This document shows, one piece after another, positions 1-52,671 of a DNA stretch of 52,671 nt; position 1 is the first letter of the stretch, and every line of letters starts with the position of its first letter. The stretch lies in NCBI GenBank assembly GCA_015065725.1, contig SVPV01000014.1, positions 1-52,671 on the forward strand, given 5' to 3'. The notes under the pieces were generated by a model. The model saw nothing but the letters and a program-made list of their open reading frames with translations, was not told the DNA's origin and ran no database searches. This DNA is from Oscillospiraceae bacterium (GTDB taxonomy: Bacteria > Bacillota > Clostridia > Oscillospirales > Acutalibacteraceae). The position numbers were made by a program, and so were the translations under genes.

Positions 1-45
1 TGAATTTTTAAAGGCAAATAAAGAATAGGGACATTATAAAAACAA

Positions 46-95
46 AAACCTGCTACGCCTGATTTAAAAGGCATATAGCAGGTTTGTTTTATTTT
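46..95 (+). terminator. Intrinsic terminator of an upstream gene outside the window
   Basis: A ten-base-pair stem (46-55 with 76-85), extended inward by 57-60 with 69-72 across a bulge, is followed by a T-rich tail at 84-95. It faces right and no gene in the window reads into it, so it probably ends a gene lying to the left. It sits only about 20 bases before the broken feoB frame. Confidence 0.75.
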
Positions 96-104
96 ACACC
101 ATAA

Positions 105-962
105 AAACACCTATGTATGTGTATGGGGTTTGGCTGTAATGCGGCGGGTGTTACGGGGGCTAGAATTATAGATTCACCAAGGGAAAGACTTCTAGCCATA
201 ATTACAAACAACTTTGTACCCTGCAATGGTAGATTCCCCGCTTTGATTGCTGTAATAACCATGTTTTTCGCCGTTGTGGCTAGAGGGGCATTTAACTCGT
301 TTGTAGCGGCACTGCTGCTTTTGACGGTTATAGTTTTTGGTGTCTGTCTTACCTTCATTTCAACAAGACTTCTTTCAAAAACGGTTTTAAAGGGTACGCC
401 GTCCTCCTTTACCCTTGAACTGCCGCCCTTTAGAAAACCTAAATTTGCCGAGGTTATAGTACGTTCGGTATTTGACCGCACGCTATTTGTTTTAGGCAGA
501 GCAATTACGGCGGCGGTGCCTGCGGGACTTATAATTTGGATTTTTGCAAATGTTCAGATAGGCGACAGCAGTATTCTTAAACTATGCTCGGATTTTTTAA
601 ATCCTTTAGGCAAGCTTTTGGGAATGGACGGAGTTATACTTATGGCCTTTATATTAGGAATACCCGCGAATGAAATAGTAGTACCTATTATGATAATGGC
701 ATATACTTCGGGCGGTGTGATTTCTGAGATGGGCAGCACATTAGCGGTAAGAGAGCTTTTCATAGCTAACGGTTGGAATGGGGTTACGGCACTATGTGTT
801 TTAGTGTTCTTTATTGCCCATTGGCCATGTGCTACTACTCTGCTTACAATAAAAAAAGAGACTGGTAGTTTTAAGTGGACGGCACTAGCATTTTTATTAC
901 CAACCTTATTGGGTGCGGTAATTTGTATGGCGATTTCATTTATAGGAAAACTTATTATGTAA
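105..962 (+). pseudogene. feoB: FeoB ferrous-iron transporter, C-terminal membrane part only (5'-truncated)
   Basis: The first residues after the first ATG (117) match the start of the FeoB core membrane region: the GFGCNAAGVTGARIIDSPRE segment, followed by FVPCNGRFPALIAV. The rest is hydrophobic with the second Gate-like segment and PANEIVVPIMIMAY. A full FeoB has an N-terminal G domain, a GDI spacer and several membrane helices before this point, about 300-400 residues that are absent here. The frame is closed by TAA at 102-104, a terminator lies just upstream, and no ribosome binding site precedes the ATG. The remaining 281 codons carry no internal stop. I infer a truncation by deletion or rearrangement. 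Without the G domain it should not work as a GTP-gated iron importer. A functional short protein is possible but unlikely. Confidence 0.75.
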
Positions 963-993
963 ATCATATATTATATATGTATAGTGAAACATG

Positions 994-1019
994 GCTTCCC
1001 CAAAGGTGTTTGGGGAAGC
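994..1019 (+). terminator. Strong hairpin after the feoB remnant
   Basis: An 11-bp perfect stem (994-1004 with 1009-1019) closes a GGTG loop. The downstream tail is only moderately T-rich, so this may be a weak terminator or an mRNA-stabilising hairpin. The rest of the 963-1113 gap shows nothing recognisable. Confidence 0.55.
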
Positions 1020-1113
1020 TGCCTATTTATCACATTAGTATGATAAAGTGATGAAGTCGAGGTTGCTTTTATATGCAAAATACACAAAGTTTAAAAAAAA
1101 TCCAAAAAAACAC

Positions 1114-1142
1114 TTTACTTCTTTAGTTTGATGAAGTATAAT
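1114..1142 (+). promoter_or_regulatory. Sigma-A promoter of the amino-acid ABC transporter operon
   Basis: TTTACT at 1114-1119 and TATAAT at 1137-1142 are separated by 17 bp. The predicted leader of about 60 bases contains a small GAAGC/GCTTC hairpin and a good Shine-Dalgarno (AAAGGAG, 1194-1200) before the ATG at 1210. Confidence 0.75.
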
Positions 1143-1209
1143 ACAACCATAAAAGGAAGCTACGGCTTCAAAAATCAAAAAGCCTTAAAGGCAAAAGGAG
1201 AAAATTAAA

Positions 1210-2007
1210 ATGAAAAAGTTATTAGCATTAGTAATGGCCGTTCTTATGATGGCAACAATCTTTGCAGGCTGCGGTGATAAAGCCGAGAAAATGATTGTTG
1301 TTGCAGAGAAAGAGTCTGCAGGTGAAGAAGTTGCTCAAAAAGAAGCAGATTTTGAGGATTACAAATACACCGCCGTTGACACTCAAAGCAAGGCTTTGAC
1401 CGAGGTTAAGTCAGGCACAGCTGACGCAGCTGTTGTTGACTATGTTATGTCCATAGGTTCTATTGGTGAAGGTACAGACTATGCTGACCTTGTAGTTGAG
1501 GGTGACGGATATTCTGAAGAGGAATATGGTATTGCTTTCAGAAAGGGTTCTGACCTTACAGCAAAGATAAACGAAATCATTAGAGAACTAAAAGCTGATG
1601 GTACTTTAAAGACAGTTGCTGAAAAATATAAACTTCAAGACATTCTTTTAGGTGACAAAGAAACAGATGCATTTGTTCAAAGCGAGACTGATTCCGACTA
1701 TAAATATGTAATGGATAAAGGCGAGCTTGTAATAGGTATTACATACTTTGCACCAATGAACTATGAAAATGAAGACGGTGAATTGGTAGGCTTTGAAACC
1801 GAGTTCGCAAAGGCTGTTTGTGCAAAACTTGGTGTAAACGCTAAATTCCAAGAAATCAGTTGGGCTGCAAAGGAAACCGAACTTGAAGCAAAAAATATTG
1901 ACTGCATTTGGAACGGTATGACTATTACAGAGAAAAGAGAAGAAAATATGAGCGTTTCTATTCCTTATATGCAGAATAAGCAAGTTAAAGTTGTAAAGTC
2001 TAAATAA
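1210..2007 (+). CDS. Amino-acid ABC transporter substrate-binding lipoprotein with circularly permuted lobes
   Basis: A lipoprotein signal peptide ends at Cys21 (FAGCGDK), so the protein is anchored outside the membrane. It belongs to the polar amino-acid binding (SBP_bac_3) family, but the order is unusual. Residues 28-147 match what is normally the second half: IVVAEKESAGEE, then VDTQSKALTEVKSGTADAAV with Asp77, then YGIAFRKG and ELKADGTLKTVAEKY. Residues 170-265 match what is normally the first half: GELVIGITYFAPMNYE, DGELVGFETEFAKAV and NGMTITEKREEN with Arg243. In ordinary members the Arg that holds the substrate carboxylate precedes the Asp that holds the amino group; here the order is reversed. 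A linker of about 22 residues (148-169) joins the two parts. Both ligand contacts appear to be kept, so I expect a functional binder. First gene of a four-gene operon ending with a TrpR-like gene, so tryptophan or a related amino acid is the inferred substrate. Confidence 0.88.
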   Translation: MKKLLALVMAVLMMATIFAGCGDKAEKMIVVAEKESAGEEVAQKEADFEDYKYTAVDTQSKALTEVKSGTADAAVVDYVMSIGSIGEGTDYADLVVEGDGYSEEEYGIAFRKGSDLTAKINEIIRELKADGTLKTVAEKYKLQDILLGDKETDAFVQSETDSDYKYVMDKGELVIGITYFAPMNYENEDGELVGFETEFAKAVCAKLGVNAKFQEISWAAKETELEAKNIDCIWNGMTITEKREENMSVSIPYMQNKQVKVVKSK

Positions 2008-2030
2008 ATAATAAACAAGAGGTTAATATA

Positions 2031-2675
2031 ATGTCTTTTCAGCAGGTTACATTAGACCTTGCTGCGGGATTTTTAGAAAATTGCAGGCTGTTTTTTGAAA
2101 CCCTGCTTTTTTCTATTCCGTTGGGTTTAATAATATGTTTTTGCTCAATGTCAAAGTTTAAACCGTTGAGCTTTTTAAGTAAAATATTTGTCTGGTGCAT
2201 AAGGGGAACACCCCTTATGCTTCAGCTGTTTGTTGTAATGTATGTTCCGGGACTTGTGTTTGGCATACCAATGCGAAACAGAATGCTTGCCGCACTTATT
2301 GCTTTTATAATTAACTATGCATGCTATTTCTCTGAAATATATAGGGGCGGAATTGAAAGCATTTCTAAAGGACAGTATGAGGCAGGACAAGTGTTAGGTC
2401 TTACTAAATGGCAGATTTTTACTAAAATCGTGCTTTTGCAGGTAATCAAAAGAATAGTTCCTCCAATGTCAAACGAGATTATTACGCTTGTTAAGGATAC
2501 CTCTTTAGCACGTGTAATAGCAGTTGCCGAGATTTTACTTGCCGCCGAAAGATTTGCAGGTAAGGGCCTTATATGGCCGTTATTCTACACAGGTGCATAT
2601 TTCCTTATTTTCTGTGGTGTATTGACGGTTCTTTTTGGTTGGGTAGAAAAGAAAATGAATTATTTTAAAGGATAA
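2031..2675 (+). CDS. Amino-acid ABC transporter permease (HisM/GlnP type)
   Basis: A 214-residue inner-membrane subunit of a polar amino-acid importer. It has about five hydrophobic helices, the family segment [14 protein letters not shown] (about residues 53-66), [10 protein letters not shown] (101-110), and the EAA loop [15 protein letters not shown] (about 116-130) that contacts the ATPase. It lies 23 bases after the binding protein and 5 bases before the ATPase, so the three form one importer. Length is normal for a single permease that would work as a homodimer, since no second permease gene is present. The substrate cannot be read from the sequence; the operon context suggests tryptophan. 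Confidence 0.93.
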
Positions 2676-2680
2676 ATAAT

Positions 2681-3433
2681 ATGGCTGTATTAGAAATTAG
2701 AGATATAAAAAAGAGCTTTGGTAATACCGAGGTTTTAAAAGGCATCAGCTTTTCTGTCGAAAAGGGTGAGGTTGTAGCCATAATCGGCTCTTCGGGAAGC
2801 GGTAAAACTACATTACTTCGTTGTTTGAACTTTTTAGAAAGACCTGATAACGGCAGCTTTTTGTTTAACGGTGAAGAAATTTTTGCCGCTGATAAAAAGT
2901 ACAGCGATGATGAAATAAGGCAAAAAAGACTTCACTTTGGTTTGGTTTTTCAGTCATTTAATTTGTTTCCGCAATATAATGTGTTAAAGAATGTAATGTT
3001 ATCTCCAACTCTTTTAAAACTCGGCACACAGCAAGAGATTGAAGATAATGCTCATCGTCTTATAAAAAGGGTTGGATTAACCGAAAAAATAAACAACTAC
3101 CCTTGTGAACTGTCGGGCGGTCAGCAGCAGCGTGTAGCTATTGCAAGGGCTTTGGCACTTGAACCCGATATTCTTTGCTTTGATGAGCCTACTTCTGCAC
3201 TTGACCCCGAGCTTACGGGTGAGGTTTTAAAGGTTATTAAAAGTCTTAAAAGCGGCGACAGCACTATGATAGTAGTAACACATGAAATGGATTTTGCCAA
3301 AAATGTTGCCGATAAGGTTATATTTATGGCAGACGGAGTAATTGAAGAAATGGGTACTCCCGAAGATGTGTTTAATAATCCAAAGTCCGAGAAAACCCGT
3401 TCGTTTTTAAATAAATCATTGGAAGTGATATAA
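2681..3433 (+). CDS. Amino-acid ABC transporter ATP-binding protein (GlnQ/HisP type)
   Basis: A complete ABC ATPase of 250 residues that powers the importer encoded just upstream. Walker A is GSSGSGKT (36-43), the Q-loop is in [11 protein letters not shown], the signature is [15 protein letters not shown] (about 143-157), Walker B is [13 protein letters not shown], and the switch His is in VVTHEMDFA. The typical family features (NFLERPDNG and NVMLSPTLL) are present. One base separates its stop from the following YerC-like gene, which indicates translational coupling. Confidence 0.95.
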
Positions 3434-3434
3434 A

Positions 3435-3722
3435 ATGTCGGGTGACAAAAAGATAACAGAAGATATGATAAATGAGCTTTATGATTTAATACTCTCTCTT
3501 GAAAGCCGAGAGGATTGTGCAAAGCTTTTTGATGATTTATGTACCTTTAAGGAGATAGAAAAGATGGCACAGCGTGTGCGTGCTGCAAAGCTTTTGCTTG
3601 AGGGTGCTACCTATAGTAAAATTATCGAACAAACAGATATTTCATCAGCAACCTTAAGCCGAGTTTCACGCTGTGTACAGTATAGTGACGGATATAAAAC
3701 TTTTTTAAAGAAAGATAAATAA
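3435..3722 (+). CDS. YerC/YecD-type TrpR-related DNA-binding protein
   Basis: A 95-residue helical protein of the YerC/YecD family, related to the Trp repressor. The helix-turn-helix region is RVRAAKLLLEGATYSKIIEQ followed by TDISSATLSRVSRC, about residues 47-77. Members are small cytoplasmic DNA-binding proteins; most have no proven ligand. It is the last gene of the transporter operon, one base after the ATPase stop, and is directly followed by the promoter of a tryptophan-type T-box and trpB. I infer that it regulates the transporter operon, trpB, or both in response to an amino acid. The Trp-binding residues of enterobacterial TrpR cannot be confirmed by eye. Confidence 0.85.
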   Translation: MSGDKKITEDMINELYDLILSLESREDCAKLFDDLCTFKEIEKMAQRVRAAKLLLEGATYSKIIEQTDISSATLSRVSRCVQYSDGYKTFLKKDK

Positions 3723-3725
3723 TTG

Positions 3726-3754
3726 TTGACACTAAAATAGTTGTGTGCTAAAAT
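3726..3754 (+). promoter_or_regulatory. Sigma-A promoter of the T-box/trpB unit
   Basis: Consensus TTGACA (3726-3731) and TAAAAT (3749-3754) are 17 bp apart and start four bases after the YerC stop codon. The transcript would begin at about 3761 with the T-box leader. Confidence 0.8.
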
Positions 3755-3761
3755 ACAGAAA

Positions 3762-4030
3762 AAGATAAACCTGTGATTAAGAGTAGTAACGTTGTATTGA
3801 GGTTTTTAGCGAGTTGCCGACGGTGGAAGGGCAACAACGGATTATTTCGTGAATGGACTTATGAGGGCGGCCGAAAGCGTTTGTGAGTAGTAGCCGACGG
3901 GAAGCGTAGCCCGTTATAAATACGTACCGTATGTCAGTACGGGCAGAGTGGGTATTATTTACCAATTTGGGTGGTACCGCAGGATTTTTACAGTCTTGTC
4001 CCTTAAAAATTAAGGGATAGGACTTTTGTT
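3762..4030 (+). ncRNA. T-box leader, predicted tryptophan (UGG) specifier
   Basis: A classic T-box element. The invariant antiterminator sequence TTGGGTGGTACCGC is at 3967-3980. The terminator stem is 3993-4006 with 4010-4023, followed by a T-run. In stem I, TAAG (about 3778-3781) pairs with CTTA (3858-3861) to close a specifier loop with an AGTAGTAACG side and a GTGAATGGA side. The codon at 3854-3856 is UGG followed by A, as expected for tryptophan. Uncharged tRNA-Trp should therefore switch on the downstream trpB. The specifier choice is by eye from the loop position; the T-box identity itself is certain. Confidence 0.93.
3993..4030 (+). terminator. T-box attenuator terminator
   Basis: A 14-bp stem including G-U pairs (3993-4006 with 4010-4023), an AAA loop and a T-rich tail at 4024-4034. 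It is the off-state partner of the TGGGTGGTACCGC antiterminator. Confidence 0.9.
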
Positions 4031-4046
4031 TTTTGGAGGAAATTCT

Positions 4047-4082
4047 ATGTTCTTGCTAACTAAACGATGGTGTAAAAAATAA
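4047..4082 (+). CDS. Possible 11-residue leader peptide with one Trp codon
   Basis: Directly after the T-box terminator, GGAGGA (4035-4040) stands six bases before an ATG that opens the short frame MFLLTKRWCKK ending in TAA. The spacing is ideal and the peptide contains a Trp codon, in a leader that precedes trpB. The following 47 bases hold only a weak AT-rich hairpin before the trpB ribosome binding site. This may be a second, translation-based control step, or only a decoy initiation site. There is no direct evidence that it is translated. Confidence 0.45.
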   Translation: MFLLTKRWCKK

Positions 4083-4129
4083 ATCTTAAAATCCGATTTT
4101 TTTAAATATATTTTTTGGAGGAGTTTTAT

Positions 4130-5350
4130 ATGAAACTTAATAATGTTGATTTTGATACCTATTTTAATAATTATCCTAATAAAGAGGGTTACTTTGGCAA
4201 ATACGGCGGCGTTTTTGTTGAGGATAAGCTTAAAAATGCTATGGCAGAGATTACAGAGGCATATTTTTCTATATGTCAGTCAAGAAAATTTATTGCCGAG
4301 CTTCGCCGTATTAGAAAGGAATTTCAGGGCAGACCCACCCCCGTTACACACCTTGAAAGACTTTCCGATTCACTAGGCGGTAAGGTACAGCTTTATGCTA
4401 AACGTGAGGATTTAAACCATTCGGGTGCTCATAAGCTTAATCACTGTATGGGTGAGGCTTTGCTTGCAAAGTATATGGGTAAAAAGAAGGTTATCGCTGA
4501 AACAGGTGCCGGTCAGCACGGCGTGGCTTTGGCTACTGCTGCGGCATATTTCGGACTCGAATGTGATATTTATATGGGTTCTGTTGATATAAAGAAGCAG
4601 GCTCCAAATGTTGCAAGAATGAAAATTTTAGGTGCAAATGTTGTTGAAGTAACTCACGGTCTTCAAACGCTTAAGGAGGCAGTTGATGCCGCTTTTGAGG
4701 CATACAGCAAGGAATATAATGATGCTATTTATTGCATAGGCTCTGTTTTAGGACCGCATCCGTTTCCAATGATGGTGCGTGATTTCCAGAGTGTTGTGGG
4801 TATTGAAGCACGCGAACAGTTTATTGAAATGACAGGTCATTTACCGAGCTCTATAGTAGCCTGTGTAGGCGGCGGCTCAAATGCGGCAGGTCTTTTTGCA
4901 GGCTTTCTTAATGACCCTGTTGATATTTACGGCATTGAGCCTTTGGGCAGAGGTGAAAAGCTTGGCGACCACGCCGCTAGTCTTAAATATGGTACCGAGG
5001 GTGTTATGCACGGCTTTAACAGCATAATGCTAAAAGACGAAAACGGTGAGCCCGCACCCGTTTATTCGGTTGCAAGCGGTCTTGACTATCCGTCTTCGGG
5101 TCCCGAGCATGCATTTTTACAGGAAATCGGCAGAGTTAAGTATGACGTTATAAACGACGACGAAACTATAGACGCCTTCTTCAAGCTTGCTCGTTTAGAG
5201 GGCATAATCCCCGCTATTGAAAGCTCACATGCAGTAGCTTACGGTATGAAGCTTGCAAAGACAATGGACCACGGCTCAATTCTTATCAACCTTTCAGGCA
5301 GAGGCGATAAGGATATGGACTTTATAATTGAAAATTACGGTATTAGATAA
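4130..5350 (+). CDS. trpB: Tryptophan synthase beta chain (no alpha chain nearby)
   Basis: A 406-residue PLP enzyme that joins indole and serine to make tryptophan. The PLP lysine is Lys102 in [42 protein letters not shown], the phosphate-binding [12 protein letters not shown] and the C-terminal LSGRGDKD are all kept. The start is the ATG at 4130, with GGAGGAG at 4117-4123; a longer TTG start would lie inside the ribosome binding site. It differs from common TrpB1 in details, such as [15 protein letters not shown] and [14 protein letters not shown]. No trpA or other trp gene is in the window, so it probably uses free indole taken up or released by other gut bacteria. Controlled by the Trp T-box upstream. 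Confidence 0.93.
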
Positions 5351-5376
5351 TTAAAAATAATTTGGTTAAAACAATT

Positions 5377-5402
5377 GTGTGACGGAAAATTTTCCGTCAC
5401 AC
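5377..5402. terminator. 26-bp perfect palindrome between trpB and the amidohydrolase
   Basis: GTGTGACGGAAAA and its exact reverse complement abut with no spacer. A hairpin would lose its central A/T pairs in the loop but keep a GC-rich stem. The tail is not T-rich on the plus strand, so it is either an inefficient terminator or a protein-binding operator. Confidence 0.5.
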
Positions 5403-5424
5403 TAAAAATTTAGAGGCGATAATA

Positions 5425-6219
5425 ATGGTGATTGATTTTCATACACATGCTTTCCCTGACCAAATAGCCGAAAGGGCAATAGCAGGACTGGTTCAAAAAA
5501 GCGGCGGTATGTTTCCGCCCTGCTCAAACGGAACGCTTGGCGGTCTCGTTAGCAATATGGATGATTTCGGTGTAGATATTTCTGTGGTACAACCCGTAAT
5601 AACAAAGGCTTCACAGCTTAAAACTTTAAATGAATGGGCAAAGGGAATAGAAGGCCAGAGAATAATATCCTTTGGCGGAATTTATCCACATACCGACGAT
5701 TATAAACGCGATATTGATTTTGTAGTATCTTTAGGGCTTAAGGGTTTAAAATTTCATCCTGAATATCAAGACTTTTTGCTTGATGATGAAAAAATGCTGC
5801 CCATTTATGATTACGCCTTAAATAAAGGTTTAATATTACTTTTTCACGCAGGGTTTGACCCCGCATTTGAAGCACCTTACCGCAGTAATCCTAAAGCTTT
5901 TAAAAATATTTCAAAAAAGCTTGGCGGCGGCACTATAATTGCGGCACATTTAGGCGGCGGACGCCAATGGGACGAGGTTTTAGAGCATCTTTGCGGAACT
6001 GACGTTTATCTTGATACCTCAATGGGCTTTAAGTATTACGGGAAAGAGCAGTTTTTAAAGATTTTAAAGGCACACGGTGCCGATAAAATACTTTTTGGTT
6101 CCGACTCACCTTGGAGCCGTGCCGACGAGGAGATAGAGATATTTAACTCTCTGCCTATAACCGACGAGGAAAAGGAAAAAATACTGTCGGGCAACGCAAA
6201 ACGCCTTTTAAATATATAG
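5425..6219 (+). CDS. Amidohydrolase-family metal-dependent TIM-barrel enzyme
   Basis: A 264-residue protein of the amidohydrolase 2 (ACMSD-like) family. The metal-binding HTH motif is DFHTHAFPD (4-12), followed by GLKGLKFHPEYQDF (about 109-122), LLFHAGFDP, IIAAHLGGGRQWDE and ILFGSDSPWS. These are the conserved His and Asp positions of the barrel. Family members catalyse hydrolysis or decarboxylation of varied substrates, so none can be named. The ATG at 5425 follows a modest GAGGCG site. It shares orientation with trpB and could be read through from it, but the intervening palindrome may separate the two. A link to tryptophan metabolism is speculative. Confidence 0.85.
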   Translation: MVIDFHTHAFPDQIAERAIAGLVQKSGGMFPPCSNGTLGGLVSNMDDFGVDISVVQPVITKASQLKTLNEWAKGIEGQRIISFGGIYPHTDDYKRDIDFVVSLGLKGLKFHPEYQDFLLDDEKMLPIYDYALNKGLILLFHAGFDPAFEAPYRSNPKAFKNISKKLGGGTIIAAHLGGGRQWDEVLEHLCGTDVYLDTSMGFKYYGKEQFLKILKAHGADKILFGSDSPWSRADEEIEIFNSLPITDEEKEKILSGNAKRLLNI

Positions 6220-6235
6220 TTACAATAAAAACAAA

Positions 6236-6272
6236 AAAACAGCTGTTCGTCTATTCGGCGAACAGCTGTTTT
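6236..6272. terminator. Bidirectional terminator between convergent genes
   Basis: Stem AAAACAGCTGTTCG (6236-6249) with CGAACAGCTGTTTT (6259-6272). The runs of A and T on either side let it act in both directions, for the amidohydrolase on the plus strand and ireB on the minus strand. Confidence 0.85.
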
Positions 6273-6284
6273 GCTAAAACTTAA

Positions 6285-6530
6285 TTAGTTAGAAAGATAA
6301 TACTTAATAAGTGACTGCATTAATGTATCGCGGTCAATTCTTCTTATCAAATGACGTGCATTATTATGGGTGGTAATATACGTCGGGTCCTCCGATAATA
6401 AATATCCCACTATCTGATTTATAGGATTATATCCCTTTTCTTTAAGTGCATCATAAACTTGCAAAAGGGTATCCCTTATTTGTTGCTCGGTTTGGTCACC
6501 TATTGAAAAAGTCATAGTCTTATCATTCAT
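6285..6530 (-). CDS. ireB: IreB family regulatory phosphoprotein (UPF0297)
   Basis: An 81-residue protein with the family core [20 protein letters not shown] and [20 protein letters not shown]. In Enterococcus, IreB is a small phosphoprotein substrate of the Ser/Thr kinase IreK and acts in control of cephalosporin resistance; a role in envelope signalling here is by family only. I start at the ATG at 6530, preceded by GAGAGGTG; an upstream GTG lies inside that site. It follows pheT in the same direction but has its own promoter. In many Firmicutes this gene sits next to alaS and ruvX instead, so the neighbourhood here is different. Confidence 0.92.
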
Positions 6531-6553
6531 AATAAACACCTCTCACTATTACT

Positions 6554-6582
6554 ATTGTATACCGCATTTTAAAAAAGTGCAA
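6554..6582 (-). promoter_or_regulatory. Promoter of ireB
   Basis: On the minus strand TTGCAC (6577-6582) and TACAAT (6554-6559) are 17 bp apart, just after the pheT stop codon. Confidence 0.65.
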
Positions 6583-6585
6583 GTC

Positions 6586-8976
6586 TTATTTTCTTAAAAT
6601 TCCACCTGCGGCTTCAAGTTTTTTAATAATACGCTCGCTTACTTCTTCAATTTGTGCATCGGTAAGGGTTGCATCGGCAGAACGGAACCAAACGCTAAAG
6701 GCCACGCTCTTTTTACCCTCGGGTATTTGTGAGCCTGTATAAACGTCGAAAAGCTCAACCTTTTCAAGCAATCTGCTGCCGCCGCTTATAATTGCTTTTT
6801 CGAGTGCACCCACGGGTGTATCGATATCGCAAAGCATAGCAAAGTCACGCTCAACAGCAGGGAATTTAGGCAACGGCTTATAAACGGTTTTACGCTTTTT
6901 TATATTATAAAGCACATCAAGCTTAACCTCTGCAACATAAACCTTTGTTTCAAGCTCAAAGTTAGCGGCTACAGTTGGGTGAACCTCACCGAATACAGCG
7001 GCTTCTACATTATTTGCAAGCACTACTGCCTGTCTGCCTGGATGCAAATAAGGCTCAGCAGAACGCTTATACTCGGTATGTGCACCAAATAACTTCATCA
7101 CGTCTTCTATTATACCCTTTAATGTAAAGAAATCCTCATCCTTGCCGTAAATACCTATAGACATTGTCGGTAATTCGTCGGGTTGCTCGGTAACTGGAAG
7201 TGATTTTGGTATAAAACGCTTGCTTATTTCAAAGAATCTGCCGTCAGCAATCTTGCGGTTGGCGTTAGTGGCTAATACGGTTAGCATACTGGTTGTCAAC
7301 TGTGTACGCATTGTAGAATACTCGTCGCCTAACGGATTTAAAAGCTTTACGGCATTTCTTCTCTCGTCATTCTCGTCAAGAAGTAAAGCATCAATAGCCT
7401 TTGAGCCTATGAATGAATAGGTTGCTATTTCATAAGCACCAAGTCCGTTAAGCAGTGCTTTAAGCTTATCTGCCTTAATTCTTTCGGGTAGCTTTGTGCC
7501 GCGAGCTACATTTCCACGCATAGCGGTGCCTACAATGTGGTCATAGCCGTAAATACGCATAATTTCTTCTGCAAGGTCGGCTCTGCCCTCAATATCATCA
7601 CGAATTGACGGTACTTTACAGGTAATAACACCGTCCTTTATAGTGGTGGGCAGCTGCAAACTGTTTAAAATAGAAACCATTGTTTCTTCGGGAACTTCTA
7701 CACCTATTAAGTCGGTAATGCTCTTTGCGGTAACGGTTAAAACTCTCTCTTCGGGCAAGCTTTCATACTTATCGAGTGTGCCGTCAATAATATCACCTGC
7801 ATCAAGCTCATATATAAGACCTAATGCTCTTTCCATTGCAAACTCTACATTTAAAATGTCTGTGCCTTTTTCAAATCTACCGCTAGCCTCGGTACGAATA
7901 CCTAAAGCTCTGCCTGTGTGACGTACATTGTCGCGGCGGAATTTAGCTGATTCTAGGAAAAGATTTTTTGTGTCCTCCTCAATCTCACTTTCCTTGCCGC
8001 CCATAATACCTGCAAGACAGGAGGGCTTTTCACCGTCGGCAATTACAAGCATATCAGGGTTGAGTTTATACTCCTTGCCGTCAAGGGTCATAATACTCTC
8101 GCCATCTCTAGCGTTTCTTACAATAATCTGCTTGTTTGCCAAATCGTCATAATTAAAGGCGTGCATAGGCTGACCTGTTTCAAGCATAACAAAGTTTGTT
8201 ATATCAACAATATTGTTAATCGGTCGCATACCAGATTTGGTTAATGCCTTTTGCATCCAAACAGGCGATTCTTTAATACGGAGATTTTTAACTATTCTTC
8301 CCATATAACGCGGGCAAAGGTCATAATTTTCAACCTTTAAATCAATATAGTCGGTAATGCTTTCGCCAACTGTTTTATAAGAGGGAACAGGTGCATTATA
8401 TTTTGTGCCAAGCACTACGCCGATTTCCTTTGCAACGCCCAAAAAGCAATTACAGTCGGGGCGGTTTGCGGTGATTTTAAAATCTATAATATAGTCGTCA
8501 AGTCCTAAAACCTCACGCATATCGGTGCCGACCAAAACGTCGGGCTTTAAAATTAAAATTCCGTTAACCGATGCACCCTCATAGTCGGCTTCTGTAAGGC
8601 ACAACTCTTCGCCCGAGCATAGCATACCGTTAGAGTCAACACCGCGAAGCTTGCCTGCTACAATGTGTGCACCGTTTGGAAGATAGCTATCGTTAAGTGC
8701 GGCGGGAACAATGTCGCCAACGCTTATATTCTGGGCACCTGTAACGATTTGTATTGGCTCACCTTTACCTATATCCATTTGGCAAATCTGCAAGTGGTCG
8801 CTGTTCTCGTGGGGGGCTAAGTCTACGATTTTTGCGGCAACAACATTAACAATGTTTTCACCCTCGGCTTCAATGCTTTCTACCTCAAAGCCTGCAAGCA
8901 CCATACGCTCGCACAATTCCTCAACAGGTACATTTATATCTACATAATTTTTAAGCTGATTTAATGATATTTTCAT
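6586..8976 (-). CDS. pheT: Phenylalanyl-tRNA synthetase beta subunit
   Basis: A full-length 796-residue beta chain of the alpha2-beta2 enzyme that charges tRNA-Phe. The order of domains is the N-terminal tRNA-binding OB fold (about 40-150, with AAKIVDLAPHENSDHLQICQ), the B3/B4 editing domain (about 200-390, KITANRPDCNCFLGVAKEI), the B5 domain (about 400-470), the catalytic-like core with PLGDEYSTMRT, and the C-terminal anticodon-binding FDX-ACB domain (about 700-795, PKFPAVERDFAML). The start ATG has GGAGGAATTTTA upstream and lies 14 bases after pheS, so the two are co-transcribed under the Phe T-box. Confidence 0.97.
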   Translation of the reverse strand: MKISLNQLKNYVDINVPVEELCERMVLAGFEVESIEAEGENIVNVVAAKIVDLAPHENSDHLQICQMDIGKGEPIQIVTGAQNISVGDIVPAALNDSYLPNGAHIVAGKLRGVDSNGMLCSGEELCLTEADYEGASVNGILILKPDVLVGTDMREVLGLDDYIIDFKITANRPDCNCFLGVAKEIGVVLGTKYNAPVPSYKTVGESITDYIDLKVENYDLCPRYMGRIVKNLRIKESPVWMQKALTKSGMRPINNIVDITNFVMLETGQPMHAFNYDDLANKQIIVRNARDGESIMTLDGKEYKLNPDMLVIADGEKPSCLAGIMGGKESEIEEDTKNLFLESAKFRRDNVRHTGRALGIRTEASGRFEKGTDILNVEFAMERALGLIYELDAGDIIDGTLDKYESLPEERVLTVTAKSITDLIGVEVPEETMVSILNSLQLPTTIKDGVITCKVPSIRDDIEGRADLAEEIMRIYGYDHIVGTAMRGNVARGTKLPERIKADKLKALLNGLGAYEIATYSFIGSKAIDALLLDENDERRNAVKLLNPLGDEYSTMRTQLTTSMLTVLATNANRKIADGRFFEISKRFIPKSLPVTEQPDELPTMSIGIYGKDEDFFTLKGIIEDVMKLFGAHTEYKRSAEPYLHPGRQAVVLANNVEAAVFGEVHPTVAANFELETKVYVAEVKLDVLYNIKKRKTVYKPLPKFPAVERDFAMLCDIDTPVGALEKAIISGGSRLLEKVELFDVYTGSQIPEGKKSVAFSVWFRSADATLTDAQIEEVSERIIKKLEAAGGILRK

Positions 8977-8990
8977 TTTAAAATTCCTCC

Positions 8991-10010
8991 TTAAAACTGG
9001 TCAAGGAAGCGTTTATCGTTCTCAAATAAAAGGCGGATATCGCTTATCTTATAGCGTGTTGTGGTAAGACGGTCAAGACCTATACCGAATGCAAAGCCTG
9101 TGTATTCCTCAGGGTCAATGCCACAGCTAGCAAGTACCTTTGGGTGAACCATACCTGCACCCAAAATCTCAATCCAACCGCTACCTTTACATACGCGGCA
9201 ACCTTTACCGCCGCACTCACTACAGGTAACATCAACCTCAACCGACGGCTCGGTAAAGGGGAAGAAGGACGGGCGGAATTTAACCTCGGTATCGCTACCG
9301 TAAATCTCTTGTGCGAACTGCTCTAGCACGCCCTTAAGGTCACACATAGTAATGCCCTTATCTACTACAAGACCTTCAATTTGGTGGAAAACAGGGGAAT
9401 GGGTCGCGTCAACCTCGTCTGCTCTGAAAACACGGCCTGGGCATATAACACGGATAGGCGGTTTTCTGTTCTCCATTGTACGTATCTGTGCTGCAGAGGT
9501 CTGTGTGCGAAGAAGCAGATTTTCACCTAAATAAAAGGTGTCTTGCATATCACGTGCAGGATGGTCTGCAGGTACGTTTAAACATTCAAAATTATAGTAG
9601 TCGGTTTCAACCTCGGGTCCGTCAACCACGTCAAAGCCCATAGACTGAAAAATATCAATCATATCGTTAAGCACGGTGTTAAGCGGATGAAGTTTTCCAA
9701 CCTTTGACTGTTTTGCAGGCATTGTAATATCGATGGTTTCTGCCTTTAGCTTTTCGTCTTGCTCTGCCTTTTTAAGCTCGGCAGACTTTTCACTGATAGC
9801 CGTTTCAAGCAAAGCCTTTGCTTCGTTTACAAGCTGGCCCATAACGGGACGCTCTTCACTTGATAGTGAACCCATCTGTTTAAGAAGTGCCGTAAGCTCA
9901 CCCTTTTTGCCTAGATATTTTACACGCAGTTCCTCTATTTCCTGCATGGTTTTTGCGGCTTTAATACTGTTTTCTGCCGCCTCGCGAATAGCTATTAGCT
10001 GTTCTTTCAT
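8991..10010 (-). CDS. pheS: Phenylalanyl-tRNA synthetase alpha subunit
   Basis: A 339-residue catalytic subunit of the Phe-tRNA synthetase. It has the N-terminal coiled coil (residues 1-85), the class II core with VDGPEVETDYYNFECLN, DTFYLGENLLLRTQTS, FRADEVDATHSPVFHQIEG, the motif FRPSFFPFTEPSVEVDV, a Cys cluster CSECGGKGCRVCKGSG and motif 3 GFAFGIGLDRL. The start ATG follows GGAGGAAAAGAA. First gene after the T-box leader; pheT follows by 14 bases. Confidence 0.97.
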   Translation of the reverse strand: MKEQLIAIREAAENSIKAAKTMQEIEELRVKYLGKKGELTALLKQMGSLSSEERPVMGQLVNEAKALLETAISEKSAELKKAEQDEKLKAETIDITMPAKQSKVGKLHPLNTVLNDMIDIFQSMGFDVVDGPEVETDYYNFECLNVPADHPARDMQDTFYLGENLLLRTQTSAAQIRTMENRKPPIRVICPGRVFRADEVDATHSPVFHQIEGLVVDKGITMCDLKGVLEQFAQEIYGSDTEVKFRPSFFPFTEPSVEVDVTCSECGGKGCRVCKGSGWIEILGAGMVHPKVLASCGIDPEEYTGFAFGIGLDRLTTTRYKISDIRLLFENDKRFLDQF

Positions 10011-10070
10011 TTCTTTTCCTCCAATGTTAGTGTTAAGTAACGAACGGATTTCATAATATAAAAAAATAAA

Positions 10071-10322
10071 CTCCGTCCCTTAAAAAAGGGACGAAGCATA
10101 AAAAACACTCCGCGGTACCACCCAAATTTTCGCTCAAAGAGCAAACACTCTTGCGGCATATAACGGTGCCTGCCGTCAACCTCTACACCCACAAGAGCGG
10201 TTTCAAGGTTGCTGCTCGGAAGTGAACTTCAAGAAATCTGCCTACTTAAACCGCTTCCAGCCAAGGCGGTTACTCTCTTTAAAGGGCAAAAGACTCTACT
10301 TTTCTTCGTCAAAGCATTATGT
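10071..10322 (-). ncRNA. T-box leader of pheST, phenylalanine (UUC) specifier
   Basis: Reading the minus strand, the conserved TTTGGGTGGTACCGCGG lies at about 10111-10128. It is followed by the terminator stem GTCCCTT/AAGGGAC (10071-10094) and a T-run. In stem I, the loop GAAGTTCACTTC places UUC followed by A at 10226-10224, a Phe codon that agrees with the downstream genes. Uncharged tRNA-Phe should stabilise the antiterminator and raise pheST expression. The leader runs from about 10322. Confidence 0.95.
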
Positions 10323-10328
10323 AAACAT

Positions 10329-10357
10329 ATAATAACACTTAAATAAAATTTTTTCAA
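10329..10357 (-). promoter_or_regulatory. Promoter of the pheST operon
   Basis: On the minus strand TTGAAA (10352-10357) and TATTAT (10329-10334) are 17 bp apart, just upstream of the T-box leader. The region 10358-10414 between the divergent promoters is AT-rich with nothing else recognised. Confidence 0.7.
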
Positions 10358-10414
10358 GTATTTTTTATTTATTTTTGAAAACAATAAATAAAAGCGGCAA
10401 TTTTTAAATTTTAG

Positions 10415-10442
10415 TTTACAAATCATAAAAAAATGGTAAAAT
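10415..10442 (+). promoter_or_regulatory. Promoter of the ywlG-like gene
   Basis: TTTACA (10415-10420) and TAAAAT (10437-10442) with a 16-bp spacer. The predicted leader is short, with AAGGAG at 10448-10453. Confidence 0.6.
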
Positions 10443-10461
10443 ATAAAAAGGAGTGATTTTT

Positions 10462-11007
10462 ATGTTTGATGAACTAAAATTACAAGCAGCCGCTTGTGCT
10501 GAGGAAATAATAGAGGTGGCAAAACTTAAAGCCGGTCAAATTTTAGTTGTGGGTTGTTCCACAAGTGAGATTTTGGGTAAAAAAATCGGTACTGAATCGT
10601 CACCAGACGCGGCACTCAAGGTGTTCGAGGGTATTTATGAGGTGGCAAGCAAATACGGAATATTCGTAGCCGCACAATGCTGTGAGCATCTAAACCGTGC
10701 AATAATTATAGAGGCTGATGCTGTGCCTTTTCCCGACTTCTCTAATGTAGTTCCGCAACCAAAGGCGGGTGGCAGCTTTGCTACTGCGGCATATAAGACT
10801 TTTAAAAATCCCGTAGCGGTTGAGGAAATAAAGGCAGATGCGGGTATTGATATCGGCTTTACTATGATTGGTATGCACCTAAAGCGTGTGGCTGTACCTG
10901 TAAGACTTCAAAATAATAGGATAGGTTCGGCTACAGTTTTGGCGGCACGGGTTAGACCTAAATTTATAGGCGGCGAGCGTGCGGTTTACGATAAAAACCT
11001 TTATTAA
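10462..11007 (+). CDS. ywlG: YwlG/TIGR01440 family protein (DUF436)
   Basis: A 181-residue cytoplasmic protein matching the YwlG family along its length: VVGCSTSEILGKKIGT, VFEGIYEVASKYGIFVAAQC, CEHLNRAIIIE, VPQPKAGGSFATAAY, IDIGFTMIGMHLKRVAVPVR and IGSATVLAARVRPKFIGGER. The family is widely conserved in Firmicutes, often beside glyA, and its biochemical function is not established. I use the ATG at 10462, because AAGGAG lies eight bases upstream and an earlier GTG overlaps that site. Single gene with its own promoter, downstream of the divergent pheST promoter. Confidence 0.9.
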   Translation: MFDELKLQAAACAEEIIEVAKLKAGQILVVGCSTSEILGKKIGTESSPDAALKVFEGIYEVASKYGIFVAAQCCEHLNRAIIIEADAVPFPDFSNVVPQPKAGGSFATAAYKTFKNPVAVEEIKADAGIDIGFTMIGMHLKRVAVPVRLQNNRIGSATVLAARVRPKFIGGERAVYDKNLY

Positions 11008-11036
11008 TAGCGTTGCTTTTTAGATTTCTTTGATAA

Positions 11037-11065
11037 TTGACAAAAATTGCTTTATAGGGTATAAT
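11037..11065 (+). promoter_or_regulatory. Strong promoter of murA
   Basis: Full consensus TTGACA (11037-11042) and TATAAT (11060-11065) with a 17-bp spacer. The murA start is about 125 bases further on, so the leader is long; no known leader element was recognised in it. A second weaker -10-like TATACT is near 11146. Confidence 0.8.
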
Positions 11066-11192
11066 ATAAAATTAGTGTATGAATTAACATATAGTGTAAA
11101 ATTCTCAAATAGTTACATATAATGTCGTTTTGGGTTTTGGTTATACTATATTAGAGAAGTAAAAATGACGGATTAGAAACGGAAGTGTAGAA

Positions 11193-12479
11193 TTGGAGAA
11201 ATTTGTTATTTCCGGCGGTAAGCCGCTTAAAGGCAGTGTCCGTATAAGCGGTGCTAAAAATGCTGCTGTTGCAATATTGCCGGCAATTCTTTTGACGGAT
11301 GAGCCTTGTACCGTAGAAAATCTTCCCGAAATTTCAGACGTAACAACCATACTTCGCACTATGCAGTCACTTGGTGCTGAAGTTAAGGTTATAAATAAAT
11401 CAACTGTACAAATAAACCCTAAAAATGTAAATTCTTATGTTGTGACAAAAGAAATGGCAGAGGGTATGCGAGCTTCAAGCTATTTCTTGGGTGCATTACT
11501 TGGCAGAATGAACAAGGCAAGGGTAGCTCCTCCCGGTGGATGTGATTTTGGCGTTCGTCCTATAGACCAACATATAAAAGGTTTTGAGGCACTCGGGGCT
11601 AGAGTTACTATTGATAGCGGTATGGTTGATGCTAGGGCAGAAAGGCTTTCGGGCAGTTCAATTTATCTTGATGTAGTGTCGGTAGGTGCTACAATCAACA
11701 TAATGCTTGCAGCCGCAAGGGTATCAGGACTCACAATTATAGAAAACGCCGCAAGAGAGCCGCATATAGTTGACCTTGCAAACTTCTTAAACTCTATGGG
11801 TGCCAATATAATGGGTGCCGGTACAAATATAATTAAAATTCGCGGTGTTGAAAAGCTTCACGGTACAGATTATAGTATTATTCCCGACCAGATAGAAGCA
11901 GGCACATATATGTTAGCCGCCGCCGCAACAAAAGGCGATGTGCTTATTGAAAATGTAACACCAAAACACCTTGAGTCAATAATAGCAAAGCTTTTAGAGG
12001 TTGGTGCTACTGTTGAAGAATTTGATGAGGCTGTAAGGGTTTCCATGTCAAATAGACCTAAACAGTGCAAGGTAAAAACAATGCCACATCCTGGCTTCCC
12101 TACAGACATGCAACCGCAAATGGCAACACTTTTGTCGGTAGCAGAGGGGACAAGCATTATAACCGAAGGCGTGTGGGACAGCCGTTTCCGTTATGTTGAC
12201 CAGCTTACCAAAATGGGTGCAAAAATACAGGTTGACGGAAAAATGGCGGTAATAACAGGCGTTGACGAACTGACCTCTGCACCTGTTAAAGCGGTGGATT
12301 TAAGAGCCGGTGCCGCTATGATAATTGCAGGACTTATGGCAAAGGGAATTACTGAGGTCGAGGATATCGACCATATTGACAGAGGTTACGAAAAGCTTGC
12401 AGAAAAGCTTCGCGAGCTAGGAGCAGATATCTGCCGTATGCCTATAATTCCAACCGATGCACAGCTTATGGATGCTTAA
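11193..12479 (+). CDS. murA: UDP-N-acetylglucosamine 1-carboxyvinyltransferase
   Basis: A 428-residue enzyme for the first committed step of peptidoglycan synthesis, adding enolpyruvate from PEP to UDP-GlcNAc. Lys22 is in SGAKNAAVAIL and the fosfomycin-target Cys117 is in VAPPGGCDFGVRPID; the presence of Cys rather than Asp predicts fosfomycin sensitivity of this enzyme. ENAAREPHIVDLANFLNSMG and PHPGFPTDMQPQM are family motifs. The start is a TTG with GGAAG seven bases upstream; the family N-terminus (MEKF-ISGG) fits exactly, and no ATG exists upstream in frame. A hairpin follows the stop. Confidence 0.96.
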   Translation: MEKFVISGGKPLKGSVRISGAKNAAVAILPAILLTDEPCTVENLPEISDVTTILRTMQSLGAEVKVINKSTVQINPKNVNSYVVTKEMAEGMRASSYFLGALLGRMNKARVAPPGGCDFGVRPIDQHIKGFEALGARVTIDSGMVDARAERLSGSSIYLDVVSVGATINIMLAAARVSGLTIIENAAREPHIVDLANFLNSMGANIMGAGTNIIKIRGVEKLHGTDYSIIPDQIEAGTYMLAAAATKGDVLIENVTPKHLESIIAKLLEVGATVEEFDEAVRVSMSNRPKQCKVKTMPHPGFPTDMQPQMATLLSVAEGTSIITEGVWDSRFRYVDQLTKMGAKIQVDGKMAVITGVDELTSAPVKAVDLRAGAAMIIAGLMAKGITEVEDIDHIDRGYEKLAEKLRELGADICRMPIIPTDAQLMDA

Positions 12480-12491
12480 AGAAAAAGGAAC

Positions 12492-12512
12492 GGGACTGCC
12501 CATGGCAGTCCC
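12492..12512 (+). terminator. Hairpin after murA
   Basis: GGGACTGCC (12492-12500) and GGCAGTCCC (12504-12512) with a CAT loop. The tail is TAATTAATTT, so termination may be partial and allow read-through into walJ-rlmH, which have no clear promoter. Confidence 0.65.
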
Positions 12513-12549
12513 TAATTAATTTAAAATTATAAAAGGGGTGAAAATAAAT

Positions 12550-13335
12550 ATGGCTAAATTTTGTCCGCTTTTTAGTAGCTCAAGTGGAAACAGTACGTAT
12601 ATAAGTTCTGCCTATGGCAGTATACTTGTTGATTGCGGTGTTTCCTTTAAAACGCTAAAGGCTTCTATAGAGGGTATAGGTGGCGATATTGGAGATATTA
12701 AAGCCTTATTTATCACCCACGAACATATAGACCATATTAAATGTATCAACACGCTTTTAAAAAACATAAAAATACCGCTTGTGGCTTCAAGTGCTACGCT
12801 AGCAGCCTTGGAGTCGGCAGGCAAAATACCTGCAGGAACAGAGCTTATAAACATAGATGCTAATCAATATGAAATTTCAGACATCGCGGTTAACCGCTTT
12901 GCTACCAGCCACGATACAGACGGCTCCAGCGGATATGTTTTTGACCTAGGCGGTCAGCGTGTTGCGGTTTGTACCGATTTAGGTGTTTTTACCGATGAGG
13001 TGAGAAAGGCACTTAAGGGTGTACGCACCTTGCTTATCGAATCAAATCACGATATAGAAATGCTAAGACGCGGTCCCTATCCGCCCGAACTCAAGCTTCG
13101 CATAATGTCGGATAAGGGGCATCTTTCAAATAATGCCTGTGCGGTAGAATTACCTAAACTTTTAAATGGCGGCACAACAAATTTTGTGTTAGGGCATTTA
13201 AGTCAGCATAATAATTTGCCAACGCTAGCCCTTTCTACCGCTAAATCCTGCCTTATGGATATTGGTGCTGAGAGTGGGCGTGACTACATAATTTCTGCGG
13301 CACGTCCTCAAAATAATGAGGTGATTTATTTATGA
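12550..13335 (+). CDS. walJ: MBL-fold metallohydrolase, WalJ/YycJ family
   Basis: A 261-residue beta-lactamase-fold protein with the metal motif THEHIDH (about 56-62), then ATSHDTDGSSGY, VCTDLGVFTDEV, LIESNHD and LGHLSQHNN. The N-terminal FCPLFSSSSGNSTYI is typical of YycJ/WalJ, implicated in Bacillus in coordinating cell division with DNA replication and thought to be a DNA exonuclease. The ATG at 12550 is used, as AAGGGGTG lies eight bases upstream and includes the alternative GTG. In Bacillus walJ lies in the walRK operon; here it pairs with rlmH, with a 4-base overlap of its stop and the rlmH start. Confidence 0.92.
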   Translation: MAKFCPLFSSSSGNSTYISSAYGSILVDCGVSFKTLKASIEGIGGDIGDIKALFITHEHIDHIKCINTLLKNIKIPLVASSATLAALESAGKIPAGTELINIDANQYEISDIAVNRFATSHDTDGSSGYVFDLGGQRVAVCTDLGVFTDEVRKALKGVRTLLIESNHDIEMLRRGPYPPELKLRIMSDKGHLSNNACAVELPKLLNGGTTNFVLGHLSQHNNLPTLALSTAKSCLMDIGAESGRDYIISAARPQNNEVIYL

Positions 13336-13811
13336 TTAAAATAAAAATAATTACCCTTGGTAAATTAAAGGAAAAATATTTGCGTGATGCGGCAGAGGAA
13401 TATACTAAAAGACTCTCCGCATATTCAAACCTTGAAATAATAGAATTATCTCCCGAGAAGCTTTCTGATAATCCCTCAAAAAAAGAAATCGACAATGCAC
13501 TTGAACGTGAAGCCGAGTCGATTTTTAAGAAAATTCCTACAAGTAGCAAAATTATTGCACTTTGTGTTGAGGGCAGGGAAATTTCAAGCGAGTCTTTTGC
13601 AAACGATATTAAAACCGCCTGTGCAAACGGTACACCGATTTGCTTTGTTATTGGTAGCTCATACGGTCTTTCCGATAAAATTAAAAATGCGGCAGATATA
13701 AAAATGTCGGTATCGAAAATGACCTTTCCGCATCAGCTTTTTAGGATAATGCTGCTTGAACAGATATACCGTGCCTTTAAAATAAACGAGGGCTCGACCT
13801 ATCATAAATAA
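13332..13811 (+). CDS. rlmH: 23S rRNA (pseudouridine1915-N3)-methyltransferase
   Basis: A 159-residue SPOUT-class methyltransferase of normal length. It has ITLGKLKEKYLRDAAEEYTKRL at the start, LCVEGREISSESFA, the SAM-binding knot FVIGSSYGLSDKIKNAAD and the C-terminal signature SKMTFPHQLFRIMLLEQIYR and GSTYHK. It methylates pseudouridine 1915 of 23S rRNA in helix 69 on assembled ribosomes. The ATG overlaps the walJ stop by four bases, so translation is probably coupled. Confidence 0.97.
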   Translation: MIKIKIITLGKLKEKYLRDAAEEYTKRLSAYSNLEIIELSPEKLSDNPSKKEIDNALEREAESIFKKIPTSSKIIALCVEGREISSESFANDIKTACANGTPICFVIGSSYGLSDKIKNAADIKMSVSKMTFPHQLFRIMLLEQIYRAFKINEGSTYHK

Positions 13812-13848
13812 AATAGCAAGAGGTTAATTTTCCTCTTGCTATTTTTTT
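13812..13848. terminator. Bidirectional terminator between rlmH and the TIM-barrel gene
   Basis: A 12-bp perfect stem (13812-13823 with 13832-13843), followed by seven T on the plus strand and preceded by A-rich sequence that gives a T-run on the minus strand. Confidence 0.88.
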
Positions 13849-14620
13849 ATATCCTTTTAAAACTCTCAAACAATTCGTCGTATTCTTTATATGCGTTGCG
13901 GTAAAGCTCTAATATATATGCACCTTTATAGTTTAGTGCTTCCATTTCTTTAAAAAGTCTTTTAAAATCAAAACTGCCGTTGCCAAGGAGTAGGCAGTCG
14001 CCCTTTTCTCCATTATCGCTTATGTGTAGATGCTTTATGTTTTTTCCAACGGCAGAAATTACGTCAAAGGGCGTATATCCGCCGCGAATGGATTGCTTAA
14101 CATCAAGGCAAAAGCCTACTTTGTCGCCTAGGTTTTCTACCATCATTTTAAGAAAATCAAGCTTTTCTGCTCTGAATCTAAATACATTTTCCTGTAAAAG
14201 CTCGGCACCGCTTTCTTGAACGCAGCCGTTTACAAGCATAAAGCGTTCACAGTACTGGTAGTCGTTTAAAATACCGTTTGGTTTGCCGCCGTGCAAAATT
14301 ACATAATCGGCACCGAGTGTTGCGGCTATTTCACCGTAGCGTTTAAAGGTGTCAAGTCCCTCTTTAAGTCTTCGCTCATAGTTTGAAAAAAGCATAAACG
14401 ATTCGGCAAGCGACATCGTTGGATGCACCGATACTATATTAACACCGTAAGTGTCGGCAATGTTTTTGAGTTCTCTAACAAAATCCTCTTTTAACTCATA
14501 ATTAGAGTTGAAAAATATTTCGGTGTGCTTTATTCCGTTTAGGGCTAGCATCTCGAGTGCTTTTTCGGTTTCTAAAGGGTAAAGCGACGAGGTGGAAATA
14601 CCAAGCTTCAAAAAACTCAC
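13847..14620 (-). CDS. Sugar phosphate isomerase/epimerase family TIM-barrel protein
   Basis: About 257 residues with the xylose-isomerase-like TIM-barrel pattern: LKLGISTSSLYPLETEKALE, KHTEIFFNSNYEL, VSVHPTMSLAESF, GADYVILHGGK, VGFCLDVKQSIRGG, IKHLHISDNGEKGDCLLLGNG and GAYILELYRN. His, Asp and Glu positions typical of the metal site are present. The substrate is unknown. The start shown is the GTG that overlaps the rqcH stop (GTGA), but a TTG at 14611 has AAAGGAG at a better distance (8 bases) and begins with the family-like KLGIST, so translation may start there. It is the last gene of the rqcH/trmK run. Confidence 0.82.
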   Translation of the reverse strand: MSFLKLGISTSSLYPLETEKALEMLALNGIKHTEIFFNSNYELKEDFVRELKNIADTYGVNIVSVHPTMSLAESFMLFSNYERRLKEGLDTFKRYGEIAATLGADYVILHGGKPNGILNDYQYCERFMLVNGCVQESGAELLQENVFRFRAEKLDFLKMMVENLGDKVGFCLDVKQSIRGGYTPFDVISAVGKNIKHLHISDNGEKGDCLLLGNGSFDFKRLFKEMEALNYKGAYILELYRNAYKEYDELFESFKRI

Positions 14621-16335
14621 TCCTTTGGTGTTACAAACACTGTCTTGTTGGTTGTATATATAACCATACCCGCCTTTGCACCGTTTGGCTTTTTAACATA
14701 TTTCACGGGTGTGTAATCGACTGCTACCTGTGAAGATGCGGCGGCTTTCGAGTGCTTTGCGGCAAGACTTGCTGCAAAAAGTATTGTTTCGTCACTCACA
14801 TCGCCACCGTCTGATAGAACTAAAACGTGGGAGCCTGCTATATTTTTGGTATGGAACCATAAATCGTTTTTATTAGCAAGACGGGTTGTAAGATAATCAT
14901 TTTGGCGGTTGTTTTTGCCGACCAAAATTCTATACCCCTCGTCACTTTTAAATTCAAGAAAGCCTGTAACAGCGGTCTTTTTGTTAGGATTTACACCTTT
15001 TGGTTGTTTTAGGTATCCGCCCTCCTGAAGTTCTGTGCGAATATCCTTTAAATCGGCAGGTGACTCTGCACGTGTAAGGCTATCAAGCACCGATTCAAAA
15101 TAGGTAATTTCCTCGCGGTCATTTTCGATAAGTTTTGACAAGGTTTGCTCGGCGGTGTAGGTTTTTTTATAGTCCTTAAAATACTTTGCCGCATTTTGTG
15201 ACGGTGAAATCGCGGGGTTTAGCGGTATTTTTATAAGTGCCAAATTTTCATCGTAATAATTCTCAAGCTCTACAAAAGTAGCACCGTTTGGTATATCGGT
15301 GTGTAAATTTGCCTTTAAAAGCTCACCGTAAATCCGTAAAGTTTCACGGTTTTCACATTGCTTTAGTTCCTCTAGCCTAAGACCCAGTCGCTTTTGGGCA
15401 CGTTGATACAAATTATTTACAAGCTTTAAAAGTTCGGCCGCGGCGTGATGTGTACGGGCGGAATTATCCTTACGGCTATAAAAGGCATTAAGCAGTTCGC
15501 AAAAACTCCCATACTCTTTAAAAGTGATTGTGTCCCCATACTGATTTATAGGTAAAAATGTAAAGTCGTAAGGCTCGTTATTGTTTTTTAAAAGTAGGGT
15601 AGGAGTACCACCCTCATTTAAGGTGTTTTTTACAGAATTCAGAGCTAAAATAAGCGATTTGCGGTCACAGTTTAATGTAATTTCATCGCCGCCCGAAACT
15701 AAAAAGGCAATTTCTCTACAAACTAAGGGTGAAAATCCGTCAAGTACATTAAGCAAAGCCTTTGAAAGCGGCAACTCGCTTTGGGCTAAAACTTTGTCGG
15801 CTATGTTTTCAATATCGGTATCTAGAATATTTAACTTGTTTTGAGTTTTGGGGTAGGTGTATATGGCACCTGGTTGAATAAGACGTGAGCCGTCCTCAAT
15901 ACTACTTCTTCTAACTGCATCGATAATTCTGCCTTGCTCGCCCACAAGTATTATATTTGTACGCTGACCTAGCATTTCACAAATTATTTTTGTGTTTACG
16001 CGGTCACCCATTTCGTTGGTGGATGAAAAGCAAAGCTCGATAATTCGCTCAAGCCCTTGTTGGTTTGTTTCTATAAGTTTTGCCGACGAAAAATGCTTTC
16101 GGGCTAACATACAAAACATTGGCGGCACAGCAGGATTTTCAAATTTTTCCTCGCTGAAGCACACCTTGGCACTTCCAACCTTTGCTGAAATCAACAGTTT
16201 TTTAACAAAGCCTTTTTTGCGTAGCAAAAATACCAGCTCGTCACGCGACGGCTGGTAAATTTTATCAATATGACAGTCTTTAGCATCGTTTAATTCATTA
16301 ACTAATATGTGTGCGAATGCTCCGTCAAATGGCAT
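14617..16335 (-). CDS. rqcH: Ribosome quality control protein RqcH (NFACT family)
   Basis: A 572-residue homologue of Rqc2/NEMF and the older FbpA-like family. The N-terminal NFACT-N domain (about 1-200) contains MPFDGAFAHILVNEL and NEMGDRVNTKIICEMLGQRT with the Asp-Arg pair needed for tRNA recruitment. Helix-hairpin-helix and coiled-coil regions follow (about 200-430), then the C-terminal NFACT-R domain (about 450-572, NDLWFHTKNIAGSHVLVLSD). RqcH binds stalled 50S subunits and adds C-terminal alanine tails that mark nascent chains for degradation. The start ATG has GGAGGCAAAAA upstream. Overlaps trmK by 11 bases and the downstream gene by 4. Confidence 0.95.
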   Translation of the reverse strand: MPFDGAFAHILVNELNDAKDCHIDKIYQPSRDELVFLLRKKGFVKKLLISAKVGSAKVCFSEEKFENPAVPPMFCMLARKHFSSAKLIETNQQGLERIIELCFSSTNEMGDRVNTKIICEMLGQRTNIILVGEQGRIIDAVRRSSIEDGSRLIQPGAIYTYPKTQNKLNILDTDIENIADKVLAQSELPLSKALLNVLDGFSPLVCREIAFLVSGGDEITLNCDRKSLILALNSVKNTLNEGGTPTLLLKNNNEPYDFTFLPINQYGDTITFKEYGSFCELLNAFYSRKDNSARTHHAAAELLKLVNNLYQRAQKRLGLRLEELKQCENRETLRIYGELLKANLHTDIPNGATFVELENYYDENLALIKIPLNPAISPSQNAAKYFKDYKKTYTAEQTLSKLIENDREEITYFESVLDSLTRAESPADLKDIRTELQEGGYLKQPKGVNPNKKTAVTGFLEFKSDEGYRILVGKNNRQNDYLTTRLANKNDLWFHTKNIAGSHVLVLSDGGDVSDETILFAASLAAKHSKAAASSQVAVDYTPVKYVKKPNGAKAGMVIYTTNKTVFVTPKE

Positions 16336-17014
16336 TTTTTGCCTCCAAAATAGTTTTTAATTTTAACGCAGTATCTCTATACTCTATGTATTCAGATTGT
16401 TTATCAGGAATATTCTCCATACGAATAGCACACTGATTACAGCGTTTAAATTGTTTTTTTAAATATAAAAGGTCGGAATCGGTTTCGGCAGATATCTTTC
16501 CTACACAACAGGAAAAGGTATCTGCGGCTTTTTTTACCCCGTCAAAACCAACTAGCATAACCGAATAAACCTTGCCCTTTTCAAAAAGGGTAGGCTCGGT
16601 TACTATAGAAAATCCGTTTTGATAAAGGTATTTGCGGAGTTCCCAAGCCGAAGTCATAGGCTGTAATATAAGTGTTATATTACTTTTTTTAAGCCAAGAG
16701 GCTCGGTCAATTATACCCGCAATTACCTCGCCGCCCATACCTGCTATTATTACGGTGTCGGCTTCGCCTTCTACTATTCCCTCAAGTCCGTCACACAGTA
16801 TTAGCCTTACACCGTCGGCATCAAGCCTTTTTATACTCTCTTTGGCGTGGGCTAAGGGTTTTTCCTTAATATCTGTCGCAATAACACTTTTAACCCTACC
16901 GCTTTTATAAAGTGCGGCGGCTAAATAACCGTGGTCGGTACCAACGTCACAAACGGCGGCACCGTCAGGCACAAGGCTAGCGACAAGGCGTAGTCTTTCA
17001 CTTAATCCGTACAC
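16325..17014 (-). CDS. trmK: tRNA (adenine22-N1)-methyltransferase, TrmK family
   Basis: A 229-residue SAM-dependent methyltransferase. The N-terminal LSERLRLVASLVPDGAAVCDVGTDHGYLAAAL holds the SAM site, followed by ATDIKEKPLAHAKESI, the catalytic-region IIAGMGGEVIAGII and LILQPMTSAWELRKYL. These are the TrmK/YqfN features. The enzyme makes m1A22 in tRNA. The start appears to be GTG at 17014 with only a weak ribosome site. It sits between the DUF1858 gene (8 bases away) and rqcH (11-base overlap). Confidence 0.9.
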   Translation of the reverse strand: MYGLSERLRLVASLVPDGAAVCDVGTDHGYLAAALYKSGRVKSVIATDIKEKPLAHAKESIKRLDADGVRLILCDGLEGIVEGEADTVIIAGMGGEVIAGIIDRASWLKKSNITLILQPMTSAWELRKYLYQNGFSIVTEPTLFEKGKVYSVMLVGFDGVKKAADTFSCCVGKISAETDSDLLYLKKQFKRCNQCAIRMENIPDKQSEYIEYRDTALKLKTILEAKNAI

Positions 17015-17022
17015 TTTAAAAA

Positions 17023-17223
17023 TTACTTATCTGCAAAATATGCGTTAAGCTTTTCTAAAAGTGCATCACAGTCGGTGCCGTGTACTTCACAAGCCTGTTC
17101 GATACTCTCGCCTCTTGAAGCGGGGCAACCAAGACAGTGCATACCAATTTCAAAAAAGTACTGTGCAGCACCTGTATCTATATCTAAAACATCGCCTATT
17201 AACATATCTTTTGTAATTTTCAT
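17023..17223 (-). CDS. DUF1858 small CxxC-type protein
   Basis: A 66-residue protein with the DUF1858 pattern: ITKDMLIGDVLDID, then GAAQYFFEIGMHCLGCPAS with a CLGC pair, and ESIEQACEVHGTD. Proteins of this kind are related to the ScdA N-terminal domain and hybrid-cluster-associated proteins, and are common in anaerobes; a redox or metal role is inferred only from the cysteine pair. The ATG has AAAGGAAAATAAAAA upstream. Lies 8 bases before trmK and 34 bases after yhaM, in the same run. Confidence 0.85.
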   Translation of the reverse strand: MKITKDMLIGDVLDIDTGAAQYFFEIGMHCLGCPASRGESIEQACEVHGTDCDALLEKLNAYFADK

Positions 17224-17257
17224 TTTTTATTTTCCTTTCAATTTTAAATACTATTTT

Positions 17258-18229
17258 TTAAAAGAGCTTTGGATTTTCGTCCAAATCTTTTCTTGCGTGG
17301 TTATAAAGCTTACGGTTATCAAGTGCCCAAAGGCGTTGGGAGAATCCGTCAGCCTCGGTAGCCGCTACGGCTTCCTTAATTTCATAAATTCTTGAATCCA
17401 TAAGGTCAAGCTCGGATAAAAGCTCAGCCTCTAAAAACATAGGTCTTACAGCGGCACCGAATTCTGGTTCGCCGTGATGAGAGAGTATCATATGTTCAAG
17501 CAACATTGCCGTCTTTTTGGAAATACCCAATTTCTCGGCATACTTTTCTATAACCATAGCACCCATTGTAAGATGACCTAAAAGATTACCCTCAACCGAA
17601 TATCCGTCGGCTATTCCTGTGTCAGATACTATAAATTCGGAAAGCTTTGAAATATCGTGAAGCATTGCACCCGAAATTAAAAGGTCCCTATCCACAAAGG
17701 GATAAACCTCGCAAACCTTTTCAGCAAGGCGTACAATCGAGAGCGTGTGCATTAAAAGTCCGCCTCTAATGGCGTGGTGAAGCTTAAATGCCGCAGGCCA
17801 ATAAAGAAGAGCTAAACGATTGTCGGCATAAATTGAGGTGACTATTTTTTTAAGCTCATTATCACTAAATGAGTCGGCAATAGACATAAGTGTATTATAC
17901 ATTTCTTCAGAGGAATATCCGCTACCACGTACAAAATCCTCTACACTAACATTATCTTCTGGCATAGATAATCTTATACGCTCGATTTTTAATTGGTCGT
18001 TGCCGTTGTACTTTGAAATAACACCGCGTATTTTTACAACATTGCCCGATTCATACTCGCCGTAAACATCAGGTTGGTAACGCCAAAGCTTTGCGTTTAT
18101 TTCACCGTCGGCGTCGCCAAGTGTCATATCAAGATAACTGTCACCCTTTGAAGAGGTTTTAAGTTCTACCGACTTTACAAGGCAAAAGCCTTCTACACGG
18201 CCGGCATTATCAAGATTTGTAAAATTCAT
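17258..18229 (-). CDS. yhaM: 3'-5' exoribonuclease YhaM
   Basis: A 323-residue protein with an N-terminal OB-fold (about 10-95, VEGFCLVKSVELKTSSKGDSY and KIRGVISKYNGNDQLKIERI) and a C-terminal HD domain (about 160-290) with HHAIRGGLLMHTLSIVRLA, the metal-binding HDISK and LEHMILSHHGEPEFGA. This arrangement is that of YhaM, a 3'-5' exonuclease acting on RNA and DNA in Firmicutes, which trims a few bases after terminators. First gene of the run yhaM, DUF1858, trmK, rqcH and TIM-barrel gene, with its own promoter. Confidence 0.93.
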   Translation of the reverse strand: MNFTNLDNAGRVEGFCLVKSVELKTSSKGDSYLDMTLGDADGEINAKLWRYQPDVYGEYESGNVVKIRGVISKYNGNDQLKIERIRLSMPEDNVSVEDFVRGSGYSSEEMYNTLMSIADSFSDNELKKIVTSIYADNRLALLYWPAAFKLHHAIRGGLLMHTLSIVRLAEKVCEVYPFVDRDLLISGAMLHDISKLSEFIVSDTGIADGYSVEGNLLGHLTMGAMVIEKYAEKLGISKKTAMLLEHMILSHHGEPEFGAAVRPMFLEAELLSELDLMDSRIYEIKEAVAATEADGFSQRLWALDNRKLYNHARKDLDENPKLF

Positions 18230-18261
18230 ATACTAAGTTCCTTTACAAATGGATTATATAC

Positions 18262-18290
18262 ATTATATAAGTTTAACTCACCTTTTGCAA
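18262..18290 (-). promoter_or_regulatory. Promoter of the yhaM-rqcH run
   Basis: On the minus strand TTGCAA (18285-18290) and TATAAT (18262-18267) are 17 bp apart, about 30 bases before the yhaM ATG. The -35 box touches the end of the upstream chromate transporter gene. Confidence 0.7.
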
Positions 18291-18292
18291 GA

Positions 18293-18868
18293 CTAAAGGT
18301 TTAATATTTCATTCAGATAGCCTGCAACTATACCGAGTACGGCAGAGGTGATAATCAGTATTATAGGGTGTACCTTTTTACGCTGTAAAAACATTACAAT
18401 CGAAAATATTACTGCCGATACCCAAAAGGCAAAGGTTGAAAAGACCCCTAGAGAAATCTTGTTTGGAAAAAACACCTCTATAGCCACCGAAATAATTGCG
18501 GCGGAAATAAGACCTACAACGGCAGGCTTTAAACCCGACATTACAGCCTTAACCCATTTATTATCTTTAAAAGTCATGAAAAATTTTGCAACTAAAAGTA
18601 TTACTATAAATGACGGTAAGACTACGCCAAGCGTTGCACAAACCGAACCTAAAAATCCGCCCGTTTCAGAGCCTATATAGGTTGCCATATTTATAGCAAA
18701 GGGACCAGGAGAGCTTTCGCTTACGGCTATAAAGTTTATAATTTCACTCTCTGTTAGCCAATTGTTTGCCAAAACCTCCTGCCTCATTAGAGGTAGCATT
18801 GCATAGCCGCCGCCAAAGGTGAAAAGTCCGATTTTAAAGAAGGTTAAAAAAAGCTTTAGAAAAATCAT
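18293..18868 (-). CDS. Chromate transporter half (second of a pair)
   Basis: A 191-residue membrane protein with the CHR-family start TFFKIGLFTFGGGYAMLPLM, ESSPGPFAINMATYIG and about six hydrophobic helices. It is one of two half-size CHR proteins encoded side by side; long bacterial ChrA proteins carry both halves in one chain, while short pairs are common in Firmicutes. Pairs of this type have been linked to chromate efflux, but the native substrate in gut anaerobes is unknown. The ATG overlaps the previous stop (ATGA), with GGAGGTAATAAAG upstream, so it is an intact coupled gene and not a frameshift product. Confidence 0.93.
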   Translation of the reverse strand: MIFLKLFLTFFKIGLFTFGGGYAMLPLMRQEVLANNWLTESEIINFIAVSESSPGPFAINMATYIGSETGGFLGSVCATLGVVLPSFIVILLVAKFFMTFKDNKWVKAVMSGLKPAVVGLISAAIISVAIEVFFPNKISLGVFSTFAFWVSAVIFSIVMFLQRKKVHPIILIITSAVLGIVAGYLNEILNL

Positions 18869-19431
18869 TCTTTATTACCTCCTTTTTTAGAGGGGGTGTT
18901 GGCGATAGCCATAACAACACCCGAAACGGCACAGGCAATAATTACAAAAAGTACATTGACATCAAATATTGCTACTGCCGCAAAGGAAAGGGCTACTAAA
19001 ATATAGGAAAACAGGTTTTTAGGACATTTTTTGCCCATTGAAATAACGGCGTTAATCAAAAGACTTAAAACGCCTGCACGAATACCCATAAAAGCAAACT
19101 TTACAGCCTTTAAATCTTCAAACTGACGAAGAAAAATCGAAATAATATATATAATTGTAAAGGCGGGAAGCACCACGCCGAGCGTTGCCGCAACTGAGCC
19201 CCAAAAGCCTGCAACCTGATATCCTACAAATGTGGCAGAATTAATTGCGATAGGTCCGGGGGTCGATTCCGCGATGGCAATTATATCTAAAATATCGTCA
19301 TCGCTTATCCATTTATGTTTTTCTACCATTTCGCGTTGAATAATCGGTATCATAGCGTAGCCACCGCCAAAGGTAAAGGCACCTATTTTTAAAAAGGTTA
19401 GAAAAAGTTTTAATACTTTGTTATGTTTCAA
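18865..19431 (-). CDS. Chromate transporter half (first of a pair)
   Basis: A 188-residue membrane protein with LTFLKIGAFTFGGGYAMIPI, the ESTPGPIAINSATFVGYQVAG motif and about six hydrophobic helices, 35-40 percent alike by eye with its neighbour. The start is TTG at 19431; GGAGG seven bases upstream lies in the last codons of rnhA. It is thus translationally coupled to rnhA on one side and to the second half on the other. The two halves probably form an antiparallel heterodimer, as proposed for paired CHR proteins. Confidence 0.92.
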   Translation of the reverse strand: MKHNKVLKLFLTFLKIGAFTFGGGYAMIPIIQREMVEKHKWISDDDILDIIAIAESTPGPIAINSATFVGYQVAGFWGSVAATLGVVLPAFTIIYIISIFLRQFEDLKAVKFAFMGIRAGVLSLLINAVISMGKKCPKNLFSYILVALSFAAVAIFDVNVLFVIIACAVSGVVMAIANTPSKKGGNKE

Positions 19432-19433
19432 CG

Positions 19434-19889
19434 CTAACCCTCCACGCTTTTCTGAAGTTCTTTATAATATGCTACCGCTAGCTCGTCACAACGTTCATTC
19501 TCAGGGTGGCCTGCATGCCCCTTAACCCATTCGATTTGAACAGTATGGATATCAAGAAGGCAAAGCAGTTCTTCCCACAAATCACTATTTAAAGCGGGCT
19601 TTTTATCGGCTTTTCGCCAACCGTTCTTTTTCCACGAAGCCGCCCAACCTTTATCAATGCCGTCGGCAACATATTTTGAATCGGTAATAAGCTTTACGTA
19701 GCAAGGTTCCTTTAAAGCGGAAAGACCTTTTATGGCGGCTGTTAATTCCATACGGTTATTGGTGGTACTGTTTTCGCCGCCCGAAAGCTCACGCGTGGCG
19801 GTGCCGTAGCGTAAAATTACACCCCAACCGCCAGGTCCTGGATTGCCCGAACAAGCACCGTCGGTAAAAATTTCTACATATTTTTGCAA
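19434..19889 (-). CDS. rnhA: Ribonuclease HI
   Basis: A 151-residue RNase H that cuts RNA in RNA-DNA hybrids. Catalytic residues are Asp10 ([18 protein letters not shown]), Glu48 ([10 protein letters not shown]), Asp70 (LITDSKYV) and the late Asp in [22 protein letters not shown] is the family signature. The start is TTG, and the GGAGGT seven bases upstream is within the lexA C-terminal codons, so expression may follow lexA. If so RNase HI would be part of the SOS-controlled unit together with the chromate transporters, which is unusual. Confidence 0.95.
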
Positions 19890-19891
19890 AT

Positions 19892-20482
19892 TTAGTACCT
19901 CCGATAACAGCCTATAACCTTGCCAAGTACCGAGGGACTTTCGGGGTAGATAGGTGAAAAATCAGGATTTTCGGGCAGATATACAATACTACCGTCCTTT
20001 TCAATTTTAAGGCGTTTGACGGTTGCACCGTCACCGTCCATACCTATTATAATATCACCGCTTTTACAGGGTGAGTTTTTATCTGCTACTACAATATCGC
20101 CGTCAAGAATACCTGCATCCTTCATACTAAGGCCTACAACTTTTAAGGCAAAAAGACCATCGGCACTACTTGTAGGGTAGGGGATATAATCCTCAATTTC
20201 TTCGGCGGCTAAAATAGGTCTGCCTGCGGCTATTCTGCCCACAAGCGGCACCATTGACGAGCTAGTACCCATATCGAGTTTTATAGCCCTAGAATATCCT
20301 GCATCGCGAACAATATATCCCTCTTTTTCAAGCACGCCTAAAATACCATGCACAGTAGAGGTTGATTTAATACCTGTATGGTCGCAAATTTCACGAACTG
20401 TAGGCGGCAGACCGCCGTTAAGCTGACTTATCAAAAATTCATAAACAGCCCTTTGTTTATCTGTTAAGGGAGATTTTGACAT
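19892..20482 (-). CDS. lexA: LexA SOS repressor
   Basis: A 196-residue repressor with an N-terminal winged helix ([20 protein letters not shown], residues 26-45) and a C-terminal S24 self-cleavage domain. The cleavage site Ala86-Gly87 is in VGRIAAGRP, with Ser119 (GLSMKDAGI) and Lys156 (ATVKRL) as the catalytic pair, so it should be fully active. Activated RecA triggers cleavage and derepresses DNA-damage genes. An SOS box next to its promoter indicates self-regulation. Followed at three bases by rnhA. Confidence 0.96.
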
Positions 20483-20497
20483 AGGCTACACTCCAAT

Positions 20498-20511
20498 CGA
20501 ACATTTATTCG
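20498..20511. promoter_or_regulatory. LexA operator (SOS box) upstream of lexA
   Basis: CGAACATTTATTCG differs at one arm base from the Gram-positive SOS consensus CGAAC-N4-GTTCG. It lies between the -10 box and the lexA start codon, where bound LexA would block transcription. Confidence 0.8.
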
Positions 20512-20516
20512 TTTAC

Positions 20517-20545
20517 AGTATAACATTTATTTAAGCTTCTTTCAA
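20517..20545 (-). promoter_or_regulatory. Promoter of lexA-rnhA-chromate transporter operon
   Basis: On the minus strand TTGAAA (20540-20545) and TATACT (20517-20522) are 17 bp apart. The -35 overlaps the end of the TauE/SafE gene upstream. The SOS box sits at +1 to about +15. Confidence 0.75.
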
Positions 20546-20907
20546 GAGTTGTTTGAATTTTTCTTAAATATTTCAATAATTCCAAGAACAATTAAAAATC
20601 CACCGAAAATTTTTGATATAATATTAGACCCTAAAAAGCTAGAAAGCAGTATTCCAAGCACCGCACCCAAGAGTCCGCCTAATGCTATAGGTATAGCGGT
20701 TTTCCATTTTATTTGTTTTTTCTTTGAATAAATTATTAGTGCGGTTACACCTATAGGAATAAAAAATAAGAGATTTATTCCCTGTGCGGTAATTTGTTCG
20801 GTTTTTGTAAAAAGGGTTAAATAGATTATAAGCACCGCACCGCCGCCCATACCCATAGCACCGATAATTCCCGATAAAAGCCCTGCTAAAAGGGCTAGCA
20901 TAATCAC
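20542..20907 (-). CDS. TauE/SafE (TSUP) family permease, half-size, second of a pair
   Basis: A 121-residue membrane protein with LLAGLLSGIIGAMGMGGGAVLI at the start and a repeat-like KIFGGFLIVLGIIEIFKK at the end, the internal pattern of a single TSUP half. Ordinary TauE/SafE exporters are about 250 residues and consist of two such halves. The GTG start overlaps the stop of its partner (GTGA); an ATG at 20901 is an alternative. Probably a heterodimeric sulfite/organosulfur anion exporter, with the substrate unknown. Confidence 0.87.
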   Translation of the reverse strand: MIMLALLAGLLSGIIGAMGMGGGAVLIIYLTLFTKTEQITAQGINLLFFIPIGVTALIIYSKKKQIKWKTAIPIALGGLLGAVLGILLSSFLGSNIISKIFGGFLIVLGIIEIFKKNSNNS

Positions 20908-21284
20908 TTTAAAAGCAGGCGTATGCCTGCATAGACCATAAATCCGCCAAAAATGCGTTTAAGCCAAACGGTAGATATTTTTTTAAGACAAATTGTACCG
21001 AGATATGCACCTAAAACGCCTGTTGGCAGATATATCAGTGCATCGCTTAAATCAACCGAGCCTTTATAAATGTATATAGCCGCCGAGAGTATCGTTATCG
21101 GCACAATAACGGCTATTGCATTAGCGTGAGCGGATTTACCCTTTAGCCCCAACTTTCGTAAAAGCGGTACTGCCAGCATACCGCCGCCCGCTCCAAACAG
21201 ACCGTTTACCGTTCCTACTAAAACGCCAAATGAGGATAGTTTTAAAATTTTCTTAATATTATTGTTAATCAAATATATCACCAA
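20904..21284 (-). CDS. TauE/SafE (TSUP) family permease, half-size, first of a pair
   Basis: A 126-residue protein with SFGVLVGTVNGLFGAGGGMLAVPLL near the start, a GVLGAYLGTICLKKIS segment and FGGFMVYAGIRLLLK at the end. It matches one half of a TSUP transporter and is followed by the second half in a 4-base overlap, so it is a split but coupled pair. The likely start is GTG at 21284. No clear promoter was recognised. Confidence 0.87.
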   Translation of the reverse strand: MVIYLINNNIKKILKLSSFGVLVGTVNGLFGAGGGMLAVPLLRKLGLKGKSAHANAIAVIVPITILSAAIYIYKGSVDLSDALIYLPTGVLGAYLGTICLKKISTVWLKRIFGGFMVYAGIRLLLK

Positions 21285-21327
21285 AAATAGTATTGGCTAT
21301 ATACAGTAAAATAAAAAATAAAAAAAT

Positions 21328-21353
21328 AAAGGAACCGAAAAATCGGTTCCTTT
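21328..21353 (-). terminator. Terminator of the ferredoxin gene
   Basis: An 11-bp perfect stem (21328-21338 with 21343-21353) around a four-base loop. On the minus strand it is followed by a long T-rich tail (21327 downward), so it ends the ferredoxin transcript. Confidence 0.88.
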
Positions 21354-21375
21354 TCTTTTCTATGTTTGTTGTGGA

Positions 21376-21546
21376 TTAGCCCTCAACGATAGCCTCAACA
21401 GGACAACCTGCAGCACAAGCACCGCAATCACAGCACTTATCGGGGTCTATCTCGAAACGCTCTGCACCCTCATAAATAGCTTCACAGGGGCAACCTGCAG
21501 CACAAGCACCGCAGCTAATGCAAGCATCAGTAATTTTATAAGCCAT
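21376..21546 (-). CDS. 2[4Fe-4S] clostridial-type ferredoxin
   Basis: A 56-residue ferredoxin read from the minus strand, starting MAYKITDACISCGACAAG. Two cluster motifs, CISCGACAAGC and CCDCGACAAGC, are each followed by a Pro, which gives the eight Cys that bind two [4Fe-4S] clusters. It is the soluble low-potential electron carrier of anaerobic metabolism. The ATG has GGAGGTG nine bases upstream. A monocistronic gene with its own promoter and terminator. The two halves are nearly identical even in DNA (GGTGCTTGTGCTGCAGGTTG occurs in both), consistent with the known duplication origin of the family. Confidence 0.95.
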   Translation of the reverse strand: MAYKITDACISCGACAAGCPCEAIYEGAERFEIDPDKCCDCGACAAGCPVEAIVEG

Positions 21547-21571
21547 ATTCTACACCTCCATTTGCAAATAC

Positions 21572-21600
21572 ATTGTAACAACAAATTATTAAAAAATCAA
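21572..21600 (-). promoter_or_regulatory. Promoter of the ferredoxin gene
   Basis: On the minus strand TTGATT (21595-21600) and TACAAT (21572-21577) are 17 bp apart, 26 bases before the start codon. Confidence 0.65.
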
Positions 21601-21628
21601 GAACTAAAATTAGATAGTCTTTAAATTT

Positions 21629-22477
21629 TTAATTATCTTCATTTTTTTCTTCAGTTTTTGTATTGTTTTTCGGAGAACGGACAGGTTTTACTTCCTTGCG
21701 ATTTACCTTAAAGGGTATAGAATCCTCGTCCTTGCCCTTAACTATGAGATTACCTGTTATAAGATTTGCATCAACCACCGTAACAGAGCTGCCGTCAACC
21801 TTAACGGTAGAGCCTACGCGAGGCGTTATGGTGTTTAAATAGTCATAAGCATTCTGTTCGTATTTAAGGCAACACATAAGTCTGCCGCAGGTACCCGAAA
21901 TTTTGGTAGGATTAAGGGAAAGCCCCTGCTCCTTTGCCATTTTAATGGATACAGGCTGAAAATCGTCCAAAAATTGCTTACAGCAAAACGGCTGACCGCA
22001 GATACCAAGACCGCCGAGCATTCTTGCCTCATCACGAACACCAATTTGGCGAAGCTCTATTCTTGTATGGAAGTGAGCGGCAAGGTCTTTTACTAGCTCA
22101 CGGAAGTCTATTCTTCCGTCCGAGGTGAAGAAAAAGGTTATTTTAGAGCCGTCAAAGGAATATTCCACCTCAACAAGCTTCATTTCGAGCTTGTGGTTTC
22201 CAATTTTTTCTTGACAGATTTTAAAAGCTTCCGCCTCTTTTTTCTTGTTTTGTTCTATTTTTTTAAAATCTTTCTCGTTAGCGGCTCTTAAAATCTTTTT
22301 AAGCGGCTGTACAACATTATCGTCTTCAACCGAATGATTACCTTTAGAAACGGTACCGAAAGTGATGCCGTTAGCGGTTTCGACTATAACAGAATCGCCT
22401 ACATTAAAAGTGTCTTCGGGCTTAAAATAGTAGGCTCTGCCTGTGTCCTTGAATTTTACTGATACAACTTCTGTCAT
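21629..22477 (-). CDS. ricT: RicT/YaaT (PSP1 domain) protein
   Basis: A 282-residue PSP1-domain protein: VVSVKFKDTGRAYYF, GDSVIVETANGITFGTV, then IELRQIGVRDEARMLGGLGICGQPFCC and KISGTCGRLMCCLKYEQ. The Cys groups GICGQPFCC and CGRLMCC match those that bind an Fe-S cluster in the Bacillus RicT-RicA-RicF complex, which supports RNase Y in mRNA maturation. I use ATG 22477; the TTG one codon earlier is less likely. Located after holB, as in Bacillus (holB-yaaT), with 44 bases between. Confidence 0.93.
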   Translation of the reverse strand: MTEVVSVKFKDTGRAYYFKPEDTFNVGDSVIVETANGITFGTVSKGNHSVEDDNVVQPLKKILRAANEKDFKKIEQNKKKEAEAFKICQEKIGNHKLEMKLVEVEYSFDGSKITFFFTSDGRIDFRELVKDLAAHFHTRIELRQIGVRDEARMLGGLGICGQPFCCKQFLDDFQPVSIKMAKEQGLSLNPTKISGTCGRLMCCLKYEQNAYDYLNTITPRVGSTVKVDGSSVTVVDANLITGNLIVKGKDEDSIPFKVNRKEVKPVRSPKNNTKTEEKNEDN

Positions 22478-22521
22478 CAAAACGGATTAAACCTTAAAGG
22501 AATAACCCTTTTCACCTCTCA

Positions 22522-23469
22522 TTATTTTAAATAGTTTTTGCGAAGCTTTTCTATCGCGGCTACAAGGGCGGTGAAAAGCAGAGATAAATTAATATTTGTT
22601 TTAAGTGATGCGGTAAAGGAATCTATAAGACTGTAAAGCTCTGTTAAAAGCTTTGCCTTAGAAGTATCGCGGTAGTTTTCCCTTAAAAGAGTTGCTATAT
22701 TGTATTTAAGCGAAGCGAAAAAAGCATCTGCCGCAGGTCTATCTTTCTCAAAGCGGTTTAAAAGGCATAGCATACCGAATTCGTCGCCGTCAAACAGCAT
22801 ACAAGAAAACTCGCGTGCGGCGGATTCGGGCGAATTGTCGCTCTTCTTTCGAAGTAAGGTTATGGCTCTGCCAATATTGCCCTTTGAGGACACAAGAGCT
22901 GATTCTATAAGCTCGTCATCGCGTTTGGGCTTTACATTAGAGGATATCCACTCTTTTGCGGCGGCTTTTTCGGGTACACTTAAAGTGAATTTTACGCACC
23001 TAGACAGTACCGTTTCAAGCAGAGCGGCTGCAGTTTCGGCTATCAGAATAAAATATACGCTTTTTGGAGGTTCCTCAAGCACCTTTAAAAGAGCGTTTTG
23101 CGACTGCTCGTTCATAGTTTCTGCCTTGTCTATTATAAGCACTTTACGTTCTGCCATGTGCGGCTTTACAAAGGCGGTTTGACGAAGCTCCCTTATCTGA
23201 TTAACAGAAATGTTTTTCTTTTTATCCTCAGGTGCTACGGTTATTACATCAGGATGAGAGCCGCTAAGATTTAACCTACAGGATTTACATTCACCGCAAG
23301 GTTTTTTATTCTCGGAACAAAGTATAGCACGGCTTAAATATGCGGCTAAAGTATGCTTGCCAAGCCCCGCCTCACCCTCTAAAATAATGGCGTGAGGTAT
23401 GTGGTCGTGCTTTATTGCTGCTTCGAGTGCAAACCTTAATTTCTCGTTGCTGATAAGCGGAAAACTCAT
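22522..23469 (-). CDS. holB: DNA polymerase III subunit delta'
   Basis: A 315-residue clamp-loader subunit. It has a modified Walker A (EGEAGLGKHTLAAYL, residues 32-46), a zinc-binding Cys group (CSENKKPCGECKSC), the VNQIRELRQTAFVKPHM segment, KVLIIDKAETMNEQSQNALLKVLEEPP and the sensor-like TVLSRC. It works in the clamp-loader complex that places the sliding clamp on DNA. The start ATG overlaps the trpS stop by four bases, so the order trpS-holB-ricT is coupled. Confidence 0.93.
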   Translation of the reverse strand: MSFPLISNEKLRFALEAAIKHDHIPHAIILEGEAGLGKHTLAAYLSRAILCSENKKPCGECKSCRLNLSGSHPDVITVAPEDKKKNISVNQIRELRQTAFVKPHMAERKVLIIDKAETMNEQSQNALLKVLEEPPKSVYFILIAETAAALLETVLSRCVKFTLSVPEKAAAKEWISSNVKPKRDDELIESALVSSKGNIGRAITLLRKKSDNSPESAAREFSCMLFDGDEFGMLCLLNRFEKDRPAADAFFASLKYNIATLLRENYRDTSKAKLLTELYSLIDSFTASLKTNINLSLLFTALVAAIEKLRKNYLK

Positions 23470-24476
23470 AGTACAAAGCCTACTTTTTTCATTGCCTTAA
23501 GGTAGGTCTTACGAGCAACACGCTCGGCACGCTCAGCACCGCTCTTATATAGGTCTTCAAGCAGTTTTTTATCGGTTATAATTCTATCGTATTCTGCTTT
23601 AATGGGAGCCAACTCGTCTGCAACAGCCTCACCTACGGCTAATTTGAAATCTCCGTAGCCTTTGCCGTCAAACTCACGCTCAACTTCCTCGAAAGACTTG
23701 CCTGTAACGGCACTGTAAATTGCTATAAGATTGCTGATACCAGGCTTAGTTTCACTAACTCTAACACAAGCCTCGCTGTCTGTAACGGCACGCTTGAATT
23801 TGCGGATAATGGTATCCCTATCGTCAAGAATAGCAACCCAAGAGTTTGCATTTTCGTCAGACTTTGACATTTTTTTAGTGGGGTCCTGTAGCGACATAAC
23901 ACGGGCACCCGTTTTTGGAATATACGGCTCGGGTACAGTGAAGACGTCACCATAAATATTGTTAAAGCGTACTGCTATATCACGTGCAATCTCAAGATGC
24001 TGCTTTTGGTCGGCACCTACAGGTACGAAATCAGGCTTATAAAGAAGAATGTCTGCCGCCATAAGAGTAGGATAGGAAAAAAGGCCTACATTTACATTGT
24101 CGGCGTGTTTTGCCGATTTATCCTTAAACTGTGTCATACGTGAAAGCTCACCAAACTGTGTATAGCAGGACAAAAGCCACGAAAGTGCCGCGTGTTCCGG
24201 TACATGCGACTGTATAAATAAGGTGGATTTCTCTGGGTCAAGACCTAAAGCCAACAAGAGTGCAAAGGTAGAATGTATTTGTGCACGAAGCTTCGCGGGC
24301 TCCTGACGTACGGTTATTGCATGAAGGTCGGCAACAGCATAGGTACAGTCAAACTCATTCTCCATAGCCACCCAATTTTTAAGGGCACCCAAATAGTTGC
24401 CTAGAGTTAGCATACCGCTTGGCTGAATACAGCTTAAAACCTTCTTTTTATTTTCTACAGGTGCATTTTCGCACAT
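23466..24476 (-). CDS. trpS: Tryptophanyl-tRNA synthetase
   Basis: A 336-residue class I synthetase. The HIGH-like motif lies in SGMLTLGNYLGAL (residues 19-31), with YAVADLHAIT, MAADILLYKPDFVPVGADQKQHLEIARD and the KMSKS loop in DPTKKMSKSDENANS. It charges tRNA-Trp. Unlike pheST, its leader shows no T-box, which contrasts with the Trp T-box on trpB elsewhere in the window. The ATG has AAGGA ten bases upstream. First gene of trpS-holB-ricT. Confidence 0.96.
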   Translation of the reverse strand: MCENAPVENKKKVLSCIQPSGMLTLGNYLGALKNWVAMENEFDCTYAVADLHAITVRQEPAKLRAQIHSTFALLLALGLDPEKSTLFIQSHVPEHAALSWLLSCYTQFGELSRMTQFKDKSAKHADNVNVGLFSYPTLMAADILLYKPDFVPVGADQKQHLEIARDIAVRFNNIYGDVFTVPEPYIPKTGARVMSLQDPTKKMSKSDENANSWVAILDDRDTIIRKFKRAVTDSEACVRVSETKPGISNLIAIYSAVTGKSFEEVEREFDGKGYGDFKLAVGEAVADELAPIKAEYDRIITDKKLLEDLYKSGAERAERVARKTYLKAMKKVGFVL

Positions 24477-24548
24477 TTGCGTTCATTCCTTTCAAGGAAG
24501 TTTACGTATAAAACTGAATATCATACGCAAAACATAATATATCAATTT

Positions 24549-24577
24549 ATTGTATCATCTTTTCTTGATTTTTGCAA
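24549..24577 (-). promoter_or_regulatory. Promoter of trpS-holB-ricT
   Basis: On the minus strand TTGCAA (24572-24577) and TACAAT (24549-24554) are 17 bp apart. The leader of about 65 bases has no TGGGTGGTACCGC-type sequence. Confidence 0.65.
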
Positions 24578-24633
24578 GAATTTTATATTAATAAAACTCC
24601 ACATATAGTTACAGGGTATAGTCCAATTAAAAC

Positions 24634-24662
24634 TTGACATATCTTGGCAGTTATAATATAAT
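24634..24662 (+). promoter_or_regulatory. Strong promoter of two small unknown genes
   Basis: TTGACA (24634-24639) and TATAAT (24657-24662) with a 17-bp spacer, a full consensus. It is divergent from the trpS promoter. Confidence 0.8.
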
Positions 24663-24707
24663 GAAATAACAAATTTTATCGTTAATCCAATTAGGAGGAA
24701 TTGTACT

Positions 24708-24965
24708 GTGGATAACAGAATCAGACTTCACAATGTTGACTTTGATGATTTTATTAAAACCGTTGAAAAGTGCAAGGGCGATGTTTATCTTGAAACCGCC
24801 GACGGTGATGTGCTTAACCTAAAATCAAAGCTTTGTCAGATGCTTGGCATTAGCACCATTCTTGCTAATACAGAAATTTCTGAGGCTACCGTAAGATGTG
24901 CAAATATTGACGACGAAACATTATTGTTCCGTTTTAATCTTTACGGCGAGAAGCCCCAAGACTAA
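24708..24965 (+). CDS. Unknown small acidic protein (85 aa)
   Basis: I do not recognise this family with certainty. It starts with GTG, and AGGAGG lies nine bases upstream; the initiator region is preceded by a consensus promoter, so it is probably well expressed. The protein is soluble, rich in Asp/Glu, and has no signal peptide. The part FIKTVEKCKGDVYLETADGDVLNLKSKLCQM recalls the start of HPr-like folds, but the phosphorylation site of true HPr is absent, so this is only a weak resemblance. It is followed at 19 bases by a second small unknown gene with which it shares a transcript. Confidence 0.7.
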   Translation: MDNRIRLHNVDFDDFIKTVEKCKGDVYLETADGDVLNLKSKLCQMLGISTILANTEISEATVRCANIDDETLLFRFNLYGEKPQD

Positions 24966-24984
24966 TTTTTTAGGAGTTTTTTTG

Positions 24985-25272
24985 ATGGCTGAATCAAAAT
25001 TTTTAACTTATAAGGGCAAGCCTCTTGTAAGAAAAGGCGACGAAATTTATTACGGTGATATGACCGAGAAATATGTTGTTTATTTTAAAATTCTTTCCGA
25101 AAGCGATAAGGGCGGTTACGAAATTGCTGATAAGGTAAATGTTTGCCTACTAAACAGTAATACCGACCTTCCTATGAAGGATAGAATTATTAAGGAAAGC
25201 ACAAAAACCTCATTGTTTGAGGCACTTGACATAGGCTTTGTATGGCTTGAGCGTGAGCTTTCAAAGGCTTAA
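24985..25272 (+). CDS. Unknown small protein (95 aa)
   Basis: A family I cannot name. The ATG at 24985 has AGGAG eight bases upstream; longer frames would overlap the preceding gene. It contains a compact beta-rich start (FLTYKGKPLVRKGDEIYYGD and YVVYFKIL), a middle helix-poor part, and ends with TSLFEALDIGFVWLERELSKA. No signal peptide, membrane segment or metal motif is visible. It is the second gene of the small operon ahead of rplU, and a good terminator follows it. Confidence 0.72.
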   Translation: MAESKFLTYKGKPLVRKGDEIYYGDMTEKYVVYFKILSESDKGGYEIADKVNVCLLNSNTDLPMKDRIIKESTKTSLFEALDIGFVWLERELSKA

Positions 25273-25286
25273 TTTCCGTTGATTTT

Positions 25287-25320
25287 GAGGGTTGCTATAT
25301 TAGTAACCCTCTATTTTTTT
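25287..25320 (+). terminator. Terminator of the small-gene operon
   Basis: A 10-bp stem (25287-25296 with 25302-25311), then seven T at 25314-25320. It separates this operon from the ribosomal protein operon. Confidence 0.88.
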
Positions 25321-25337
25321 GGCTTTGACAAAAAAAC

Positions 25338-25366
25338 TTGACAAATAGGACTCTGTGTGGTAAAAT
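25338..25366 (+). promoter_or_regulatory. Promoter of rplU-prp-rpmA
   Basis: TTGACA (25338-25343) and TAAAAT (25361-25366), 17-bp spacer. The leader downstream is about 85 bases long. Confidence 0.8.
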
Positions 25367-25371
25367 GCTAA

Positions 25372-25455
25372 AGCCGCATGTTGTGGGCTTGTTAAGTTGT
25401 GCCTTGCACACGCCTATAAGCAGCGAGACTGTTAAATATCAGGTAGGTGTAAAAA
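25372..25455 (+). ncRNA. Probable L21 leader (autoregulatory mRNA structure)
   Basis: The leader between the promoter and rplU is structured: GCCGCATG...GGGCTTG, then a TTGTGCCTTGCACA hairpin, and CGCCTATAAGCAGCGAGACTG just before the ribosome binding site. Position and content agree with the L21 leader family described for Firmicutes, which is thought to bind ribosomal protein L21. The match is from memory and not from a covariance search. Confidence 0.5.
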
Positions 25456-25761
25456 ATGTACGCAATTATCGAAACTGGCGGTAAGCAGTATCGTGTAGAG
25501 AATGGTGACATTATCTATGTTGAAAAGCTTAACGCACAAGCAGATGAGGAAGTTACCTTCGACAAGGTTGTTGCCGTTAGCAACAGAACTTTAAAGGTTG
25601 GTAAGCCTTATGTTAAGGACGCTTTCGTAAAGGGCACCGTTTTAAAGAACGGTAAGGGTAAAAAGATTACTGTATTTACCTATAAGCCTAAGAAGGGTTG
25701 TGCCCGCAAGATGGGTCATAGACAGCCTTACACAAAGGTACAAATTACCGAAATCGGTTAA
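25456..25761 (+). CDS. rplU: 50S ribosomal protein L21
   Basis: A 101-residue L21 with the family start [25 protein letters not shown] (first part shown), [32 protein letters not shown] and the conserved [11 protein letters not shown] end. Normal length. First gene of the conserved order rplU-prp-rpmA, under the leader described above. Confidence 0.97.
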
Positions 25762-25767
25762 TTTGTT

Positions 25768-26100
25768 ATGACTAATGTAAAGTTTTTTGCTGATGAGGGC
25801 GGAATATACGGCTTTTCTATCAGCGGTCACAGTTCGTTTGACTGTGATGATGAGACCGGAAAAATAGTTTGTGCGGCAGTATCGTCTGCGGCATATATGG
25901 CAGCAAATACCGTAACCGAAATTATCGGTGACAAAGCGGATGCTACGGTTAGCGACGCCTTTATAGATTTTAAGGCAAAAAAGCCTTCAAATGCCACAAG
26001 GCAGGTCCTTTTAGGGCTTCGGCTACATTTAAGTGAATTATCCGGTCAGTACGGTAACAGAATTGTATTACACGGAGGTGCAGAAAATGTTAAAGATTAA
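25768..26100 (+). CDS. prp: Ribosomal-processing cysteine protease Prp
   Basis: A 110-residue protease of the YsxB family. The catalytic pair is His21 in [14 protein letters not shown] and Cys35 in [18 protein letters not shown]. Prp removes the N-terminal extension of L27 in Firmicutes. It lies between rplU and rpmA, the standard place, and its end overlaps the rpmA start by 14 bases. The L27 in this window carries the matching cleavage sequence. Confidence 0.95.
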
Positions 26101-26371
26101 CATTCAGTTATTCGCTCATAAAAAGGGTGTTGGTTCTACAAAGAACGGTCGTGATAGCGAATCTAAGCGTCTTGGCGTTAAGCGTGCAGACGGTCAGTTC
26201 GTTTTAGCAGGCAACATTCTTGTTCGTCAACGCGGAACACACATTCATCCCGGCAACAACGTAGGCCGTGGTTCTGATGATACCTTATTTGCATTAATCG
26301 ACGGTAAGGTTAAGTTTGAGCGTGTTGGCAGAGACCGCAAACAGGTAAGTATTTACGCTGTTGAGCAGTAA
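26087..26371 (+). CDS. rpmA: 50S ribosomal protein L27 with cleavable N-terminal extension
   Basis: A 94-residue L27. The first residues [20 protein letters not shown] contain the Prp recognition sequence with predicted cut after Ala10 (QLFA/HKKG). The mature N-terminus reaches the peptidyl transferase centre. [37 protein letters not shown] and [15 protein letters not shown] are family signatures. The ATG lies inside the prp gene (14-base overlap), with GGAGGTG upstream. A terminator follows. Confidence 0.97.
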
Positions 26372-26376
26372 TTTTT

Positions 26377-26410
26377 AATCCGGGCGGCAACAGCTGTCCG
26401 GATTTTTTTA
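26377..26410 (+). terminator. Terminator of rplU-prp-rpmA
   Basis: AATCCGG (26377-26383) with CCGGATT (26398-26404) and an interior CAGCTG-containing loop, then a run of T to about 26410. Confidence 0.8.
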
Positions 26411-26457
26411 ATAATTTTAACAATACTAATAAAAAGACATCGAAAGGGGAAAACACA

Positions 26458-26856
26458 ATGAAGACCTGTCATGTATGTTTTTTTGAATGTGATGAAATGC
26501 TAGAGCTTTGTCCAAAGTGCGGTGCAGAGCTTAAAAATGCTGAAGAAACCGAGGCGGCTGAAGACACGGTTAATTTAATTGCCGAGCCTACTTTAGTTGT
26601 TTCTGTCGGTGACGTTATAACCGCAGAAATTTACCGCGATATCTTAATGGATAACGGAATCCCGTTTACATGCGACAGTGCCGAAGCAGACGGAAGTATG
26701 AAGGTGCTTTTCGGCGGCGGCTTTGTAACCGAGGATATTTATGTTGACGCTTCAAATCTTGAAAAAGCTAAGGAGCTTTATGAGCAGGTTTTAGAAATGC
26801 TTGAAAATGAGGATTTTGAGGCTGATTTTGAAGAAATAGAAGAAGAAACCGAATAA
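26458..26856 (+). CDS. Zinc-ribbon plus DUF2007-like protein
   Basis: A 132-residue acidic protein. The N-terminus MKTCHVCFFECDEMLELCPKC has two CxxC pairs that suggest a zinc ribbon. The middle (about 45-110) resembles the DUF2007 ferredoxin-like fold: LVVSVGDVITAEIYRDILMDNGIPFTC and VTEDIYVDASNLEKAKELYEQ. The C-terminus is a run of Glu and Asp. DUF2007 proteins are putative signal-transducing proteins with no fixed function. The ATG follows AAAGGGGAAAACACA. It lies 20 bases before obgE. Confidence 0.78.
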   Translation: MKTCHVCFFECDEMLELCPKCGAELKNAEETEAAEDTVNLIAEPTLVVSVGDVITAEIYRDILMDNGIPFTCDSAEADGSMKVLFGGGFVTEDIYVDASNLEKAKELYEQVLEMLENEDFEADFEEIEEETE

Positions 26857-26876
26857 AATAATACGGAGAAATAATA

Positions 26877-28154
26877 ATGTTTGTTGATATAGCCGGTATA
26901 CATTTAAAGGCCGGTAAGGGCGGCGATGGAGCCGTATCATTTCATAGAGAAAAATATGTCGCAGCAGGCGGTCCCGACGGTGGTGACGGCGGCAGAGGCG
27001 GCAATATAATATTTAAGGTAGACGATAATCTTTCAACCTTGGCAGACTTTAGATACAAGCGTAAGTATGCTGCAGAGGACGGTCAAAACGGCGGTGCCTC
27101 ACGCTGTACGGGTAAAAGTGCTAAGGATTTGGTGATTAGCGTACCTCGCGGCACGCTTGTAAGGGATAAGGAAACTGGCAGAATAATTGCTGATATTTCG
27201 GATGATGAGCCGATTGTTATTGCCAAAGGCGGTAACGGCGGTTGGGGAAATATGCATTTTTCCTCTGCTACAAGGCAGGTGCCACGTTTTGCTAATGACG
27301 GTATGCGTGGCGAGGAGCTTGACGTAACGCTTGAACTTAAATTACTAGCCGACGTAGGTTTAATAGGCTTTCCTAATGTAGGTAAGTCTACCTTGGTATC
27401 GGTGGTAAGTCAGGCAAAGCCTAAAATTGCAAACTACCACTTTACAACCCTAACTCCCGTACTTGGCGTTGTGTCTATGGGTGAGGGAAGTTCTTTCGTA
27501 ATGGCAGATATCCCAGGTCTTATTGAGGGTGCGGGCGAAGGTGCAGGACTAGGCCACGAGTTTTTAAGACACGTTGAGCGTTGCCGATTACTTCTTCACG
27601 TAATAGATGTTTCGGGTAGCGAGGGCAGAGACCCTATAGAAGATTTTGATAAAATTAATAAAGAGCTTGCTGTGTTTAGTAGCGAGCTTAAGGACCGTCC
27701 GCAAATAGTGGTAGGCAATAAATGCGACCTTATTGAAGACGAGGATATTGAGAAATTAAGGGAATATTTTGAAAATAAAGGACTTAAGTTCTTTCCAATA
27801 ATGGCGGCTATTGCCGAGGGTACAAAACCGCTTATTGATTATGTTGCGGCTACCCTTGCAACACTACCGCCTATAAAACGCTATGAGGCAGACTTTGTGC
27901 CTGAGCCGATTGTTACCGCTAAAAAGAATAACCGTAGCTTTAAAATTGCGGTACGTGGCGGTGTTTATTATGTTGAGGACGCCGAGTGGCTGATTGACGT
28001 AATGAATAAGGTTGACCCTGATGATTATGAGTCACTTCAGTATTTTGAACGTACACTTCGCTCGGAGGGTATAATAAAGGCACTTGAAAAACAGGGTATT
28101 GTTGAGGGCGACACCGTAAACATTTACGATGTTGAGTTTGACTACGTTCCGTAA
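26877..28154 (+). CDS. obgE: GTPase ObgE/CgtA
   Basis: A 425-residue Obg GTPase with three domains: the glycine-rich Obg fold (about 1-157, HLKAGKGGDGAVSFHREKYV), the G domain (about 158-330; G1 GFPNVGKST, G3 DIPGLIEGA, G4 NKCD) and the C-terminal OCT domain (about 345-425, present in Firmicutes). It binds the 50S subunit and works in ribosome assembly and stress signalling. Its place after rplU-prp-rpmA is typical, and mrnC follows at 13 bases. Confidence 0.97.
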   Translation: MFVDIAGIHLKAGKGGDGAVSFHREKYVAAGGPDGGDGGRGGNIIFKVDDNLSTLADFRYKRKYAAEDGQNGGASRCTGKSAKDLVISVPRGTLVRDKETGRIIADISDDEPIVIAKGGNGGWGNMHFSSATRQVPRFANDGMRGEELDVTLELKLLADVGLIGFPNVGKSTLVSVVSQAKPKIANYHFTTLTPVLGVVSMGEGSSFVMADIPGLIEGAGEGAGLGHEFLRHVERCRLLLHVIDVSGSEGRDPIEDFDKINKELAVFSSELKDRPQIVVGNKCDLIEDEDIEKLREYFENKGLKFFPIMAAIAEGTKPLIDYVAATLATLPPIKRYEADFVPEPIVTAKKNNRSFKIAVRGGVYYVEDAEWLIDVMNKVDPDDYESLQYFERTLRSEGIIKALEKQGIVEGDTVNIYDVEFDYVP

Positions 28155-28167
28155 GAGGTATTATAGT

Positions 28168-28548
28168 ATGGATAATCCAAATCTGTTAAGCCCCTCGGTA
28201 TTAGCCTTTGTGGGTGATGCCGTATACAGCCTTTATGTGCGTACAGCTTTAGCCGATGTAAACAGACCTTCGGGGGAACTTCATAAGTTGGCTGTTAAGC
28301 TTGTAAATGCTTCGGCACAGGCAAAAGCCTATACACTTATATCCGATAAGCTCACTGAAAAGGAAGACTCGGTTTTTAAAAGGGGCAGAAATTTTCATAC
28401 CCACTCAAAACCGTCTAGTGCCTCGGGCGGTGAGTATCACACCGCTACAGGACTTGAAAGCCTTTTCGGTTACCTTTATTTGAGTGGACAGACCGAGCGG
28501 GCTGATGAACTGTTTAGCATTATTTGGCAAGAATTTTCAAAGGAATAA
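28168..28548 (+). CDS. mrnC: Mini-ribonuclease 3
   Basis: A 126-residue RNase III-like protein without a dsRNA-binding domain. The motif LLSPSVLAFVGDAVYSLYVR (residues 5-24) carries the catalytic Asp, with FKRGRNFHTHSKPSSASGGEYHTATGLESLFGYLYLSG downstream (shown in part in the family). Mini-III trims the ends of 23S rRNA in Bacillus. The ATG at 28168 has AAGAGGT upstream; longer frames would lie in obgE. Shares the obgE transcript and is followed by a terminator. Confidence 0.93.
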   Translation: MDNPNLLSPSVLAFVGDAVYSLYVRTALADVNRPSGELHKLAVKLVNASAQAKAYTLISDKLTEKEDSVFKRGRNFHTHSKPSSASGGEYHTATGLESLFGYLYLSGQTERADELFSIIWQEFSKE

Positions 28549-28549
28549 A

Positions 28550-28584
28550 AAAATACTGTTTGCAAAATGCAGACAGTATTTTTT
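28550..28584 (+). terminator. Terminator after mrnC
   Basis: A 14-bp stem with one G-U pair (28550-28563 with 28569-28582) and a T-tail overlapping its 3' arm. Confidence 0.85.
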
Positions 28585-28600
28585 AAAAGGGGTAATTTTT

Positions 28601-29530
28601 ATGATTTATACCGTAACATTAAATCCCGCACTTGATAAATCTATTTGTGTTACAAATTTTACGCTTGATACAGTAAACCGTGCCGAGAGCACTCGTCTTG
28701 AGGCAGGCGGCAAGGGAATAAACGTATCACGTATAACTAAAAAGCTAGGGTTTACCAGTAAGGCAATAGGAATTTTAGGCGGAAACAGCGGTAAGCTTAT
28801 AGAAGAAAAGCTATCGGCAGAGGGTATAGATTTTGAGGCGGTTTTTTGTGACGGTGAGACCAGAACAAACCTAAAAATTAACGACTATAAAAACAATACG
28901 TTTACCGATATAAACGAAAGCGGATTTGAAGTGAGCAATCAAACCGTTGGTAAAACGCTTGATATTTTACTTTCTAAAATAAAGAAAGACGATATTGTTG
29001 TGCTTGCAGGCAGTCTGCCCAAGGGTGCAAATGAGGAAACTTATAAAAATTGGATATCCGAGTGCAAGCAAAGAGGGGCGATGGTATTTCTTGATGCTGA
29101 CGGTATAGCACTGGAAAAGGGAATAGAGGCTACACCATTTTTTATAAAGCCTAATATAGACGAATTATCCCGACTTTTTAAAAGAGAGTTTTCAAATTAT
29201 GAGGAAATAAAATCTGCGGCAGAAATTCTTGTAAATATGGGTATCAATACCGTTGCGGTAACGCTCGGCGGTGACGGTGCAATAATTGTTACTAAAGACG
29301 GGGCGTTTAAGGCATTAGCGGCACCTGTAGAGGTTAAAAGCACGGTAGGTGCAGGCGACAGCTTTGTTGCAGCAGTAGCTGTGGCAACAGAAAACAAACT
29401 AACGACTGAAGATACGCTTCAATTTGCGGTAGCGGTTAGCAACGCAAAGGTCACAGCAGAGGGACTTGAATTCCCCGAGCTTTCTCTTGTTGAAAAAATT
29501 AAAAAAAGTATTGAAATCAAGGAAATATAA
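28601..29530 (+). CDS. PfkB-family 1-phosphofructokinase/tagatose-6-phosphate kinase
   Basis: A 309-residue sugar-phosphate kinase. It begins IYTVTLNPALDKSICV, with the substrate site EAGGKGINVSRI (about 36-47), VVLAGSLPKGA and the catalytic AGDSFVAAVA preceded by VKSTVG, i.e. the GAGDS signature with base Asp. These features are shared by FruK and LacC, and I cannot choose between them. The usual PTS and DeoR-type partners of fruK are missing, so the source of its substrate is unclear. The ATG at 28601 has AAAAGGGG eight bases upstream. Monocistronic between two terminators. Confidence 0.88.
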   Translation: MIYTVTLNPALDKSICVTNFTLDTVNRAESTRLEAGGKGINVSRITKKLGFTSKAIGILGGNSGKLIEEKLSAEGIDFEAVFCDGETRTNLKINDYKNNTFTDINESGFEVSNQTVGKTLDILLSKIKKDDIVVLAGSLPKGANEETYKNWISECKQRGAMVFLDADGIALEKGIEATPFFIKPNIDELSRLFKREFSNYEEIKSAAEILVNMGINTVAVTLGGDGAIIVTKDGAFKALAAPVEVKSTVGAGDSFVAAVAVATENKLTTEDTLQFAVAVSNAKVTAEGLEFPELSLVEKIKKSIEIKEI

Positions 29531-29570
29531 AAAGATGGGAAGGTTTTTAAATACCTTCCCATCTTTTTAT
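29531..29570. terminator. Bidirectional terminator between the PfkB kinase and nucleoside hydrolase
   Basis: A 14-bp perfect stem (29531-29544 with 29552-29565) with T-runs on both sides. It overlaps the 3' end of the minus-strand nucleoside hydrolase gene. Confidence 0.88.
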
Positions 29571-30478
29571 ATAAGCGATTCAAATAATATCTTTTTAAAA
29601 AGCTCTGCATTAAATTTAGTGACTAGGGTGGCATTGGGTGCTTTGTTATCAAGCAGCGTAACACCGCCGTAGGTTTCGTCATTAACCGTTTGGCAAAGAC
29701 AGTAAAAATCTTTTTTTGCTGTTACTGTTTCGCCGTATAAAGCACAGGCGACTGCTACAGCATCGGGAATATCGGCCACATTTTTATTAAAGGTTTTAAT
29801 ATTATGCTCTACTATCTTTCTAGTGCATTTATACACAAAAAGTCCTTTTTTAGAATTATTTTTAAGCTTTTCACGTTCGGCATTTGTAAGCGATGACTCA
29901 CCAAGGCACATATCAAGTCCTATAATTGTTATAGGTATGCCCGATTTTAGCATAATATCATAGCTTTCAGCGTCTACATACACATTGAATTCGGCAACCT
30001 TTGTAACATTACCGTCACCTTGACCTGATGTTCCCATAGACCATATACGCTTTACTTTTTTCATAGTATCGCTGTCACGTAAAATTGCATTCGCAAGGTT
30101 TGTGGCAGGACCTAGTGCTATAATTTCTATCTCATTAGGGTATTTCTTTACGGCGTTTAAAATAAAATCTACAGCGTCGGTTTCTTCGGGCTTTCTTTTT
30201 GAGTGGGATAAACCCGAGTCACCAAGTCCGTCAAGACCGTGTACATATTCTGCGGTAAAAAGCTCACGCTTTAAAGGCTTTTTAGCACCTTTATATACGG
30301 GAATATTTTTGCCACCAACCTCTAAAACCGCAAGGGCATTTTTGGTGGCAAGCTCTAGCGGTACGTTTCCGCAAACGGTGGTAACACCTAAAATTTCAAT
30401 ATCATTTTTACTGGTAGCAAGCAGTAAGGCTACGGCATCATCTGCGGCGGTGTCGGTATCTATAATAAATTTACGCAT
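29567..30478 (-). CDS. Inosine-uridine preferring nucleoside hydrolase
   Basis: A 303-residue enzyme that splits ribonucleosides into base and ribose. The Ca-binding signature DTDTAADDAVALLLA is at residues 7-21, with GVTTVCGNVPLELATKNAL, EIIALGPATNLANAI, VAEFNVYVDAESYDIMLKSG (Asn and Asp contacts to ribose) and VADIPDAVAVACAL with the late Ca ligand Asp. Base preference cannot be read from the sequence. It stands alone with promoter and terminator. Confidence 0.92.
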   Translation of the reverse strand: MRKFIIDTDTAADDAVALLLATSKNDIEILGVTTVCGNVPLELATKNALAVLEVGGKNIPVYKGAKKPLKRELFTAEYVHGLDGLGDSGLSHSKRKPEETDAVDFILNAVKKYPNEIEIIALGPATNLANAILRDSDTMKKVKRIWSMGTSGQGDGNVTKVAEFNVYVDAESYDIMLKSGIPITIIGLDMCLGESSLTNAEREKLKNNSKKGLFVYKCTRKIVEHNIKTFNKNVADIPDAVAVACALYGETVTAKKDFYCLCQTVNDETYGGVTLLDNKAPNATLVTKFNAELFKKILFESLI

Positions 30479-30500
30479 AGATACACCTCCTAATAATTTA

Positions 30501-30528
30501 ATTATACTACTATTTTGTTTGTTTTCAA
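30501..30528 (-). promoter_or_regulatory. Promoter of the nucleoside hydrolase gene
   Basis: On the minus strand TTGAAA (30523-30528) and TATAAT (30501-30506) are 16 bp apart, with AGGAGGTG just before the ATG. Confidence 0.68.
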
Positions 30529-30551
30529 TAGTGATTTAACTATTATAAATA

Positions 30552-30580
30552 TTGCTATATTTACTTAAATATAGTATAAT
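30552..30580 (+). promoter_or_regulatory. Promoter of the RCC1-repeat dockerin protein
   Basis: TTGCTA (30552-30557) and TATAAT (30575-30580) with a 17-bp spacer, about 24 bases before the ribosome binding site. Confidence 0.65.
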
Positions 30581-30609
30581 CGATTTAATAATTGTAAGGT
30601 GGTTTTTCG

Positions 30610-33600
30610 ATGAGAAAATTATTATCTTTAGTTTTAAGTGTAGCACTTCTGCTATCATTTGCGGTGATACCTGTATCGGCTGACAATACAGACACCGAGC
30701 TTCAAAGTGACATTACGGCAACTTCGAATAATTCATTTGGCGGTTTAGTTTCCGAAACCATTAACGCCCAGTTGGAAAAACAACTTGAAAACAACGGATT
30801 TAACGTTTTTTCAATTGAGTATTTAAACGGTGTGGCAACAGTTGAACTTGAAGCTTTAGAGGATTGCACACTTTTAGTAGGCGTCTATAGTGAGGACGGT
30901 AAAACACTTCATACTTCGGCTACGGTTTCTGTAACAACCAATGAGAAGACGGTTGATGTGAACTTGGATACTGCAGGTATACCTGACTATTTTCTTATTA
31001 GTGCATATTTAATTAATACTGAAGATTTTAAACCCCTTTGCACAGTATATACAACCTATAATTATACAAAGGAAATGATAGAGTTTCTTTCAAAAACCAC
31101 AGAGGATTTCCAAGAGGATAAGGTTTTAAAGCTTGAAGATGACAATACTAACAACTTCGCCGTATATAATGACTCTGTTACAATGGTGGACGAAAACTCT
31201 GAAACTACAGTCAGTGAAGAAAACGGCGTTTATACAATTACTAACGCTACAACCGAAATTAGCAATCTAAAAAAAGATGACATTTTTTCCTACAACTATC
31301 AAAACGGTGACGCATTAATTTTAAAGGTTGCAGATATTTCGGTTTCGGGAAGCACCGTTACCATTACTGAGGGTGAACTTAATTTACAGGACGCTTTTGA
31401 CTATGTAAAGATTGATACTACCGAGAGTGGTACAGTAGCCGAAGTTGATGATACCGAATTGCCAAACGGTATTACGTACGAGGGAACTTCGGAACCGCCC
31501 GCAACATACGGTCTTGATGTTGGTACTTCAGTAACAGTTGCATATAACTATGAACTTAATGAATATGAGCTTGGCAAGGAAAATGATAGCGACACTTCAC
31601 AGATTAATGCTACTATTAGCGGTAGTGTTAATGTGGCAATTACTGCAGGTGTTAAGCTTTATGTAGCAACAACAAATGTAAGCGTTGAGGTTAAATTCGA
31701 TTACGATGTGAATTTTGGAGTATCTGTTGAAGGTGAGGCCAAAGGATATATTCCTCTTGGCAGATATACCTTTGCACCTGTACCAGGTGTGTATATAGAG
31801 CTTAATCCCTCCATTGCAAGTGAGTTTTCGGGTGCGATAACCCTTTCTGCAGGACTCTCAGGTTCTGTTGGCTTTAGTGCAGGACTCAAGGGTGTTAAAA
31901 ATCTTACAACTACACCTAAAATTGAGGCAGGTGTCCAAATAGAAGCGTCGGTGTTTTTAGGTATTTCGCTTGAGCCGAAAATTAAGATAATAAGCAAAAA
32001 GATTGCCGAAACCTCGCTTACGGCTACTGTTGGCGGTGAAATTGCCGCAAGGCTTGAGTATAAGGCTTCTTCTGAAAAAGATACAACCAAAAAACATACT
32101 TGTAATGTATGTCTTGACGGTGAATTTTACGGAAAATTGAATGTTAAATTCCAAATTAAGCTTCTCAATTGGGATAAGCTAACCTTTAAATTTAATATGC
32201 TTGATTTAAAGCTAAAGCTTACCGATTTCTACTATTCGGTAGATAATAATAAATTCGGTCTTGGAAATTGTGAATATATAGGCTACAAGACTACAGTTTC
32301 GGTAAAAAATGAAAATAACAAGGCTATGAAAGCCGCCACTCTTACAGTAGACGGTAAAAGGGAAAAGTTGAATGCTAAAGGTGTGGCTACCGTTTACCTT
32401 ACTAACGGCGAGCATAAAATAACCGCAAAAAGCAAAGGCTTTCTTTCAACAACTAAAAAAATTGAGATAGAAAACGGCGTATCTACCGTGGCATTAAAGC
32501 TTAAAAAAAGCCCCCTTTCAAGCAAAATTGATACAAGTAAATTTGATATAAATCGTCATGCGGGTTTGATTGATGACGACGGTACACTTTATACGTTTGG
32601 TGACTGTCAGTGGGGAATATTAGGTGACGGAGGTGAACATTCTTCTCAAAATGTTCCGCCGCAGGCAATATTGGATGACGTAAAGTCTATACAGATAGTT
32701 GACCTTGACAACGCGGCTATAACTAAAAACGATGACCTTTATATGTGGGGTATGAATCATACGGGCGGTTGCGGAAAAGAAGGAATGCTTGTAAATAAAC
32801 CTAACAAGGTTATGAGTAATGTAAAAACAGTTAGCTTTTATGAATATAACACCGCCATAGTAACTAAAGACGGAGGTCTATACACTTTAGGAAGCGGCCA
32901 TAACAGTATGTTAGGCGATGGGTTTAGCGGCAACAGACATACGCCTGTAAAAATAATGGACAATGTAGCGTTAGCAAAAGTATATAGTCATAAGGCTGCT
33001 GCTATAAAAGAAAACGGCGATTTTTATATGTGGGGATTGTTTAGGGAAGAACTAGGAATGACGATATCAATGCCTACAAAGTTTTTAGAAAATGCCGCTG
33101 ACGTTATTTTCGGAGATACCCAAACCTTTGTAATAACCAAAAACGGCGACCTTTATTCTCTTGGGTGGTATTCTGGTAGAAATTGGAGTGATGGATTTGA
33201 TAAGGTTATGGGAAATGTTAAATCTGTTTATACCAAGGACGGTTCCACATATGTAATCACAAAGGATAAAGAACTATATGCTTTCGGATATAACTATTAT
33301 GGCACGCTTGGTGATGGTTCTACAGATAACCAAACAACACCCGTAAAAATAATGGATAATGTGGAATATGTTTCGGCAGGCTATCTGTCAGCATACGCTA
33401 TTAAAAGCAACGGTGATTTGTATTCATGGGGTGATAATAACTATTCACAACTTGGTAATGGTAACAATATCGCCCAAAACAAGCCGCAAAAGATTATGAG
33501 CAACGTCGCTTTTGTTGATAATGGAGCCAATGTAACAACAGCAATAACAGAAGACGGCAGTATTTATGTTTGGGGAGAATATATTAAACCTTTTTTAAGT

Positions 33601-34713
33601 CAAGATATCACAAAAAGCAATTATCCTGTAAAGGTTGATTATTTTGATACTGCAACCTATTCACTACGTCGAAGTGTAGGCGGCACATATACCGATTTAA
33701 TTCCTAATTTTACCTACAACTATTATGTGGTGGATACCGATATTATAACTAACAACTTAAATAATCAAAATCTTAAGTTTGCAGGTCAGGCTACAAGTGA
33801 CGAAAGTGGTCAGCTTTTTTTACCCGATGAAGTATCCGCAATGGTATCCTCGGGCAAAAAACTTATTTTAAGGGAATATGCAAGACTTAACGGAAATATA
33901 GAGTATTTAATTTCACAAAACGGGAACGCAATAGTTACAGGTGTTAATGCTGAAGATACGGTTACTATACCAAAAACGGTGGGTGATTATAATGTAACTG
34001 CTATTGCAAATACTGCATTTGAATATACACCTAATATGACCGATATTACAATGAATGACGGTATTAAGGAAATAGCAAACGGTACATTTTCGGGACTGCA
34101 AAATGTGATTTTGCACGGTGAATGTGTAGAAGATAATACATATTTTAAAGCCTTTGCAGAAACAGAGGGTATCGAGTTTAGTGAAACACATAAATTCCTA
34201 GAAGCGACACTTTTATCAGCACCTACAAGCGAGGCGGAGGGTAGCATTAGTCATACTTGCGAAAACTGTAATATTACAGAAATTTTGGCACTACCGTTAG
34301 TTAAAATAACACCTGCAATCTTGCACTCGGGCGGTAAATTTACGGTTCAGTTTAAAATACCCGCAAAGGTGTTTGACGGTAGCGGTTACGGAGAATTGGC
34401 AACTACTCTCGACGGTTTAGAGGTTGATATAGACGAAAGCGGTGAGTGGTATACAATTACCGCTTCGGGCGACGGCAAAACAGAACATACTTTAGATATT
34501 TGGGTAATGGCGGCAGGACGAAATTTCGGTGAGCAAATCACCACAAGTGTTACAAAAATAGCCGACCTTAACGGTGATACAAAGCTTAATGTGTTAGATT
34601 TTATAAACTCTCAAAAAGCGGTAGACAATATGGGTAGTGCCGACCTTGACGGCGACGGATTAACCAATGCTAATGATATGGTTCTAATGAAAAAGTTGTT
34701 GCTTTTTAATTAA
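30610..34713 (+). CDS. Large secreted RCC1-repeat protein with C-terminal dockerin
   Basis: A 1367-residue exported protein. Order: signal peptide (1-25, ends VSADN); a beta-rich region (about 30-550) of no named family; a PEGA/carboxypeptidase-regulatory-like beta domain (about 558-627); eight RCC1-type units (about 648-990) each with an aromatic-Gly strand such as LYTFGDCQWGILGDG, LYAFGYNYYGTLGDG and LYSWGDNNYSQLGNG; a BspA-like leucine-rich stretch (about 1105-1190); a cohesin- or Ig-like beta domain (about 1227-1315); and a type I dockerin (about 1316-1367) with two Ca loops, DLNGDTKLNVLDF and DLDGDGLTNANDM. The dockerin implies docking to a cohesin on the cell surface. RCC1 propellers generally bind proteins; no catalytic site is visible. 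It is monocistronic. The start ATG has AAGGTGG upstream. Confidence 0.88.
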   Translation: MRKLLSLVLSVALLLSFAVIPVSADNTDTELQSDITATSNNSFGGLVSETINAQLEKQLENNGFNVFSIEYLNGVATVELEALEDCTLLVGVYSEDGKTLHTSATVSVTTNEKTVDVNLDTAGIPDYFLISAYLINTEDFKPLCTVYTTYNYTKEMIEFLSKTTEDFQEDKVLKLEDDNTNNFAVYNDSVTMVDENSETTVSEENGVYTITNATTEISNLKKDDIFSYNYQNGDALILKVADISVSGSTVTITEGELNLQDAFDYVKIDTTESGTVAEVDDTELPNGITYEGTSEPPATYGLDVGTSVTVAYNYELNEYELGKENDSDTSQINATISGSVNVAITAGVKLYVATTNVSVEVKFDYDVNFGVSVEGEAKGYIPLGRYTFAPVPGVYIELNPSIASEFSGAITLSAGLSGSVGFSAGLKGVKNLTTTPKIEAGVQIEASVFLGISLEPKIKIISKKIAETSLTATVGGEIAARLEYKASSEKDTTKKHTCNVCLDGEFYGKLNVKFQIKLLNWDKLTFKFNMLDLKLKLTDFYYSVDNNKFGLGNCEYIGYKTTVSVKNENNKAMKAATLTVDGKREKLNAKGVATVYLTNGEHKITAKSKGFLSTTKKIEIENGVSTVALKLKKSPLSSKIDTSKFDINRHAGLIDDDGTLYTFGDCQWGILGDGGEHSSQNVPPQAILDDVKSIQIVDLDNAAITKNDDLYMWGMNHTGGCGKEGMLVNKPNKVMSNVKTVSFYEYNTAIVTKDGGLYTLGSGHNSMLGDGFSGNRHTPVKIMDNVALAKVYSHKAAAIKENGDFYMWGLFREELGMTISMPTKFLENAADVIFGDTQTFVITKNGDLYSLGWYSGRNWSDGFDKVMGNVKSVYTKDGSTYVITKDKELYAFGYNYYGTLGDGSTDNQTTPVKIMDNVEYVSAGYLSAYAIKSNGDLYSWGDNNYSQLGNGNNIAQNKPQKIMSNVAFVDNGANVTTAITEDGSIYVWGEYIKPFLSQDITKSNYPVKVDYFDTATYSLRRSVGGTYTDLIPNFTYNYYVVDTDIITNNLNNQNLKFAGQATSDESGQLFLPDEVSAMVSSGKKLILREYARLNGNIEYLISQNGNAIVTGVNAEDTVTIPKTVGDYNVTAIANTAFEYTPNMTDITMNDGIKEIANGTFSGLQNVILHGECVEDNTYFKAFAETEGIEFSETHKFLEATLLSAPTSEAEGSISHTCENCNITEILALPLVKITPAILHSGGKFTVQFKIPAKVFDGSGYGELATTLDGLEVDIDESGEWYTITASGDGKTEHTLDIWVMAAGRNFGEQITTSVTKIADLNGDTKLNVLDFINSQKAVDNMGSADLDGDGLTNANDMVLMKKLLLFN

Positions 34714-34736
34714 ACCAAAGTGATGTAATATTATTC

Positions 34737-34765
34737 TTGATTTATTAAGGGAATTATTGTATAAT
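34737..34765 (+). promoter_or_regulatory. Promoter of rhaA
   Basis: TTGATT (34737-34742) and TATAAT (34760-34765), 17-bp spacer, 35 bases before the start codon. GGAGG precedes the ATG. No operator-like repeat was seen. Confidence 0.72.
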
Positions 34766-34799
34766 TCATTATGTAAATATATTTTCGGAGGTTTATATT

Positions 34800-36065
34800 A
34801 TGACAAGATATGAACAGGCAAAACAACGCTATGCCGCTTTTGGTGTAGATGTTGATAAGGCAATTGCTACTTTAAAAGCTACACCTATCAGTCTTCATTG
34901 TTGGCAGGGTGACGATGTTCGCGGTTTTGATACCGACCCTAATAAGCCCTTAACCGGTGGTATCCAGACTACAGGTAACTATTTGGGTAGAGCTAGAACT
35001 CCTGAAGAGTTAATGGCTGATATCGATATGGTATTAAAGCTTTGCCCTGGTATGAAGAAGATGAACGTTCACGCTTGCTATGCTATTTTCGATGATGAAA
35101 ACGGCGGTTGGGTTGACCGTGACAAGCTAGAGCCCAAGCACTTTAAAAAGTGGGTTGATTTCTGTAAGGAGAGAGGTCTTGGTTGTGACTTTAACCCCAC
35201 ATTCTTTTCACACCCAATGTGCGACCCTCTAACCCTTTCAAGCCCTGATGAGAAAACACGTAAATTCTGGATTGACCACGGTAAAGCTTGTATTCGCATA
35301 AGCCAGTACTTTGCTGAAGAGTTAGGTCAGCCTTGCGTTATGAATATCTGGACAGGCGATGGCTTTAAGGATATCCCCGGTGACCGCATGGGACCGCGTG
35401 TTCGTTATAAGGAGTCTATTGACGCTATTTTAAGCGAGCCTTTTGACTTTAACCTTGTAAAGCCTTGTGTTGAGTCCAAGGTTTTCGGTATCGGTGTTGA
35501 GGCATATACTGCAGGCTCGGCAGAGTTTTCATTAGCTTATGCTGCTGCTAACAGTGACAAGTGCATTCCGCTTATGGATAACGGTCACTATCATCCGACC
35601 GAAGTTGTATCGGATAAGATTCCGGCACTTCTCGCTTTCTTCCCCGAAATTGCACTTCACGTTACACGTGGTGTTCGTTGGGATTCCGACCACGTTGTTT
35701 TGTTTGATGATGAAACAAAGGAAATTGCAAGGGAAATAGTACGTTGCGGCGGTCTTGACGGCAGAGTAAAGATAGCACTTGATTACTTTGATGCTTCTAT
35801 CAACCGTGTTGCTGCTTGGACTACAGGTCTTCGCAATATGTCAAAGGCACTTCTTTTCGCACTTCTTCAGCCTAATGATGATTTAAAGAAGATGCAGGAT
35901 GAAAGTGATATGACATCACTTCTCGTAATCCAAGAAGAGCTTAAGACATTACCTTTCGGCGATGTTTGGGAATACTTCTGTGAGAGCGAGGGCGTACCTG
36001 CAGGTGCAGAGTGGCTTGATATCGTTAAGAAGTATGAAGCTGACGTTCTTGCAAAGAGAGTTTAA
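34800..36065 (+). CDS. rhaA: L-rhamnose isomerase
   Basis: A 421-residue TIM-barrel isomerase converting L-rhamnose to L-rhamnulose. Family segments are SLHCWQGDDVRGFD (31-44), GGIQTTGNYLGRAR, KKMNVHACYAIFDD, LGCDFNPTFFSHP, VMNIWTGDGFKDIP, FGIGVEAYTAGSAEF, IPLMDNGHYHPTEVVSDK and ALHVTRGVRWDSDHV. The metal ligands Glu, Asp, His and Asp in these segments are present. It has its own promoter and terminator. No rhamnulose kinase, aldolase, transporter or regulator is nearby, so either the rest of the pathway lies elsewhere or the enzyme acts on another sugar such as allulose or ribulose. Confidence 0.94.
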   Translation: MTRYEQAKQRYAAFGVDVDKAIATLKATPISLHCWQGDDVRGFDTDPNKPLTGGIQTTGNYLGRARTPEELMADIDMVLKLCPGMKKMNVHACYAIFDDENGGWVDRDKLEPKHFKKWVDFCKERGLGCDFNPTFFSHPMCDPLTLSSPDEKTRKFWIDHGKACIRISQYFAEELGQPCVMNIWTGDGFKDIPGDRMGPRVRYKESIDAILSEPFDFNLVKPCVESKVFGIGVEAYTAGSAEFSLAYAAANSDKCIPLMDNGHYHPTEVVSDKIPALLAFFPEIALHVTRGVRWDSDHVVLFDDETKEIAREIVRCGGLDGRVKIALDYFDASINRVAAWTTGLRNMSKALLFALLQPNDDLKKMQDESDMTSLLVIQEELKTLPFGDVWEYFCESEGVPAGAEWLDIVKKYEADVLAKRV

Positions 36066-36079
36066 TTTTAGCTACATAA

Positions 36080-36112
36080 AAAGCGTTCCTCACTAAAGAG
36101 GAACGCTTTGTT
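36080..36112 (+). terminator. Terminator of rhaA
   Basis: A 12-bp perfect stem (36080-36091 with 36098-36109) and a short T-tail. Confidence 0.82.
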
Positions 36113-36134
36113 ATGTAAATTGGGAGGTGTTGGT

Positions 36135-36848
36135 ATGATATCGGTTACAGATTTCCGTATAGATAAAAAGGCTTTAGAAAGTCTTTTTGAATACGGCTTT
36201 AAAAACATACCTTTAAAGCCTTGGCCCGCACTCTCCCAGAGTGTTTCAGCACACCCCGATATGTTGTTATTTATTTTAGACCACACCCTTTTAACACACA
36301 TAGATTATTATCAATATAATAAAACTGCTATAGATACTATAGCAAGTGAGGCTAATCTAAAGCTTTTAACTACTGATGAAAAGGTGGCTAGTGAATATCC
36401 TAATGATGTGCTGTTTAATGCGGCTGTTGTGGGAAAATATCTCATTGCTAATCTGAATTTTGTATCAAAGAAAGTAATTGAGCTTTGTGAAAAAAAGGGA
36501 CTTATACCTATTCATATAAAGCAAGGCTATGCAAAATGTTCTATCTGTGTGGTGTCTGAAGGTGCAGTTATTACCTCGGACGAGGGGATTTGTGAAACAC
36601 TAAACAAAGAAACCGAGCTTGATGTTCTTAAAATCGAAAAAGGACATATAGATTTATGTCAATATGAATACGGGTTTATAGGCGGGGCATCGGGTGCTTT
36701 TGAAAACTCGGTTTTCTTTTGCGGCAACCTATCACTACACCCTGACGGTGAAAAAATTATAGCGTTTTGCAATGCTCACGGAAAAACAGCGATATCTTTA
36801 ACAGATAAACCGCTCGCCGATGTAGGCACGATATTTTGCTTTAAATAA
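36135..36848 (+). CDS. DUF6873-like (GME-fold) protein of unknown function
   Basis: A 237-residue cytoplasmic protein that I match, with moderate confidence, to the DUF6873 group, predicted to adopt the fold of guanidino-group-modifying enzymes. Visible features are FLILDHTLLTHID in the form LLFILDHTLLTHID, NAAVVGKYLIANLNFVSKK, the KQGYAKCSICVVSEGAVITSDEGI segment with two Cys, and EYGFIGGASGAFENSVFFCGNL. The Cys/His/Asp set of true deiminases is not clearly present, so no activity is claimed. The ATG at 36135 has GGGAGGTG upstream; the longer frame would start inside the rhaA terminator. No close partner gene; pth follows with its own promoter. Confidence 0.72.
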   Translation: MISVTDFRIDKKALESLFEYGFKNIPLKPWPALSQSVSAHPDMLLFILDHTLLTHIDYYQYNKTAIDTIASEANLKLLTTDEKVASEYPNDVLFNAAVVGKYLIANLNFVSKKVIELCEKKGLIPIHIKQGYAKCSICVVSEGAVITSDEGICETLNKETELDVLKIEKGHIDLCQYEYGFIGGASGAFENSVFFCGNLSLHPDGEKIIAFCNAHGKTAISLTDKPLADVGTIFCFK

Positions 36849-36860
36849 TTCCTTTTGTGC

Positions 36861-36889
36861 TTGAAGAAATAAAATTATTATGTTAATAT
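36861..36889 (+). promoter_or_regulatory. Promoter of pth-mfd
   Basis: TTGAAG (36861-36866) and TAATAT (36884-36889) with a 17-bp spacer. The predicted transcript starts only about 10 bases before the pth ATG at 36906. Confidence 0.6.
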
Positions 36890-36905
36890 TACCTTGGTGA
36901 ATGTA

Positions 36906-37493
36906 ATGATATTTAAAAAACAAACCTATGACTATTTGATTTTTGGACTTGGCAATCCAGGTCTTCAGTACGAAAAGACTCGTCACAATGCAGGCTTTAT
37001 GGCTATTGATAAAATCGCCGAAAAGTATGACTGCAGTTTTAACAAGCATAAGTTTGAGTCGGTTTACGGCGAATGTAACATAGGCGGCAAGCGAGTATTG
37101 CTTGTAAAACCTCAAACCTTTATGAATCTTTCGGGCAAATCGGTAACGGCTGTAAGCTCGTTCTATAAAGTACCTGCTAGCAGTATAATTGTTATGTTCG
37201 ATGATATCTCACTTTCTGTCGGTAAAATCCGTGTACGCAGAAAGGGCAGTCACGGCGGTCATAACGGCATTAAAGATATTATTGAGCTTATGGGTACCGA
37301 TGATATTATGCGTATAAAAATCGGTGTAGGCGAAAAACCTAATCCCGAATACGATTTAAAGGATTGGGTTCTTGGTAAATTACCGTCAGAACTGCTTGAG
37401 GATTTTTCGGCGGCACTCGAAAATACTGTAAAAGCGGCAGAGGAAATTATCAAGCGTGGAATTGACTCTGCTATGAATAAATATAACGGGTAA
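36906..37493 (+). CDS. pth: Peptidyl-tRNA hydrolase
   Basis: A 195-residue enzyme that frees tRNA from stalled peptidyl-tRNA. GLGNPGLQYEKTRHNAGF (about 14-31) has the catalytic His27, followed by LVKPQTFMNLSGKSV, VMFDDISLSVGKIRVRRKGSHGGHNGIKDI (shown in family order) and the C-terminal ILGKL-like VLGKLPSEL. The start is taken as ATG 36906; GTG and TTG codons lie four codons upstream, and the ribosome site GGTG is weak, so the exact start is not certain. mfd follows at 19 bases, the conserved Firmicutes order. Confidence 0.95.
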   Translation: MIFKKQTYDYLIFGLGNPGLQYEKTRHNAGFMAIDKIAEKYDCSFNKHKFESVYGECNIGGKRVLLVKPQTFMNLSGKSVTAVSSFYKVPASSIIVMFDDISLSVGKIRVRRKGSHGGHNGIKDIIELMGTDDIMRIKIGVGEKPNPEYDLKDWVLGKLPSELLEDFSAALENTVKAAEEIIKRGIDSAMNKYNG

Positions 37494-37512
37494 ACCGTAA
37501 ACGGCTGGTGCT

Positions 37513-40500
37513 ATGAATTTTTTGTATGAAACCTTAAAGCAGGACAATCAGTACAAAACCCTGCTTGCCGCAATAGACAAAGGGCGGTTGCCGCTTGTGG
37601 CTTCGGGTCTTTCGTCTATTACAAAGGCTTTAGTTACTGCGGCACTAAAAAAACATCTTAATAAAAAGATTTTGCTTTTAACTCACGATGAGGCATCTGC
37701 ATTTAGTATGGTGGATAATCTTACTTCTATGGGAATTAAGGCAATGGGTTTTCCCTCTAGGGATTATAACCTTACTGATATGACCTCCTTTTCACGTGAG
37801 TACGAACAAAAAAGAATTGACACCCTATCCAAGTGTTTGGATGGGGATTTTGACGTGGTTTCAGTAAGTTTAGATTCTGCTATGCAGTACACCATACCGC
37901 CAAGTGTTTTAGCCACCGCACGCTTTAATTTAAAGGTTGGCGACGAATATGATATAAACGAATTGGCGACAAAGCTAGTAGAGTCGGGTTATGTCAGAAG
38001 TGAGCTTACAGACGGCAGAGGACTCTTTTCTTTGCGTGGCGGTATTTTGGACGTTTTTCCGCCCGATGCCGAAAACCCCTACCGTATAGAGTTTTGGGGT
38101 GACGAAATTGACAGTATTTCCGCATTTTACATTGAAACACAACGCCGAGGCGAGAGTGTAGAGGAAATTAAAATCGGCACTGCAAGGGAAATTGTGTTTT
38201 CCTCTAGTGAATTGTCGCTAAAGCTTAAAAATCTTTTAAAAACCTCTAAAAAGCTTACCGATGAACAAAGAAACAGAATTAACGCTGATATTGATGCTAT
38301 TGAAAGTGGCGTCTTCGCGTCGCCCGATAGGTATATACCGCTTATATATGATTGCGAAAATACGGTTTTTGACTATTTTAAGGACGCGGTTATAATCGTT
38401 TGCGAGTCGGCAAATATAAACGAGCGTCTAAAAAACATAACACTTCAACATAATGAGGATATAAAAAGCTTGCTTGAAGCGGGATTTTTATCAAAGGCTA
38501 ATGCCGACTTATATCTCACAAAAGCGGATATTGATAAATATACCGAAAAAGCGGCATATTTTGAAAATTTTGCAAGAACCTCCTATTCCTTTCCGCTATC
38601 GGAAGTACTGCAGTTTGATTATAAGCATCAGTCGGCTTGGAACGGCGATGTATCACTTTTATGTGAGGACATTTCATATATAACTTCAAAAGGTGGTACA
38701 GTTGTAATCCTTGCGGGTGAAGAGCGTGCCGCAAAGGTGTTGACGAGTGAGCTTTGTGAAAAGGGGATTTCTGCACGTTTTGAGGCTTTCCCCGAAAGAG
38801 TCGAAAGCGGAGTTACTGTTTGTTCGGGAGGACTTTCGGCAGGTCTGGAAATACCCTCTATAAACTTTTTACTTCTGACCCACAGGCACATAAATTCCGA
38901 TAAGAAAAGAAAATTAAAACGTCCTAAAAATGCAAAGGCAATCGGCTCTTTAGATGAGCTTAAACGCGGCGATTATGTTGTGCATTCTATACACGGTATA
39001 GGTATTTTCGACGGCATAAATCAAATAACAAACGGCGGCGTTACAAAGGATTATATAAAAATTAAATATAACGGAACAGATGTACTTTATGTTCCTGTAA
39101 CACAGCTTGATTTGGTGTCTAAATATATCGGTGCGGCAGAGGACGGACATATACGTCTTAATAAGCTAGGCGGTACAGAATGGCAAAAAACCAGAAGCCG
39201 AGTAAAAGCGGCGGTTAAAAATATGGCAAAGCAGCTAACGGCTCTTTATGCTAAAAGAATGTCGACTAAAGGCTATGCCTTTTCGCCCGATACCGATTTG
39301 CAAAATAATTTTGAGCGTAGGTTTGAGTATGATGAAACCGACGACCAGTTACGCTGCATAAATGAAATTAAGCGTGATATGGAAAGCACTGTTCCTATGG
39401 ACAGACTGCTTTGCGGTGACGTTGGCTTCGGCAAAACCGAGGTAGCTCTCCGTGCCGCTTTTAAGTGCATAAGCGAGGGCAAGCAATGTGCTTTGCTTGT
39501 GCCTACTACAATACTTGCAATGCAGCACTATAATACTATCTTAAAGCGTTTCGGCGAAATGCCTGTAACTGTTAAAATGTTATCACGCTTTGTAACACCA
39601 AAACAGCAGGAAAAAATAATATCCGACCTAAAGCACGGTAGGGTGGATATGGTGGTAGGTACACACCGTCTTATTTCAAAGGATGTACGTTTTAAGGATA
39701 TAGGTCTTGTTATAATCGATGAAGAACAACGCTTTGGTGTTGCCCAAAAGGAAAGACTTAAAGAGCTATATCCCTTTGTGGATATACTGACTTTAAGTGC
39801 TACACCAATCCCCCGTACCTTAAATATGGCTATGTCGGGGCTTCGCGATATGTCTACTATTGATGAGGCACCTGCCGACCGTTATCCCGTACAGACCTAT
39901 GTGCTTGAGTATAATTTTAATTTTATTATTGATGCAATAAATAAGGAGATACGCCGAGGCGGTCAGGCTTATTATCTCCATAATCGTGTTGAGGATATCG
40001 ATAGGGTGGCCGCCCGTATCAAAGCGGCTTTGCCCGAGATAAACATAGGTGTAGCACACGGTAAAATGAGTGAGGATGAGCTGTCTAGAATTTGGCGTCA
40101 GCTTGTAGAACACGAAATAGATTTATTAGTCTGCACGACGATTATTGAAACGGGTGTAGATGTGCCTAATGCAAATACACTTATAATTGAGGATGCCGAC
40201 CGTATGGGACTTTCCCAACTTCATCAGTTAAGGGGACGTGTGGGCAGAAGTCCGCGTAGAGCATACGCCTATTTTTGCTTTAGGCGTGGCAGACAGCTAA
40301 CCGAAACACAGGCAAAACGCCTTGAGGCAATACGCGAGTATACAGAGTTTGGTTCGGGCTTTAAAATTGCACTTCGCGACCTTGAAATAAGGGGTGCGGG
40401 AAGTATTTTAGGCGGTGAACAGCACGGTAATATGGAGGCGGTAGGATACGATATGTATCTAAAGCTTTTGTCCGAAGCTGTAAACGAAGAAAACGGCATA

Positions 40501-40941
40501 GAGACTGTAGAAACCGCCGAGTGTACGGTTGACCTTAATGTTTCGGCACATATACCCGAAAGTTATATTGAATCGCTTTCGGCGAGAATAGGTATTTATA
40601 AGCGTATAGCCGATATACAAACCGATGAGGATGTAAGTGACGTTATAGACGAGCTTTGCGACCGCTTTGGTGAGCCGCCACGGGCAGTTATGGGACTTAT
40701 AAATATAGCAACGCTTCGTAACAAGGCGGCAAGGGTTGGCATTACCGAAATTGTAAACGGTAATAAGAATTCGGTTGTACTGCATATAAAGTCATTTAAT
40801 TCCGAGCTTATACAAAAACTTTCAAACGGCTTTGCAGACAGGTTTACTATAGGTGCTACGGGAAGCCCCACACTTATAATAAAACTAAAACAGGGCGAGG
40901 GTATGAATTCATTTATATCAGAGCTTGCAAAAATTCTTTAA
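37513..40941 (+). CDS. mfd: Transcription-repair coupling factor
   Basis: A 1142-residue Mfd. Order: UvrB-like damage-recognition module (about 1-340; [43 protein letters not shown] in part), the RNA polymerase interaction domain (about 475-545; [17 protein letters not shown]), the superfamily 2 helicase motor (about 590-950; [16 protein letters not shown], the DEEQ box [34 protein letters not shown] and QLRGRVGRS) and the C-terminal TRCF domain. It removes RNA polymerase stalled at DNA lesions and recruits UvrA. All motifs are intact. Its ribosome site is weak, which suggests coupling with pth. Confidence 0.97.
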   Translation: [1142 protein letters not shown]

Positions 40942-40979
40942 AACCAATAGAAAAATTTATTTTTGCGGAGGTGTGCCTC

Positions 40980-41618
40980 ATGAAAAGAAAATTGTTAATT
41001 TTAGCAATTGTATTTATAGGTTTTTTAGTGTGCTTTTCTGTCAGTGCCGTAACTACAAATTGGTTTGACGTTGAAAACAAAAATATATTCGATTTAATAA
41101 AATCGAGTTTCGACAGAACAGAGTCGGATGTTATAGTTACAGTCAACGGTGAAAAGATATACCGCCAAACCGTTGAAATACTTCTAAAGGGAAAAGAAAT
41201 ATCGGCTAAATCTCTGGAAAATACGGAATATTATGAGGGACCCATTGATAAAGAAGTCGCTATAGAAGAAATTATAAATGAATCAATACGAGATATTGTA
41301 GTTCGTCAGGAGGCTGAAAAAAAGGGACTTAAAGCTGATTATGAAACGGCTAAAAAGGATGCTATAGAGGCATATAATATGGTAAAAGAAGAAAACGCTG
41401 AAAACTATCAGTTTTTGCTTGAATATATGAAAGTAATGGACTACAGTGAAGAAGAATATCTTGAAATAGTAGTGGACGGTTATATTAATATGTATACAAG
41501 AGCTAATCACTATGATTGGTTTGTCGAGGGAAAAACCGGCACCTACGACCAACTTGTAGAAGAATATGAGGAGTATGTTCAAACTCTTATAGAGAAAGCA
41601 AATATAGTATATAAATAA
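40980..41618 (+). CDS. Exported SurA N-terminal-like protein
   Basis: A 212-residue protein with an N-terminal membrane anchor (LLILAIVFIGFLVCFSV, about 5-21) and no lipobox Cys. After it comes a helical domain like the SurA/PrsA N-domain: VIVTVNGEKIYRQTVEILL (about 52-70), then EEIINESIRDIVVRQEAEKKGL and a long acidic helix set. The PPIase (parvulin) domain is absent. A chaperone role for exported proteins is inferred. The ATG at 40980 has GGAGGTG upstream. It follows mfd by 38 bases, so it may share its transcript; the position after mfd is common for such chaperones in Clostridia. Confidence 0.78.
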   Translation: MKRKLLILAIVFIGFLVCFSVSAVTTNWFDVENKNIFDLIKSSFDRTESDVIVTVNGEKIYRQTVEILLKGKEISAKSLENTEYYEGPIDKEVAIEEIINESIRDIVVRQEAEKKGLKADYETAKKDAIEAYNMVKEENAENYQFLLEYMKVMDYSEEEYLEIVVDGYINMYTRANHYDWFVEGKTGTYDQLVEEYEEYVQTLIEKANIVYK

Positions 41619-41640
41619 TAGCTATACTATAAAAAATCTA

Positions 41641-41669
41641 TAGACTTTTAGCAAAATATGTTGTATAAT
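41641..41669 (+). promoter_or_regulatory. Possible promoter of the PrsA-like lipoprotein gene
   Basis: TAGACT (41641-41646) and TATAAT (41664-41669), 17-bp spacer. The -35 box is weak. Confidence 0.5.
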
Positions 41670-41702
41670 TACTTTATTATTTAATCTACGGAGGAATTAT
41701 TT

Positions 41703-42830
41703 ATGCGTTTAATTAAAAGGATTGGTGCAATTATTTGTGCTTTAGCAATTCTTATGTCCTTTGCAGGATGTCATAAAAAGGATGAAATTGCGGTGACAGT
41801 CGGCGATGTTGAGTTTACATCTGCTTACTATATGTGTGCATTGGTTATGGCTGATTCAGAGGCTAGAAATGAGGTATATGAAGACCTTTCTGATGAAGAA
41901 AAAACAAGTGATGAGGTTGATTATTTCTCAAAGAAAATAGACGGTAAAAAATATAAAACTTGGGTTAAGGATACCGCTATTGAAGGACTAAAAGAAATAG
42001 CTGCTTATAAAACTCTTTGTAAGGATAATAAGGTTGAGCTTGAAAAGGACGTTAAAGAGGGTGCCGAGAACTATGCCGATTATTATTGGACTAGCTACGG
42101 TTATCAGTCCATTTTAGAGCCTAACGGAGTTTCTGCTAATACCTACAAGGCATATATGACTGATGCCTATTATTCATCTGCTTATTTTGAGCATGTTTAC
42201 GGCAAGGGCGGAGAAAAGGAAATTGCTGCTGCCGATGTAGAAAGCAAGCTTTATGAGAACTTCGAAATTGTTAATATGCTTGAGGCTTCCTTTACAGATT
42301 TAAGCGAGGAAGATATTGCTAGCCTTAAAACAACCTTTAATAAGTATATGGAAGATTTGAAGACAGGTAGCCGCACCTTTGAGGAAATCTACAAAGAATA
42401 CAATAAGATAGAGGATACCGAAGAAGAACATAATCACGAAGAAGAACATAATCACGAAGAAGAAACCGATGCTGACAAAGAGGATGAAAAGGAACTTGAG
42501 CCTTTAGACGAATATGCCTCTATTATAGGTAGTGAGGATACAAGCTATTCTTCCGAACAGTTCGAGACCGTAAAGGCTATGGCAATCGGCGAAGTTAAGT
42601 TGGTTGAACTTGAAGATAATGCAGGTATTATACTCTTTGTTAAAAAGGATATTAAGGCAGACCCATACTATTTGGATAATCTTGATGTTACCGTTCGTCA
42701 CTTAATTAAAGGCGATGAGTATGATAAGGATATTGAGAAGTTTGCAAAAACTTTAAAACTTCAAGAAAATAAGTATGCAACAGGACAGTTTAAGGTTGAA
42801 AAAATAGTTTATCCTGAGCAAGCACAATAA
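41703..42830 (+). CDS. PrsA/SurA-like lipoprotein with a His-rich acidic linker
   Basis: A 375-residue lipoprotein; the lipobox is MSFAGCHKK with Cys at about 23. The first half (about 30-190) is the helical SurA-type domain with IAVTVGDVEFTSAYYMCALV. A highly acidic linker with two EEHNHEE copies (about 239-255) follows, encoded by an 18-bp tandem repeat. The last part (about 265-370) looks like a degenerate parvulin domain: MAIGEVKLVELEDNAGIILFVKKD. The active-site pattern of PrsA is not clear, so isomerase activity is doubtful. The His-rich stretch may bind Zn or Ni; this is inference. Followed by a hairpin and the lysine riboswitch of dapA. Confidence 0.8.
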   Translation: MRLIKRIGAIICALAILMSFAGCHKKDEIAVTVGDVEFTSAYYMCALVMADSEARNEVYEDLSDEEKTSDEVDYFSKKIDGKKYKTWVKDTAIEGLKEIAAYKTLCKDNKVELEKDVKEGAENYADYYWTSYGYQSILEPNGVSANTYKAYMTDAYYSSAYFEHVYGKGGEKEIAAADVESKLYENFEIVNMLEASFTDLSEEDIASLKTTFNKYMEDLKTGSRTFEEIYKEYNKIEDTEEEHNHEEEHNHEEETDADKEDEKELEPLDEYASIIGSEDTSYSSEQFETVKAMAIGEVKLVELEDNAGIILFVKKDIKADPYYLDNLDVTVRHLIKGDEYDKDIEKFAKTLKLQENKYATGQFKVEKIVYPEQAQ

Positions 42831-42837
42831 ATTTTAG

Positions 42838-42866
42838 AGGCTGCTTCACATAAGGTGGAGCAGCCT
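42838..42866 (+). terminator. Terminator after the PrsA-like gene
   Basis: A 12-bp stem with one G-U pair (42838-42849 with 42855-42866). The T-tail is weak. Confidence 0.72.
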
Positions 42867-42888
42867 TCAAATTTACTTAAAATACTCA

Positions 42889-42917
42889 TTGACAAATAAA
42901 GAAAAGTATGTTAATAT
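42889..42917 (+). promoter_or_regulatory. Promoter of the lysine riboswitch-dapA-lysA unit
   Basis: TTGACA (42889-42894) and TAATAT (42912-42917), 17-bp spacer, directly upstream of the aptamer. Confidence 0.8.
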
Positions 42918-42928
42918 ATTTTAAACTT

Positions 42929-43170
42929 GATAGAGGTGCGGTTTGTAATTAGTAGCACGGTGCGATAAAGTCCGGCGGGGCGATGCAGGGTGTGAAAGGT
43001 ACAGTCGCCGAAGTTTATCCAAGGCATTGGGTATGCTGGGGGAACGGAATAATATCCGTTTCACTGTCGCATTTTTGCGGAGTGCTATCAAAACCGGAAA
43101 GATATTAGGGCAATAGTATGTGTATTGCCGTTTTCTGATTTTGGTAGCCGATTTCTATCGGCTATTTTTT
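42929..43170 (+). ncRNA. Lysine riboswitch (L box)
   Basis: The aptamer spans 42929-43089. P1 pairs GATAG (42929-42933) with CTATC (43085-43089), and the core has GAGGTGCG, AGTAGCAC, GTGAAAGG, GTCGCCGAAG and GCGGAGTG, which match the lysine family in order. The expression platform is readable: GCTATCAAAA (43084-43093) can pair with TTTTGGTAGC (43139-43148) as an antiterminator, which excludes the terminator stem at 43145-43164. Lysine binding would hold P1 and free the terminator, so dapA and lysA are turned off by lysine. Another hairpin (GGCAATA/TATTGCC) lies between them. Confidence 0.96.
43145..43170 (+). terminator. Riboswitch-controlled terminator
   Basis: TAGCCGAT (43145-43152) with ATCGGCTA (43157-43164), a TTCT loop and six T. 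Its 5' arm overlaps the antiterminator described for the riboswitch. Confidence 0.92.
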
Positions 43171-43187
43171 ATTGGAGGTTATTATTT

Positions 43188-44075
43188 ATGAAAAAAACAG
43201 TATTTGAGGGAATTGCAACTGCACTTGTAACACCGCTAACCAAAGACGGTATTGATTATGATGCGTTTGGTAAACTAATTGATTGGCAGATTGATGAGGG
43301 TATTGACGGTCTTGTTGTTTGCGGCACTACAGGTGAAGCATCTACACTTACTGATGATGAGCATAAGGCGGCAATTAAATTTGCAGTAGAAAGAGCGGCA
43401 GGCAGGACACCTATTATAGCAGGTACAGGCTCAAACGATACTGCCTATGCTGAAGAGCTTACAAAATACGCTTGTGAGGTTGGCGTTGACGGTGTGCTTT
43501 TAGTTACACCTTATTATAATAAAGCTACCCAAAAGGGACTTGTAAAATCTTTTTCTTTATTGGCTGACGTAGCTTCGGCACCTGTCATATTATATAATGT
43601 ACCCTCAAGAACAGGGGTTAATATGACACCGAATACCCTTTATGAACTGTCGGCTCACCCCAACATTTCTGCTGTTAAGGAGGCTTCGGGCAATATTTCT
43701 GCTATTGCCGAAACTATTTCTCTAGTTGGGGATAATATGGACGTTTATTCGGGCAACGACGACCAAATAGTACCTATATTATCACTTGGCGGTAAGGGTT
43801 GCATATCTGTGCTTTCAAACCCACTGCCTAAGCTTACTTGTGATATCTGCCGCAAATTTTTTGCGGGTGACGTTAAGGGGGCTGCTGAAATTCAGCTTAA
43901 AATGTTGCCTTTAATATCTGCACTCTTTAGTGAGGTTAACCCAATTCCTGCAAAATCGGCAATGGCAGCAATGGGCTTCTGCGAGGAGTATTTACGTTTG
44001 CCCCTTACTGTTATGGAGGAACCGCATAAGGCTGTTCTTTTTGAGGAAATGCGTAAAGCAGGCATTAAGTTCTAA
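43188..44075 (+). CDS. dapA: 4-hydroxy-tetrahydrodipicolinate synthase
   Basis: A 295-residue TIM-barrel lyase joining pyruvate and aspartate semialdehyde, the first step of the lysine branch. The GTTGE loop is at 46-50, Tyr136 and Arg141 are in YNVPSRTGVN, and the Schiff-base Lys164 is in SAVKEASGN. The ATG at 43188 has GGAGGT eight bases upstream; a longer frame into the riboswitch is an artefact. Regulated by the lysine riboswitch and followed at 27 bases by lysA, so the first and last steps of lysine synthesis are expressed together. Confidence 0.97.
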   Translation: MKKTVFEGIATALVTPLTKDGIDYDAFGKLIDWQIDEGIDGLVVCGTTGEASTLTDDEHKAAIKFAVERAAGRTPIIAGTGSNDTAYAEELTKYACEVGVDGVLLVTPYYNKATQKGLVKSFSLLADVASAPVILYNVPSRTGVNMTPNTLYELSAHPNISAVKEASGNISAIAETISLVGDNMDVYSGNDDQIVPILSLGGKGCISVLSNPLPKLTCDICRKFFAGDVKGAAEIQLKMLPLISALFSEVNPIPAKSAMAAMGFCEEYLRLPLTVMEEPHKAVLFEEMRKAGIKF

Positions 44076-44102
44076 TTTTAATAATTTTTTGTTGGAGTTT
44101 TT

Positions 44103-45398
44103 ATGATTCACGATAATTTAAATGTCGCCGCAAACGGTCACCTCTGTTTTGTGGGACGCGATACGGTGGCATTAGCCCAGAAATACGGTACACCGCTTTA
44201 TCTTATGGATGAGGAAAAAATCAGAGATAGAATCAGGGTATACAAAAAGGCTTTTGAGGATTTTTTCCCCGAAGGCTCTGTTCCCGAATACGCGTCTAAA
44301 GCTTTTTCCTGTAAACAGATTTACAGGATTGTAGCAGAAGAGGGTATAAATGTTGATGTTGTGTCTGTAGGTGAGCTTTATACTGCGGTAAAGGCAGGGG
44401 TTTCGGCTAAAAATTGCTTTTATCACGGCAACAATAAGACAGATGCTGACATTTCCTTTGCTATAGAGCAGGGTATAGGTCATTTTGTAGCAGACAGTCT
44501 TGACGAAATTTATGCTATTGACGCTATTGCAAAACAAAAGGAAATAATACAACCTATATTTTTGCGTGTAACCCCCGATATTGACCCGCATACACATAAA
44601 AAAATAGCAACCGGCTCGGTTGACTCAAAGTTTGGTATTGCAATTAAAACAGGTCAGGCTTTGGCGGCTGTAAAAGAAATTTTAACCTTAAATAACATAA
44701 AGCTTTCAGGCTTTCACTGTCATGTCGGCTCGCAGGTGTTTGATTCAAAACCTTTTTGCAATTCGGCGGAAATTATGCTTGAATTTATAAAAGAGGTAAA
44801 CGAACAAACGGGATATATGGCAAAATCCTTGAATTTGGGCGGTGGCTTTGGTGTAAGATATGTTGAGTCAGACCCCGTGATTGACTATCGTTCGAAAATT
44901 AAAGAGGTTGCCGATAAGGTGAACGAGGTATCCAAAAAACTTCAAATACCGGTGCCTAAAATTATGATGGAGCCGGGCAGAAGTCTTGTTGCAGATAGTG
45001 GCATCACTCTTTATACAGTAGGCTCGGTTAAAGAGATACCGAACTATAAAACCTATGTTTCGGTGGACGGAGGTATGACCGATAATCCGCGTTACACACT
45101 CTATGAGTCAAAGTATACCGTTATAAACGCAACCAACGCCGATAAAGAGGCAGACGTAAAAGCGGTAATTGCTGGCAGATGCTGTGAATCGGGCGACCTT
45201 ATAGGTGAGGATATACCGATTGCAAAAGCTCGAAGAGGAGATATCCTCGCGGTTCTTACAACGGGTGCTTATAACTATTCAATGGCATCAAATTATAACA
45301 GAGTACCAAGACCGCCCGTAGTAATGCTTACAAAGGATAACGAATATATAGCCGTTAAGCGTGAAAGCCTTGACGATATTATAGCTCTTGATGAATAA
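44103..45398 (+). CDS. lysA: Diaminopimelate decarboxylase
   Basis: A 431-residue PLP enzyme that makes lysine from meso-diaminopimelate. Lys66 in PEYASKAFSCKQI holds PLP, then FYHGNNKTDADI, SGFHCHVGSQVFD, NLGGGFGVRY, MMEPGRSLVADSG, the substrate-site Cys in AGRCCESGDLIGEDI and TTGAYNYSMASNYNR. All are the standard fold-III decarboxylase motifs. Second gene of the dapA-lysA unit. The middle steps of the pathway are not in the window. Confidence 0.96.
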   Translation: MIHDNLNVAANGHLCFVGRDTVALAQKYGTPLYLMDEEKIRDRIRVYKKAFEDFFPEGSVPEYASKAFSCKQIYRIVAEEGINVDVVSVGELYTAVKAGVSAKNCFYHGNNKTDADISFAIEQGIGHFVADSLDEIYAIDAIAKQKEIIQPIFLRVTPDIDPHTHKKIATGSVDSKFGIAIKTGQALAAVKEILTLNNIKLSGFHCHVGSQVFDSKPFCNSAEIMLEFIKEVNEQTGYMAKSLNLGGGFGVRYVESDPVIDYRSKIKEVADKVNEVSKKLQIPVPKIMMEPGRSLVADSGITLYTVGSVKEIPNYKTYVSVDGGMTDNPRYTLYESKYTVINATNADKEADVKAVIAGRCCESGDLIGEDIPIAKARRGDILAVLTTGAYNYSMASNYNRVPRPPVVMLTKDNEYIAVKRESLDDIIALDE

Positions 45399-45414
45399 AA
45401 CAACAATTGGTGTT

Positions 45415-45480
45415 TTGTAGGGAACGACCTGTGTGTACGTCCGATTTTATGTGGAACAACACATAGGTCGTTCCCTACAA
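45415..45480. repeat. Long inverted repeat (REPIN/MITE-like element)
   Basis: TTGTAGGGAACGACCT (45415-45430) is the perfect reverse complement of 45465-45480; six further pairs including one G-U extend each arm to 22 bases, leaving a 22-base loop. The form (GTAGGGAACGACC in inverted pairs) resembles short palindromic elements that I recall as scattered between genes in gut Clostridia. It can also end lysA transcription, but it lacks a T-tail. Copy number in this genome cannot be seen here. Confidence 0.7.
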
Positions 45481-45500
45481 TGTTAAAATATTAATTTTTA

Positions 45501-45529
45501 TTGCATTTTTGTTTGTTCGGTGGTAGAAT
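45501..45529 (+). promoter_or_regulatory. Promoter of the structured RNA / glucosaminidase leader
   Basis: TTGCAT (45501-45506) and TAGAAT (45524-45529) with a 17-bp spacer. The predicted start, about 45536, coincides with the first base of the long stem described next. Confidence 0.6.
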
Positions 45530-45534
45530 ATGTT

Positions 45535-45695
45535 TGCGACACGTTTGAATAATTACTTTTAATTGGGAGCATTTTACTACGGTAAAAATGCACTCCTGTT
45601 TTTGTGCTCCTATATGGTAGTTATTCAAAGACAAATGTGTCGCAGCATAGTGAGTTTGCATTTTTCGTGTGCAGGCTCTGCTTGCACACTTTTTT
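45535..45695 (+). ncRNA. Unassigned structured RNA ending in an intrinsic terminator
   Basis: The first 18 transcribed bases (45535-45552) pair with 45621-45644 to form a long interrupted stem, TGCGACAC with GTGTCGCA at the base and TTTGAATAA-type pairs further in. Inside, GGAGCA (45566-45571) can pair either with a near stem (ATTTTAC with GTAAAAATG, and CTCC 45593-45596) or with TGCTCC (45605-45610), so two forms exclude each other. A terminator follows (45667-45689). The gene for a secreted hydrolase begins 22 bases later. It could be a cis-acting switch or a free RNA of the 6S size class. I match it to no known family. Confidence 0.6.
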
Positions 45696-45696
45696 A
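45667..45696 (+). terminator. Intrinsic terminator upstream of the glucosaminidase gene
   Basis: A 10-bp stem with one G-U pair (45667-45676 with 45680-45689), a TCT loop and six T. It lies between the promoter and the coding start, so it must either end an independent RNA or attenuate the gene. Confidence 0.88.
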
Positions 45697-45717
45697 TTTT
45701 AAAAGGGGATCAAATTT

Positions 45718-48441
45718 ATGAAAAAGCTATTGTCATTAGTGCTTACAGTATTATTGGTATTTACGACAATAATAGGTGCTTCAACAGTTGAAGCTGAAAA
45801 TTTGCAAACCGCATACATAAACGGTGATTATGTTAATATTCGTACCGAGCCATCGCCTGTAGCTGTTAGTCTTGGTAAAGTAAGTTTTGATAATGTAACT
45901 TTGCTTGGCGAAACGGCACAAGTGCAGGGTATGGAATATTTATGGTATAAGATACAGTATGGCAGTATAACGGGTTGGCTGTACGGGCACCCGGAGTGGT
46001 TTGCTATAAACACACCGCCGTCAACACCCACGCCCGAATCAAATGCTACATTTGAAGAACAGCTTAAAGCTTTCCCCGAAAGCTATCACCAAGCACTTCG
46101 CGAGCTTCACGAAATGTACCCTAATTGGAAGTTTGTTGCAGATAATATTGATTTTACTTTCGATAAAGCTGTAGATGAGCAATACTTGAATTATAGAAAG
46201 TATGTTGAACTCAGTCAAGGAATAGCTTGGCGTTCGCTTAGAGGGGAAGCATATAATTGGCAGACGGACAAGTGGAAAATCTACGACAGTGACAGATGGG
46301 TTGCTGCTTCAAGAGAAGTAGTGGCGTATTATATGGACCCGAGAAATTTCCTTAACAGAAGCTCGGTATATATGTTTTTAAATCAGTCTTATGATACCGT
46401 TAATCACACCGAAGCTGGTCTTTCAAAAATCATTGCAGGAACCTTTCTTGTTAACAATTATACACCCAATCCAAACAGTCAATATGACGTAGAGTGCGGC
46501 GGCTCATACAGTAAGGTTATAATGTTAGCGGCTAAAGAGTCGGGTGTTAGTCCGTATATTATTGCATCAAAAATCATTGTAGAACAGGGCGACGGTACCT
46601 CTTCACTTATATCCGGTAATTACCCAGGTTTTGAGGGTTATTATAACTTCTTTAACTGGGGTGCTTTCGGTGTTGGAAATGATGTTATAATAAGAAATGG
46701 ACTTACTACTGCAAAGTCAGAGGGTTGGAATTCGCGTGCCGCATCAATAATAGGCGGTGCAAAAAAGCTAGCCGACGGATATATAGAGAACAGGCAACAT
46801 ACCTACTACTATATGGCGTTTAATGTTTTAAACCAAAACTATAATCATCAGTACGAGTCGGCTATTTATGCGGCATATAATAAGGCACAGAATATGTCTA
46901 CGGCATACGCTACTAATTATGAAGCTCCGCTTGTATTTAATATACCGGTTTATACCTCTATTCCAAATGAGGTTGCAACCAAAGCTGAAAGATACGATAA
47001 CAGATACAATAACTATTATTTAACACAAATGAATGTCGGGGGGTTATCACCCGAATTTAGTATGTTTAACCAAAGCTATTCGCTAAATGTTTCTGGTGAT
47101 ACAACAATTTATGTTGAACTTCCTGACAAGGCTTCAATTATTTCTGAGACGAAAACTGCTATAAATGCGGGTGAAAATAATATAATAATTACTGTAAAAG
47201 CCGAAAGTGGATTTACCAACACTTATAATATAAATGTTACGGCTGCCAAGCCTAGTGTTATTACTGTTGATACTGGAATTCACGGCGGTACTTGCGGTAG
47301 CAATATAAATTGGAAAATAACTAATAACGGTACATTAAAAATTGGAGGAACAGGGGCAACTGACGGATATACGGTTGCAACCGCTACACCTTGGTATGAT
47401 TATTCTGCCGAAATAACCACCGTAGAAATTGCGGAAACAGTTACAAATATTGGCAACTTTAATTTTTACAGTCTTGAAAACTTGGAAAATGTAATTGTAA
47501 ACAACCCTGATATGACCTTTGGTAAGCGTGTGTTTAAAACGGGTACCGATGTCGTGATTCATGCAAAGGGTGGCTCGTCGGTTGAGGAATATGCAAGGGA
47601 AAACAGTATTACATTTATAAAACCGCAAAACCCAGAAACCCCAAAAGCACCAGAGTTACTTTACCGTTCGGGCTACAGTGTTATACTTCAAACGGTTGAG
47701 GGATACGAATACAGTATAGATGGTATAAATTGGCAACAAAGCGGTGTTTTTGAAGATTTAAATGCGGGGACCACCTATAATCTTTATCAGCGTATAGCAG
47801 ATGGCGTTTATGCACCGTCGGCTAAAAGTGAGGCTTTAATAGTTACTACACTTTTAGCACCCACTGCACCAACAGTAGAAAGCGTTGACGGACAAAAGGT
47901 AACACTTACAAAAATTGACGGTTATCAATACAGTATGGATGGCAAAGTATGGCAAGAAAGCAATGTCTTTTTAACGGTACCGTTTGATAAAATACTTTGC
48001 TTCTATCAAAGAAAAATGGCAAACGGCAGTGATTTAGAGTCGCCTACAAGTGCCGCTACAAAGATTTCGGTTATATCTGCACCAAAAGTTTTTGTCGGTT
48101 TTGATACCTTGAAGATTGTATATACTGAGGGGTATGAGTATAGCTATGACGGTAAAACTTGGCAGGACAGTAACTTTTTTGAGGTGCTTGACGGTGAGTA
48201 TTATACACTTTACCACAGACCAAAAAATATTGATGGTATAGCCGTTTTTGCTAACGAAACGACAACGGTTTTCACAAACGGCAGAAACATAATAGAAAAT
48301 CCTGTAGCCGAGGATTTGGTTTGGCTTAAAAAGAGATTGTTATTACTTGACGGACAGACAAACCTTGCTGCCGACGTGAACTCTGACGGCGTGGTGAATA
48401 TACTTGATTACATAAGTATGCAAAAGAAAATAAGTAAATAG
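45718..48441 (+). CDS. Secreted SH3b/glucosaminidase-like protein with a partial dockerin
   Basis: A 907-residue exported protein. Order: signal peptide (1-about 26); bacterial SH3 domain (about 30-98, INGDYVNIRTEPSP); a glucosaminidase-like domain (about 115-390, with ASKIIVEQGDGTSSLISGNY and YYNFFNWGAFG); a cadherin-like beta domain (about 441-511); a BspA-like repeat region (about 521-640); three repeats of about 72 residues (641-851) each with GYEYSIDGINWQQS-type cores; and a dockerin-like end (861-907). The likely role is peptidoglycan cleavage in wall remodelling. The final part has one intact Ca loop (ADVNSDGVVNILDY), preceded by EDLVWLKKRLLLLDG, whose own Ca loop is missing. Start ATG follows AAAAGGGG. 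Confidence 0.87.
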   Translation: MKKLLSLVLTVLLVFTTIIGASTVEAENLQTAYINGDYVNIRTEPSPVAVSLGKVSFDNVTLLGETAQVQGMEYLWYKIQYGSITGWLYGHPEWFAINTPPSTPTPESNATFEEQLKAFPESYHQALRELHEMYPNWKFVADNIDFTFDKAVDEQYLNYRKYVELSQGIAWRSLRGEAYNWQTDKWKIYDSDRWVAASREVVAYYMDPRNFLNRSSVYMFLNQSYDTVNHTEAGLSKIIAGTFLVNNYTPNPNSQYDVECGGSYSKVIMLAAKESGVSPYIIASKIIVEQGDGTSSLISGNYPGFEGYYNFFNWGAFGVGNDVIIRNGLTTAKSEGWNSRAASIIGGAKKLADGYIENRQHTYYYMAFNVLNQNYNHQYESAIYAAYNKAQNMSTAYATNYEAPLVFNIPVYTSIPNEVATKAERYDNRYNNYYLTQMNVGGLSPEFSMFNQSYSLNVSGDTTIYVELPDKASIISETKTAINAGENNIIITVKAESGFTNTYNINVTAAKPSVITVDTGIHGGTCGSNINWKITNNGTLKIGGTGATDGYTVATATPWYDYSAEITTVEIAETVTNIGNFNFYSLENLENVIVNNPDMTFGKRVFKTGTDVVIHAKGGSSVEEYARENSITFIKPQNPETPKAPELLYRSGYSVILQTVEGYEYSIDGINWQQSGVFEDLNAGTTYNLYQRIADGVYAPSAKSEALIVTTLLAPTAPTVESVDGQKVTLTKIDGYQYSMDGKVWQESNVFLTVPFDKILCFYQRKMANGSDLESPTSAATKISVISAPKVFVGFDTLKIVYTEGYEYSYDGKTWQDSNFFEVLDGEYYTLYHRPKNIDGIAVFANETTTVFTNGRNIIENPVAEDLVWLKKRLLLLDGQTNLAADVNSDGVVNILDYISMQKKISK

Positions 48442-48452
48442 ACAAAACAAAT

Positions 48453-48486
48453 AACGCGGTGGAAGTAAGCTTAATTCCATCGCGTT
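48453..48486 (+). terminator. Hairpin after the glucosaminidase gene
   Basis: A 12-bp stem with one G-U pair (48453-48464 with 48475-48486). The tail is AATATGTTTTG, moderately T-rich. Confidence 0.7.
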
Positions 48487-48532
48487 AATATGTTTTGACG
48501 GATAAATCAATTCTATATTAATATTTTTAAAA

Positions 48533-48610
48533 TTGTAGGGCAGGGGTTTACTCCTGCCGCCGAGTTTCGCATAAATAAAACGGTGGGAGACAAGCCCACC
48601 GTCCTACGAA
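48533..48610. repeat. Second inverted REPIN-like element (two GTAGG-headed hairpins)
   Basis: Outer arms TTGTAGG (48533-48539) and CCTACGAA (48603-48610) are inverted. Within lie two hairpins: GGCAGG/CCTGCC (48539-48544, 48553-48558) and CGGTGGG/CCCACCG (48581-48587, 48595-48601). Each half thus reads, in its own direction, GTAGG followed by a G-rich hairpin. This is the architecture of paired REP sequences. The rest of the 48487-48665 gap shows nothing else. Confidence 0.65.
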
Positions 48611-48665
48611 ACACTAATTTTTGTGGGTTTGAAGGTATAAAAAGTAAATGCTTATGCATAAAAAA

Positions 48666-48700
48666 GAAACCCCACTCGCATATATAGCGAGCGGGGTTTC
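48666..48700 (-). terminator. Terminator of the GntR-ABC transporter operon
   Basis: A 14-bp stem with one mismatch (48666-48679 with 48687-48700). On the minus strand it is followed by six T, which ends the permease transcript. Confidence 0.85.
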
Positions 48701-48715
48701 GGAAATATGCTTTTA

Positions 48716-50500
48716 TTAATCTTCGTATTTTCCGTAATCTTCGTCTACAAGGTTTTGGTATTTTTCCATTATTTCTTCTATGACCTCAAAAAACTCAGTG
48801 TAATTATCGCCTACACAGAAGTCAAAGTAGCCGTCAATATGGTCAGAACCACCGTAAAATTCGCTTTCCCAACCTATATAAAGATTGGAGTTTCTTGTGA
48901 ATATAGATTTATCCATTTTATCGTTGGCTCTATTATATACTTCGAGCAGATTTATAAAGTCGTCACGTGTAATGGAATATTCAAAATATGCCCCCTCACC
49001 AATGTGACCGCTAAGCTGTGCGGTTTTCGGTTTTTCTGCCTTTACCTGTGTTATAACCGAATCTACATCTTCAAATTTGCAGACTTTAAGCATATCCTCG
49101 GCAAAATATTCTGTCGGGAAGCTGTAATAACTACGCTTGATTGTTGTGCCGTTCTTCATTTTGTAAATAAGATTTGCATGTGAGATATGGTAATCCTTGT
49201 CTTTTTGTTGCATTTCGTGATGTGCTATATCATATTCCTCAGTTATCTTTTTGTGGAGGTTGGTTACATATTTTACATCATCGCCTGTAAGCTCAACTGT
49301 AAAGCCCTGAATATTGGCTTCAACGGTCAAAATTTTATCGTTTTGAGGAATTCGTGTTTCAAAGCCTGTAATATCTAAAGCATAGCAAGTAGTGAGCAAT
49401 AACACTGCTGCGGCAGAAACACCGCCTACAATAAGAGATTTTTTGTATTCCTTAAAACCGCGTTCGCTTATTGCACCAAAGGCTACCGACGCTATAAGTG
49501 CACCCGCTACCGTAAATATCCAAAAAGCAGGACTAGCAAGATTTAAATCGGAGAAAATTACGCCCACACCAAAGCCTACCTCAAATGAAAGTAATAGGTT
49601 TGATATTACATATATAAATTTAAAAGCATAAGCAGTTCCTGCCTTTTCGGCGTTTCTGCGTTTGTAAAGTAAAATTGCGGCACCGATGAATAACGCTACA
49701 AGCACAACCGTTACTATTATTGCAGTTATCTCGTTAGAGTTGAATAATGGCGGTCGGGTGAGTGAGTATCCTCTTTCGTAGGTGGATGCTCTGTTTGTAA
49801 AATCGGCCACAGTGAAAATATAGTAGTATATCGGCGAAAAACATTTCATAATATTTTCCACAACCGAATAGGTGTAGCCGAATAAAAATTCCTCTGCAAA
49901 AACCGATATAATGTGCGGAAGAAGTAAAAGACCGATGTTTATAATGCCGATTGATAATGCAAAGTCAAAAACCGAGCCTGCACAAACAAGAAAGACAAGC
50001 GACAAACTGAAAGCTATTAACATTATAAAAATGTTATACATAAACAGTATTGCTAAAATTTCTAAATCTGCAATTATCCAAGGTGTAAATACTGCTATAA
50101 GAGCCAATGAAATGTATCCTATAATAAGCGGGATAAGTGTAGATACCAAACCTGCAAGAGAGCGTGAAAGCAGAAGCTCGGTTCTGGTTAGTGGCACCGC
50201 GTGAAAAACATCACTCGACTTTTTACTGTACAGATACATAAAATTAATAATATTGTATACTACCACACCTATAGCTCCAACAATACAGGCGGCTATACCG
50301 AAGGTCAGCAACACATTATTAAGCTCGTAAAATTCTTTGCTTAGGCGGTCGTAATATTCGTTAAGTTCTATTAAAACATAGCCTGGGCATACAAGAAGCA
50401 TACCTATAACCGAAAGTATTATAAGACCTAAATTCTGCCTTAAGGTAAAAAGGAAAAGACCTAATGTACTGTTTTTATTGGAGAATGTTTTTAACGTCAT
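48716..50500 (-). CDS. ABC-2 type transporter permease with an extracytoplasmic domain
   Basis: A 594-residue membrane subunit. The first 370 residues hold about ten hydrophobic helices, with NFMYLYSKKSSDVFHAVPLTRTELLLSR as the cytoplasmic segment typical of ABC-2 permeases in Firmicutes. After the last helix (about 371-390) there is a soluble C-terminal domain of about 200 residues with no recognised family, likely on the outer side. I use ATG 50500, because GGAGGTC lies just upstream; the longer frame begins inside the ATPase gene. It overlaps the ATPase by 26 bases. Export or envelope-stress role inferred from the GntR-ATPase-permease order. Confidence 0.85.
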   Translation of the reverse strand: MTLKTFSNKNSTLGLFLFTLRQNLGLIILSVIGMLLVCPGYVLIELNEYYDRLSKEFYELNNVLLTFGIAACIVGAIGVVVYNIINFMYLYSKKSSDVFHAVPLTRTELLLSRSLAGLVSTLIPLIIGYISLALIAVFTPWIIADLEILAILFMYNIFIMLIAFSLSLVFLVCAGSVFDFALSIGIINIGLLLLPHIISVFAEEFLFGYTYSVVENIMKCFSPIYYYIFTVADFTNRASTYERGYSLTRPPLFNSNEITAIIVTVVLVALFIGAAILLYKRRNAEKAGTAYAFKFIYVISNLLLSFEVGFGVGVIFSDLNLASPAFWIFTVAGALIASVAFGAISERGFKEYKKSLIVGGVSAAAVLLLTTCYALDITGFETRIPQNDKILTVEANIQGFTVELTGDDVKYVTNLHKKITEEYDIAHHEMQQKDKDYHISHANLIYKMKNGTTIKRSYYSFPTEYFAEDMLKVCKFEDVDSVITQVKAEKPKTAQLSGHIGEGAYFEYSITRDDFINLLEVYNRANDKMDKSIFTRNSNLYIGWESEFYGGSDHIDGYFDFCVGDNYTEFFEVIEEIMEKYQNLVDEDYGKYED

Positions 50501-51374
50501 ATCCGATGACCTCCAATTCATATAAGAATATTTCTTCAATAGACGGCTCTATACACTCGGCAAACACGGGCAAAAGATTCTTTATATATTTCATAATCTC
50601 TTCTTGGTCGCCACGAACAATCATCTGTAAAAGAGAGCCTGTTTTTTCAATTTTCATAACATCAAGTTGGTCGAATACCGATGTATCTGGCACTCGGTCA
50701 AAGGCAACTTGGATTTTATGAATTCTGCCTTTAATATTTTCGGTGTTATCGTTAAACAACATATCGCCGTTATGAATAAGTATTATGTGGTCAACTATAT
50801 CTTCTAGCTCGCGAAGGTTATGGGACGCAATAACTACAGTAAGCTTATCTTTTTCGACGCCGTCTATAATTATGTTCGCAAGCACTCTACGCATTACAAC
50901 ATCAAGTCCGTCAAATGCCTCGTCTAAAAGCAGATATTCCGGTTTTGTTGACATTGCAAGTATCAGTGCTGCTTGACGTTGCATACCCTTTGACATTGTT
51001 GAAATGCGGGCGGTTTTGTCAAGTGGGAAAACCGTTAATAAATGTTCAAAAGTTTCTTCGTCAAAATTTTTATAAAGTGATTTATAGAATTTTTTCATCT
51101 CAACTAAATTTGATTGAGGTAAAAAATAAGGTGTATCACCTAAAAATGCAATTTTCTCTTTTGCGATTACATTGTCAAAGCAATCCTCACCGTCAATTTC
51201 AATACTGCCGCCGTCGGCACGGTAAACGCCTGCAATCAAACGAAGCAGGGTAGACTTACCCGAACCGTTTGAGCCTACAAGACCGTAAATGCTGCCTTTT
51301 AAAAGTTTGAAATTTACGCTGTTTAAGGCGGTTTTTTCGTCAAATTTCTTGGTTAAATTTGTACCTGTTATCAT
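50475..51374 (-). CDS. ABC transporter ATP-binding protein
   Basis: A 299-residue ATPase. Walker A is GSNGSGKS (about 34-41), the Q-loop region is FLGDTPYFLPQSNLVEMKKFYKSLY, the signature is the variant MSKGMQRQAALILAMS in place of LSGGQ, Walker B is YLLLDEAFDGLD and the switch His is in VIASHNLRELED. The atypical signature is common in the YtrB/bacitracin-type subgroup linked to GntR regulators. It starts on the GntR stop (TAATG) and overlaps the permease, so the three genes are tightly coupled. Confidence 0.92.
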   Translation of the reverse strand: MITGTNLTKKFDEKTALNSVNFKLLKGSIYGLVGSNGSGKSTLLRLIAGVYRADGGSIEIDGEDCFDNVIAKEKIAFLGDTPYFLPQSNLVEMKKFYKSLYKNFDEETFEHLLTVFPLDKTARISTMSKGMQRQAALILAMSTKPEYLLLDEAFDGLDVVMRRVLANIIIDGVEKDKLTVVIASHNLRELEDIVDHIILIHNGDMLFNDNTENIKGRIHKIQVAFDRVPDTSVFDQLDVMKIEKTGSLLQMIVRGDQEEIMKYIKNLLPVFAECIEPSIEEIFLYELEVIGYDVKNILQ

Positions 51375-51748
51375 TATAGGTCCCTCTCTTTCCCGTATAT
51401 TTCATCGATTAAAGCAAGGATTTCTTCCTTTGGATACCCTACGCTTTTAGCGGATGATAAAACTTGCTTTAATTTTTCTTGCTCATTATTAAAAATAGCA
51501 GATTTGGTATTATCACCGTTTGCAACAAAAGAGCCTTTGCCCTTTACAGAATATATTACTCCTCTTTCTTCAAGCAATGTGTACGCCTTTTGAATCGTGT
51601 TGGGATTTACCGACAGTTTTAGTGCCATTTGTCTGACTGACGGCAGGGCGTCATCAGTTTTTAAAACGCCAATCGCTATAAGACGTATAAATCCATTGAC
51701 AATTTGGTCGCAAATAGAAATACCGCTTTTATAATCTATTTGCAGCAT
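51374..51748 (-). CDS. GntR family regulator, YtrA type
   Basis: A 124-residue regulator with an N-terminal winged helix (about 10-75: ISICDQIVNGFIRLIAIG, DALPSVRQMALKLSVNPNTIQKAYTLLEERGVIYSVKGKGSFV) and a short C-terminal helical tail instead of a large effector domain. That is the YtrA subfamily, which represses an adjacent ABC operon and responds to cell-wall-acting agents in Bacillus. ATG 51748 is used, with GAGGAG upstream. A palindromic operator lies at its promoter. Confidence 0.92.
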   Translation of the reverse strand: MLQIDYKSGISICDQIVNGFIRLIAIGVLKTDDALPSVRQMALKLSVNPNTIQKAYTLLEERGVIYSVKGKGSFVANGDNTKSAIFNNEQEKLKQVLSSAKSVGYPKEEILALIDEIYGKERDL

Positions 51749-51772
51749 AGCATCAACTCCTCTCAAAAAACT

Positions 51773-51799
51773 AACTGTACTATATCAGTTAGTACAGTT
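51773..51799. promoter_or_regulatory. Probable operator of the YtrA-type GntR regulator
   Basis: AACTGTACT (51773-51781) and AGTACAGTT (51791-51799) are perfect inverted repeats with a nine-base spacer. They lie right after the -10 box of the GntR-ABC operon, where bound repressor would block transcription. A nested TAACTG/CAGTTA pair adds symmetry. Confidence 0.75.
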
Positions 51800-51801
51800 G
51801 T

Positions 51802-51830
51802 ATAATACACCACTTTTTTACTTTTGTCAA
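51802..51830 (-). promoter_or_regulatory. Promoter of the GntR-ABC operon
   Basis: On the minus strand TTGACA (51825-51830) and TATTAT (51802-51807) with a 17-bp spacer. Confidence 0.78.
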
Positions 51831-51849
51831 CAATTTTTTTAAATATTTC

Positions 51850-51878
51850 TTGAAATCCTGTTTCCTTTTTGCTATTAT
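51850..51878 (+). promoter_or_regulatory. Promoter of mscL
   Basis: TTGAAA (51850-51855) and TATTAT (51873-51878) with a 17-bp spacer, divergent from the GntR promoter. Confidence 0.65.
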
Positions 51879-51931
51879 TGTTACATAAGTTAAGCTAATG
51901 TGCTTTGCTAAATAATTTTAAGAGGTGCGAT

Positions 51932-52330
51932 ATGAAAAAGTTTCTAGAAGAATTTAAAGCGTTTATTAATCGTGGTAATGTAGTGGATATGGCTGTCGGT
52001 GTTATCATCGGTGCTGCCTTTAAGGCAATCGTCGACTCTGTAGTTAACGATTTAATTTCACCGATAATAGGCATAATATTCCGTAAAGATTTTTCAAATT
52101 TGGTTATCCAGATTTTTGATGCACAAATCCGCTACGGTGCATTTATTATGGCAGTAATTAATTTCTTTATTGTGGCTGCCGCACTCTTTGCACTCATAAA
52201 GGTTATCAACCTTTTCCACAGAAAGAAAGAGGAAGCACCTGCTCCCGTTACTACAAAGGTTTGCCCTTATTGTAAGAGTGAGATAAGCATTGAGGCTACA
52301 CGTTGCCCCCATTGTACATCTGAAGTTTAA
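51932..52330 (+). CDS. mscL: Large-conductance mechanosensitive channel with C-terminal zinc ribbon
   Basis: A 132-residue channel protein that opens under strong membrane tension to release solutes. [29 protein letters not shown] is the N-terminal amphipathic segment and first helix (residues 2-30), followed by [10 protein letters not shown], a short outer loop and the second helix (about 68-90). In place of the usual cytoplasmic helix there is a CPYC...CPHC pair (about 114-129) that should bind zinc. The ATG at 51932 has AGAGGTG upstream; the longer frame lacks a ribosome site. Monocistronic. Confidence 0.95.
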
Positions 52331-52352
52331 TTTCTACATACTAATTAAAGTA

Positions 52353-52380
52353 AAGCGGATTGCAGAAATGCAGTCCGCTT
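52353..52380 (+). terminator. Terminator of mscL
   Basis: A 12-bp stem with one G-U pair (52353-52364 with 52369-52380) and an ATTATAT tail. The 52381-52553 stretch beyond is very AT-rich with A-tracts, which could act as an upstream activating element for the next promoter. Confidence 0.75.
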
Positions 52381-52553
52381 ATTATATACATATAATATAG
52401 CAATACAAAAGTATATATACATATATAATAAAAGGCAGTCGAGGATTAAAACGCAATTTTTATGTATAAATAACATAAAAAATCAACATAAAAGTATGTG
52501 AAATAGCATAAAATACCAAACAAAAAAATTTTTCAAAAAAACTGAAAAAAGTG

Positions 52554-52582
52554 TTGACAAACGGGGTTTGGTGTGGTATTAT
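52554..52582 (+). promoter_or_regulatory. rRNA operon promoter (rRNA genes lie beyond the window)
   Basis: TTGACA (52554-52559) and TATTAT (52577-52582) with a 17-bp spacer follow an A/T-rich block. The leader after it contains ACCTTGAAAATTAAACAACG (about 52618-52637), a sequence type that precedes 16S rRNA in Firmicutes and takes part in processing. The 16S gene itself does not begin within the window. Confidence 0.75.
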
Positions 52583-52671
52583 AATCGGGCACCCTTGAGA
52601 AAAGGAGTGCGAAACGGACCTTGAAAATTAAACAACGACAATAATAAGGACCCGACAATTCTTGAGAGAAA

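Follow-up and report, generated by a model that had tools for sequence, protein, structure and literature searches.

A 52,671-nucleotide stretch of DNA from an Oscillospiraceae bacterium (contig SVPV01000014.1), which we refer to as the window, carries near its start a gene for a predicted amino-acid-binding lipoprotein whose two lobes appear to be written in the wrong order. Can a binding protein be rearranged in this way and still serve its importer, and if so, how did the rearrangement come about? In type II binding proteins, the chain runs from the front of lobe 1 (N1) into lobe 2 (L2), and a C-terminal segment (C1) returns to lobe 1. The canonical order is thus N1-L2-C1, while the window protein reads L2-C1-N1. 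Natural circular permutations are mostly encountered as isolated, ancient events that separate remote relatives, and their path and effect can no longer be read. In the following, we describe the window protein, its operon and its relatives, and discuss how often and by which route such rotations may have arisen. We consider it very probable that the gene encodes a naturally permuted family-3 solute-binding protein (SBP) with a predicted normal two-lobed clamp, which likely delivers an amino acid to the adjoining permease and ATPase.

Results

A family-3 binding protein in rotated order

The gene is intact and free of in-frame stops, and its product is a predicted lipoprotein of 265 residues (Table 1). 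By profile it is a family-3 SBP: the Pfam model SBP_bac_3 matches with 110.6 bits against a cut-off of 26.4, its two aligned parts appearing in swapped order, such that profile positions 2-92 align to the C-terminal residues 174-264. Residue-by-residue alignments with the three best PDB matches, AncQR (4zv1), Tv2483 (6det) and 6svf have the same swap, the N-terminal part of all three falling on residues 160-263 and their later part on residues 29-140; among the best 60 matches per query, which mostly cover the best stretch only, no PDB chain matched the rotated order along its length. We also scored every rotation of the mature chain by local alignment against canonical relatives. The score against L064 rises from 405 as written to 764 when the chain is rotated to residue 162, with 154 of 240 columns identical, and those against L009, L010 and L011 rise from 407 to 751, 394 to 708 and 348 to 674; even for L002, a distant canonical paralogue from the same genome, the score climbs from 109 to 187. 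Relatives sharing the order, which the initial annotation had proposed to look for, were found as well: the best 120 of 7992 homologues, query included, are L2-C1-N1 without exception (120/120), and the order is therefore due neither to chance nor to a local assembly error. As judged from these comparisons, the window protein is to be filed as a circularly permuted derivative of SBP_bac_3.

Table 1. Features of the window discussed in the text (all positions refer to the window)
Feature	Position (strand)	Basis or remark
Likely ribosome-binding site	1195..1201 (+)	AAAGGAG-like, 5' of ATG; read in sequence, putative role
Complete binding-protein gene	1210..2007 (+)	265 residues
Signal peptide and lipobox, residues 1-21	1210..1272 (+)	last residue is the predicted lipidated Cys21
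Tether, residues 22-27	1273..1290 (+)	lipobox pattern
Lobe 2 (L2), residues 28-98	1291..1503 (+)	segment HMM 100 bits; contains Asp77 (1438-1440)
Lobe-1 return segment (C1), residues 99-147	1504..1650 (+)	segment HMM 84 bits; C-terminal in canonical proteins
Linker, residues 148-164	1651..1701 (+)	old C-terminus to old mature N-terminus
Lobe-1 front (N1), residues 165-265	1702..2004 (+)	segment HMM 157 bits; contains Arg243 (1936-1938); ends at hinge 1
Permease, BPD_transp_1, polar amino acid type	2031..2675 (+)	profile matches (PF00528/TIGR01726)
ABC ATPase	2681..3433 (+)	PF00005; nearest NCBIfam models TcyN and GlnQ, both below cut-off
YerC/YecD TrpR-related regulator	3435..3722 (+)	TIGR02531, 91.3 bits (cut-off 42.2); likely co-transcribed, by adjacency
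T-box leader	3764..4006 (+)	between importer operon and trpB
trpB	4130..5350
pheT-like gene	6586..8976	by eye
Second T-box leader	10084..10321 (-)	upstream of the pheT-like gene
Lysine riboswitch	42923..43095 (+)	89.5 bits

The initial annotation had recognized the swapped halves, which the rotation scan, Pfam and the PDB alignments bear out, and had assigned residues 28-147 to lobe 2. This boundary had to be moved. With profiles built separately for N1, L2 and C1 of the window protein, and likewise in the rotation scan, residues 99-147 align with the canonical C-terminal return segment; consequently, lobe 2 comprises residues 28-98 and lobe 1 residues 99-265, which places the cut at hinge 1. 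The stretch of about 15 residues that leads from N1 to L2 in canonical proteins is absent, and both termini occupy its place. The two residues singled out as ligand contacts, Asp77 in lobe 2 and Arg243 in lobe 1, presumably play the roles of their GlnH counterparts. Both are invariant in an alignment of 74 sequences, as is Cys21, at which the lipobox ends; beyond this alignment, Arg243 is not universal, its position being held by Cys in the relative L054 and the matching site by Val in L072, a protein of order C1-N1-L2.

Constraint and predicted structure

Relative to six same-genus proteins, dN is 0.05-0.22 in L2, C1 and N1, while dS exceeds 1 or is saturated. All three segments are under purifying selection; the linker is looser, with dN of up to 0.27 against the same six relatives. 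Given these values and the open frame, we reject a pseudogene.

An AlphaFold2 model computed from an alignment of 55 permuted sequences (pLDDT 91.8, pTM 0.82) predicts a two-lobed clamp as in canonical proteins. In this model, L2 runs into C1 along one long strand (residues 94-110), followed by helices at residues 116-129 and 132-139, and the last strand spans residues 254-263. The top Foldseek match places N1 on domain 1 of TmArgBP (6y16_A; 83 columns, rmsd 1.3, 34% identity), and VIA places residues 26-265 on bilobed proteins such as 8eyz_G (167 aligned residues, rmsd 2.8, 11% identity). Both programs align sequentially, and whole-chain matches to other binding proteins reach only about 10-15% identity, compared with about 34% over N1 alone, probably because the lobes are swapped within a pseudo-symmetric fold. 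A model of a C1-N1-L2 protein (pLDDT 90.8, pTM 0.77) superposes through its residues 102-273 on residues 1-174 of canonical TmArgBP (rmsd 2.6, 31% identity). The earlier view of a working rather than decayed gene thus agrees with the open frame, the low dN, the confident model and the 120 homologues of identical order.

The importer operon

The rotated gene opens a complete importer operon, in frame and with an intact signal peptide, as initially described: open reading frame, lipobox, permease and ATPase are all in place (Table 1). Only one permease gene was seen in this operon, and the permease is therefore likely a homodimer with a symmetric docking face. In all same-genus holders found (7/7), the rotated gene lies immediately 5' of a permease and an ATPase, and of the free-standing rotated genes that the fetched loci contain, 68 distinct ones in total, 63 precede a permease and an ATPase on their own strand. 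The five exceptions are two L021 genes with no permease match, one gene each in L111 and L203 (nothing matched in the latter), and one in L129, which lies 139 bases from the locus end. In L111 (7436-8245), a C1-N1-L2 protein is encoded 3' of the ATPase in an operon with a canonical SBP, so that both orders adjoin. The two L021 genes (3014-3820 and 4846-5649) lie a short distance apart, closely resemble each other and are strongly diverged from the family.

We compared the ATPase and yerC region of the window (2681-3722) with the loci L045, L192 and L215-L219. The window ATPase scores 469 bits against that of L045, a canonical operon from the same genus, and 397-412 bits against those of the six other same-genus rotated operons. 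A yerC gene is present in the canonical L045 operon and in five of these six rotated operons; L215 showed none. Possibly, SBP and permease were exchanged as a pair against a fixed ATPase-yerC end.

All cyclic orders occur among the relatives

In what follows, A denotes the window order L2-C1-N1, B the order C1-N1-L2, and Ax a cut further inside lobe 2. All three cyclic orders were found among the relatives, as was the additional cut within lobe 2. Among 201 distinct SBP ORFs from 219 loci, classified by segment scores, 131 are N1-L2-C1, 33 C1-N1-L2, 25 L2-C1-N1 and 12 otherwise arranged, counts that are not frequencies, since the loci were picked by similarity search. The 12 others comprise four with C1-N1 and no detected L2, three with L2-C1-N1 plus a terminal piece of L2, two repeat arrays and three odd cases.

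Searched with the window protein (E 1e-30), at least 24 of 345 genomes of the taxonomic order hold a rotated member; by segment profiles, five of these have the window order (own genome included), one the lobe-2 cut and 18 the order C1-N1-L2. The G156 entry among them is an ORF already classed as L069, and a 25th match spanning the join, in G129, proved canonical on inspection. Within the genus, 7 of the 39 genomes searched carry a window-type SBP. Across 348 genomes of the phylum, full-length rotated matches occur in the own genome and, outside the taxonomic order, in G433, G703, G391, G510 and G476; with the exception of G476, these outside matches were sorted by profile (4/5). A set made up of one order-B protein and the 119 homologues listed for it (P0121-P0240) contains 117 proteins of order C1-N1-L2, two with an extra C1, and P0194, which reads N1-L2-C1-N1.

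The cut sites differ between these proteins. L054, L056 and L057 retain the canonical post-hinge stretch at their N-terminus, and L058 retains part of it C-terminally; it is lost in eight of the nine window-group rows, and L059-L063 are cut deeper within lobe 2. In their source records, the listed rotated proteins bear plain substrate-binding names, namely transporter substrate-binding domain-containing protein, ABC-type amino acid transport substrate-binding protein or polar amino acid transport system substrate-binding protein, from which we gather that the rotation has been overlooked in annotation. Natural permutation had initially been described as rarely noted in this family; contrary to the impression this gives, rotation is widespread and apparently recurrent in the genomes and homologues searched.

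How often did the order change?

In a tree of 80 SBPs brought into a common register (15 A, 5 Ax, 8 B and 52 canonical), canonical and rotated proteins interleave and the order label changes eight times (8-8 over bootstraps); well-supported branches alone require at least three changes for A, two for B and two for Ax. If the canonical order is ancestral, the eight changes correspond to eight origins. The supported groups are the window group (9 rows, 100/97), L056 and L057 with canonical L010 (99/87, and 100/93 in the permease tree), L058 with L134 (99/94), L135 with L136, nested within a canonical clade (100/99), L059 with canonical L102 (98/86), L060-L063 (100/100), L069 with L072 (100/99), and L097 with five more (98/98).

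A tree of the permeases, available for the operons of 75 of the 80 proteins, has nine order changes (8-10), with two for A, two for B and one for Ax on well-supported branches alone. There, too, the orders interleave and L135 and L136 stand apart from the window group; unlike the SBP tree, it joins L134 to L054 and separates L069 from L072.

In approximately unbiased (AU) tests, for which the groups were named after the trees had been seen, a single clade of the 15 A rows (p 2.65e-65) or of the 20 A and Ax rows (p 4.14e-72) is rejected, as is a union of the window group with L135 and L136 (p 6.69e-16); the 13 A rows without L135 and L136 yield p 0.0158. Not rejected are a clade of the eight B rows (p 0.352) and unions of the window group with L058 and L134 (p 0.351) or with L056 and L057 (p 0.135). 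In a second, GlnH-like set of 23 rows, including three outgroup rows, A changes four times and B once, with p 0.0051 for A as one clade, p 0.0101 for all rotated rows as one clade and p 0.041 for L013-L017 with L016; the placement of L231 and L232 in this tree carries a long-branch warning. The two subfamilies stand apart in a quick tree.

A cautious count gives six origins as the floor, namely two of A and one each of Ax and B in one subfamily, and one each of A and B in the other; this floor partly presumes that different cut sites mark separate events and that the two subfamilies shared none. According to the best trees the count is eight, and the GlnH-like set adds about five. A broader reading, to which we give moderate confidence, is that the amino-acid-binding proteins of this phylum are permutation-prone: tandem fusion and trimming would have opened the chain in independent events at three sites (hinge 1, the surroundings of hinge 2 and the interior of lobe 2), no fewer than eight times in one subfamily and on several further occasions in the GlnH-like one, giving rise to every cyclic order while the importer kept working, and the rotation may tune tethering and clamp closing.

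A proposed route through fused tandem copies

The linker and its flanks resemble canonical C-termini (YKLQDYIVVE) and mature N-termini (SDKTDWDYIADKGE). At the join itself, YKLQDILLG takes the place of the canonical C-terminus and is followed by SDYKYVMDKGEL (compare the mature N-terminus TDWDYIADKGEM), with no signal peptide; such a junction of a canonical C-terminus with a mature N-terminus is what is expected of fused tandem copies. We propose that two tandem copies would have fused, the C-terminus of the first being joined to the mature N-terminus of the next, and that the outer lobe-1 front and the outer lobe-2 and return part would then have been lost. This process was likely repeated several times in the family, with hinge 1, the vicinity of hinge 2 and the interior of lobe 2 as cut sites. 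Duplication in tandem followed by loss of the outer halves had already been suggested initially; the linker and the fused tandem units fit the suggestion, which we retain as a proposed route.

Tandem canonical SBP genes are present in L049, L050 and L214, and rotated queries match the tandem-domain chain of GlnPQ (6h30) across its domain border. The L019 protein starts with L2-C1, contains four N1 units and closes with N1 ahead of a permease domain; the L020 protein is built likewise but is shorter. These arrays (L019:620-4291 and L020:1561-3804) are fused to the permease, and in L028 (1533-4259) the SBP is fused to the ATPase as well; in all three fused transporters, lobe 2 comes first and the lobe-1 front lies next to the permease, which is the rotated register.

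No clean genomic intermediate was found. Proteins of four to six segments do occur in metagenomes (23 of 119 new proteins in one set, plus P0194, P0123 and P0237), and some of them may be real genes; near-identical forms are found on separate contigs (P0244 and P0246, 383/385 identical; P0248 and P0251, 394/400). We do not count them as intermediates, since they form single-member clusters and three of them (P0275, P0303 and P0311) share one canonical front, each on different rotated parts. The mixture of canonical and rotated parts in P0123, P0194, P0237 and P0241-P0311 could reflect recombination between tandem paralogues, true fusions or chimeric assembly. A candidate tandem fusion in L213 was rejected, as the protein is SLH-like and carries a canonical binding domain. 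This locus encodes two adjacent SLH-like cell-wall proteins (809-2815 and 2888-4831; SLH matched in the first), both of which end in a canonical binding domain with a barely recognizable lobe 2.

Discussion

Alternative explanations

Three other accounts of these data deserve consideration. That the order is an artefact of assembly or gene calling, or that the gene is decayed, is hardly credible. The named holders are, admittedly, mostly metagenome-assembled, and the variants of four to six segments are possibly chimeric; against this stand the agreement of all 120 listed homologues, the occurrence of the order in 7 of 39 same-genus genomes, a rotated gene on the 2.55-Mb contig of G379, and a frame without stops in which every segment is constrained, and we reject decay and misassembly alike. 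It is also rather improbable that the rotated protein has lost the ability to bind free amino acids and, with its fold retained, now serves in sensing or as a structural lipoprotein. The substitutions of Arg243 in L054 and at the matching site of L072, as well as the TrpR-like regulator 3' of the ATPase, would suit such a role, but the predicted binding-site positions are under strong constraint and the gene directly precedes permease and ATPase in every same-genus holder found.

A third account would trace all proteins of this order to one old permutation and explain the nested canonical proteins as reversals or misplaced rows. The AU tests leave some room for it, since the window group may be united with L058 and L134 or with L056 and L057, and all order-B rows with one another. 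They firmly reject the larger clades that it calls for (15 A rows, 20 A and Ax rows, or the window group with L135 and L136), L056 and L057 sit beside canonical L010 in the SBP and the permease tree alike, and the groups differ in their cut sites. We therefore regard a single origin as very unlikely and prefer a working, permuted importer subunit that arose repeatedly.

Comparison with known systems

The closest relatives of the window protein are the canonical type II members of SBP_bac_3, such as TmArgBP, GlnH and AncQR, with which it shares the segments, the predicted fold, the binding residues and the SBP-permease-ATPase operon and, in the case of Gram-positive members, the lipoprotein signal. 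It differs from them in its order L2-C1-N1, in its termini at hinge 1, in presumably having one interlobe strand as its full connection and in its very short lobe-2 tether. GlnPQ SBD1-SBD2 (6h30) has the same join of a C-terminus to the front of the next domain as the window linker, but consists of two complete canonical domains, fused to the permease in the whole protein, with nothing trimmed.

The only natural permuted binding protein that we found in the literature searched, mostly without subscription papers, which is no proof of absence, is the glucose-binding lipoprotein TpMglB-2 (Tp0684) from Treponema pallidum, a permuted protein of type I fold that belongs to a likely ABC importer. 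According to the article (PMC4990184), it is cut inside the N lobe with a fourth crossover added and has one topology; Gram-positive bacteria of the gut contain relatives of it, and the authors put forward anchoring as a reason for the permutation. Both cases are natural circular permutations of a lipoprotein SBP from a likely ABC importer; compared with the sugar-binding type I protein described there, the window family is of type II, cut at the hinge, has a crossover removed and comes in three orders. With its family-3 sequence and hinge-1 cut, the window protein does not belong to the TpMglB-2-like 'type Ic' as defined in that article (PMC4990184). For PDZ domains, the CIRPIN preprint (PMC12667903) describes four natural rotations found by structure comparison. 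They resemble our case in that one fold has several natural rotations, whereas here the rotations occur within one sequence family, with canonical relatives about 64% identical and in shared operons. Structural papers (PMC9815098, PMC10601554) discuss halves permuted by design, as well as a swap of domains that relates the type I fold to type II. No report of natural rotation in amino-acid-binding proteins was found in the same, mostly subscription-free literature. Rotation as such is nothing new; what appears to be new is that a single family comes in several orders within the same operon context.

Expected effects of the rotation

The binding cleft, the outer surface and the permease-docking faces would be as in canonical proteins, and only the chain ends would move. 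After a cut at hinge 1, a single interlobe strand would be left as a full connection, and the lipid anchor would sit about six residues from lobe 2. The median tether, measured from the lipobox pattern, is 5.5 residues in 24 proteins of the window order, 19 in 121 canonical proteins and 12.5 in 32 proteins of order C1-N1-L2; these figures exclude 11 proteins that the pattern did not match, and in a few cases a negative length betrays a wrongly picked Cys. The lost hinge strand may tune clamp closing, and the rotation may be used for tethering; if so, rotation would be an evolutionary means to adjust both. Two questions thereby become accessible: how working intermediates carry a protein through a permutation, and what benefit or cost it brings a two-lobed clamp to have its anchor point and one of its two interlobe connections moved. 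Both are testable here, as canonical relatives about 64% identical, the same kind of operon and three orders are found in one phylum. Finally, rotated binding proteins could be natural starting scaffolds for sensors.

Regulatory elements in the window

A T-box leader lies between the importer operon and trpB. Its specifier loop, GAA-TGG-AC at 3851-3858, contains, as judged by the motif, a Trp codon. We did not adopt tryptophan as the substrate on the strength of this UGG T-box and yerC, as trpB sits behind its own leader. No ORF in the fetched loci, whose flanks are short, had the window trpB as its best match. The window contains two further elements: a second T-box leader, possibly a Phe T-box, upstream of the pheT-like gene, and a lysine riboswitch (Table 1).
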